Below, piece by piece: positions 1 through 39,388 of a stretch of 39,388 bases of DNA. The stretch is from Burkholderiaceae bacterium (GTDB lineage: Bacteria; Pseudomonadota; Gammaproteobacteria; Burkholderiales; Burkholderiaceae_C). The stretch is taken from NCBI GenBank assembly GCA_905339355.1, contig CAJPFZ010000452.1:1-39388 (forward strand). The letters run 5' to 3'. The notes under the pieces were generated by a model. It was given only the letters and a program-made list of their open reading frames with translations. It was not told the origin of the DNA and ran no database searches. A program made the position numbers and the translations under genes. Within the stretch, counting starts at the first letter, position 1; the number at the start of each line of letters is the position of its first letter.

Positions 1-384
1 CAAGGCGAGCACGCTGTCCTCGACGTACACCGGCATGGGCCTGCGGGTGCCGAAGGGCGAGGTGCCGCCGACCAGGTAGCCGCTGTGGCGCTGGGCCAGC
101 TCGGGCTTGCACGGCTCGACCGACTTCGCGCCGATCTGCCGTGCGAGGTTCTTGGTGCTGACCTGCTTGTCGCCGTGCATCAGCACGATGAGCGGCTGCG
201 CGCGCTCGTCCTGCATCACCAGGGTCTTCACCACCTGGTTCTCCGGCACGCCGAGCTGGCGCGACGATTCCTCGGTCCCGCCATGTTCGACGTAGTCGTA
301 CACATGCTCGGTGAAGGCGACGCCGTGGCGGCGCAGGAACTGCGTGGCCGGCGTTTCGCTGACGTGGGGCGTCTTCTTGGCCAT
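1..384 (-). CDS. ybaK: Cys-tRNA(Pro)/Cys-tRNA deacylase YbaK, C-terminus cut by window edge
   Basis: The reverse strand from the ATG at 384 reads MAKKTPHVSETPATQFLRRH and runs open off the left edge (128 codons visible). The fold signature is the YbaK/EbsC (INS-like) trans-editing domain: an early TPATQFL stretch, then NQVVKTLVMQ with the conserved lysine, LMHGDKQVSTKNLAR, and a glycine-rich GYLVGGTSPFGT loop. Family members hydrolyse Cys mis-charged on tRNA-Pro in the cytosol. The full family length is about 155-165 residues, so roughly 30 are missing. It is followed by the aldo/keto reductase gene upstream on the same strand, with a 14-nt gap. Family assignment is solid; substrate is inferred from homology. 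Confidence 0.85.
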   Translation of the reverse strand, partial: MAKKTPHVSETPATQFLRRHGVAFTEHVYDYVEHGGTEESSRQLGVPENQVVKTLVMQDERAQPLIVLMHGDKQVSTKNLARQIGAKSVEPCKPELAQRHSGYLVGGTSPFGTRRPMPVYVEDSVLAL

Positions 385-398
385 CGGGGCAGCGAGCA

Positions 399-1460
399 CT
401 ACTGCGCGGGATCGCGCAGGGTCCAGCGGATGGCGTCGATCTGGGCCAGCAGCTCCGGCGCAAGCGTCGTACCCCAGGCGGCCAGGTTCTCGTCGAGCTG
501 CTCGCGCGTCGTGACCCCGATCAGCGTGCTCGCCACGCGCCAGCTCGTGTAGCAGAACGCGAGCGCCATCCGCGTCGGCGTGAGGCCATGCTCGCGTGCC
601 AGCGCGTTGTAGCGGCGCGCCGCGGCCAGCGCCTCGGGGCGCGCCCAGCGTTGCGTGCGCATCGCCTCGAACAGCGTGAGGCGCCCCGGCGCATGCGGCG
701 TCGCGCCGAAACCAGATTCGTCGTACTTGCCGGTCAGGGTGCCGAAGCCGAGCGGCGAGTAGGCGAGCAGCGACACGCCGTGGCGGTGCAGCGTCTCGTC
801 CAGGCCGTTGTCGACCGAGCGGTTGACGAGCGCATACGGGTTCTGCACGCTGACGATGCGCGCCAGCCCGTGCTGCTCGGCCACGCGGATGAACTCGCTC
901 ACGCCGTAGGGCGTTTCGTTCGACAGCCCGATGCAGCGCACCTTGCCCGCCCTGACCAGGCCGCTCAAGGCATCGAGCTGTTCGTGGATGCTGCTGTAGG
1001 CGCGGTCCTTGGCGGGATCGAAGTAGAGCGCGCCGAACGTCGGCACGTTGCGGTTGGGCCAGTGGATCTGGTAGAGGTCGATGCGGTCGGTCTGCAGCCG
1101 CGACAGGCTGTCGTCGCAGGCCTGCACGATCTCCGCGGCGGTGAGGTTGGCGCTGCCGTGGCGGATCCAGTCCATGTTGCGCGACGGTCCGGCGACCTTG
1201 GTGGCGAGCACCACGCGCTCGCGCACGCCGCGGCGCTTGGCGAACCAGCTTCCGATGATGCGCTCGGTCGCGCCGTAAGTGCCGCGCCGAGCCGGCACCG
1301 AGTACATCTCGGCGGTGTCGATGAACCCGACGCCCCGCTCGAGCGCGTGGTCCAGCAAGGCGTGGGCGTCGTCCTCGCCCACCTGCTCGCCGAAGGTCAT
1401 CGTGCCAAGGCAGATCGGCGTGACTCGCAAGTCGCTGCGGCCGAGGGATATCAGATCCAT
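399..1460 (-). CDS. Aldo/keto reductase, Tas family
   Basis: A 353-residue NADPH-dependent aldo/keto reductase. The opening strand (SLGRSDLRVTPICLGTMTFG) is typical of the E. coli Tas subgroup, as is the overall length (Tas is about 346). The catalytic tetrad is visible in order: D in GFIDTAEMYS, Y in the same motif, K in VVLATKVAG and H in LYQIHWPNR. The insertion around ARRGTYGATERIIG is also Tas-like. The start ATG at 1460 leaves 76 nt to the upstream synthetase gene on the same strand, so co-transcription is possible. The physiological substrate cannot be read from sequence. Confidence 0.88.
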   Translation of the reverse strand: MDLISLGRSDLRVTPICLGTMTFGEQVGEDDAHALLDHALERGVGFIDTAEMYSVPARRGTYGATERIIGSWFAKRRGVRERVVLATKVAGPSRNMDWIRHGSANLTAAEIVQACDDSLSRLQTDRIDLYQIHWPNRNVPTFGALYFDPAKDRAYSSIHEQLDALSGLVRAGKVRCIGLSNETPYGVSEFIRVAEQHGLARIVSVQNPYALVNRSVDNGLDETLHRHGVSLLAYSPLGFGTLTGKYDESGFGATPHAPGRLTLFEAMRTQRWARPEALAAARRYNALAREHGLTPTRMALAFCYTSWRVASTLIGVTTREQLDENLAAWGTTLAPELLAQIDAIRWTLRDPAQ

Positions 1461-1536
1461 GCGTGTTCCTCGTTGACGAGCACCGAAGTTTGCCCGAGCT
1501 CGGACGGCCGAGCAGTTCAGCGGGACATGGCGGCAC

Positions 1537-3210
1537 TCAGCCGATGCGCGCCGCAGCCGCCCGTTCTTCCTCCTGGAGGCGCAGCATTCGCCGCTGCACC
1601 TTGCCGGTGGTCGTCATCGGCAGCGCGTCGATGAATTCGATCTCCTTCGGGTATTCGTAAGGGGCGAGCTTGCCGCGCACGTGCTGCTGCAGTTCCTCGG
1701 TCAATGCGGCGCTGCCGTCGAAGCCCGCGGCCAGGACGACGTAGGCCTTGACGACGGCCCCGCGCTCGGCGTCGGGCTTGGGCACCACCGCCGCGTTCGC
1801 GACCGCCGGGTGCTTGACCAGGCAGTTCTCGATCTCGCTCGGGCCGATGCGGTAGCCGGCAGCCTTGAAGACGTCGTCGCCGCGGCCCTGGTACCAGAGG
1901 TAGCCGTCGTCGTCCATCACCGCGGTGTCGCCGGTGCGGCACCACGAATCGGCCGGATCGCCGGTGAACTTGCGGCGCGTCGCGTCTTCGTTGTTCCAGT
2001 AGCCGAGGAAGAACACCGGGTCGGGATGGCCGTGGATGTCGCGCCGGTGCACCGCCACGTCGCCCGGCGTACCGCGCGGGCACTCGTTGCCGTTGTCATC
2101 GATCACCGCCACGCGGTGCCCGGGGTACGGCCGCCCCATGCTGCCGGGCCGCGCCGGCCAGCGCGCGGCGCAATTGCCGACCACGTAGTTGATCTCGGTC
2201 TGGCCGAACATCTCGTTGACCGTCACGGCGAGCTGGCGCTCGCAGTAGGCGAACACCGCGTCGCCGACCGCCTCGCCTGCGCTCATGATGGCGCGCAGGC
2301 ACAGCTGGTAGCGCTGCCTCGGCGCCGGCACGGCCTTCATCATCGCCTTCAGCGCGGTGGGAAACAGAAAGGTGTGCGTCACCCGATGGCGCTGCATCAG
2401 CTCGAAGGCCTTCTCGGGCGAGAAGCGGCCCTGGTAGGCGACGATCGTCCGGCCGAAATACAGCGTGGGCAGCAGCGCATCCATCAGCCCCCCGGTCCAC
2501 GCCCAGTCGGCCGGGCTCCAGAAGACCGCGTCGTGCTGCGGAAACCAGTTCTGGCTGCAGACGAAGCCGGTCAGGTTGCCGATGAGCGCGCGGTGCGGGA
2601 TCAGTGCCCCCTTGGGCGGGCCGGTCGTGCCGCTGGTGTAGATCAGCACCGCCGCCTCGTCGGCACGGGTCTGCAGCGCGGTGAACTCGGCTTGCGCATC
2701 GGCCAGCGCCGCGATCCAGTCGACATCGCCGCGGCCGCTCGCACCGCCGACGGCGATCACGCTTCGCAGTTGCGGGCACGCCGCCCGTGCCGCCAGCAGG
2801 TTGTCGACGGCGCTCTCGTCGACGATCGCGACCGCTGCCCCGCTGTCGTTCAGGCGGTATTCGAGCGCGTCGGGCCCGAACAGCATCGACAGCGGCATCG
2901 CCACCGCGCCCGCCTGGTAGATCGCCATGTGGGCCACGGCCGTCTCGAAGCGCTGCGGCATCACCACCGCAACGCGGTCGCCGCGCTGCACGCCCAGGCC
3001 GCGCAGCACGTTGGCGAGCCGCTGGGCGTCGTGCTGCAGCTCGGCAAAAGTGCGGCTCACCGCGCCGCCGTTCTCGTGCTCGTAGCGGATCGCCACCGCG
3101 GTCGGCGTGTCACGCGCCCAGCGTGCGCAGCACATCTCGGCAATGTTGAACAGCGCCGGCACGTGCCAGCGGAAGGAACGGTGGAGTTCGGCGTAGCGGT
3201 CGACGGTCAT
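1537..3210 (-). CDS. AMP-forming acyl-CoA synthetase (acetyl/medium-chain type)
   Basis: A 557-residue ANL-superfamily adenylating enzyme that activates a carboxylic acid to acyl-CoA through an acyl-AMP. Core motifs appear in order: the P-loop IYTSGTTGPPKG (about residue 190), FGQTEIN (A5), TGDTAVMDDDGYLWYQGR with the ribose-binding Asp (A7), GYRIGPSEIE (hinge A8) and the C-terminal TTTGKVQRR with the catalytic lysine. Length and the GYRIGPSEIE hinge resemble the acetyl-CoA synthetase-like/medium-chain (AcsM-like) branch rather than long-chain FadD. Nearby genes include an acetate-type transporter and sensor module, which would fit an acetate or short-chain substrate, but that link is inference. 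Confidence 0.88.
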   Translation of the reverse strand: MTVDRYAELHRSFRWHVPALFNIAEMCCARWARDTPTAVAIRYEHENGGAVSRTFAELQHDAQRLANVLRGLGVQRGDRVAVVMPQRFETAVAHMAIYQAGAVAMPLSMLFGPDALEYRLNDSGAAVAIVDESAVDNLLAARAACPQLRSVIAVGGASGRGDVDWIAALADAQAEFTALQTRADEAAVLIYTSGTTGPPKGALIPHRALIGNLTGFVCSQNWFPQHDAVFWSPADWAWTGGLMDALLPTLYFGRTIVAYQGRFSPEKAFELMQRHRVTHTFLFPTALKAMMKAVPAPRQRYQLCLRAIMSAGEAVGDAVFAYCERQLAVTVNEMFGQTEINYVVGNCAARWPARPGSMGRPYPGHRVAVIDDNGNECPRGTPGDVAVHRRDIHGHPDPVFFLGYWNNEDATRRKFTGDPADSWCRTGDTAVMDDDGYLWYQGRGDDVFKAAGYRIGPSEIENCLVKHPAVANAAVVPKPDAERGAVVKAYVVLAAGFDGSAALTEELQQHVRGKLAPYEYPKEIEFIDALPMTTTGKVQRRMLRLQEEERAAAARIG

Positions 3211-3318
3211 GCGCGCGGCATCGTGGGCATTGGAATGCGCGCAGCTTACGACGCGGGGCGGGGGCGTCTCATCGGGTCAAGCGCGAAGGTGCGACGTGAC
3301 GAGCCCGCCTTCGCGTTC

Positions 3319-3849
3319 CTATGCCGGCTGGGCGGATCCCTGTGCCATCGCCTTGAGCGCATCGCCCGTCACGCGGCAGATGCGCCAGTCGGGCAGCACG
3401 TCGGCGCCAAGGGTGCGGTAGAAGCCGATCGCGTTCTCGTTCCAGTCGAGGACGCTCCATTCGAAGCGGCCACAGCCGCGCTCCAGCGCGAGCTTGCCCA
3501 GGCGCATCAGCAAGGCTCGGCCAATGCCCAGGCGGCGGTGGCCCGGCTTGACGTAGAGATCCTCGAGGTAGAGCCCCGGCTGGGCGAGGAAGGTCGAGAA
3601 GTTGGTGAAGAACAGCGCAAACGCGATCACCGGGCTCTCGCCCTCGGCCACCGAGCTGGCCGGCACCTCGGCCACCAACGCCTCGGCCACCGGCTTCTCG
3701 CCGAACAGGTGCGGCCGCAGCTTCTCCGGCGTGGCCTGCATCAGGTGGGTCAGCTTCTCGAACTCCGCGAGTTCGCGGATCAGCTGGACGATGGGCGCCA
3801 CGTCGCGCAGTTCGGCCGGGCGAATGGAAAAAGGAGTGGGAGAGCTCAT
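3319..3849 (-). CDS. GNAT-family N-acetyltransferase, SSAT/thialysine-acetyltransferase-like
   Basis: A 176-residue single-domain acetyltransferase. IRPAELRDVAPIVQLIRELAEFE opens the fold; LEDLYVKPGHRRLGIGRALL contains the acetyl-CoA binding R/Q-x-x-G-x-G/A segment; FEWSVLDWNENAIGFYRTLGA is the conserved C-terminal motif of the diamine/spermidine acetyltransferase-like branch. The start chosen is the ATG at 3849 (MSSPTPFSIRPAE), because the longer open frame to 3969 adds 40 residues that match nothing in the fold. It is read divergently from the hypothetical gene at 4059. The amine substrate is unknown. Confidence 0.85.
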   Translation of the reverse strand: MSSPTPFSIRPAELRDVAPIVQLIRELAEFEKLTHLMQATPEKLRPHLFGEKPVAEALVAEVPASSVAEGESPVIAFALFFTNFSTFLAQPGLYLEDLYVKPGHRRLGIGRALLMRLGKLALERGCGRFEWSVLDWNENAIGFYRTLGADVLPDWRICRVTGDALKAMAQGSAQPA

Positions 3850-4058
3850 CCAGCGGATTCTCGATGACTTCGCGCCGGGGCGCGCCCCTAATGTCTGGGA
3901 ATGGCCTGGAGCAAGCCTCGGCGATGCATGTCGGGTGCTTGGGTGAAATAGTTGGCATGCGAATGCCACCGATTGCGCCGCCGGCAGTAATCACCAGCTT
4001 CGCAGCGGCCTCTGCGCGCGGTAAGCTTGATGTCAGACAAACGGTCGTACCACACACT

Positions 4059-4538
4059 ATGGCATCGGTCTATCGCAAGACAGACAAAGGCATCGCAGAG
4101 ATCGAAACGCGCGCCAACCGGCTCGCGCCTCGCCTTCGCACCGCCCTCATCATGGTGGACGGCCGTCGCAGCGATCACGATCTGCGCGCGCTGATCGGCG
4201 GCGAGCCCGAAGAGGTGCTGGCCGTGTTGCTGGATCAGGGCTATGTCGAGGTGATCGGCACCATCTCGGAGCGCTCCCCCAGCCCGCCGCCCGCGGCGGC
4301 AGCCCCGCCCTCGCCGGCGAAAACGCCCGGATTCGAGGAGCGCCGGCGCCAGGCCGTGCGATTCCTGAACGACGCCCTGGGCCCGACGGCCGAGTCGCTG
4401 GTGCTGAAGATCGAGAAGGCGCGCGACTGGGACGAGCTGAAGCCGCATTTCGAGATGGCCGAGCACTTCCTGCGCTCGGCCCGCGGCGCATCGACTGCGC
4501 GCGAGTTCGCGAGCAAGTTCATCGAAGAAGAAGCGTAG
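4059..4538 (+). CDS. Conserved hypothetical protein with proline/alanine linker
   Basis: A 159-residue soluble protein starting at the ATG at 4059 (MASVYRKTDKGIAEIETR). Upstream in-frame codons from 3864 look non-coding. Residues 1-70 form a predicted helical head with LIMVDGRRSDHDLRAL and EEVLAVLLDQGYVE, reminiscent of a small winged-helix arrangement. Residues 73-90 are a Pro/Ala-rich linker. Residues 92-159 are a charged helical tail ending in KFIEEEA. I do not recognise a characterised family, though similar proteins are common in Burkholderiales. There is no signal peptide or membrane segment. Confidence 0.7.
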   Translation: MASVYRKTDKGIAEIETRANRLAPRLRTALIMVDGRRSDHDLRALIGGEPEEVLAVLLDQGYVEVIGTISERSPSPPPAAAAPPSPAKTPGFEERRRQAVRFLNDALGPTAESLVLKIEKARDWDELKPHFEMAEHFLRSARGASTAREFASKFIEEEA

Positions 4539-4574
4539 CCGCCGCTGTCGCTTGACAGACAGCAGGGGCGGCGC

Positions 4575-4593
4575 GGCGCACCTATAGTGCGCC
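4575..4593 (+). promoter_or_regulatory. Inverted repeat around a TATA-like loop before the hydrolase gene
   Basis: GGCGCAC-CTATA-GTGCGCC is a perfect 7-bp inverted repeat three bases before the ATG of the alpha/beta hydrolase. It could be an operator or a hairpin over the ribosome-binding region. The embedded TATAGT resembles a -10 box but lies only about 7 nt from the start codon, so a promoter there would give a leaderless message. Confidence 0.35.
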
Positions 4594-4595
4594 CC

Positions 4596-5507
4596 ATGAT
4601 CGAGAGTCCCTATGAGGTGCGGCGCGCGAGCCGCAGCCGATTCATTCCGGTGCGCGGCCTGCGCTACCACGTGCTCCAGTGGGGCGACGCGAGCCTCGCC
4701 ACCGCCGAGCGCCCGCCGCTCGTGATGGTGCACGGCTGGATGGATGTCGGCGCGTCGTTCCAGTTCGTCGTCGACGCGTTGCCCACCGACCGCCTGGTCT
4801 TCGCACTCGACTGGCGCGGCTTCGGCCTGAGCGAGGCGCCCGGCACCGACTGCTACTGGTTCCCCGACTATCTGGGCGATCTCGAAGCCGTGCTGGACGC
4901 GCTGCTGCCGGGCCAGGTGGTGGACCTGCTGGGCCACAGCATGGGCGGGAACGTCGTGATGATCTACGCCGGCGTGCGCCCCGAGCGCATCCGCCGGCTG
5001 ATCAACCTCGAGGGCTTCGGCATGCCCGAATCGAAGCCGCATCACGCACCCAAGCGCTACGCGCAGTGGCTCGACGAGTTGAAGCAGCCGGCGCAGCTGC
5101 GCAGCTACGACACCGTGCAGGACGTGGCCGATCGCCTGCGCAAGACCAACCCGCTGCTGTCGCAGCAACGCGCCGCCTGGCTGGCGGAGCACTGGTCGCG
5201 CCGGCGCGAGGATGGCCGCTGGGACATCCTCGGCGACCCGGCCCACAAGCGAGCCAACCCGGTGCTCTATCAGAAGGCCGAGGTGATGGAGTGTTGGAAG
5301 CGCATCGCCGCCCCCGTGCTGTGGGTCGAAGGCGACCGCACCGACGTGAGCAAGTGGTGGGGCGACCGCTACCCGCGCGCCGACTTCGAAGGCCGCCTGG
5401 CGCTGGTGCCGCGGCTCGAGCGCCAGGTGCTGTCACCAGCCGGTCACATGCTGCACCACGACCAGCCCGAGGCATTGGCCGCCCACCTCGAGCGCTTCCT
5501 CGCCTGA
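4596..5507 (+). CDS. Alpha/beta hydrolase
   Basis: A 303-residue serine hydrolase. The oxyanion-hole segment is MVHGWMDVGASF, the nucleophile elbow is LLGHSMGGN (Ser about 115), the acid is probably the Asp in VEGDRTDVSKW and the base is the His in SPAGHMLHHDQPE. No signal peptide is seen, so it is likely cytosolic. The start is the ATG at 4596; a GTG at 4587 is an alternative but lies inside the inverted repeat. Substrate is not deducible; the closest broad relatives are esterase/epoxide-hydrolase-like proteins with an aromatic-rich cap. Confidence 0.85.
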   Translation: MIESPYEVRRASRSRFIPVRGLRYHVLQWGDASLATAERPPLVMVHGWMDVGASFQFVVDALPTDRLVFALDWRGFGLSEAPGTDCYWFPDYLGDLEAVLDALLPGQVVDLLGHSMGGNVVMIYAGVRPERIRRLINLEGFGMPESKPHHAPKRYAQWLDELKQPAQLRSYDTVQDVADRLRKTNPLLSQQRAAWLAEHWSRRREDGRWDILGDPAHKRANPVLYQKAEVMECWKRIAAPVLWVEGDRTDVSKWWGDRYPRADFEGRLALVPRLERQVLSPAGHMLHHDQPEALAAHLERFLA

Positions 5508-5544
5508 GCCGTCGCTGCGCCGCAGCAAATCCGCACGCGACGGC
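5508..5544 (+). terminator. Possible hairpin downstream of the alpha/beta hydrolase
   Basis: GCCGTCGC at 5508-5515 pairs with GCGACGGC at 5537-5544. The interval contains a nested CTGCG/CGCAG stem. There is no U-run, so intrinsic termination is doubtful. It may instead be a structured mRNA 3' end. Confidence 0.25.
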
Positions 5545-5627
5545 GAGAGGCGCCAAGGGCCTTTCCTGCGTGCGAAGATCATGTCGCGCCGGGGCCCACG
5601 GGTGCGCCGCGGGGCGGAAGGTGCGCC

Positions 5628-6008
5628 ATGAAGGCAGTGAAGACGATCCGTCGAATCGGGTTCCGCAAGTGGTACGAACGCGAGCTGCTGCAAAGCCACA
5701 TGCACCTGGTGCTGCTGGTCCTGTGCAGTCTGGGCATGCTGGGCAGCGCCGAGGCCTTCGGCATCAGCCAGCCGGTGGGCTCGCAGCTCGTGATGGTGGC
5801 CTGTGCACTGGCCAGCGCCCTGATCGGCTACTGGGCCTTGCGGCGCTACCTGTACCTGCTGAACCACGCCGAGTACGTCGCCGACCAGGCCGTGTGCCGG
5901 CAGTGCGACACGTACGCCAAGTGGGACGTCACCGCCGAGCAGGCGCAGGAATGCCGCATGACCGTGTGCTGCCGCCGCTGCGGCAACCGCTGGAGCATTG
6001 GGCTGTAG
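5628..6008 (+). CDS. Small two-helix membrane protein with C-terminal zinc-ribbon-like cysteines
   Basis: A 126-residue protein starting at ATG 5628, with GGAAGG just upstream as ribosome-binding site. Two hydrophobic segments (about residues 25-42, HLVLLVLCSLGML, and 49-70, LVMVACALASALIGYWAL) form a hairpin. The C-terminal tail has CRQCD and CCRRCGN pairs about 24 residues apart, followed by a terminal WSIGL, which is what a cytosolic zinc ribbon looks like. It is not similar to anything I can name. It converges tail to tail with the DUF294 gene, three bases away. Confidence 0.7.
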   Translation: MKAVKTIRRIGFRKWYERELLQSHMHLVLLVLCSLGMLGSAEAFGISQPVGSQLVMVACALASALIGYWALRRYLYLLNHAEYVADQAVCRQCDTYAKWDVTAEQAQECRMTVCCRRCGNRWSIGL

Positions 6009-6011
6009 GCC

Positions 6012-7487
6012 CTACCGCTGATAGTCGAGTTCGATGCGCTGCTGCAGCCTGCGGCCGACCCGCAGCGCTTCCTTCAGCACGCGCCGGTCGATGTCGTTCA
6101 GGGCGCCGACGTCGAGCAGGTTCGGCTTGCGCGATTCCTCGGCGTTGATGATCTGGGCGCGCAGCCTGAGCAGTTGCAGGTACTCGAAGCCGCCGATCCA
6201 GGCTTCGCTTTCGCTCGACGGAACCTTCAGCGCATGCGCGACCGCCTCGAAGCGGTGGCGCGTCCCGGTGTGCGGCACGCCGGTCGCGAGCGCATACAGC
6301 CGAGCGGCGTCGACGTAGATCATCGAGCCGTGGAACTTGAGGTCGAGCATGGCGCGGCCGTCGACCCGCTCGGTTTCGATCGCGCCGCGCCAGCTGAGCG
6401 GGGCCGTGTTGCGCAGGGCGTTCTCGGCCATCTGCTTGATGAAGCGCGGCAGGCGCTGCGCCTTGCTCGTCACCAGCTCGCGCATCGGGCGCGCGAGGTC
6501 GAGCCGCCCGACCAGCGGGCGAAAATCGAAATAGATCGACGAGGCCAGCAGATCCTCGGGGGCGCCGTGTTCCATCCAGTGGTCGAAGCGCGCACACCAC
6601 TCCTCGGAGGTCATGCAGCATTTCGGCTCGCCGGCCATCACGCCCCCCTTGCACAGAGGGTAACCGCAGGCGTCGAGCGCCTCATTGACACGCCGTCCGA
6701 ACGCGAGCCAGCGCGGCCGGTCGCGCTCGGGGTCGTCGCTCACGAACACCAGCCCGTTGTCCTGGTCGGTGGAGATGGTCTGCTCGGAGCGGCCCTCGGA
6801 GCCGAAGGTCAGCCAGCAAGCCTGCTGCAGGTCGAGGCCGTGTTCGTCGGCGAGCATCTGCACCAGGCGCTCGCTCAGCACGTCGTTGAGGTAGCTGATG
6901 AACTGCGTCAGCTGCAGCGAACCGACGCCCTGGCACAGCAGCTCGCGTGCCAGCCGGCGGATGTCGCGCGCCGCATGGGCGAGCGTGGGCACGTCCTGCG
7001 CGCCGCGGATGGTGGCGCTGACCTGCCGCAGCGACAGGCGCTGCATCGCGAACAGGTCCCGCTCGGACACCATGCTGACCACGCGCCCGCCCGGGTCGGT
7101 CACGGCGACGTGGCGGATGCCGCGGCGCGCCATCAGCAAGGCCGCGTCGTGGGCGGTGTCGTTGACCGTCAGCGTGTACACCGGCTTGCTCATCACCTCG
7201 GAGATCGGCGTCGTGAGCGGACGCTGCGGCAGGCTCACCCGGCCGAGGATGTCGTGGCGTGTCAGGATGCCCAGCGCCTTGCCCTCCTCGTCGAGCACCA
7301 GCAGCGAGCCGATGTGTTCCGCCTGCATCGTGCCCAGCGCCGTCGCGAGCGGCGTGTCGGCGCTCACGCCGACCAGCGCGCGCCGCGGCAGCTGCCCAAG
7401 CGGCGAATCGAGCGTCAGCTGCGCCAGCGCCTGCGAGGCGTGCTCTTCGAGCGCCGCCCCGGGCCGGTTGCTGAAGGCAGTGGACAT
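6012..7487 (-). CDS. CBS-domain pair plus DUF294 nucleotidyltransferase-like protein
   Basis: About 491 residues from the ATG at 7487; a GTG at 7508, immediately after the exonuclease stop, would add seven residues. Two tandem CBS motifs lie roughly in residues 40-165 (GSLLVLDEEGKALGILTRHDI and IRHVAVTDPGGRVVSMVSERDLF). They are followed by the DUF294 nucleotidyltransferase fold with GSEGRSEQTISTDQDNGLVF (GS-x8-DxD style catalytic pattern) and the DUF294 C-terminal helical domain. Members of this family are found beside acetate-type symporters and are thought to sense adenylates through the CBS pair. Last gene of the minus-strand sensing operon. The nucleotidyl acceptor is unknown. Confidence 0.88.
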   Translation of the reverse strand: MSTAFSNRPGAALEEHASQALAQLTLDSPLGQLPRRALVGVSADTPLATALGTMQAEHIGSLLVLDEEGKALGILTRHDILGRVSLPQRPLTTPISEVMSKPVYTLTVNDTAHDAALLMARRGIRHVAVTDPGGRVVSMVSERDLFAMQRLSLRQVSATIRGAQDVPTLAHAARDIRRLARELLCQGVGSLQLTQFISYLNDVLSERLVQMLADEHGLDLQQACWLTFGSEGRSEQTISTDQDNGLVFVSDDPERDRPRWLAFGRRVNEALDACGYPLCKGGVMAGEPKCCMTSEEWCARFDHWMEHGAPEDLLASSIYFDFRPLVGRLDLARPMRELVTSKAQRLPRFIKQMAENALRNTAPLSWRGAIETERVDGRAMLDLKFHGSMIYVDAARLYALATGVPHTGTRHRFEAVAHALKVPSSESEAWIGGFEYLQLLRLRAQIINAEESRKPNLLDVGALNDIDRRVLKEALRVGRRLQQRIELDYQR

Positions 7488-7508
7488 CGGGTCGGTCTTC
7501 ACAGGCAC

Positions 7509-9650
7509 TCAGTACTCGAGCTTGGCGTACAGCGTCTTCTGCGACGCCTCGCGGGCCTGCTTCAAGGTCCGGATGCCGCGTTCGGCGAGCAGCGGGATCA
7601 GCTTGAGGAAGACCTCGCCGGTGACGATCGCGTCACCCAGCGCCGTGTGCCGCCCGATGATCGGGATGCCCAGGCGCGCGGCGATGAGTTCGAGCCGGTG
7701 CTCCTCGTCGGCATGCCCCGGATGCACGAGCGCAGAGAGCATCAGCGTGTCGAGCACCGGCTGGATGAACTCGACCCCGGCCTGCGCCTGCGCCAGCTGC
7801 AGGAAGCGCATGTCGAAGGCCGCGTTGTGCGCCACCAGCACCGTGTCCTCGGCGAAGCGCTGGAAGGCCGGCAGCACTTCCGCGATGGGCGGCTGGTTGG
7901 CCAGCATCTGCATCGAGATGCCGTGAATCTTCTGCGACTCGCGCCGCACCGCCCGGCGCGGCAGCACCAGCCGGTCGAAACACTCCTGCTTCAGCAGCCG
8001 GCCGTTGACAATTCGCACCGCGCCGATCGAGATGATCTCGTCGCCCTCGGAAGGCGACAGCCCCGTGGTCTCGGTGTCGAACACCGTGTAGGTGAGGTCG
8101 CTCAGCAGCCGCTCGTCGAGTTCGGGGGTCTGGCCGGGCTGGCTGAAAAGGTCGAAGTCGTAGTAGACCGGCCGGCTCGGAATGCCCGCCTGCTTGGCTA
8201 CCGCCGGGGCCCCGACACGCGCCATCGGCAACTGCAGGCACAGCCGGCCCTGGCCGGTGGCGCGGTCGGATTGCGTCCAGGCCTCGGCACCGTGGCGCGC
8301 GAGCAGCTGCGCGAGCGTCGGGGCCGGTGCACCGGCGCCCTCCGCGTACGGCTCCTCCTCCCATTCGTGCAGCAGGTCGGGCTCCAGCGCCGGGCCGCTC
8401 CAGCACAGCGACAGCCGCATGAAACGCCCGGCGCCCTCGGCCTCGATCAGCACCGAGCGAATCGAGAAGCTTGCGGCGATGCGGCCCATCACGTGCGTCA
8501 GCGCATGCACCATCGCGTGGCTGTCCACGCTGAGCCACAAGGGGTCGTCGCTGCCGCGGCTGGCCGCGGTCACGCCGAGACGGCGCTCGAAGTTGCGCTG
8601 CAGCGCGTAGACGAGGTCGGCCGCCAGCATGTCCTCGAGCGGCCATGGCGTGCTCAGCAGCTGCGCCTCGGCGGCGGCAGTGGCGTCCAGCTTGGCCGAC
8701 AGGTGCTCGGCCTCGTCGTGGATCACCTGGGTGAAGCGGTGGCGTTCCTCGGTGTCCATGTCGGGGTACTGCTGCACCGTTTCCACCGCGGCGCGGATGT
8801 TGGCGAGCGCCGCGCGCGTGCCTTCGGTGAGCTGGCGCAGCAGCTGCTCGCGCCGAGTGTCCGACTCGACCGAGCGGGTGATGTCCTCGAGCATCAGCAC
8901 GAAGCCGCCGATCTCACCCTGCGCGTCGAGCACCGGCGCCATCTGCACCCGCAGCAGCTGGTCGCCGCGCGTGGTGACGAAGTGGGCCACCGGGTGCTCG
9001 ATCTGCTGCTCCACCCGGCGCGCGATCTTGTCCAGCGCATGCACGATCTGACTCTTGTCGAGGATGCCGAAGACCGAGCGGCCGAGGCCCACCGGCGCGC
9101 CGCCGGCGTCGCGGCGGTCGCTCTCCAGCAGCTGCGCGGCGCGCGGGTTGTAGAGCAGGATGCGCCCTTCGCTGTTGCACACCAGCACGCTGTGGGCCAG
9201 CTCCGACATCAGCGCCGCGAGGCGATTCTTCTCTTCCTCCAGGCGCCGGTGCGCCTCGGCGATGCGCGCCTGCACGTCGCGCCGCAGCGTGTCGAGCGCT
9301 TCGGCCAGGGCGTTGATCGTCTCGGCCAGCTGGCGCATCTCGGCGCCGCCGGCAGGCGCCACGCGGTACTCGGGATTGACGGTGTAGATCAGCACCACCT
9401 CCTCGGCCATGCGCTCGGCGGCCAGCGGGTAGCGCTTCATCCACCAGCTCAGCACGACGCCGAGCAGGAAGGGCAGCAGCAGCGCCATGCTGATCAGCAG
9501 CGGCACCCGCGCTCCGAGGAGGTTCTCGAAGGCGGTTCGCTGCGCCGCGTCGTGGCTCGTCCACCAGGCGAGGCCCGCCAGCACGAACAGCCCGATGACG
9601 AACAGGGTCAGTGCGGCGAGCCACAGCGCGAATCGGGCCTTGAACCCCAC
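7509..9650 (-). CDS. Membrane PAS/degenerate histidine-kinase protein fused to a DEDDh 3'-5' exonuclease
   Basis: A 713-residue fusion with a GTG start at 9650, three bases after the response-regulator stop. Residues 9-31 and 50-70 are membrane helices; a HAMP-like helix and a PAS domain follow (about 130-240, VLVCNSEGRILLYNPRAAQLLE). A dimerisation-like helix sits at about 268-325, but the H-box reads LTEGTRAALANIRAAVE and has no phospho-acceptor His. The ATPase part is barely recognisable. From residue 521 there is a complete DnaQ/PolC-epsilon exonuclease: FDTETTG (D525, E527), HNAAFDMRFL (D613) and GRHTALGDA (H668, D673). All DEDDh residues are present, so nuclease activity is expected. 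The role in a signalling operon is not established. Confidence 0.85.
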   Translation of the reverse strand: MGFKARFALWLAALTLFVIGLFVLAGLAWWTSHDAAQRTAFENLLGARVPLLISMALLLPFLLGVVLSWWMKRYPLAAERMAEEVVLIYTVNPEYRVAPAGGAEMRQLAETINALAEALDTLRRDVQARIAEAHRRLEEEKNRLAALMSELAHSVLVCNSEGRILLYNPRAAQLLESDRRDAGGAPVGLGRSVFGILDKSQIVHALDKIARRVEQQIEHPVAHFVTTRGDQLLRVQMAPVLDAQGEIGGFVLMLEDITRSVESDTRREQLLRQLTEGTRAALANIRAAVETVQQYPDMDTEERHRFTQVIHDEAEHLSAKLDATAAAEAQLLSTPWPLEDMLAADLVYALQRNFERRLGVTAASRGSDDPLWLSVDSHAMVHALTHVMGRIAASFSIRSVLIEAEGAGRFMRLSLCWSGPALEPDLLHEWEEEPYAEGAGAPAPTLAQLLARHGAEAWTQSDRATGQGRLCLQLPMARVGAPAVAKQAGIPSRPVYYDFDLFSQPGQTPELDERLLSDLTYTVFDTETTGLSPSEGDEIISIGAVRIVNGRLLKQECFDRLVLPRRAVRRESQKIHGISMQMLANQPPIAEVLPAFQRFAEDTVLVAHNAAFDMRFLQLAQAQAGVEFIQPVLDTLMLSALVHPGHADEEHRLELIAARLGIPIIGRHTALGDAIVTGEVFLKLIPLLAERGIRTLKQAREASQKTLYAKLEY

Positions 9651-9653
9651 GAT

Positions 9654-10040
9654 CTAGCTTCCCTCCCCGTCGGCGCCGAGCTGCACGCGTATTTGCGCAA
9701 GCAGGTCCTTGGTCGAGAACGGCTTGGTGACGTAGATGTCGGCGCCCAGCGCCATGCCCTTGCTCATCTCGACGTCCCGGCCCTTGGCGGTGAGCATGAT
9801 CACCCGCACGTGCGACCAGGCGGGGTTCTCGCGGATCTTCTGGCAGACGTGGAAGCCGCTGACCCGCGGCAGCATCACGTCGAGCAGCACCAGGTCGGGT
9901 GTCGTCAGCTGCATCATGTCGAGCGCCTCCTGGCCGTCGCGTGCGACCAGCACGTCGTAGCCGTCGCGCTTGAGAAGGTACTCCAGCGAAATGACGATGT
10001 TCGGTTCGTCGTCGGCAATCAGGATGGTCTTGCTCATCAT
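9654..10040 (-). CDS. Single-domain response regulator (receiver only)
   Basis: A 128-residue stand-alone REC domain. The acidic pocket is DDE at 10-12, the phospho-acceptor is D54 (LVLLDVMLP), the switch Thr is in VIMLTAKG and the conserved Lys is in VTKPFS. The start at 10040 overlaps the kinase stop as ATGA, implying translational coupling. No DNA-binding or enzymatic output domain exists, unlike the LuxR-type partner CrbR or NtrC-type CbrB of related kinases. It therefore presumably acts by protein contact, possibly on the adjacent exonuclease fusion; this is inference. Confidence 0.92.
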   Translation of the reverse strand: MMSKTILIADDEPNIVISLEYLLKRDGYDVLVARDGQEALDMMQLTTPDLVLLDVMLPRVSGFHVCQKIRENPAWSHVRVIMLTAKGRDVEMSKGMALGADIYVTKPFSTKDLLAQIRVQLGADGEGS

Positions 10041-12808
10041 CGGCTTTCTGTTTCGGCGAGGGCGAGCGGCGCGGCGTCTTCGTCGGGGGCCCGCAGGGGC
10101 ACGGTGAAGGAGAAGGTCGACCCGCGGCCCAGCCCGCTCCTGACCCACAGCTTGCCACCGAAATGCTGGACGATCTGGCGGCTGATCGGCAGGCCGAGCC
10201 CCGTTCCCTGCGGCTTCTCAGTCAGCGTGTCGCCGACCTGGCGGAACTTCTCGAAGATGATTTCATGGTCGGACGGCGCGATGCCGATGCCGTTGTCGCG
10301 CACGTCCACCTGCAGCGCATCGGGCAGCACGTGCAGCGCGATCGTGATGCGCCCTTCCTGGCGGTCGCAAAACTTCACCGCGTTGGAGATGAGGTTGAGC
10401 ATCACCTGCATCAGCCGGTCGCGGTCGGCCCGCACCGGCGGCACCTCGTCGGGCAGCTCCAGCGCGAGCGCGACGTGGTTCTCGCGCAGCAGCTGGCTGG
10501 TGGTGGAGACGGCATCGTGTATCACGTCCTTGAGATTCAGCTCGGTCGAGTGCCACTCGGCGCTGCCCGACTCGAGCTTGGAGAGGTCGAGCACCTGGTT
10601 GATCATGCGCGTCAGGCGCTCGCTTTCCTTGACGATGATCAGGATGAACTCGCCGCGCTTGTCGGTGGGCATCTCCGGGTTGTCGTGCAGGATCTCGGAG
10701 AAGGCGCGGATCGAGGTCAGCGGCGTGCGAAGTTCGTGCGTCACGGTGGAGATGAAGTCGTCCTTCAGGCGGTCGAGTTCCTTGAGCCGCTCGTTGGCGG
10801 CGCGCAGCTCGGCGGTGGCCGCCTCCAGGGCGCGCGACTTCTGCTCCAACTGGTGGCTGTAGGCGATGACCTGCGACGCTTCGTCGAGGATGTCGAGCAC
10901 CTCGTCCATGCCCAGCGGCTCCTCCTTCACCACCGAGGCGAGCATCACGCGCGCCGACGAGGCGCCGATCGCGCCGGCCAGGAGGTTCTCGGCAAAGTGC
11001 ATCAGCGCCGCGTCGGGCTCGAGCTGATCGACCGAGGCCACGCCGCATTGCGCGGCATAACCCGCAAACGCCTCGCGGGCGCGTTGCGGCCCGATGAAGC
11101 GGCCCACCAGCGTGCGCATCTCCTGCACCGAGGCACTGCCGCGCCACAGGCTGGAGTTGCGGCTCGCGATCTTGAACACGTCGACGAACAGCAGCGCCTG
11201 CGCGTGGTCGCGAATGCTCTGCCGCCCAAGCAGCGACACCGTGGCGTAGCCGCCGACGTTGAACAGCATGCTCCAGAACATCGCGTGGCTGATGTCGTCC
11301 AGCCCCGCCAGGCCGAACAGCGCATAGGGCTTGAGAAACTCGATGCCGAACGGCCCCTGCTCGATGAACGAGATCGGCAGCCAGCCCGACTTCGCGAACG
11401 AGGGCAGCAGCAGCGTGTAGGCCCACAGCAAGAAGCCGAGCGACAGCCCGGTCAGCGCGCCGGCGCGCGTGCCTTCGCGCCAGTACATGCCGCCGAGCAT
11501 GGCCGGGGCGAACTGCGCCACCGCGGCGAACGACACCAGGCCGATCGACACCAGCGCGTAGGCTTCGCCCGCGATGCGGTAGTAGGCGTAGCCGAGCATC
11601 ATCAGCGCCACGATCGCGCCGCGCCGGATCAGCAGCAGCAGCCCAGACAGGTCGCGGCTCTCGGCCAGCGCGAGCGCCTTCCAGCGCAGCAGCAGCGGCA
11701 TCACGAGGTCGTTGCAGATCATCGTCGACAAGGCGATGGTCTCGACGATGACCATGCCCGTGGCCGCCGACAGGCCGCCGATGAAGACGAACAGCGCGAG
11801 CGCCTCCTGCCGGTGCGCCATCGGCAAGGTCAGCACGAAGGTATCGGCGTCGACCTGCCCGGGCGAAAAATGCATCAGGCCGGCGAAGGTGATCGGCAGC
11901 ACGAAGATGTTGATGGCCAGCAGGTACAGCGGCAGCAGCCAGATCGCCTTGGCGACGTGGTTCTCGTTGACGTTCTCCACCACGCTGATCTGGAACTGGC
12001 GCGGCAGGAACAGGATGGACAGCATCGACAGGAAGATGAGCGAGGCCCACGAGCCGTAGCTTGCCGCCGAATCGCCGAGCGTCAGCAGCTTGGCGAGTTC
12101 GGGCCGCTGCGAGGCGCGCTCGAACAGGTCGCCGAATCCGCTGTACAGCCCGAAAGTGATGAACACGCCGACGGCCAGGAAGGCGAGCAGCTTCACGAGC
12201 GACTCGAACGCCACCGCCGCCACCATGCCTTCGTGGCGCTCCGTGGCGTCGAGGTGGCGCGTGCCGAAGACGATGGTGAAGGCCGCGAGCAGCAGCGCCA
12301 CGTACAGCGCCGTGTCCTGCAGCACCGCCACTGCCTCCTTCTGCGGCATCACGACTTCGGGGTACTGCAGCAGCAGGATGAAGCTGTTCGAGACCGCCTT
12401 CAGCTGCAGCGCGATGTAGGGGATCACCCCCACCACCGCGATCACCGTCACCAGCCCGCCCAGCAGGCTGCTCTTGCCGTAGCGCGCGGCGATGAAGTCG
12501 GCGATCGAGGTGATGCGGTTGACCTTGCTGATGCGGATCATCTTGCGCAGCACCAGCCACCACAGCGCGGCGATCAGCGTCGGCCCGAGGTAGATCGGCA
12601 GGAAGCCCACCCCGTTCGCCGCGGCGCGGCCCACGCTGCCGTAGAAGGTCCACGAGGTCGCGTAGACCGCCATCGACAGCGCGTAGATGTAGGGGTTCGC
12701 GATGATGGAGCGGCCGGCGTCGGCGCGCTTGTCGCCGTAATAGGCGATCGCGAACAGCACGCCCAGGTACGCGAAGGAGGTGAGGAGGACGACGCCACCG
12801 AGCAGCAT
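10037..12808 (-). CDS. Sodium/solute symporter-sensor histidine kinase hybrid (CbrA/CrbS type)
   Basis: A 923-residue protein. Residues 1-510 are an SSF transporter domain with about 12-13 membrane helices (opening LLTSFAYLGVLFAIAYYGDKRAD; VYATSWTFYGSVGRAAANG). Residues 560-650 are a linker that may hold the STAC-like region. A coiled coil (SRALEAATAELRAANERLKELDRL) leads into HisKA (THELRTPLTSIR, His 691) and HATPase_c (N-box about 809, DNGIG 838, GTGLG 869). The architecture matches CbrA/CrbS kinases that respond to histidine, carbon balance or acetate. Its direct partner is the translationally coupled receiver gene. The SSF part may transport as well as sense. Confidence 0.92.
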   Translation of the reverse strand: MLLGGVVLLTSFAYLGVLFAIAYYGDKRADAGRSIIANPYIYALSMAVYATSWTFYGSVGRAAANGVGFLPIYLGPTLIAALWWLVLRKMIRISKVNRITSIADFIAARYGKSSLLGGLVTVIAVVGVIPYIALQLKAVSNSFILLLQYPEVVMPQKEAVAVLQDTALYVALLLAAFTIVFGTRHLDATERHEGMVAAVAFESLVKLLAFLAVGVFITFGLYSGFGDLFERASQRPELAKLLTLGDSAASYGSWASLIFLSMLSILFLPRQFQISVVENVNENHVAKAIWLLPLYLLAINIFVLPITFAGLMHFSPGQVDADTFVLTLPMAHRQEALALFVFIGGLSAATGMVIVETIALSTMICNDLVMPLLLRWKALALAESRDLSGLLLLIRRGAIVALMMLGYAYYRIAGEAYALVSIGLVSFAAVAQFAPAMLGGMYWREGTRAGALTGLSLGFLLWAYTLLLPSFAKSGWLPISFIEQGPFGIEFLKPYALFGLAGLDDISHAMFWSMLFNVGGYATVSLLGRQSIRDHAQALLFVDVFKIASRNSSLWRGSASVQEMRTLVGRFIGPQRAREAFAGYAAQCGVASVDQLEPDAALMHFAENLLAGAIGASSARVMLASVVKEEPLGMDEVLDILDEASQVIAYSHQLEQKSRALEAATAELRAANERLKELDRLKDDFISTVTHELRTPLTSIRAFSEILHDNPEMPTDKRGEFILIIVKESERLTRMINQVLDLSKLESGSAEWHSTELNLKDVIHDAVSTTSQLLRENHVALALELPDEVPPVRADRDRLMQVMLNLISNAVKFCDRQEGRITIALHVLPDALQVDVRDNGIGIAPSDHEIIFEKFRQVGDTLTEKPQGTGLGLPISRQIVQHFGGKLWVRSGLGRGSTFSFTVPLRAPDEDAAPLALAETESR

Positions 12809-12823
12809 GCGGGCCTCGGGCGC

Positions 12824-13024
12824 TCAGGATCCGCGCCGCTCGACGATCAGGATCATCAGCACGATCAGTCCGATCCACACGCCGAACAGGTAGACGTACA
12901 GCAGCGGAACGCCGAACAGCGTGCCTCCGGTGTTGAACAGGGCGAGCAGCGGATAGCTGAACAGCAGGCAGCCGAGCAGGAACAGCGCCACCAGGCGCTG
13001 CGCTTGCACAGGACGATGAGCCAT
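12824..13024 (-). CDS. Small two-helix membrane protein preceding the SSF kinase (CbrX-like position)
   Basis: A 66-residue protein from ATG 13024 with membrane helices at about 10-32 (RLVALFLLGCLLFSYPLLALF) and 38-60 (GVPLLYVYLFGVWIGLIVLMILIV), ending in a basic tail. It starts 15 nt upstream of the kinase ATG on the same strand, so it heads that operon. A small orf in this position is known for cbrA in pseudomonads (cbrX), where it couples translation; equivalence here is inference from position and size only. Confidence 0.75.
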   Translation of the reverse strand: MAHRPVQAQRLVALFLLGCLLFSYPLLALFNTGGTLFGVPLLYVYLFGVWIGLIVLMILIVERRGS

Positions 13025-13073
13025 CGTTCCCCTCGTTTCTTGGCGTGCTGGGGATTGTGAAAGGACTGTCCCC

Positions 13074-13105
13074 AAAAAAAAAGCCCCGCTCTTGCGAGCG
13101 GGGCC
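13074..13105 (-). terminator. Rho-independent terminator of the symporter operon
   Basis: Read on the minus strand, a GC-rich perfect stem GGCCCCGCTC / GAGCGGGGCT with a short GCAA loop is followed by a run of ten T residues. It lies about 20 nt after the symporter stop and 50 nt before the start of the next minus-strand gene. It therefore separates the transporter operon from the sensor-kinase operon. Confidence 0.93.
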
Positions 13106-13122
13106 TTGCCGAGCCGTCGTGA

Positions 13123-15246
13123 TCAGGCCTTGGCCGTTTTCAGGTCGGGGTAGCGCACATGCTCCACCAGGTCCTGCGTGTCCTTGCGCGGCTGGCCGGT
13201 GAACAGGCTCACGATGATGATCACCGCGAAGCCGATCGGCACGCCGAACAGGCCGGCCGAGATCGGCTGGATGCCCCACCACAGCTCGACCGGCGAGGTC
13301 ACGCCGAAGATCCCGCGCATCCACGGTTGCGTGGTCACCATGTAGTAGAACGTCGTGCCCAGGCCCGCGATCATGCCCAGCGAGGCGCCCCATTTGTTGG
13401 CGCGCTTCCAGAAGATGCCGAGCACCAGCGCCGGGAAGAACGCCGCAGCAGCGAACGAGAACGCCGCGGAAACCAGGAACAGGATGTCCGCCGGCTTCTG
13501 CGCCGCGACGGCCGCCGCAGCCAGGGCCACGACCAGCAGCAGCGCCTTGGAGATCGTCACGCGACGGGCGGTCGGTGCGTTCGGGTCGATCATCTTGTAG
13601 TACAGGTCGTGCGACAGCGCGTTGGCGATGGTCAGCAGCAGGCCGTCCGCGGTGGACAGCGCCGCGGCCAGGCCGCCGGCTGCCACCATGCCCGACACCA
13701 CGTAAGGCAGTCCGCCGATGGCGGGGGTTGCCAGCACGATGATGTCGCCGCCGATCTTCATCTCACCCAGCTGGAACAGTCCGTCCTTGTTGACGTCGAC
13801 CACCGACAGCAGGGTCGGGTCGACCTTCTGCCAGGCAGCGATCCACTCGGGCAGCTGGGCGAACGATGTTCCGACCAGGGTGTTGAAGACTTCGTACTTG
13901 ACCAGCACAGCGAGCGCAGGCGCGGTGAAGTAGAGCAGGAAGATGAAGAACAGCGACCAGGTAACCGACTCGCGCGCCTCCTTCACCGATGGCGTGGTGT
14001 AGTAGCGCATCAGGATGTGCGGCAGCGCGGCCGTACCCACCATCAGGCAGAACACCAGCGCGAGGAAGTTGCGCCGAGACTCGTTGAAGGTCTTCTGTGC
14101 GGCAGCGTCGCCGTTCGGGTCCCCAGCGAAGACCTGTGCATGCGGAGGCATGCCGGCCAGCGGCTTGGCGCGTGCGTCGGCGCCGGCCTTCGCCGTCGTC
14201 CACGCCTTCTTCGCATCAGCCTCGTTCTTGGGAATGGCGGCCAGCGCCTTCTCGGCGGCCTGAACGTCGGCCACCGGAGCGGTTGCCGACTTGAGTTCGG
14301 CCAGCTTCTGCTCGGCGGCGGCGCGGTCGGCCGCAAGCGCCGTCGGGATGTCCTTCAGCTTGGCGGCCAGGGAGTCGGACTGCGCCTTGAAGAAGGCAAT
14401 GACTTCCTGCTCCTTCGGATCGTTCTTGAGCTGGTTCTCGCGCTCGGTCACCTTCTGCAGCTGCATGCCGTAGATGGCTTGCGGCACGGGGATGCTCGTC
14501 TGCTTGACCGACAGCCACACCACCGGGACCATGTAGGCAATGATCAGGATGATGTACTGCGCGACCTGCGTCCAGGTGACGGCACGCATGCCGCCGAGGA
14601 AGGAACAGACCAGAATGCCGCCGAGGCCCACGAAGATGCCGACCTCGAACGCGAGGCCCGACAGGCGCGCCGTGATGATGCCCACGCCGTAGATCTGCGC
14701 CACCACGTAGGTGAAGGAGCACAGGATGGCGGCGACGATGCCGAGGAAGCGCGGAAGGTTGCCCTCGTAGCGCGCGCCGAGGAAGTCGGGAATCGTGAAC
14801 TGCCCGAACTTGCGCAGGTAGGGTGCGAGGAACAGCGCCACCAGGCAGTAGCCGCCGGTCCAGCCCATGATGAAGGCGAGTCCGCCGTAGCCCGTGAGGT
14901 ACAGCGTTCCGGCCATGCCGATGAACGACGCCGCGCTCATCCAGTCTGCGCCGGTTGCCATGCCGTTGTAGACCGCGGGCACTCGCCGGCCGGCCACGTA
15001 GTACTCGGCCGCGTCCGTCGTGCGGCTCATGATGCCGATGCCGGCATACAGAGCCACCGTCGCGATCAGGAAGATGAAGCCGATCCAGTTGCGCGGCAAT
15101 CCCATCTGCTCGAGGATGGCGAGCACGATGATGAACGCGAGGAAGCCGCCCGTGTACCAGAGGTACACCTTGTTCAGTTGAGCCTTGAACGCCCGGTTGG
15201 CTGCGGCGGCACTGCCGCCCGTTGGTGCCGAATTGAAGCCTGCCAT
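13123..15246 (-). CDS. Sodium:solute symporter (acetate/monocarboxylate permease, VC_2705-like) with a large charged insertion
   Basis: A 707-residue SSF transporter. The N-terminal half shows the family signature around residues 80-135 (EYYVAGRRVPAVYNGMATGADWMSAASFIG) and TIPDFLGARYEG at 151. The C-terminal half has GGLAAALSTADGLLLTIANALSHDLYY, the most conserved SSF motif. Residues about 262-392 form a soluble Ala/Lys-rich, coiled-coil-like insertion that makes it well over 100 residues longer than ActP-type permeases. It follows the DUF4212 subunit by one nucleotide, the standard two-gene arrangement for this subfamily. The substrate is probably acetate or a related short carboxylate, from family knowledge. 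Confidence 0.9.
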   Translation of the reverse strand: MAGFNSAPTGGSAAAANRAFKAQLNKVYLWYTGGFLAFIIVLAILEQMGLPRNWIGFIFLIATVALYAGIGIMSRTTDAAEYYVAGRRVPAVYNGMATGADWMSAASFIGMAGTLYLTGYGGLAFIMGWTGGYCLVALFLAPYLRKFGQFTIPDFLGARYEGNLPRFLGIVAAILCSFTYVVAQIYGVGIITARLSGLAFEVGIFVGLGGILVCSFLGGMRAVTWTQVAQYIILIIAYMVPVVWLSVKQTSIPVPQAIYGMQLQKVTERENQLKNDPKEQEVIAFFKAQSDSLAAKLKDIPTALAADRAAAEQKLAELKSATAPVADVQAAEKALAAIPKNEADAKKAWTTAKAGADARAKPLAGMPPHAQVFAGDPNGDAAAQKTFNESRRNFLALVFCLMVGTAALPHILMRYYTTPSVKEARESVTWSLFFIFLLYFTAPALAVLVKYEVFNTLVGTSFAQLPEWIAAWQKVDPTLLSVVDVNKDGLFQLGEMKIGGDIIVLATPAIGGLPYVVSGMVAAGGLAAALSTADGLLLTIANALSHDLYYKMIDPNAPTARRVTISKALLLVVALAAAAVAAQKPADILFLVSAAFSFAAAAFFPALVLGIFWKRANKWGASLGMIAGLGTTFYYMVTTQPWMRGIFGVTSPVELWWGIQPISAGLFGVPIGFAVIIIVSLFTGQPRKDTQDLVEHVRYPDLKTAKA

Positions 15247-15247
15247 G

Positions 15248-15505
15248 TCATTCCTCCTCGGCTACGCCGTATTCTTGGTCCAGGCGGTTCATGTAGCGCG
15301 CGTAGAACCCGATGATGAGCACGTAGACGATCAACGCGCCCTGTGCGGCGACCCAGAAACTGAAGGGCCAGCCGAAGAAGGTGAAGTTCAGGTCGCGGGC
15401 AAAGTACCCGATCACGAACGTCACGAAGAACCAGATCGCGAGCAGGATGCCCGTGATGTTCAGGTTCTTTTTCCAGTACTGCCGGTGTTTCTCCGTCAAT
15501 TGCAT
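15248..15505 (-). CDS. DUF4212 small membrane subunit of the symporter
   Basis: An 85-residue protein from ATG 15505 (MQLTEKHRQYWKKNLNIT). It shows the characteristic N-terminal HRQYWKKN motif, two membrane helices (about 18-37, ILLAIWFFVTFVIGYFA, and 45-67, FWVAAQGALIVYVLIIGFYA) and a C-terminal YMNRLDQEYGVAEEE tail. DUF4212 proteins pair with VC_2705-type symporters and are thought to be an accessory subunit. The longer frame to 15556 is rejected because homologous sequence begins at this Met. Confidence 0.92.
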   Translation of the reverse strand: MQLTEKHRQYWKKNLNITGILLAIWFFVTFVIGYFARDLNFTFFGWPFSFWVAAQGALIVYVLIIGFYARYMNRLDQEYGVAEEE

Positions 15506-15584
15506 TGCAGTTGCCTCCAACGTTGTCTCCCGGGGTGGGCCCCCGGCACCTTCCAAGCCGCCCCCGCGGCGTCATTGCGCGCCG

Positions 15585-16157
15585 TCATGGCGCCAATCCG
15601 GTCTCACGCTGCAGCTGGGCAGCGACCTTGGGTTCGAAGCCCTGGAGGTGGCGGATGATGTTTCGCGCCGCCTCGGGGTCGTGTTGGTCCATGTGAACCC
15701 GCGCCAGCTGGTACCAGCCATAGGGGCTCATCGGTTGGAGTTCGGTGTTGCGCTTGAGGGCTGCCACCGCCTCGTCGAAGCGCTGCTGGCGGATCAGGGC
15801 CAGGCCCAGTCCGTACCATGCGCGGTCGAGCTTCGGATCGAGTTCGAGCGAGCGGCGAAACGCCGCTTCGGCTTCGTCGATCCGGCCGGCGGATTCGAGC
15901 ACGAATGCGAGGTTGAACCAGTCGCCCGCGCTGCGCCGCGGATAGACCTGCACGAGCCGCTGCCCGTCGGCAATGGCTTCATCGTTGCGGCCCGCCTGCG
16001 CGCGCAAGTGCGCGCGGCTGGCCAGTGCATAGGGGTCGTCGGGCCAGCGAGCCAGCATTTCGTCGAACACGGCCTCCGCGGCCACGCGCCGCTCGAGCAG
16101 CAGCAAGACGATGGCGCGCAACTTGAGCTGCCACCAGGTGAAGCGGCTGGAATTCAT
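15585..16157 (-). CDS. Tetratricopeptide-repeat protein
   Basis: A 190-residue protein whose ATG at 16157 overlaps the yggT stop (ATGA). After an opening basic helix (FTWWQLKLRAIVLLLLERR) there are about four TPR-like repeats, for example AEAVFDEMLARWPDDPYALASRAHL, AFVLESAGRIDEAEAAFRRSLELDP and LGLALIRQQRFDEAVAALKRNTELQP. TPR proteins act as protein-interaction scaffolds; the partner is not evident. Coupling to yggT suggests an envelope-associated role, which is inference. Confidence 0.85.
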   Translation of the reverse strand: MNSSRFTWWQLKLRAIVLLLLERRVAAEAVFDEMLARWPDDPYALASRAHLRAQAGRNDEAIADGQRLVQVYPRRSAGDWFNLAFVLESAGRIDEAEAAFRRSLELDPKLDRAWYGLGLALIRQQRFDEAVAALKRNTELQPMSPYGWYQLARVHMDQHDPEAARNIIRHLQGFEPKVAAQLQRETGLAP

Positions 16158-16450
16158 CGACATGCCTCGATTCCGATCTGGACACACAGGTTGATTTTTT
16201 CGAAGGTCACCACGACATACGCCAGCACCAGCAGGAACAGCGTGACGATCGGAACGTGCTGGTCCGCCACCTTCTTCGGCGTGAGCTTGCGCACGACCAG
16301 CGTGAAGGGCTTGGACAAGAGCTGCAGCAGTTTGTAGAAGAAGTTCTGGTCGCGCTTCGGCCCGGCCAGCACGAAAAGCAACCCTTGGCCGAGCAGCGCC
16401 AGCATGGGGATGTACAGCACCAGCTGGAGCAGATTGAGGAAGGTCAACAT
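16154..16450 (-). CDS. YggT-family integral membrane protein
   Basis: A 98-residue protein from ATG 16450 (MLTFLNLLQLVLYIPMLALLGQ). Two hydrophobic segments, about residues 4-27 and 67-88, flank a loop containing NFFYKLLQLLSKPFTLVVRKLTP, the YggT-type re-entrant/amphipathic motif with its conserved Pro. It differs from the usual two-repeat YggT in having one repeat. Family members are linked to osmotic response and cell-division genes. Divergent from prfB across a 175-nt intergenic region. Confidence 0.8.
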   Translation of the reverse strand: MLTFLNLLQLVLYIPMLALLGQGLLFVLAGPKRDQNFFYKLLQLLSKPFTLVVRKLTPKKVADQHVPIVTLFLLVLAYVVVTFEKINLCVQIGIEACR

Positions 16451-16515
16451 TGCAGGTGCGACTTTCGTTTCAGATCGCTTACAAGGGTCTGACAATGGCT
16501 TGACGACTAGCGTCA

Positions 16516-16528
16516 GTCCTGTCAGGAC
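16516..16528 (+). promoter_or_regulatory. Perfect palindrome in the yggT-prfB intergenic region
   Basis: GTCCTG-T-CAGGAC is a perfect 6-bp dyad around one base. Immediately upstream a second dyad, TGACG-ACTAG-CGTCA, covers 16501-16515. The region between divergent yggT and prfB must hold both promoters, so a regulator site here could affect both. No regulator is identifiable. Confidence 0.35.
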
Positions 16529-16625
16529 AAACCCTCGTGTAAATAAGCGTTCGTGCCACAGTTCCGCGTCGCGAGGGGGGTCTGGAGCGCCATGCGAAAA
16601 TCCGCCCCCTTCAATGGGATCACTC

Positions 16626-17730
16626 ATGGACATCGAACGCATCAACGCGATCGGCGCGAAGCTTGCCGATCTGACAGAGCGCACCGCGGCGCTAAGGGGG
16701 TATCTTTGACTACGACCGCAAAGCATTGCGGCTGAACGAGGTCAACGCGGCCCTCGAGAACCCCAACGTCTGGAACGAGCCCAAGCGCGCCCAGGAGCTC
16801 GGCCGCGAGAAGCGGCAGCTGGACAACGTGGTCGAGACCATCGACCACCTGACGAGCAACCTGTCGGACAACACCGAGCTGTACGGCATGTCCAAGGACG
16901 ATGGCGACATGGACGGCCTGGCCGCCATCGAGGCCGAAGCCGGCAAGCTCGAAGCGATCGTCAAGGACCTCGAATTCCGCCGGATGTTCAACAACCCGGC
17001 CGACCCGAGCAACTGCTTCCTCGACATCCAGGCCGGCGCCGGCGGCACCGAGGCCTGCGACTGGGCGCAGATGCTGCTGCGCCAGTACCTGCGGTACTGC
17101 GAGCGCAAGGGCTTCAAGGTCGAGGTCATGGAAGAAAGCGAGGGCGACGTGGCCGGCATCCGCAGCGCCACGCTGAAGATCGACGGCGACTACGCCTTCG
17201 GGCTGCTGCGCACCGAGTCCGGCGTGCATCGCCTGGTGCGCAAGAGCCCGTTCGACTCCTCCGGCGGGCGCCACACCTCGTTCGCAAGCGTGTTCGTCTA
17301 CCCCGAGGTCGACGATTCGATCGAGATCGAGATCAACCCGGCCGACGTGCGCACCGACACCTACCGCGCCTCGGGCGCGGGCGGCCAGCACATCAACAAG
17401 ACCGACTCGGCCGTGCGCCTCACGCACGTGCCCACCGGCATCGTCGTGCAGTGCCAGAACGACCGCTCGCAGCACCGCAACCGCGACGAAGCGTGGCAGA
17501 TGCTGCGCTCGCGCCTGTACGAGCACGAGATGCGCAAGCAGCAGGCCGAGCAGCAGAAACTCGAAGACAGCAAGACCGACGTCGGCTGGGGCCACCAGAT
17601 CCGCAGCTACGTGCTCGACCAGAGCCGAATCAAGGACCTGCGCACCAACGTGGAGATCTCCAACACGCAGAAGGTGCTGGACGGGGATCTCGACCAGCTC
17701 ATCGAAGCCTCGCTGAAGCAAGGTGTTTGA
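16626..17730 (+). CDS. prfB: Peptide chain release factor 2, with programmed +1 frameshift
   Basis: Translation starts at ATG 16626 ([20 protein letters not shown]), reaches an in-frame TGA at 16707-16709 after 27 codons and continues in the +1 frame from GAC at 16708 to the TGA at 17728. This gives a 367-residue RF2, close to the usual 365. The shift site is the classical AGGGGG-TAT-CTT-TGA-C. RF2 features are clear: the SPF anticodon-like tripeptide in [11 protein letters not shown], which reads UGA/UAA, and the GGQ motif in [16 protein letters not shown]. The residue four before GGQ is Ala, not the Thr reported for E. coli K-12. The HAD gene starts directly at the stop codon, so this heads an operon. 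Confidence 0.97.
16695..16710 (+). promoter_or_regulatory. prfB autoregulatory frameshift signal
   Basis: The anti-SD-binding AGGGGG is spaced three bases before CTT and is followed by TGA-C, the standard RF2 shift site. When RF2 is scarce, the slow TGA is bypassed by slippage of the Leu codon CTT to TTT, and full-length RF2 is made. The sequence is the canonical one. Confidence 0.95.
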
Positions 17731-18417
17731 GTGGCGATCGCTGCATTGCTGTTCGATCTCGACGGCACGCTGATCGACAGCATGCCGCACCACCACCTCG
17801 CCTGGCAGGAATGGCACCGGCGCCGCGAGCTGCCGTTCGACGAGGACGGTTTCTTCACCGCCACCGCCGGGCGTGCCAATGCCGAGATCATGCGCGAGCT
17901 GCTGCCGGGGCGCCCGAGCGACGACTACCTCGTGATGGCCGACGAGAAGGAAACCCTCTACCGCGAGATCGCGGCGCAGTCTCTGGAGCTGATCGCCGGC
18001 TTCGAGGCGCTGCGCGCGGCGGCGCGCGAGCGTGGCATGAAGCTCGCGATCTGCACCGCGTCGACCCCCGAGAACATGGCGCTCGCGTTCGAGCGCTTCG
18101 GTCTCGATGCGCAGATGGACACCGTCGTGAGCCCGGCCGATGGCCTGCGCGGCAAGCCCGAGCCGGACATCTTTCTCGAAGCCGCCCGGCGGCTCGGTGT
18201 GCCGCCGGCCGAGTGCGTGGTGTTCGAGGACGCGCCGCTGGGCATCGAGGCCGCGCGGCGCGCAGGCATGCCGGCCGTGGCGCTGACCACCACGCTGCCA
18301 GCCGCTGAATTCACGGCGCACGACAACATCGTCGCCGTCGCGGCCGACCTGACCACGATCGACCTGGACACGCTGGAGCGCAGCGTGAACGACAAGAAGG
18401 AGACCTCTCATGCGTGA
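17731..18417 (+). CDS. HAD-superfamily phosphatase, beta-phosphoglucomutase-like
   Basis: A 228-residue hydrolase with a GTG start at 17731, abutting the prfB stop. The nucleophile motif is FDLDGTLIDSMP (D9, D11), motif II is the Thr in ICTASTPEN, the motif III Lys is in GKPEPDIF and motif IV is VVFEDAPLGIEAARRAG. The helical cap (residues 20-85) is the type-1 cap of beta-phosphoglucomutase/phosphoglycolate phosphatase relatives. Likely a cytosolic sugar-phosphate phosphatase; the substrate is unassigned. Its 3' end overlaps pepN by 8 nt. Confidence 0.87.
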   Translation: MAIAALLFDLDGTLIDSMPHHHLAWQEWHRRRELPFDEDGFFTATAGRANAEIMRELLPGRPSDDYLVMADEKETLYREIAAQSLELIAGFEALRAAARERGMKLAICTASTPENMALAFERFGLDAQMDTVVSPADGLRGKPEPDIFLEAARRLGVPPAECVVFEDAPLGIEAARRAGMPAVALTTTLPAAEFTAHDNIVAVAADLTTIDLDTLERSVNDKKETSHA

Positions 18418-21106
18418 AGGCACTGCCAACCTGATTCGCCGCGAAGACTACACGGCGCCGGCATTCTGGATCCGCTCGGTCGACCTGAGCTTCGACCTCG
18501 ACCCGGCGAAGACGCTGGTCATCAACCGCATGCAGCTCGAGCGCAACGCCGACGTGCCGGCGCAGCCGCTGAAGCTGCACGGCGAGGATCTCAACCTCAC
18601 GCGCGTGCTCGTCAACGGCGAGTCGGTCTCGTTTCGGCACGAAGACGGCATGCTGGTGATCGACTCGCTGCAGGGCGTGCCGCCAGGCCCGTTCTCGCTC
18701 GAGATCCGCAACACCTGCGCGCCGGAGAAGAACACCCAGCTTTCGGGCCTGTACACCTCGGGCGGCGGCTTCTTCACCCAATGCGAGGCCGAGGGCTTTC
18801 GCCGCATCACCTACTTCCTCGACCGCCCCGACGTGATGGCGGTCTACACCGTCACGCTGCGCGCCAACAAGCAGCACTACCCGGTGCTGCTGTCCAACGG
18901 CAACCTCGTGGAGCAGGGCGACCTCGACAACGGCCGCCACTTCGCCAAGTGGCACGACCCCTTCCCCAAGCCGAGCTACCTGTTCGCGCTGGTCGCCGCC
19001 GACCTCGTGGCGCGCGAGCAATGGGTCACCACCCGCTCGGGCAAGAACCACCTGCTGCAGGTGTACGTGCGCCGCGGCGACCTCGACAAGACCGAGCACG
19101 CGATGAACTCGCTGATCGCCTCCGTCGTGTGGGACGAGGCGCGCTTCAAGCTGCCTCTCGATCTGGAGCGCTTCATGATCGTCGCGGTGGGCGACTTCAA
19201 CATGGGCGCGATGGAGAACAAGGGCCTGAACATCTTCAACACGAAGTACGTTCTGGCCAACCCGGCGACTGCCACCGATGCCGACTACCTGGGCATCGAG
19301 AGCGTGGTCGGCCACGAGTACTTCCACAACTGGACCGGCAACCGCATCACCTGCCGCGACTGGTTCCAGCTGAGCCTGAAGGAGGGTCTCACCGTCTTCC
19401 GCGACCAGGAGTTCAGCATGGACATGGCGGGAAGCGCCTCGGCGCGCGCCGTCAAGCGCATCGACGACGTGCGCATGCTGCGGCAGACGCAGTTTCCCGA
19501 GGACGCCGGCCCGATGGCGCACCCGGTGCGGCCCGACAGCTACGTCGAGATCAACAACTTCTACACCTCCACCGTGTACGACAAGGGGGCCGAAGTCGTG
19601 CGCATGATGCAGACGCTGGTCGGCCGCGACGGCTTCGCGCGCGGCATGACGCTGTACTTCGACCGCCACGACGGCACCGCAGTCACCTGCGACGACTTCG
19701 CGCAGGCGGTGGCCGACGCCAACCCGCAGAGCGAACTCGCGCGGCTGCTGCCGCAGTTCAAGCGCTGGTACAGCCAGGCCGGCACGCCGCGCGTGACCGC
19801 GCGAGGCCGCTACGACGCGCCGTCGCGCACCTACACGCTGCTGCTCGAGCAGCATTGCGCCGCCTCGCCCGGCCAGGCCGACAAGAAGCCCTACGTGATT
19901 CCGATGGCGATGGGCCTGATCGGGCGCGACGGCCGTTCGCTCGCGCTGCAGCTGGAAGACGAAAGCATGCCGGTCAGCGGCTCGTTCGCCACCGAGCGTG
20001 TGCTGGTGCTGTCGGAAGAACGCGAGTTCTTCACCTTCGTCAACGTCGATGAGGAGCCTGTGCCTTCGCTGCTGCGCGGCTTCTCGGCGCCCGTGACGCT
20101 CGCCGACGGCCTGGGCGACGCGGAGCTGTTGCTGCTGCTGCAGCACGACCCGGACCCCTTCAACCGCTGGGAGGCGGGCCAGCGCCTCGCCCTCGCCCGC
20201 CTGCTTGCCGCGGTGAACGGCGACGGTGGCCTCACGCTCGACACACCGTTCATCGACGCCATGCGCAGCGTGCTCAGGCACCCGGCACTGGACGCCGCCT
20301 TCAAGGAGCTGGTGCTCACGCCGCCGAGCGAAATCTACGTCGCCGAGCAGCTCGAAGCCGTCGACCCGCAGCGCATCCATGCGGCCCGCGAAGCCATGCT
20401 GCTGCAGCTCGCGCAGGCGTTGCGCGAAGACTGGGTCGAGGCCTTCGAGGCGAACCAGGTGACCGGCGGCTACTCGCCCGACCCGGTGTCGGCCGGCAAG
20501 CGCTCGCTCGCCAATCTGGCGCTCGCCATGCTGTGCCTCGATGCGGTTCAGCGCGGCGATGCCGTGTGGCCCGGCCGCGCCTACCAGCGCTTCAAGGACG
20601 CGGCGCACATGACCGATCGCCAGGGTGCGCTGGTCGCGCTGGTCGGCGCGGGTTCCGAACTCGCCGACCCTGCGCTCGCGCGCTTCTACGAGCTGTTCAG
20701 GCACGAGGCGCTGGTGATCGACAAGTGGTTCGCGCTGCAGGCGACCGCACCCGAGGCCAACGGCCGCGTGTTCGCACGCGTGAAATCACTGATGCAGCAC
20801 CCCGACTTCACGCTGAAGAACCCGAACCGCGCACGCAGCCTGGTCGGCGCGTTCTGCATGGCCAACCCGGCGGCGTTCCACCGCCCCGACGCGGCGGGCT
20901 ACGTGTTCTGGGCCGACCGCGTGCTCGAACTCGACGCGCACAACCCGCAGCTCGCATCGCGCATCGCGCGCGTGATGGACCGCTGGAGCCGCCTCGCCGA
21001 GCCCTACCGCGGCGCAGCGCGCGAAGCGGTCAGCCGCGTGGCGGCGACGCCCGATCTCTCCAACGACGTGCGCGAGATCGTCACGCGGGCACTGGCGGAC
21101 CAATGA
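18410..21106 (+). CDS. pepN: Aminopeptidase N (M1 zinc metallopeptidase)
   Basis: An 898-residue cytosolic aminopeptidase, close to E. coli PepN (870). The exopeptidase motif GAMENKG starts at residue 266. The zinc site HEYFHNW begins at residue 302 (HExxH), with the third ligand Glu in the following [11 protein letters not shown]. Further conserved segments are [16 protein letters not shown] (catalytic Tyr) and the long C-terminal helical domain. The ATG at 18410 has AAGGAG just upstream and overlaps the preceding HAD gene, so the two are probably co-translated. Confidence 0.96.
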
Positions 21107-21128
21107 TGTTTTCCTTCGATCCAAAGCA

Positions 21129-22139
21129 ATGACCCGACGCATCAGCCTCACCCAGTACCTCATCGAGCAGCAGCGCCAGCACGGCCACATCCCAGCCGAG
21201 CTGCGGCTCTTGATCGAAGTCGTCGCGCGCGCCTGCAAGCGCATCAGCATCAGCGTCAACAAGGGTGCGCTGGGCGACGTGATGGGCAGCGCCGAGAGCG
21301 AGAATGTTCAGGGCGAGATCCAGAAGAAGCTCGACATCATCGCCAACGAGGTGCTGATCGAGGCCAACGAATGGGGCGGGCACCTGGCGGCGATGGCGTC
21401 GGAGGAGATGGAAGGCATCTACGTGGTGCCCAACCGGTTTCCGCAGGGCGAGTACCTGCTGCTGTTCGATCCGCTGGACGGCTCCAGCAACATCGACGTC
21501 AACGTGAGCATCGGAACGATCTTCTCGGTGCTGAGGAAGCCCGGCGGCCACGAGGGCGTGAGCGAGCGCGATTTCCTGCAGCCCGGCATCCAGCAGGAAG
21601 CGGCCGGCTACTGCATCTACGGCCCGCAGACCACGCTGGTGCTCACCGTGGGCAACGGCGTCGCCATGTTCACGCTCGACCGGGAGCAAGGCTCCTTCAT
21701 GCTCACGCAGGAGAACATGCGCATTCCCGAGGACACGAAGGAATTCGCGATCAACATGAGCAACCTTCGCCATTGGGCGCCGCCGGTCAAGCGCTACATC
21801 GACGAATGCCTGGCCGGCAAGACCGGCCCGCGCGGCAAGGACTTCAACATGCGCTGGGTGGCGAGCATGGTCGCCGACGTGCACCGCATCCTGACCCGCG
21901 GCGGCGTCTTCATGTACCCATGGGACCAGCGCGAGCCCGACAAGGCCGGCAAGCTGCGCCTCATGTACGAGGCCAACCCGATGAGCTTCATCGTCGAGCA
22001 GGCGGGCGGCGCGGCCACCAACGGTCGCCAGCGCGTGCTCGACCTGCAGCCGGCCAAACTGCACGAACGGGTGGCCGTCTTCCTCGGCTCGAAGAACGAG
22101 GTGGAACGCGTGAGCGACTACCACCGGGAAGCAAGTTGA
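21129..22139 (+). CDS. fbp: Fructose-1,6-bisphosphatase class I
   Basis: A 336-residue gluconeogenic enzyme hydrolysing fructose 1,6-bisphosphate. The metal-binding signature [16 protein letters not shown] is about residues 115-130, the upstream Glu cluster is ASEEMEGIY and the substrate-binding regions are [14 protein letters not shown] and GGVFMYPWD. Class I length (about 330-340) fits. The start ATG is 22 nt after the pepN stop; the ribosome-binding site is weak. Expression during growth on acetate or other C2/C3 substrates would need this enzyme, in keeping with the transport genes upstream. Confidence 0.96.
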
Positions 22140-22141
22140 AG

Positions 22142-22162
22142 AGCCCGCTATAATCGCGGGCT
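22142..22162 (+). promoter_or_regulatory. -10 box TATAAT in the loop of an inverted repeat, probable tRNA-Thr promoter
   Basis: AGCCCGC-TATAATC-GCGGGCT is a perfect 7-bp inverted repeat just after the fbp stop. A consensus TATAAT occupies 22149-22154 and is followed by a GC-rich discriminator typical of stable-RNA promoters. No good -35 was found at 17 bp. It may double as an fbp transcript end. The tRNA starts 110 nt downstream. Confidence 0.5.
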
Positions 22163-22263
22163 TACGCCCCGACGGGGTGCCTGAGTGTGCAGCAGCGGAG
22201 AGGGCGTCAGCCCAAGCCGCCTACGCTGCGCACTTTCAGAGGCGCTTCGCTTCGGCGGCTTAC

Positions 22264-22339
22264 GCCGGTGTAGCTCAGTTGGTAGAGCAGCGCATTCGTA
22301 ATGCGAAGGTCGGGAGTTCGACTCTTCTCACCGGCACCA
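22264..22339 (+). tRNA. tRNA-Thr (anticodon CGT)
   Basis: A 76-nt cloverleaf with encoded CCA. The acceptor stem GCCGGTG pairs with CACCGGC, followed by discriminator A and CCA. The D arm is GCTC/GAGC, the anticodon loop TTCGTAA has CGT at 22297-22299 (positions 34-36), and the T arm contains the GTTCGA-type loop. It closely resembles E. coli thrW and reads ACG codons. Confidence 0.97.
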
Positions 22340-22347
22340 ACAAATAG

Positions 22348-22388
22348 GCGGGTTAGTGGCGCAATGGTCACTAACCCGCTTTGCTTTG
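22348..22388 (+). terminator. Terminator after tRNA-Thr
   Basis: GCGGGTTAGTG (22348-22358) pairs perfectly with CACTAACCCGC (22369-22379), an 11-bp stem with a 10-nt loop, followed by TTTGCTTT. It starts eight bases after the tRNA CCA. Confidence 0.85.
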
Positions 22389-22446
22389 TATGCGCAGCCG
22401 ACCTTCTGCAGGTCGGCATCACGAGCGCCGCGACTCGGCCAATCCT

Positions 22447-22767
22447 TCAGTGATAGTCGTCTTCGATTTGATGTCGAACGGCCAGGATGTTGATGGTCGC
22501 TCCATCTTCAATCTCGTAGAGCACGACGTATCCAGCGCTGCGCAATGGAATGATCAATTCTCGAAGGAAGGGGCTTTCCCCAGCCTTCCGAAAGATGAAC
22601 GGCGAACGGCTCAATTGGCTAGCGACTTCAGTGGTGATGATGTCGATCGCGAGTTGCGCAGCGTCGAAGTCTTCGACAGTCTGAGCGCGTTCGAGCAAGA
22701 TGTCGAAAAGGCGAAGCAGATCGTCTCGGGCCGCATCTGTGTATCGGACCTCGAAATCCCCCGTCAT
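22447..22767 (-). CDS. RelE/ParE-family toxin
   Basis: A 106-residue protein with the ParE fold pattern: an opening strand FEVRYTDAARDDLLRLFDILLER, a long helix pair, then the beta-sheet with LRELIIPLRSAGYVVLYEIED and the terminal INILAVRHQIEDDYH. ParE-type proteins typically poison gyrase and RelE-type ones cleave mRNA; sequence alone does not decide which. The ATG overlaps the antitoxin stop as ATGA, the usual antitoxin-first order. Base composition is visibly less GC-rich than neighbouring genes, suggesting acquisition. Confidence 0.87.
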   Translation of the reverse strand: MTGDFEVRYTDAARDDLLRLFDILLERAQTVEDFDAAQLAIDIITTEVASQLSRSPFIFRKAGESPFLRELIIPLRSAGYVVLYEIEDGATINILAVRHQIEDDYH

Positions 22768-23036
22768 CCAAGCACCTGCTTGCGTCGAGCGTCCAGCCTG
22801 CGCTGAAGCTCCGCATGCACTGCGGTTGCTGAGTGATAGATCTCCGTGCGCTTCGCGTCCTCGCTCGATCGCAAGCCGCGAGCCAAAAACTCCGCTTGCA
22901 CTCGGCGGCGATGAATGGTCTCGCGCATCGCCGTTTCGATCAGGCTCGTCAGGGTCTCGCCCTCCCGAAGTACGCTTTCGGCCGCCTCACGCAGCGCGGG
23001 CTCCACTCGAAGGGATGGGAAGGTTGCGGTTTTCAT
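22764..23036 (-). CDS. YlcI/YnfO-type antitoxin (ribbon-helix-helix-like)
   Basis: A 90-residue protein from ATG 23036 (MKTATFPSLRVEPALREAAE). The N-terminal beta strand TATFPSLRVEP followed by two helices (AAESVLREGETLTSLIETAMRETI) is the pattern of the YlcI/YnfO ribbon-helix-helix group. The tail contains EFLARGLRSSEDAKRT and a basic coiled end that would wrap the toxin. An in-frame ATG six codons upstream (23054) is less likely. The pair probably autorepresses its own promoter; no operator was pinpointed. Confidence 0.82.
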   Translation of the reverse strand: MKTATFPSLRVEPALREAAESVLREGETLTSLIETAMRETIHRRRVQAEFLARGLRSSEDAKRTEIYHSATAVHAELQRRLDARRKQVLG

Positions 23037-23145
23037 GACGACAATGCGTTGCAAGTGCGACGCGATTCAGTGTACAGGTGTTCAACATCCAAGGAAAGCC
23101 CGACGCGAGACCTTCACGCCAGCCGTTTCACCATGCACAAGATTC

Positions 23146-23916
23146 CTACCTCGGCATCGCCGACGTGTGCACCGAGTCGCCCTGCACGCGAAACTCGGCC
23201 AGGCACATCGGTATCTCGGCCGACCGGGGCTTGCCGGAGTTGCCGCCGATGCGCACCTGCTGCCGGGTCCAATCGATCGACGAGACCTCCGCTTCATCGA
23301 AGTCGACCATGCGGCGCACGCTGCGGTGAATGGCCTTGAACAAGGCCTCCTTGGCGGAGAAGACGATCGTCGCCACCAGCCGGTCGTTGACGCCGCCGAA
23401 CAGCCGCTGCCGCTCGTCGGCGGTGCAGCAGACATGAAGGATGTCGCGCAAGACCTCATCGTCGGCGATGAACTCCGAGTCGATGCCGATGCCGTACTTG
23501 CCCATCGACGCGCCCACCGCCGCGGCAGCCATCGCCGAGGTGTGGGTGATCGAGCCGTCCATCCCATCGGGCCAGAGCGGTTCCCCACCCTCCCCGCGCG
23601 CCACGCACTGGGCTCGGCCTTGCAGCGCCTGCATCGCGTGTTCGGCGCAGAGGCGGCCGGCGGCGAACGCAAGCTGCCGCGACGGTACCGAGCGGCGGAT
23701 GTCGGGCGGCAGGAGGTCGGCCGGCAAGTCGCCGATCAGCGGCGCGAGTTCGGCAAGCGACAGCATGGCCGTAGCGACGCCTGCCGGCAACGCATGCGGC
23801 GCGCCGGAGAACAGTTCGACCAGACGCTGCAGCCGCGAAGGCTGGTGGGCGAACAAGGCGCTTGTCAGCGATGCATGACTGGCCAGGCAAAGAGGTCGGG
23901 GGAGAAGCGGTTCCAC
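23146..23916 (-). CDS. 4'-phosphopantetheinyl transferase, EntD-like
   Basis: A 256-residue enzyme that transfers 4'-phosphopantetheine from CoA to a carrier-protein serine. Diagnostic motifs are GIGIDSE (Mg-binding Asp), FSAKEALFK (Glu and Lys of the WxxKEA signature) and the upstream [14 protein letters not shown]. Length and the N-terminal [16 protein letters not shown] fit the EntD/Sfp-type siderophore-synthesis branch rather than the AcpS type. No NRPS or PKS lies in the window, so its carrier partner is elsewhere. It is read divergently from panD, 104 nt away. Confidence 0.9.
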
Positions 23917-24020
23917 CCGTCCATCATGCCGGACTGCGCACTGAGCGCCGGCCCCTAACTCGGGCCGCTCCTGGCGGCGCTGCGCTCGTTATCATCGCCG
24001 GTCCATTTGAGAGACACGCC

Positions 24021-24386
24021 ATGCAACGCGTCATGCTTCGTTCCAAGATCCACCGGGCCGGCGTCACCCAGTGCGACCTCAACTACGAGGGCTCCTGCGG
24101 CATCGACCAGGACCTGCTGGAAGCCGCGAACATCGTGGAGTTCGAGAGGATCGAACTCTACAATGTGAACAACGGGGAGCGCTTCTCGACCTATGCGATC
24201 CGCGGCGCCCGCGGCAGCGGCGAAATCTCGCTCAACGGTGCCGCGGCGCGGCGGGCGCAACTCGGCGACCTGCTGATCATCTGCACCTATGCGCCGATGA
24301 GCGCCGACGAGGTCGAAAGACACCGCCCGAGAATCGTGTTCGTCGACGAGAAGAACCGCATCACTGGGCTCAAGGGCGGCGACTGA
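24021..24386 (+). CDS. panD: Aspartate 1-decarboxylase proenzyme
   Basis: A 121-residue proenzyme from ATG 24021 ([20 protein letters not shown]). Self-cleavage occurs between Gly24 and Ser25 in YEGSCGID, making the pyruvoyl cofactor. Other conserved residues are Lys9, the [16 protein letters not shown] segment and [20 protein letters not shown]. It makes beta-alanine for pantothenate and CoA. Open codons upstream of 24021 are rejected because all PanD proteins begin at this Met. Confidence 0.96.
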
Positions 24387-24410
24387 GACGCCAAGGCCAA
24401 TGCCCACCCC

Positions 24411-24481
24411 CCGTTCGGGCTGAGCCTGTCGAAGCCCCTCATGGCACGCAGCCGGCGCTTCGACAAGCTCAGCGCGAACGG
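24411..24481. repeat. Palindromic intergenic repeat (REP/MITE-like)
   Basis: CCGTTCGGGCTGAGCCTGTC continues GAAGC (24411-24435) and is matched in reverse complement at 24457-24481, with two mismatches, around a 21-nt spacer. The transcript would form a 25-bp hairpin. This CGTTCGGGCTGAGCCTGTCGAAG type of repeat is, from general knowledge, scattered in many Burkholderiales genomes. It sits between the ends of panD and the rpfF-like gene and could serve as a bidirectional transcript end. Confidence 0.85.
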
Positions 24482-24535
24482 TACAAGGTGAACAGCATTG
24501 ACGCTAAGGCGCCCTGTCAAAGCCTCGTCGCAACG

Positions 24536-25501
24536 TCAACTCAGCTGCGTCCACTGAGTGATTCCCGTCGGCTCCTCGCCCCACACCGTCTGCCCGGTGC
24601 GCTCGGTGCCCCAGGCGGTGTCGAGTTCCATGCGGCGGATCTCGTCGACCGCTCCCTCATCGGCGCCGCCGACCTTGCGCACCTGAGCACGCGCGAGGCG
24701 CTCCATCAGCCGCAGGTCGCGTGTCGTGAGGCCCAGCGCCGCCTCGGCCCACTGATCGACGATCTCTTTCAGCGACTCGTAGGTGATCGGCGCGGCTGAG
24801 CGCTGCGCCTGCAGCGCGGCCAAGGTGCCGCGAAGGCGCGGGTCGACTTGGCGCACCACCGTGTCGATCGCGTCCTCGCCCTCGCCGTCGTCGACCACCA
24901 GGTCCACGAGGCCGCGGCGGAACAGCTGCTCGGCGGTGTAGAGCCGGCCCGACAACACCATCTCGTTGGCGACGACGAAGCCCGCCTTGCGGATCGTGAA
25001 GTTCCACGCGCCCATGCCCGGGAAGAGGTTGAACAGCACCTCGGGAAAGCCCGCCTGCGCGCTGCGCTCGAAGATGACGCGGTGGAAGGGCAGCACCGAT
25101 TCGAGCCCGCCGCCCAGCGTGTCGCCTTGCACGAGCACCGTCGTGTGCACGCCGCGGCGGGCGGCATTCTCCAGCCACCAGACGAGGTCGATGCAGCGGC
25201 GTCCATACAGCTTGAGCGAGTCGAGGTCGCGTGCACGCACCAGCAGCACGAACAGCGCCAGATCCCCGCCGAAATTGAACACCCCCGTCACGTCGGACGA
25301 CAAAACCAAATGCCGCACCAGCCCCGGGTTTGCGGCGATGTCGTCGAGCACGCGCTGCATCTCCGCCAGGCCCGCCAGGCTGTAGCACTGGATCGGCGTG
25401 ACGCAGGTGCGCACACGCAGCAGCGCGAGGTCACTGCGCCATTCGAGACGCAGGTATTTGTACGGTCGCCCGAGCAGGAAAGCCAATCCGCCGGGATTCA
25501 T
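24536..25501 (-). CDS. RpfF-like crotonase, probable DSF-family signal synthase
   Basis: A 321-residue crotonase-fold protein from ATG 25501, which overlaps the preceding stop (ATGA). It matches Xanthomonas RpfF along the core: VFNFGGDLALF (74-84), VLVQGDTLGGGLES (122-135), FPEVLFNLFPGMGAW (152-166), LYTAEQLFRRGLVD (187-200) and the C-terminal LRLMERLARAQVRK. The two glutamates needed for RpfF dehydratase and thioesterase activity (E141 and E161) correspond to E134 and E154, with the same 20-residue spacing. The expected product is a cis-2-unsaturated fatty acid from 3-hydroxyacyl-ACP. The N-terminus (MNPGGLAFLLGRPYKYLRLE) is unlike RpfF and the protein is about 30 residues longer. Ordinary enoyl-CoA hydratase is less likely. 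Confidence 0.85.
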   Translation of the reverse strand: MNPGGLAFLLGRPYKYLRLEWRSDLALLRVRTCVTPIQCYSLAGLAEMQRVLDDIAANPGLVRHLVLSSDVTGVFNFGGDLALFVLLVRARDLDSLKLYGRRCIDLVWWLENAARRGVHTTVLVQGDTLGGGLESVLPFHRVIFERSAQAGFPEVLFNLFPGMGAWNFTIRKAGFVVANEMVLSGRLYTAEQLFRRGLVDLVVDDGEGEDAIDTVVRQVDPRLRGTLAALQAQRSAAPITYESLKEIVDQWAEAALGLTTRDLRLMERLARAQVRKVGGADEGAVDEIRRMELDTAWGTERTGQTVWGEEPTGITQWTQLS

Positions 25502-26145
25502 ATCGCTTCCACGATGCGCGTGAAGTGATGGAAGTTGACGAGAGTCGACTCGATCACGGCGTCGCACGCGTCACGGTCGGTGAGCGTGTTGAGCAGCTTG
25601 CTGAGCTGCGCCATGTGCAGCGTGTCCATGGTCGCATGCGAGCTGATGAACGACACGCCGCGATCGTCTTCGAGCAGCAAGGACTCGCGGATCGCCGACG
25701 CGAAGGGCCCGCCGTAGACGGAGGCGATCACCTCGAGCGCATACATCATGCCGAGCACCGAACACGGGTGGCGGCGGTCGGCCGCCCAATGGTTGTAGCC
25801 GTTCAGCGCCAGGGTGTACTCGGCCGGGGCGTGGGCCACGGTGGCCCCGGGCTGCACGCCGATGGCCTGCAGGTCGTTCATCACCCATTGCTCGTGCCCC
25901 ATCTCTTCGTGCATGTGCTCGTAGAGGTATTCGCGCACCTGGCGCAGCGAATCAGGCATGCGGCTCGCCGCCACCGCGCACACCGGATTGAACTGCCACA
26001 CGATCGGATACAGCTCGAGCAACAGCTTTCGGTAGCGCTCGACCGGCAGGCCATGAGCGATCGCATCGAGCAGCACCGGGTGGCCCTCGAGCGCGCGGCG
26101 CGATTCATCGGTGCGGGTTACGAGCTCCGCAAAGAAAGGCAACAT
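25498..26145 (-). CDS. Heme-oxygenase-fold diiron enzyme (iron-containing redox enzyme family)
   Basis: A 215-residue all-helical protein, start chosen at ATG 26145, which has TTGGAG upstream; an in-frame ATG at 26199 lacks a ribosome-binding site. Candidate iron ligands are E81 and H84 (HEEMGHEQW), E138 (MMYALEVIASVYGG), and H170, D174 and H177 (SSHATMDTLH). The E-32-H-4-D-3-H spacing equals, as I recall, that of CADD, and ExxH resembles UndA. Family members use O2 for decarboxylation, N-oxygenation or C-C cleavage. It is translationally coupled to the rpfF-like gene, so a fatty-acyl or DSF-like substrate is a reasonable inference. Confidence 0.8.
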   Translation of the reverse strand: MLPFFAELVTRTDESRRALEGHPVLLDAIAHGLPVERYRKLLLELYPIVWQFNPVCAVAASRMPDSLRQVREYLYEHMHEEMGHEQWVMNDLQAIGVQPGATVAHAPAEYTLALNGYNHWAADRRHPCSVLGMMYALEVIASVYGGPFASAIRESLLLEDDRGVSFISSHATMDTLHMAQLSKLLNTLTDRDACDAVIESTLVNFHHFTRIVEAI

Positions 26146-26227
26146 CGAAATCTCCAACGACTCATTCGTGAAGCGCTGCGGCACGCCTCTGACGGGCATG
26201 CTCGGCGCAAAGATCTGCTTCTCGATA

Positions 26228-28003
26228 TCACAACCACGTCGTCAGCACGTCGCGCAGCTGGGCCCGCGTGAACGGCTTGGCGAGGTGGCCATCCATGCCG
26301 GCGGCGCGCACCTGCGTCACGTCGTCATCGAAGGCGTTGGCGGTGACGGCGACGATCGGCAGGCGCCGCAACCCGAGCTGCACTTCGCGCGCGCGGATCA
26401 CCTGAGTCGCGGTGAAGCCGTCCATCACCGGCATCTGGCAGTCCATCAGGATCAGCTCGATGTCATGGCGCTCCAGCTGCTCGAGCGCATGCTGGCCGTG
26501 CTCGGCCTCGACTGCCTCATAGCCCAGCGAACGAAGCATCTGCGTGGCGATCAGGCGATTGACGACGTTGTCTTCCACCACCAGCACCGAGCCGGTGTTG
26601 CGCAGGTCGGGATTGAGCGCTCCCATCGCGGAGTCGGGCACCGCCGCCTCCGGCAGGCCATGCTCGGCGAAGTGCAGCGTGAAGAAGAAGCACGAACCGT
26701 GGCCGAGATAGCTCTTGACCCGGATGCTGCTGCCCATCGCCTCGACGATGCGCTGGCTGATCGCGAGTCCAAGCCCGGTCCCGCCGCGGCGACGGTTGCG
26801 ATTGCCCTCGATCTGGTGGAAGGGCTGGAACAGGTGGCGCTGCGCCTCGGGCGAGATGCCGATGCCCGAATCGATCACCTCGAACAGCACGCCGCGCCGA
26901 TCGCCGTCGTTCGCCACTGCGCTTAAGCGCAGGATCACCGAACCGTGTTCGGTGAACTTGATCGCATTGCCCACCAGGTTGAGCAGCACCTGCTTGATGC
27001 GCTGCGCGTCGCCGATCACGCGATTCACCACGTCGTCTTCGAGTTCGAGCAGCAGCTGCACGCCCTTGCCTTCGGCGTTGGCGCGAAACAGCGCCGCCAC
27101 CGATGCCGCGAGTCCGTGCAGCGACATCGGTGCGAGGTTCATGCTCAGCTTGCCGGCTTCGATCTTGGAGTGGTCCAGCACGTCGTTGAGGATGGCCATC
27201 AGCGACTCGCCAGACGATGCCGCCGTCTTGGCCAGGCGTTGCTGCTCCGGGTCGAGGCGCGAGCGGCCGAGCAGTTCGAGCGCTCCCAGCACGCCGTTCA
27301 TCGGCGTGCGGATCTCGTGGCTCATCGTCGCGAGGAACTGGGACTTGGCGAGATTCGCCGCCTCGGCGGCTTCCTTGGCGTGGCGCAGCGATTCGTTGGC
27401 GAGGTCCGACTCGAGCCCGTGGCGGATCGCCCGCACGGCCGTCTCGCGGAACTCGCGCGTCGCCACATACATCGTGAGCCCGAAGATCACCACCAGCAGC
27501 GCGAGCGGCACCGAGCGCGTGCTCTCCACCAGCAGGCTCACCGCCACCACGGCGCCGAGCTGCGGCACCGCCAGCAGCAGGAACGAGCGGCCGACCAGCG
27601 ACATGAAGAAGGCGGCGATCGAGACCGAGCCGCAGGCGATCGTGATGTACGCCGTGGCCGTCGTGCCCTGCAGAAACGGATAGATGCCGAAGGTGCTCAC
27701 CACCCACATCACACCGGCGAGCGCGGCGTTGCCTTCGAGTTCGCGCTCGGCGCGCGCCACTCTCGGCGAGCGTGCGTCAAGCGCGCCGTCGTAGCGCCGC
27801 GAAATCGAGATGCGCCAGATCGCGACGCTGAATCCGAGTACGCCGGTCGCCACCGCCACAACCGCCTGCCCGACCGCGAAGCCGAGGTAGGCGAGATACG
27901 CCACCGCGGCCAGTTGCACCGGCACGCTGCGCTTGGCGGTGCGCAGCGCCAGATCGACGAGCTCGTGCCGGACAGCAGCGTCAGTGGGCGTGGGTTGCGT
28001 CAT
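26228..28003 (-). CDS. RpfC-like membrane hybrid sensor histidine kinase
   Basis: A 591-residue protein from ATG 28003. Residues about 32-182 contain roughly six membrane helices with short loops and no periplasmic domain, the arrangement of RpfC-type input modules. A short coiled coil (198-222) leads to HisKA ([15 protein letters not shown]229), HATPase_c (N-box at about 342, DSGIG 378, GTGLG 408) and a C-terminal receiver (phospho-acceptor D521 in [13 protein letters not shown]; Lys in AKPFT). Unlike RpfC there is no Hpt domain, so phosphotransfer must use a separate Hpt or end in the receiver. It is 82 nt upstream of the diiron gene on the same strand. Confidence 0.88.
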
Positions 28004-28075
28004 CGCTCGCGAGCATAGGGGCAGGCGCACTCGCGCCGGCGCTTATCGTAACCGTGCTGTCCGATATGCGAACGC

Positions 28076-29014
28076 TCACTGCGCCTTACGCGGCACTGAC
28101 GGAACGGCGCCACCCACCGAAATCGGCCCGCCGCGATGCGGCGTTCCGGGCGCGCTGCGACCGGGCCAATACGCGCCGGCGTAGCCGCGGTGCGGATTGC
28201 CATAGACCGGCCTGCCGGCGTCGCGGTGCTCGGCCATGAACGCCTCGATCGCCTCTGGCGTGCCGCCCTTGACCATCTCCTTGAGCACGCCCTCGGGCAG
28301 GAGCGCGCGGTAACGCACAGGCATGCCGGCGTAGGCCGCGCCTTCGGCAAGGTCGCGCGGCATCTGCGTCGGATCGAGGAAGCGGCTTTCGCCGAACTCG
28401 CTGTCGTGATGCCGGCGCACCCGTTTGGCCGCGTCGAGGATGCCCTCGACCACGTCGCTCAGCGTGCGCCCGCTCATCTTCGCCTGCCACGACGCACGCA
28501 GGAACAGCAGGTCGTGAGGGTCGACGCCGGGGCACTCGCCCTGGTAGGCGGCCGTGAGGCAATGGTCGCTGGCTGCGAGCCAGCGCTGCGTCTCGGTGGG
28601 CTCGCGTTCGAGCAGCGAGAGCACCTGACCCAGCGAGGATCCGCGCAAGTAGTCTTGCGGCGGCGCGTCGAAGCCCGGGTCGCCGCAATGATGGTGATCG
28701 ACCCGCAGCGCAGGCTGCCAGTCGTGCAGGCTGCATTCAACGAACACCGCCGGCGCCTTGGGCGGCAGCACGTGCTGGCACGGGATGTTGTCGAGCCCCA
28801 CGCGCACCACGCCGTCGGCGGCGTAGGCGGTTTGCGCCGAGACGCGGCGGTGGCCCTTCGCCGCATGCAGGCAGGCGATGCCAGCGTCGTCGAGCACCCG
28901 TTCGATCTCGCGCATCTCGGGGTCTTGCGCACCCAGCACGAAGGTCCAGTCCTTGTCGATCACGACGGTGCGACCGTGCCGGATGCCGACGGTTCCGTTC
29001 GGAAGTCGCAGCAC
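28076..29014 (-). CDS. Uncharacterised protein with a DHHH motif, head of the signalling operon
   Basis: About 312 residues if the GTG at 29014 (VLRLPNGTVGIRHG) is the start; no good ATG exists and the open frame continues upstream to 29266. Visible features are VVIDKDWTFVLGAQDPEMREIERVL, RVSAQTAYAADGVVRVGLDNIP, RVDHHHCGDPGFD (Asp106, His107-109) and AASDHCLTAAYQGECPGVDP (D150). The DHHH and downstream DH recall motifs III and IV of DHH phosphoesterases, but the N-terminal DxD-type motifs are not convincing. The C-terminus (about 255-312) is Gly/Pro/Arg-rich. It lies 72 nt before the hybrid-kinase gene on the same strand. Function unknown. Confidence 0.65.
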   Translation of the reverse strand: MLRLPNGTVGIRHGRTVVIDKDWTFVLGAQDPEMREIERVLDDAGIACLHAAKGHRRVSAQTAYAADGVVRVGLDNIPCQHVLPPKAPAVFVECSLHDWQPALRVDHHHCGDPGFDAPPQDYLRGSSLGQVLSLLEREPTETQRWLAASDHCLTAAYQGECPGVDPHDLLFLRASWQAKMSGRTLSDVVEGILDAAKRVRRHHDSEFGESRFLDPTQMPRDLAEGAAYAGMPVRYRALLPEGVLKEMVKGGTPEAIEAFMAEHRDAGRPVYGNPHRGYAGAYWPGRSAPGTPHRGGPISVGGAVPSVPRKAQ

Positions 29015-29169
29015 ACGCCCGGCACATTCAGGTGCGTAAAGATTGCGCACTGCTCTGTCGCTTCTGCTCGTTCGGCACCCTGCAAGGGCGCTCCGTTGGC
29101 GCGCCGTTCTCGTACGCTCGGGCACGATTCTGGCTGCACCTATGGCAGCGATTCCGTTTGGAGCAGCCC

Positions 29170-29532
29170 ATGGCACTCGACCACGCACAACCCGGCCAGC
29201 CCATAGACGTCGCGCCGCTCGGCGCCGCGCTGCAGAGGGCCGCCACCCACGCGATCCTGAAGACACGCGCTCTGGAACTGATCCGCATCGTGTTGCGTGA
29301 GGGTGAGTCTCTGCCGCCGCACAACGTCTACGGCGAACTCACGCTGCAGTGCATCGAAGGCGCCGCAGAAGTCGAGATGCCGGGATCGGCCTGCACGCTG
29401 CGCACCGGACAGCTGGTGCTGCTGCCCGGCGGCATGCAGCACGGCGTGCGCGCGCTGCAGGATTGTTCGCTGCTGCTGACCATCCAGTTGCCCGAAGGGC
29501 GCCCGGGCAGCGCCTCGTCGACCGGCAGCTGA
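29170..29532 (+). CDS. Small cupin-domain protein
   Basis: A 120-residue protein from ATG 29170 (MALDHAQPGQPIDV). A single cupin barrel is visible: LREGESLPPHNVYGELTLQCIEGAAEVEMPG is motif 1 and LRTGQLVLLPGGMQHGVRALQD is motif 2. Motif 1 keeps a His (PPH) and a Glu, and motif 2 keeps the His of MQHGV, so a metal site is possible. Such small cupins are often dioxygenase-like or ligand sensors. It is divergent from the DHHH protein and convergent with the NmrA-like gene. Function unassigned. Confidence 0.78.
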   Translation: MALDHAQPGQPIDVAPLGAALQRAATHAILKTRALELIRIVLREGESLPPHNVYGELTLQCIEGAAEVEMPGSACTLRTGQLVLLPGGMQHGVRALQDCSLLLTIQLPEGRPGSASSTGS

Positions 29533-29543
29533 AGCGCACCGGC

Positions 29544-30446
29544 TTACCCGTTTGCGGGCAGATCGCGGTAGGCCGCGGCCAGCTCGCCGACGAAATCCTC
29601 GAAGCGTGTCGGTGTGGTGTTGTCCGCATGCCGCCCCTCGCGCGGCTGGACGCGCCCGTCGTTGAAGGCCTGCACCATCTCGACATACAGCAGGGCGAAG
29701 CTCTCCGACAGGCCGCCTTGCACCAGCGCCCGCGCCATCTCGGCGCCGGGCAGCTGCACGTAGGCGAGCTGCGGCAAGCCGATGTGCCGGCCGAGGATGC
29801 GCGCGGCCTCATCGTGGCTGAGGTCGCGCGGCCCCAGCAGCTCGCGCACCTGCACGCCGTGCCAGTCCTGCGACGCCAGCGCCCGCGACGCTGCGTCTGC
29901 GATGTCGCGTGTAGCAATCATCGGGACCGCGAGCTGCGCGGCCACCGCGTCGGCATGCACGCCGAGCTCACGGATCACCGGCAGCGCGTCGTGGAAGTTC
30001 TCGAAGAAGGAGACCGGGCGCAGCAGCATCAGATCGATGCCGGCCAACTGCTTGAGCCGCTCTTCCTGCGCATGCAGCCCGGCGATCAGGCCGGTGCCTT
30101 CTTCTCGTTCGGCGCCGAGGCAGCTCAGGAAGACGACGCGGCGCACGCCGCTGCGCCCGAGCGCCTGCACGATGGCCTCGCCCTCGCGAGTCTGCTGCGC
30201 CGCGTAGTCGATCGCGCGCCGGTCGGTGGGCAGCAGCGTGTAAGCCGCGTCCGCGCCGCGAAAGGCCTGGGCAAGGAAATCGGCGTCGGCGATGTCGCCG
30301 ATGAACGGCTGCGCGCCTGCGCGCTCGAGCGCGGCGAGCTTGCCGGCCGAGCGTGCGAGCGCGCGCACGCGGTGGCCTGCGGCGAGCAATGCGGCGGCGA
30401 TCTTGGCGCCGGTGTGTCCGGTGGCGCCCATCACGGCGATGTCCAT
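29544..30446 (-). CDS. NmrA-like NAD(P)-binding oxidoreductase
   Basis: A 300-residue Rossmann-fold protein of the atypical SDR (NmrA/HSCARG) group. The dinucleotide motif GATGHTG is at residues 8-14 and is followed by RVRALARSAGKL, which suits NADP binding. GADAAYTLLPTD, VVFLSCLGAEREEGTG and LLRPVSFFENF follow the family pattern. The usual YxxxK catalytic pair is absent, so it may be a redox sensor or reductase of quinone type. Divergent from an AraC regulator, which is likely to control it. Confidence 0.85.
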   Translation of the reverse strand: MDIAVMGATGHTGAKIAAALLAAGHRVRALARSAGKLAALERAGAQPFIGDIADADFLAQAFRGADAAYTLLPTDRRAIDYAAQQTREGEAIVQALGRSGVRRVVFLSCLGAEREEGTGLIAGLHAQEERLKQLAGIDLMLLRPVSFFENFHDALPVIRELGVHADAVAAQLAVPMIATRDIADAASRALASQDWHGVQVRELLGPRDLSHDEAARILGRHIGLPQLAYVQLPGAEMARALVQGGLSESFALLYVEMVQAFNDGRVQPREGRHADNTTPTRFEDFVGELAAAYRDLPANG

Positions 30447-30585
30447 GTCTGTACTCCGAAGTGGTTGCGAGAGGCTGCACTGTCGGCGCGGCGCGCTGCC
30501 CGCTCAATGCCCGCGAGTCGCTGCTTCATGCCCGATCGTCCAGCATGCCTGGACGACCTGCGTGCGGGCCGCCGATACTGGCCGC

Positions 30586-31551
30586 ATGAAACTCGTCGAC
30601 AAGGACCAGGCCTTCGCGCCGGCAGACCCATTGGGCGAAGCGCTTCACTTCCTGCGCATGAGCGGCACCTTCTACGTGCGCTCGGAGTTCAGCGCGCCGT
30701 GGAGCGTGGCGATGCCGCGAACCGACTGGCTCAGCTTCCACGTCGTCGCCGCCGGAAGCTGCTGGCTCGAGATCGAGGGCGAGGCGCCGCGTCTTCTGCA
30801 GGCCGGCGACCTGGCGCTGATACCGCATGGCGAGGGGCATCGGCTGGGCAGCGCGCCGGGGGTGGCGCCAGCGCAGCTGTTCGACCTTCCGCACGAACAC
30901 GTCAGCGAGCGGTACGCGATCCTGCGCCATGGCGGCGGCGGTACACCCGCGAACCTCGTGTGCGGCGTGGTGCGCTTCGACCACCCTGCCGCGCATTCGC
31001 TGCTGCGCCTGCTGCCGGCGGCGATCGTCATCGAGGGCTCGGACGCGTCGCAGTCGGAATGGCTGCACACCACGCTGCGTTTCATGGCCACGGAAGCGCG
31101 CAGCCTGCGGCCCGGCGGCGACACCGTGATCACGCGCCTCGCGGACATCCTCGTGATCCAGGCGATCCGCGCCTGGATGGCGCAGGCACCGGCCGCGCAG
31201 ACCGGCTGGCTCGGCGCGCTTCGCGACAAGCAGATCGGCCGCGCCATCGCGCTGATCCACCGCGACCCGGCCCGGCCGTGGACACTGGCCTCCCTCGCCG
31301 CCGAAGTGGCGATGTCGCGCTCCGCCTTCGCGGCACGTTTCTCGCAGCTCGTCGGCGAGCCTGCGATGCATTACGCGGCGCGCTGGCGCATGCATGTCGC
31401 GCTCACGCGCCTGAAGGAAAGCGATGCGCCGCTCGCCGATCTGGCGAGCCGCCTGGGTTACCAGTCGGAGGCCGCCTTCAGCCGCGCCTTCAAACGGGTC
31501 ATGGGCGTGTCGCCGGGCGCGGCCAGGCAAGGCACACCCGCACGCGCGTGA
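30586..31551 (+). CDS. AraC-family transcriptional regulator with cupin sensor domain
   Basis: A 321-residue regulator from ATG 30586 (MKLVDKDQAFAPADPLGEAL). The N-terminal half is an AraC_binding_2/cupin_6 domain (WLSFHVVAAGSCWLEIEG, LLQAGDLALIPHGEGHRL). The C-terminal about 100 residues hold two helix-turn-helices: WTLASLAAEVAMSRSAFAARF and ASRLGYQSEAAFSRAFKRVMGVSPG, the AraC signature. It is divergent from the NmrA-like oxidoreductase over a 139-nt gap, the common arrangement for a regulator and its target. Upstream open codons to 30292 overlap that target and are rejected. Confidence 0.9.
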   Translation: MKLVDKDQAFAPADPLGEALHFLRMSGTFYVRSEFSAPWSVAMPRTDWLSFHVVAAGSCWLEIEGEAPRLLQAGDLALIPHGEGHRLGSAPGVAPAQLFDLPHEHVSERYAILRHGGGGTPANLVCGVVRFDHPAAHSLLRLLPAAIVIEGSDASQSEWLHTTLRFMATEARSLRPGGDTVITRLADILVIQAIRAWMAQAPAAQTGWLGALRDKQIGRAIALIHRDPARPWTLASLAAEVAMSRSAFAARFSQLVGEPAMHYAARWRMHVALTRLKESDAPLADLASRLGYQSEAAFSRAFKRVMGVSPGAARQGTPARA

Positions 31552-31705
31552 ACTGCTGCACGCGCGGCGGACGTCCGAATCCGGCGCTCAACTTCTGCCG
31601 TTTCCAGCCGTAAACAGGGTGAGAGAAATCCTTTGCCTGCGGGGCGCGATCGGCCCCGCTGGGCGCGAGGCCCGACCGTTCGACGAGTGACACAAGGGAG
31701 CCAGC

Positions 31706-33151
31706 GTGGACATGAGCGTGCCGCCACTGGTGCGGGCCGCCGCGGGTGAGCGGCTGGACGAACTCCTCGCGCGCGGGCGCCTGCCGCTCGTGCGCGGCTT
31801 GCGCATCGCCGCCGGCGCAGCGCAAGCGCTGGGGATGCTGCACGACACCGGGCGCTGGCACGGACGGTTGCGGCCTGCCGCGCTGCGTCTGTCGTCCTCT
31901 GCCGATGCGGTGCTGCTGGCCGATCCAGCCGACCTGCCGTGCAGTGCGACCGATGCGCATTACCAGGCTCCCGAGCAGGCCGGCAGCTTGATCCGCGAGC
32001 CCGATCACCGCTGCGACTTCTATCTGCTGGGCCTGCTGATGCGGCGCATGCTCGGCGGACCCGAGCCGGTCGGCGGCGCGGTCGATGCCGGCCTGGCCGA
32101 GCCGGTGGCGGGCATCGTCGCCAAACTGCTCGCACCCATGCCCGAAGACCGCTACCAGAGCGCCCACGGCCTGCTGCACGACCTGCACCGCTGCCTTCAT
32201 GCGTTGGAAGCCGGCCAGCGGCTCGAACCGTTCGTGCTCGGCACGGACGACATCAGCGACCGTTTCCTGCCGTCGCACCGCCTTTGCGGCCGCGGCGCCG
32301 AACAGCGACTGCTGCGGCACGCCGTCGACCGTGTGACAGCTGACGGCCGCACCGAGGTGATGCTGGTCTGCGGCCATGCGGGTGTCGGCAAGACGGCGCT
32401 GGTGCAGGACCTGCGAGCGCATGCGGCCGCGCGCGGCGCGCACCTCGCGTGGGTCGCGTGCACCGCCGGCTCGCAAGAGCAGATCGCCCAGGTGCTGCAC
32501 GACAGCGATGCGAGCGCGGCGCATCCCCAGGTGCTGGTGCTCGACGACCTGCAGCAGGCCGACGGCACGAACCTCGCTTTCATCGAGCCGCTGCTCGCCG
32601 GGCCCCGACTCGCGCGGCTGCTGCTGATCGCCGTCTTTCGCCACGACGACCTGTACGACGGGCACCCGCTGGCAGCGCTGCTGTCGCGTCTCGATCGTCG
32701 TGGCGCGATGCTGCAGCGGCTGACGCTGCGGCCGCTGCGCCCGGCCGACATCGAGCGGCTGCTCGCCGACACACTGCACTGCGAACCCTCACGCACGACC
32801 GCGCTGGCGCGGTGGGTGTTCGACGAAACACACGGCCATCCGCGTGACTGCCACCGCGTCCTGCGCGAGCTGCACGCGCAGGGCTTGATCGCCTTCGACC
32901 ACCATCGCAGATGCTGGAGCTGGGATATCGCGTGCATCGAGGCGCGCCGGGTCGCCGACAGCCTCGCCGCGCCGGCGGCCGACGCCGACCCCTCGCGCGC
33001 CGAGCTGCGAAGCGCGCTCGAGGCGCTGGCCGCCAGCCGCCGCGAACTCGACGCTGCCCGGCAGCAGCTGGCGCAAGCGAAGACCGCCGCTGCGAAGCGT
33101 CCGTTGCGACGAACGCGACGAGCGCAACGAACTCGCCGCCAAGGGGCCTGA
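31706..33151 (+). CDS. Shortened pseudokinase-AAA ATPase, reduced relative of trifunctional Ser/Thr-kinase/ATPase/histidine-kinase proteins
   Basis: A 481-residue protein with GTG start 31706 and GGGAG upstream. Residues 15-170 are the C-lobe of a Ser/Thr kinase without an N-lobe: ALGMLHDTGRWHGRLRPAAL replaces the HKDIKP catalytic loop, so Asp and Lys are gone, while APE (88-90), RCDFYLLG and PEDRYQSAHGLLHDL remain. Then PFVLGTDDISDRF leads to a STAND/AAA-like ATPase with Walker A GHAGVGKTAL (223-232) and Walker B VLVLDDLQQAD (276-286). The usual long segment between the Walker motifs is mostly missing, and the GAF and histidine-kinase halves are absent. The tail is a helix rich in Ala/Gln/Arg. 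Likely non-catalytic as a kinase; function unknown. Confidence 0.75.
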   Translation: MDMSVPPLVRAAAGERLDELLARGRLPLVRGLRIAAGAAQALGMLHDTGRWHGRLRPAALRLSSSADAVLLADPADLPCSATDAHYQAPEQAGSLIREPDHRCDFYLLGLLMRRMLGGPEPVGGAVDAGLAEPVAGIVAKLLAPMPEDRYQSAHGLLHDLHRCLHALEAGQRLEPFVLGTDDISDRFLPSHRLCGRGAEQRLLRHAVDRVTADGRTEVMLVCGHAGVGKTALVQDLRAHAAARGAHLAWVACTAGSQEQIAQVLHDSDASAAHPQVLVLDDLQQADGTNLAFIEPLLAGPRLARLLLIAVFRHDDLYDGHPLAALLSRLDRRGAMLQRLTLRPLRPADIERLLADTLHCEPSRTTALARWVFDETHGHPRDCHRVLRELHAQGLIAFDHHRRCWSWDIACIEARRVADSLAAPAADADPSRAELRSALEALAASRRELDAARQQLAQAKTAAAKRPLRRTRRAQRTRRQGA

Positions 33152-33169
33152 TCGCCCAGGCAGCGGGTC

Positions 33170-34468
33170 TTACGAGGCCGTGAACGCGCGCGCCGGCAGC
33201 ACCGTGGCGCGGCACTCGCCGAAGCCGATGCGCCGGCAGCCTTCGCGCTCGGCCGCACCGCGCAAGATCACCGTGTCGCCGTCCTGCAGGAAGACGCGCG
33301 ATTCGCCGTTCGGCAGCACGATCGGTTGCTTGCCGCCGTGCGTCAGCTCGAGCAGCGAACCGCCCTCGCCCTCCCCGGGCCCCGACTGCGTGCCGCTGCC
33401 CAGCAGGTCGCCAGGCTGCAGGTTGCAGCCGTTGCTGCTGTGGTGGGCGAGCAGCTGCGCCACCGTCCAGTAGGCGTCGCGGAAGTTGCTGCGCGTGAGA
33501 CGGTGCGGCTCGCTCATCGATGGCGTCTGCAGCCACACCTCGAGCGTGATCGCAAGCGCGCCGTGCTCGCGGTTGGCGGCAGAGTCGAGGTAGGGCAGCG
33601 GCTGCGGATCGCCCTCGGGGCGAACGAAAGGCGCGCGAAACGGTGCCAGCGCGTCGCGCGTCACGATCCACGGCGAGATCGTCGTCGCGAAGTTCTTCGC
33701 GAGGAAGGGTCCGAGCGGCTGGTACTCCCAGGCCTGCACGTCGCGCGCGGACCAGTCGTTGAGCAGCACCAGGCCGAACCAGTCGGCCTCGGCCTGCGCC
33801 ATCGTGCGCGGCTCGCCGAGGTGGTTCAGCGAACCGACGAAGACACCGAGTTCGAGTTCGTAGTCCAGCCGCTGCGTCGGGCCGAAGCGTGGCGTGCCGC
33901 TCTCGCCCGCCGTCTGGCCCAGCGGCCGATGGAAGGCATGGCCGCTCGTGCGGATGCTCGACGAGCGGCCGTGGTAGCCGATGGGCACCCACTTGTAGTT
34001 GGGCAGCAGCGGGTTGTCGGGGCGGAACAGCTTGCCCACCGTCGTCGCGTGATGGATGCCGGTGTAGAAATCGGTGTAGTCGCCGATGCTGCACGGCAGC
34101 GTGAGTTCCACCTCGCGCCGCGGCACCAGGCAGGCTTGCAGCGCACCCTGCGACTCGCTGCCGGCCGCAAGCGCGCGGCTCAGCGCCTGGCGCGTCTTGT
34201 GCCAGCGCGTCGCCCCGAGCAGCATGAAGTGGTTGAGCGTGTGCGTGCCCAGCATCGGCTCGACCGGCAAGCCGGCGAGCAGCGCCGCGCGAAGGTCGAG
34301 CACCTGGTCGCCGATGGCCACGCCGAGGCGCCAGGCTTCGTCGTCCTCGCCGAGGCGGCGAAAGCAGCCGTAGGGCAGGTTCTGGATCGGGAACTCGCTG
34401 GCCGGGTCGTTGGCCGAGTTCACCCAGCTGCGCAGCGCAGGGTCGTGCGTGGTGTCGAGCCCGTTCAT
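33170..34468 (-). CDS. fahA: Fumarylacetoacetase
   Basis: A 432-residue enzyme hydrolysing fumarylacetoacetate to fumarate and acetoacetate, the last step of tyrosine/homogentisate catabolism. Active-site segments are [19 protein letters not shown] (metal Asp, catalytic His), [12 protein letters not shown] (two metal Glu), [25 protein letters not shown] (metal Asp, Lys) and [18 protein letters not shown]. The ATG at 34468 overlaps the hmgA stop as ATGA, so the pair is translationally coupled. It converges with the pseudokinase-AAA gene 18 nt away. Confidence 0.96.
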
Positions 34469-35760
34469 CGGAAGTTGTCCTTCAACCCGCGCCAGCAGTC
34501 TGCATAGGCCGTGTCGAGCGCGCCGCAACCAAGCGCGAACTCGGTCGGGTGAAAGCGCCAGCGGCTTTCGAACATGAACGCGAGCGTGTCGTCCAGCTTG
34601 TGCGGCGCGAGCTCGGCGCTCGACGCCTTCTCGAAGGCCTCGGTGTCGGGCCCGTGCGGCACCATGCAGTTGTGCAGGCTCATGCCGCCGGGCTTGAAGC
34701 CCTCGGGCTTGGCGTCGTACTGCCCGTGCACCAGCCCCATGAACTCGCTCATCAGGTTGCGGTGGTACCAGGGCGGGCGGAAAGTGTCCTCGGCCACCAT
34801 CCAGCGCGGCGGGAAGATGACGAAGTCGCAGTTGGCGGTGCCCGCCGTGTCCGATGGCGAGGTCAGCACCGTGAAGATCGAGGGGTCGGGGTGATCGAAG
34901 CTGATCGAGCCGATCGTCATGAAGTTGGCGGTGTCGTACTTGAACGGCACCAGGTTGCCGTGCCAGGCGACCACGTTGAAGGGCGAGGCATCGGCCGGCG
35001 CGGACCAGAGCGCGCCGCCGTATTTCTTGACCAGCTGCCAGGCGCCGGGGCGATCGTCTACCGCGGCAGTCGGCGCGAGAAAGTCGCGCGCATTGGCCAG
35101 GCCGTTGCTGCCGATCGGGCCGAGTTCCGGCAGCCTGAAGTGCGCGCCGTAGTTCTCGCAGACATAGCCGCGCGACGGACCGTCGACCGCCACGCTGAAA
35201 GCCATGCCGCGCGGCAGCAGGGCGATCTCGCCGGGAGCCACCTGCAGCACGCCGAGTTCGGTGGTCAGGGTCAGCGCGCCCTGCTGCGGCACCAGCAGCA
35301 TCTCGCCATCGGCGTTGACGAAAGCCTTGCGGTCCATCGAGCGGTTGGCGAGGTAGAGGTGGGCGGCGATGCCGGTCTGCGCGTCGGCGTCGCCGTTGAC
35401 GACGACGGTGCGCAAGCCGTCGACGAAGTCCAGCGGCTGCTGCGGAATCGCGATCGGATTCCAGCGCAGCGGGTTGGGCGGCGCGGCCACACCGCCCTTG
35501 CTGCCGGTTTTCAGCCAGGGCTGCTCGATCGGCTCGTAGGCGCCGCACAGCACCGAGGGCCGGCGCCGGTACAGCCAGGTGCGCAGGTTGAGCGCCCGCG
35601 GCGCGGTGAACGCGGTGCCCGACAGCAATTCGGCGTACAGGCCGCGCGGCGCCTTCTGCGGGCTGTTGCGCCCGATCGGCAGGCTGCCTTCGACGGCTTC
35701 GCTGCTGAATTGGTTGCCGAAGCCTGATTGGTAAGGGGCTGCTGAAGTGGGTGTGGCCAT
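34465..35760 (-). CDS. hmgA: Homogentisate 1,2-dioxygenase
   Basis: A 431-residue non-heme Fe(II) ring-cleavage dioxygenase from ATG 35760. Iron ligands in [10 protein letters not shown] are H333 and E339, and the third is H369 in NCMVPHGPD, at the spacing known for human HGD (335, 341, 371). The N-terminal [13 protein letters not shown] is the usual family opening. It cleaves homogentisate to maleylacetoacetate. No maleylacetoacetate isomerase gene lies beside it in the window. Transcribed divergently from an IclR regulator. Confidence 0.96.
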
Positions 35761-35816
35761 GAGGTGAGCCTCGAGCGAATCGCGTTGCACATTGACTGGT
35801 TGCCGCCGCGCCGCGC

Positions 35817-35864
35817 CGTCATCCCGGCGTTCGCCGGGATGACGGGCCAAAGCCGGGATGACGG
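35817..35864. repeat. REP-like palindrome with a partial second copy
   Basis: CGTCATCCCGGCG (35817-35829) and CGCCGGGATGACG (35832-35844) form a perfect 13-bp inverted repeat with a two-base loop. A partial copy, AGCCGGGATGACGG, follows at 35851-35864. GTCATCCCGGC-type palindromes are a frequent class of dispersed intergenic repeats in proteobacteria. This one lies in the 5' leader or promoter region of hmgA. Confidence 0.85.
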
Positions 35865-35909
35865 AGCGAGGGCAGTGCGCGCATCTTATCCCTTCTCGTT
35901 TGTCAATGT

Positions 35910-35926
35910 GTAATCGATTCGTTTAC
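35910..35926. promoter_or_regulatory. Probable IclR-regulator operator between hmgA and its regulator
   Basis: GTAATCGATTCGTTTAC is a 17-bp dyad: GTAA and CGA mirror TCG and TTAC, with only the central base and one T:T pair unmatched. It lies in the divergent hmgA/iclR region. Just after it a TACAAT (35928-35933) resembles a -10 box for the regulator gene, whose ATG follows six bases later. A regulator bound here would cover that promoter, consistent with autoregulation. Confidence 0.55.
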
Positions 35927-35939
35927 GTACAATGCCGCC

Positions 35940-36779
35940 ATGGCAACCTCGCGCAAGCCCCACGCAGCCGCCCCCGCCGCCGCCTCGCGCGGCCCGCGAG
36001 GCATCCAGAGCGTGGAGGTCGGCGGCCGACTGCTGCTGGCGCTCGCCCACAGCGGCCGCACCATGGCCCTGAAAGACCTGGCGCGCGAGGCCGGCATGCC
36101 GCCGGCCAAGGCGCATCCCTACCTCGTGAGCTTCGGCAAGCTGGGCCTGATCGCGCAGGAAGAAGGCAGCGGGCGCTACGGGCTGGGCCCGCTGGCGCTG
36201 GAGCTGGGCCTGATCAGCCTGCAGCAGTTCGACCCGGTGCGGCTGGCCACCGCAGTGCTGCCGGAGCTGGCGCAGGCGATCGGCCACACGGTGGCGATCG
36301 CCGTTTGGGGCACCCGCGGCGCGACCATCGTGCGCATCGAAGAGCCGCCGTCGGACGTGCACGTGAACATGCGGCACGGCTCCGTGCTGACGCTGCGCGG
36401 CACCGCCTCGGGGCTGATGTTCGCCGCGCACCTGCCGCGCGAGACGGTGCTTGCGGCGCTGGCCGACGAGCAAGCGGCCGAGCTGCGGCGCCAGGGCCGC
36501 GCCGTGCCGGCCAGGCTCAAGCCGGAGATCGACAGCGAGCTCGCGACGGAGCTGGCGCGGGTGCGCGAACAAGGCGTGAGCCGCGTGCTCGGCGCTGCGG
36601 TCTCAGGCGTGAGCGCCATGGCTGCACCGGTCTTCGATCTCGCCGGCAAGCTGGTGCTGACCCTCACCGCCATCGGCCCCTCGGCGATCTTCGACTCGCG
36701 CTTCGACGGCGCGGTGGCCGCGCTGCTGAGGCGCCACGCAAAGGCGCTGTCCCAGCAGCTGGGGTGGCCGGCGCGCTGA
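35940..36779 (+). CDS. IclR-family transcriptional regulator, likely HmgR
   Basis: A 279-residue regulator from ATG 35940. A disordered Ala-rich N-terminus (1-18) is followed by the winged helix (IQSVEVGGRLLLALAHSGRTMALKDLAREAGMPPAKAHPYL) and the IclR effector domain, with VAIAVWGTRGATIVRIEE, LRGTASGLMFAAHLP and GVSRVLGAAVSGVSAMAAPVFD. IclR-type regulators such as HmgR respond to homogentisate and control hmgA-fah operons; the divergent position supports that role here. The ATG may sit at or near the 5' end of the message, since a -10-like TACAAT is only six bases upstream. Confidence 0.9.
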   Translation: MATSRKPHAAAPAAASRGPRGIQSVEVGGRLLLALAHSGRTMALKDLAREAGMPPAKAHPYLVSFGKLGLIAQEEGSGRYGLGPLALELGLISLQQFDPVRLATAVLPELAQAIGHTVAIAVWGTRGATIVRIEEPPSDVHVNMRHGSVLTLRGTASGLMFAAHLPRETVLAALADEQAAELRRQGRAVPARLKPEIDSELATELARVREQGVSRVLGAAVSGVSAMAAPVFDLAGKLVLTLTAIGPSAIFDSRFDGAVAALLRRHAKALSQQLGWPAR

Positions 36780-36811
36780 GGCGCGGCGCGTTTTCGGCGG
36801 AATGCCTCTGA

Positions 36812-37579
36812 TCAGGCCGTCGCAGTGGACGGCGTCGCCGCCATGCGAACCGCCTTGCGTTCCACCAGGTCGCGCACGTTGGCCAGCGAGATCAGATGCA
36901 CCTGCAGCAGCATCAGCATGCCGTTGCGATGCAGCTCCAGCACGACCGGATCGGGCAGCGCGTTCAGCTTCTCCTCGTCGACCGTCAGAAAGCCCTCGAT
37001 CTTGATGTTCTCGCCGCTGGGCATGGTGGCGTCGGCCTGCATTTCCTTGAGCACGTCGAGTTCGGTCAGGCGTACGCAGAAGCGGCGCGTGCGCTGCTGT
37101 TCGTCGTCGAACCGCTTCAGGAAGTCGATCGCGCGCTTGAGCGCCGCGGTGGGCTGGCCCTGTTCGTCGAACAGCGGCTCGCCCTCGGTGTCGCTGAAGC
37201 CGCTCCACGCGGCGTCGACGAAGACTCCGGGCGCGTCGCTGCCCTTCACCCCCGCGGTGAGAAAGGGAAAGCGGCGGATGAATGCCGGCAGGTAGCGCGC
37301 GTCCCATCGCCCTTCGGCGGTGACGCGCAGGTTTTCTCCCGCCGTGAGCCCCATGAGCGCCACGGGCGACACCATCGGCTTGCCGCTGTCGAGCCGCTCG
37401 CCGGTGTTGATGAAGATGATGGGGAAGTCGAGCGCGGCCTGCGGGAACTCGGTCGCCGTGAGGAACACGGCGTGCATGTTGCGCGTCACGCCGAAATCGC
37501 TCAGGCCCTTGAGTCTCTTGTGGCGATGAAGCTTCGAATCGAGCAGCACCGGTTCGCGGTAGAGGGCGGAATTGATCAC
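36812..37579 (-). CDS. SapC-family protein
   Basis: A 255-residue SapC (PF07277-type) protein. The opening INSALYREPVLLDSKLHRHKRL is the family N-terminus, and ETP/ATEFPQAALDFPIIFI, ARYLPAFIRRFPF and IKIEGFLTVDEEKLNALPD are recognisable blocks. The start is the GTG at 37579 with CCAGGAG six bases upstream. An ATG one base away in another frame (ATGTGA) stops at once and overlaps the true start. Named after an S-layer-associated protein; actual function is poorly known. No signal peptide is seen. Confidence 0.87.
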   Translation of the reverse strand: MINSALYREPVLLDSKLHRHKRLKGLSDFGVTRNMHAVFLTATEFPQAALDFPIIFINTGERLDSGKPMVSPVALMGLTAGENLRVTAEGRWDARYLPAFIRRFPFLTAGVKGSDAPGVFVDAAWSGFSDTEGEPLFDEQGQPTAALKRAIDFLKRFDDEQQRTRRFCVRLTELDVLKEMQADATMPSGENIKIEGFLTVDEEKLNALPDPVVLELHRNGMLMLLQVHLISLANVRDLVERKAVRMAATPSTATA

Positions 37580-37622
37580 ATGGAACTCCTGGTGAATGCG
37601 AGGCGGCGCACAGCGCGAAGCC

Positions 37623-38918
37623 TCATGCGGCGTCGGGCGGCATGGCGCGCGCGAGCACCTTGTCGACACGCTTGCCGTCGAGGTCGACCACTTCGAAACG
37701 CCAGCCTTCCCACTCCACCGAATCGGTGGTGGCCGGCAGCCGGCCGAGCAGCAGCATGATCATTCCGGCAAGCGTGTTGTAGCGGCCGCGGTCTTCCTCC
37801 GGCAGCTCTTTCAGGTCGAGCCGGTCTTTCAGCTCGGGCACCGGGATCAGCCCGTCGAACAGCCAGCTGCCGTCTTCTCGCTGCACCGCCCACGAGTCTT
37901 CGGACGCCGGTGTCGTGAACTCGCCGGTGATCGCCTCCAGCACGTCACGCACGGTGATCACGCCCTGCACCTCTCCGTACTCGTCGACCACGAAGACGAG
38001 CTGCGCGCCCGACGCGCGGAAGTGGTCCAGCAGCTCCATGCCCGACAGCGTCTCGGGCACGAACACCGGCGCCTGCAGCTTCTCGCTGAGCGACAGTGGC
38101 CGGCCCTGCATCAGCTGCTGCAGCAGGCTTTGCGCCGTCACGATGCCCAGCACGTCGTCGAGCCCGCCGCGGCACACCGGGTAGCGGGAATGCTCCTCGT
38201 TGCTCAGGACCTGCAGCACTTCGTCGGAACTCGCGGCGGCGTCGAGCCAAACGATTTCCGCGCGAGGGATCATCATCGAACCCACCTGGCGGTCGTCCAG
38301 GCGGAACACGTTGCGCACCATCTGGTGCTCCTGCTCCTCGATGACGCCGGCGTCCAAACCCTCTTCGAGGCTGGCGGCGATCTCCTCCTCCGTCACCGAG
38401 CGGCCGACGCCGCCGCGAATACCCAGCAGCCGCAGCGAGCCCTCGGTGCATACCGACAGCAGCTTGACGAAGGGCCGCGCGATCAGCGAGAGCCACTCCA
38501 TCGGCGGCGCCACCAGGCGGGCCACCGTCTCGGGGTAGATCTGGCCGAGCCGCTTGGGCACCAGCTCGCCGAAGACGATGGTGAAGAACGTGATCGTGAT
38601 CACCACCATCGCGGTGGCGGCGATCGAGGCGCCACGCTGTTCGAGCGGCGAGTTGGCGACCAGCCAGTGCGAGAACGGCTCGGAGAAGGCGGCGTCGCCC
38701 ACGATGCCGTTGAGCACGCCGATCGACGTGATGCCGATCTGCACCACCGAGAGGAACTTGGTCGGGTTGTCGTGCAGGTCCATCGCGGCCTGCGCGCCGC
38801 CCTCGCCCGCTTCGACCATCACCTGCAGCCGCGCCTTTCGGCTGGCCGTGAGGGCCATCTCGGACATCGCGAAGATGCCGTTCAGGAGGATGAGGAATAC
38901 AAGTAAGGCAACGTCCAT
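37623..38918 (-). CDS. CNNM/CBS/CorC-domain membrane protein (HlyC/CorC, TlyC-like)
   Basis: A 431-residue protein. Residues 1-190 are the CNNM (DUF21) membrane domain with about four helices and LNGIFAMSEMALTASRKARL plus FGELVPKRLGQIYPE. Two CBS motifs follow (MMIPRAEIVWLDA to VLGIVTAQSLLQQL; LVFVVDEYGEVQGVITVRDVLEAITGEF), and the C-terminal CorC_HlyC domain (WLFDGLIPVPELKDRLDL, GMIMLLLGRLP). Members are linked to Mg/Co efflux or resistance; the older haemolysin label is not supported. Separate from apaH by 92 nt. Confidence 0.93.
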   Translation of the reverse strand: MDVALLVFLILLNGIFAMSEMALTASRKARLQVMVEAGEGGAQAAMDLHDNPTKFLSVVQIGITSIGVLNGIVGDAAFSEPFSHWLVANSPLEQRGASIAATAMVVITITFFTIVFGELVPKRLGQIYPETVARLVAPPMEWLSLIARPFVKLLSVCTEGSLRLLGIRGGVGRSVTEEEIAASLEEGLDAGVIEEQEHQMVRNVFRLDDRQVGSMMIPRAEIVWLDAAASSDEVLQVLSNEEHSRYPVCRGGLDDVLGIVTAQSLLQQLMQGRPLSLSEKLQAPVFVPETLSGMELLDHFRASGAQLVFVVDEYGEVQGVITVRDVLEAITGEFTTPASEDSWAVQREDGSWLFDGLIPVPELKDRLDLKELPEEDRGRYNTLAGMIMLLLGRLPATTDSVEWEGWRFEVVDLDGKRVDKVLARAMPPDAA

Positions 38919-39010
38919 GCGGGGCGTGCGTGGGGAGAAGCGGGCTAGCGTAGCAGAATCGCACGACGGCGCGACCGCTTCGGACGGGCCATTCCCCCCG
39001 TGAAAGTCCT

Positions 39011-39388
39011 ATGCACTACATCGTCGGCGACGTCCAGGGCTGCTGTGATGCCTTCGATCGGCTGTTGACCGAAATCGGCTTCTCGCCCTCGCGCGATCAC
39101 GTGGTGGTGCTCGGCGACCTCGTCAACCGCGGCCCGCAAAGCCTGGCAACGCTCAAGAGGCTGCGCGCTCTGGGCAGCGCCGCCACCTGCCTGCTCGGCA
39201 ACCACGACCTGCACCTGCTGGCCGTCGCGCACGGCGTGCGGCCGGCGCATGGCGACGACACCATCGCCGACATCCTCGACTCGCCGCAGCGCGACGAATG
39301 GATCGCCTGGCTGCGACAGCACCGGCTCGCCGTGCACGATCAAGGGTGGCTGATGGTGCATGCGGGGGTGGTGCCGCAATGGGACCTG
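39011..39388 (+). CDS. apaH: Symmetrical bis(5'-nucleosyl)-tetraphosphatase, 3' end beyond window
   Basis: ATG 39011 (MHYIVGDVQGCCDAFDRLL) opens 126 codons that run off the right edge. Metallophosphoesterase motifs are all present: GDVQGC, VVLGDLVNRGP, LLGNHDLHLLAVAHG and VHAGVVPQWDL. The wording of these motifs matches ApaH, which splits Ap4A to two ADP. The full protein should be about 270-280 residues, so roughly half is visible. Confidence 0.95.
   Translation, partial: MHYIVGDVQGCCDAFDRLLTEIGFSPSRDHVVVLGDLVNRGPQSLATLKRLRALGSAATCLLGNHDLHLLAVAHGVRPAHGDDTIADILDSPQRDEWIAWLRQHRLAVHDQGWLMVHAGVVPQWDL

Follow-up and report, generated by a model that had tools for sequence, protein, structure and literature searches.

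A conserved fusion of a degenerate histidine kinase core with a DEDDh exonuclease, possibly the nuclease output of a two-component pathway

Most two-component systems act in the end on transcription, motility or second messengers. Among those with SLC5/STAC kinases (CbrA, CrbS/MxtR, RpuS), CbrB controls transcription, and CrbS/R and RpuS/R are described as doing the same. In Caulobacter, the histidine-less kinase core of DivL serves as an input domain, with a PAS domain in front, an Arg at the H+3 position and the single-domain receiver DivK as partner; PMC4211667 reports that DivL acts on the kinase CckA and that changing its Arg553 to Ala weakens binding of phosphorylated DivK (DivK~P). In P. 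putida, the RNase_T-family exonuclease gene pp_0353 shares an operon with the CBS protein gene pp_0354; the pair is a target of MxtR/ErdR and pp_0353 matters for growth on pyruvate, as stated in PMC9927547. On that source, it is thus not new in itself that an exonuclease occurs in a carbon-sensing setting, and the preliminary description of the present locus, which had called such a setting unexpected, has to be tempered on this point. As for the fusion of a pseudokinase with an exonuclease, we found no description of it among open-licence papers, judged by titles and abstract openings.

The window analysed here is the whole 39,388-nucleotide stretch of contig CAJPFZ010000452.1 (Burkholderiaceae bacterium, assembly GCA_905339355.1). 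The fused protein and its parts are located in it as follows.

7509..9650, minus strand: pseudokinase-exonuclease protein of 713 aa with a GTG start, in the order TM-PAS-pseudoDHp-pseudoCA-DEDDh
9381..9644, minus strand: two membrane-length helices at the N-terminus with the helix next to them (aa 3-90); AlphaFold2 helices 3-32, 35-73 and 75-90, hydrophobic by eye
8883..9203, minus strand: PAS domain (aa 150-256); Pfam PAS_4 at 154-261, E 7.5e-10
8661..8879, minus strand: pseudo-DHp helical hairpin (aa 258-330); AlphaFold2 hairpin; solved kinases and DivL are matched by profile
8823..8825, minus strand: codon of Glu276, at the phosphoacceptor His position by profile alignment
8814..8816, minus strand: codon of Arg279, at the H+3 position; Arg in 151 of 153 rows
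8217..8645, minus strand: degenerate CA (HATPase-fold) domain (aa 336-478); fold match to 1ysr, N-box Asn pair and G1 Asp lost
7536..8105, minus strand: DEDDh 3'-5' exonuclease domain (aa 516-705); Pfam RNase_T, fold match to 9qpc

The two membrane-length helices and the PAS domain agree with what had been described earlier. A Pfam search of the 713-aa protein gave neither HisKA nor HATPase at E 0.001, while the whole-protein AlphaFold2 model (mean pLDDT 82.5, pTM 0.38) places a helical hairpin at 258-294/300-330 and an alpha/beta domain at 339-476 ahead of the exonuclease. Since the fold comparison of the whole model had covered residues 509-704 only, the kinase core was folded and compared alone. 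Its profile matches the kinase 5c93 (E 9.4e-12 over 1-219), with DivL (4q20) as third match by E-value (1.6e-10), and the CA fold superposes on the ATP-binding domain of PrrB, 1ysr (VIA-align Z 14.9, rmsd 2.5, 132 aligned). Profile and fold together confirm that the fused part is a true histidine kinase core of the DHp-CA fold.

The catalytic residues of this core have been lost. Its H-box reads LTEGTRAALANIR, and in the profile alignment Glu276 takes the place of the His in solved kinases and of the Tyr in DivL. A search for relatives whose H-box is intact, which would speak for an active kinase, found none: the His is present in 0 of 98 and 0 of 153 aligned relatives. The H-box without histidine noted previously is general among these relatives, 126 of 153 having Glu or Asp at this place, where DivL has Tyr. 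Sites 386, 390 and 417 were located by profile alignment against solved kinases; the N-box Asn pair is gone (Asn in 0/153 at site 386 and 4/153 at site 390), as is the Asp of the G1 box (0/153 at site 417, with Trp in 150/153). Judging from these residues, one would expect the core neither to autophosphorylate nor to bear a phosphate on His. Eight of the 153 relatives (L167, L170, L172, L174-L177, L212) have a His five residues on, at the Pro place of the H-box (281); an active kinase with displaced His was considered and rejected, as the phosphoacceptor place itself is not His in those rows. Arg279, which aligns with DivL Arg553, and Glu313 are near-invariant on the hairpin. A decayed gene or an assembly artefact was ruled out, for the fused relatives read through without stops and the protein, its kinase core included, is conserved among them. 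Nor is the finding due to chance, since the H-box motif and the five DEDDh residues recur in the relatives.

The C-terminal domain matches the Pfam RNase_T/Exonuclease family at aa 523-681 (E 9e-35). All five DEDDh residues, reported as kept in the preliminary description, are the same in all 224 unique loci: D525 (codon 8076-8078), E527 (8070-8072), D613 (7812-7814), H668 (7647-7649) and D673 (7632-7634). The modelled exonuclease fold compares best with the DNA polymerase 9qpc, PolC-type by sequence family (Z 24.2, rmsd 1.8, 189 aligned), and with E. coli epsilon 2gui (Z 21.6), and on the strength of this model the domain is confirmed as a PolC/DnaQ-like DEDDh exonuclease. The fused nuclease is presumably catalytically active. 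Fold and catalytic residues are thus those of PolC and DnaQ-type exonucleases, but unlike these the enzyme is anchored in the membrane behind a PAS domain and a pseudokinase. Since the closest folds are polymerase-associated, one might suppose a DnaQ-like proofreading or repair enzyme fused by chance to a decaying kinase. We regard this as very improbable: the kinase core is not decaying, the fusion and its neighbourhood are conserved across two or more classes of the phylum, as judged from kinship codes, and among the NCBIfam matches listed (25 of 36) only the general model TIGR00573 scores above its cut-off (115.3 vs 71.5). Moreover, no polymerase gene occurs in the neighbourhood read around the fused gene. 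Conservation of the fusion in Burkholderiales and beyond, a point that the earlier description had proposed to check, is supported, and so is its membrane-anchored, probably signal-controlled nuclease.

The genes around the fused gene are listed below.

6012..7508, minus strand: putative nucleotidyltransferase of CBS-CBS-DUF294-DUF294_C architecture, the next gene downstream; Pfam E-values 4.7e-44 and 5.6e-35
9654..10040, minus strand: receiver-only response regulator (128 aa); Pfam Response_reg E 3.3e-29, start overlapping the kinase stop (ATGA)
10037..12808, minus strand: SLC5-type sensor histidine kinase (923 aa) with catalytic motifs intact; HisKA and HATPase_c, 10ed match
12824..13024, minus strand: 66-aa hydrophobic protein encoded directly ahead of the kinase, resembling CbrX in position and size only
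13074..13104, minus strand: likely intrinsic terminator, a hairpin with T-run recognised by eye, that separates the symporter gene from the operon
13123..15246, minus strand: VC_2705-family sodium/solute symporter, upstream; TIGR03648, 794.5 bits against a cut-off of 320.75

The operon partner proposed earlier, a carbon-type sensor kinase, is borne out: the SLC5 half (aa 7-473) matches PDB 10ed, labelled 'histidine kinase', at E 1.1e-74, although the Pfam SSF model gave no match on this half. To judge from the preprint PMC13022988, 10ed is probably CbrA. The kinase is therefore an SLC5-HK like CbrA, CrbS/MxtR and RpuS, and its H-box His, N-box Asn pair and G1 Asp are intact in 98 of 98 relatives, as are Asp54 and Lys106 of the receiver in 153 of 153. 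Unlike CrbS/R and RpuS/R, the regulator here is a bare receiver, followed by the fused nuclease. A small hydrophobic protein precedes the kinase as CbrX precedes CbrA (PMC13022988), and an ORF passing our filter is found ahead of the kinase in 74 of 79 loci. We did not accept that the 66-aa ORF is homologous to CbrX, as it has no PDB sequence match and no Pfam family; its profile search gave one chance-level match, a capsid protein (E 1.7). The DUF294 protein has a GS...DQD motif, read by eye. In PADLOC, the DEDDh and PDC-S48 models lie over the exonuclease, and the receiver has weak matches to PD-T4-6, SduA and PDC-M60B; a defence system was rejected, since neither the DUF294 protein nor the kinase has a PADLOC match and the genes usually found alongside belong to transport and signalling.

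The receiver-only regulator adjoins the fused gene in 73 of 80 loci, and the kinase core is present beside it in 71 of 80. We further analyzed whether receiver and pseudo-DHp are kept together. Nine of the 224 unique loci were left out (L177, L175, L174, L295, L249, L231, L187, L020 and L037), because the N-terminal part was poorly filled or because there was no receiver with less than 700 bases upstream, and L210 was counted as receiver-present on account of an adjacent divergent receiver-like ORF (54 bits). As a result, 149 of 215 loci have a full pseudo-DHp and an adjacent receiver, 54 have neither, 11 have the DHp only and 1 the receiver only. On the tree, 5.8 of 7 independent trait pairs go in the same direction and 0 in the opposite one (sign test, median p 0.03); with the tree reduced to 117 rows, p is 0.06. 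A single deletion cannot explain the co-loss, because the membrane/PAS part, which lies between the receiver gene and the DHp, is kept.

Full-DHp loci without adjacent receiver numbered 12 before L210 was recoded, and 7 of these genomes (five Accumulibacter, G083 and G842) have a receiver of 58-64% identity beside a kinase elsewhere. Counting receivers elsewhere, we obtained 156 loci with both, 52 with neither, 4 with the DHp only and 3 with the receiver only (median p 0.03, range 0.03-0.22). The three exceptions of the last kind, L183 (G100), L286 (G935) and L287 (G781), have lost pseudo-DHp and CA and kept receiver and kinase, all in fragmented assemblies; the receiver is adjacent in L183 and downstream in L286 and L287. 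The DHp-lost locus L273 of G647, whose genome has a 46% receiver beside a kinase elsewhere, is a possible fourth exception, and adding it gives 156, 51, 4 and 4, with pairs of 5.2 of 7 and a median p of 0.06 (range 0.03-0.38). Altogether, of 17 genomes searched in which the DHp is lost or shortened, 3 had a receiver of such kind. For L015, L016 and L276, which have the full pseudo-DHp, the genome search found no orthologous receiver, and in L168 and L169 an adjacent receiver occurs with no kinase within the 12 kb viewed.

That the pseudo-DHp is mostly kept where its receiver partner is kept suggests a signalling route ending in the nuclease and not a gene switch. We infer that the adjacent receiver is the cognate partner of the pseudo-DHp; the proposal that the upstream receiver controls the fused protein gains support, as likely, from this co-retention. 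Our main reading, to which we give a probability of roughly 0.48, is a two-component pathway with nuclease output. The SLC5-type kinase would sense a carbon substrate or its transport and phosphorylate the receiver-only regulator. This receiver, devoid of any DNA-binding or enzymatic domain, would dock on the pseudo-DHp hairpin as DivK does on DivL, and the dead kinase core, as an input domain, would together with the PAS domain set the activity of the membrane exonuclease. Phospho-dependent docking, the sign of the control and an acetate/pyruvate-like signal are parts of the scheme that we infer, and the nuclease may act close to the membrane on RNA, on DNA or on short nucleotides. The reading draws on sequence, fold and comparison, namely on the architecture, the loss of kinase residues, the conservation of nuclease residues, the neighbourhood and the co-retention. 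In its His-less core, PAS in front, putative single-domain receiver partner and Arg at H+3 the system resembles DivK-DivL, but here a DEDDh exonuclease follows the core; and whereas binding of the phosphorylated receiver has been shown for DivL, here it is a proposal.

Coevolution between receiver and pseudo-DHp (APC mutual information, 153 pairs) gave no enrichment, and neither did the positive control, the true kinase paired with the same receivers (98 pairs); 153 pairs were too few to give the scan any power. The mean entropy of the receiver is 0.96 bits in alpha1, 2.05 in alpha2, 1.36 in alpha3, 1.11 in alpha4 and 1.56 in alpha5; the low variability of alpha1 is what any receiver might show.

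The core might instead be a dimerisation or membrane scaffold only, with the PAS or TM part controlling the nuclease and the receiver acting elsewhere. Where DHp, CA and adjacent receiver are all missing (46 loci), the membrane and PAS parts are still present with the exonuclease in 42, therefore the DHp is dispensable for a conserved protein, and L183, L286 and L287 have a receiver without DHp. Yet such a scaffold explains neither the co-loss with the receiver nor why Arg279 and Glu313 of the hairpin hardly vary, and we consider it unlikely. RetS-GacS is a precedent for a heterodimer of pseudokinase and kinase, and the fused core, whose fold normally dimerises and which shares its neighbourhood with the SLC5-kinase in most loci, could likewise tune that kinase, the nuclease being a passenger or a second output. 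This appears decidedly unlikely. Among loci of at least 9 kb that keep the full DHp, the SLC5-kinase is missing from the stretch in 8 that do have the receiver, while the kinase occurs without receiver only in L281, whose receiver sits just outside the stretch; and the nuclease residues are invariant even where the DHp is lost, therefore the nuclease is not a passenger.

In the two-component pathway with nuclease output, this widespread conserved gene set points to the nuclease as the output, via a receiver read by a dead kinase. If true, pseudo-histidine kinases would have a further well-defined role besides DivL, and there would be a pointer to why the pp_0353 exonuclease is needed for growth of P. 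putida on pyruvate. A natural loss series is available for tests of the role of the receiver and the pseudo-DHp.

The DUF294 protein brings in another reading, compatible with the pathway above: it would add nucleotides to RNA 3' ends or to protein and the exonuclease would remove them, with the two-component parts regulating this eraser. DUF294 is found in all 12 loci of at least 9 kb that have lost the pseudo-DHp and in 62 of the 96 that retain it. However, 34 of these 108 loci have no DUF294 match above 100 bits, and the protein could work independently, so that we hold this reading unlikely; the full chain of transporter-kinase, receiver, dead kinase and an exonuclease erasing what DUF294 has written on RNA 3' ends or protein, rather than an effect on transcription, is quite unlikely. 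The P. putida pair pp_0354/pp_0353 (PMC9927547), CBS protein and exonuclease in one operon, fits a writer and an eraser, and resembles our locus in having the exonuclease gene beside a CBS protein gene under an SLC5-kinase system. A second pairing is present in L062, where a DUF294 protein with a cNMP-binding domain accompanies an exonuclease of 243 aa with RNase_T-type domains only. This pair is of the pp_0354/pp_0353 kind, and its exonuclease, PRK09145-type (290.9 bits, cut-off 189), belongs to another subfamily than the fused enzyme.

The protein of the fused gene carries, by Pfam, a PAS domain at residues 154–261 and an RNase_T-family exonuclease at 523–681 (E 9e-35), and no kinase domain was found in it at E 0.001. 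NCBIfam matches to WalK, NblS and PnpS, all under the model cut-offs, span the PAS domain and the helices that follow it. An AlphaFold2 model of the whole protein, built from 73 sequences, contains two membrane-length N-terminal helices, the PAS region, a long helical hairpin (258–294 and 300–330), an alpha/beta domain (339–476) and the exonuclease; because its pTM is low (0.38), the relative placement of the domains is unreliable. Folded alone, residues 255–480 reached a mean pLDDT of 89.7, and a profile of this core region, made from 67 sequences, matched histidine kinases of the PDB over almost its full length (5c93, E 9.4e-12) as well as DivL (4q20, E 1.6e-10). Moreover, the CA part of the model resembles kinase ATP-binding domains (1ysr, Z 14.9, rmsd 2.5, 132 aligned). 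Judged by sequence and model, these profile and fold matches identify the region as a true histidine kinase core.

The gene stands among the following features.

Directly after the fused gene, minus strand: DUF294-CBS gene
7509–9650, minus strand: pseudokinase-exonuclease gene, 713 aa, GTG start
9654–10040, minus strand: bare receiver, overlapping the stop of the kinase gene in ATGA
10037–12808, minus strand: SLC5-kinase, its SLC5 half matched in the PDB
12824–13024, minus strand: hydrophobic ORF of 66 aa, between the terminator and the SLC5-kinase
13074–13104, minus strand: likely terminator, read by eye
13123–15246, minus strand, as the fused gene: VC_2705-family symporter

The GTG start of the fused gene lies three bases past the receiver stop. 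The SLC5 half of the kinase matches PDB entry 10ed (E 1.1e-74), which is labelled only 'histidine kinase' and which we infer to be CbrA from a preprint (PMC13022988). The preprint describes a small protein, CbrX, reported to bind the SLC5 part of CbrA, and the 66-aa ORF is similar to it in position and size. In 74 of 79 loci a hydrophobic ORF of 45–110 aa that passes our filter lies just ahead of the kinase, and the 40 of these ORFs that were inspected look alike. For the 66-aa ORF, no sequence match supporting kinship with CbrX was found among PDB chains, and no Pfam family was found. About 3 kb from the operon, an AMP-forming acyl-CoA synthetase is encoded at 1537–3210 on the minus strand, with acetate--CoA ligase PRK04319 as its best NCBIfam match (394.5 bits, below the cut-off of 729).

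The catalytic residues of the kinase core have been lost. In the profile alignment Glu276 sits under the phosphoacceptor His of solved kinases, and the Tyr of DivL also aligns with it. Of 153 rows, the window included, 126 have Glu or Asp here and none has His; nor was His present at this position in any of the 98 proteins of a first homologue set. The N-box Asn pair is missing (Asn at 0/153 and 4/153), as is the G1 Asp (0/153). The neighbouring SLC5-kinase differs in this respect: its H-box His, N-box Asn pair and G1 Asp are intact in 98 of 98 examined. In the fused core, 151/153 rows retain Arg279, which lies three residues beyond the lost His, and 148/153 retain Glu313. By its sequence, the fused core is a dead kinase. 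The exonuclease keeps D525, E527, D613, H668 and D673 in all 224 unique loci; the nearest folds are those of 9qpc, the exonuclease of a DNA polymerase (Z 24.2, rmsd 1.8, 189 aligned), and of the epsilon subunit of E. coli (2gui, Z 21.6, rmsd 1.6, 165 aligned). The nuclease is thus predicted to be probably active. The preliminary description, which had claimed membrane helices, a PAS domain, an H-box without histidine and five intact DEDDh residues, is borne out on each of these points.

A collection scan (tblastn, E 1e-3) confirmed at least 565 stretches, which may include other exonucleases. In the best 80 of these, the receiver adjoins the fused gene in 73, a kinase core is nearby in 71 and its SLC5 half was seen in 69. 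The seven loci without receiver comprise six Accumulibacter loci and one cut by a contig end; kinase and receiver were located elsewhere in all five Accumulibacter genomes searched, and one (that of L105) has a second fused copy beside them. The Accumulibacter copies standing apart from kinase and receiver (L072, L074, L094, L105, L109 and L111) keep the full pseudo-DHp. In evenly drawn genomes, the gene was present in 45 of 398 of the phylum at E 1e-50, in 72/149 genomes of family f95 and 16/289 of its class at 1e-40, and in 3 of 5 genomes of the window's own genus, its own included. Kinship codes place it in two or more classes of the phylum, and the labels of its loci include Methylibium, Azoarcus, Thauera, Pseudomonas sagittaria and Marinobacter. 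Single MAG contigs labelled Chloroflexales (L041), Deltaproteobacteria (L075) and Caldilineaceae (L082) also carry it.

In many f95 members and some others, the hairpin and CA are absent or the hairpin is shortened. DHp, CA and adjacent receiver are all missing from 46 loci, and in 42 of these the membrane part and the PAS part both persist. Among the 224 unique loci, loci with short flanks included, 151 have a full DHp with adjacent receiver, 13 a full DHp without it, 59 a lost or partial DHp without it, and one a lost DHp with it. After nine rows were removed and one recoded, the 215 loci gave 149 with both, 11 with DHp only, 54 with neither and one with receiver only. To allow for the shared history of relatives, we compared pairs of loci on a tree from which the DHp/CA columns had been excluded. 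Of seven supported independent pairs, a mean of 5.8 show the receiver changing in the same direction as the DHp and none in the opposite direction (median p 0.03); IQ-TREE with 117 representatives gave 4.7 of 6 (p 0.06). When receivers elsewhere in the genome were counted, 5.6 of the 7 pairs agreed (p 0.03, with values up to 0.22), or 5.2 of 7 (p 0.06) with genome G647 added. The membrane/PAS part separates the receiver gene from the DHp, so one deletion cannot take out both. L183, L286, L287 and possibly L273 have lost the DHp and kept receiver and kinase, and no orthologous receiver was found for L015, L016 and L276, which have a full DHp. Raw counts show a strong link; corrected for the tree it becomes borderline, and it has exceptions. 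Among the 27 f95 genomes covered by a search, 25 have an SLC5-kinase (41–44% identity) away from the fused gene, irrespective of whether they retain the pseudo-DHp; in the genomes inspected, a receiver match lies beside this kinase.

According to PMC4211667, DivL is a kinase core turned sensor, without kinase or phosphatase activity, which reads the single-domain receiver DivK~P via the usual docking face and requires Arg553 at H+3 for this binding. The nearly invariant Arg279 occupies the place of Arg553. On this model we propose that the SLC5-kinase would phosphorylate the bare receiver, that the phosphorylated receiver would act on the pseudo-DHp, and that this in turn would act on the exonuclease. 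The fused protein may then represent a DivL-like reading of a receiver with a new output domain. The interpretation suggested earlier, which includes control by the upstream receiver, appears broadly correct and has gained support from the comparison of loci.

Another idea, drawn from gene neighbourhoods, is that the DUF294 protein may be a writer that adds nucleotides and the exonuclease the eraser that removes them. In P. putida, according to PMC9927547, the exonuclease gene pp_0353 and the CBS gene pp_0354 form one operon that is targeted by MxtR/ErdR; pp_0353 is important when the cells grow on pyruvate but, under the conditions used, not when they grow on acetate. Locus L062 has a pair of similar kind, a cNMP-CBS-DUF294 gene with a PRK09145-type exonuclease, roughly 5 kb beyond the fused operon; thus two exonuclease subfamilies adjoin DUF294 proteins, which would favour the idea. 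So would the persistence of DUF294 in all 12 DHp-lost loci of at least 9 kb (62 of the 96 DHp-kept loci of that size have it), as the tie between nuclease and DUF294 is therefore independent of the receiver. The DUF294 proteins of L169, L291 and L062 (17348–19183) bear a cNMP-binding domain, and that of the window is without one.
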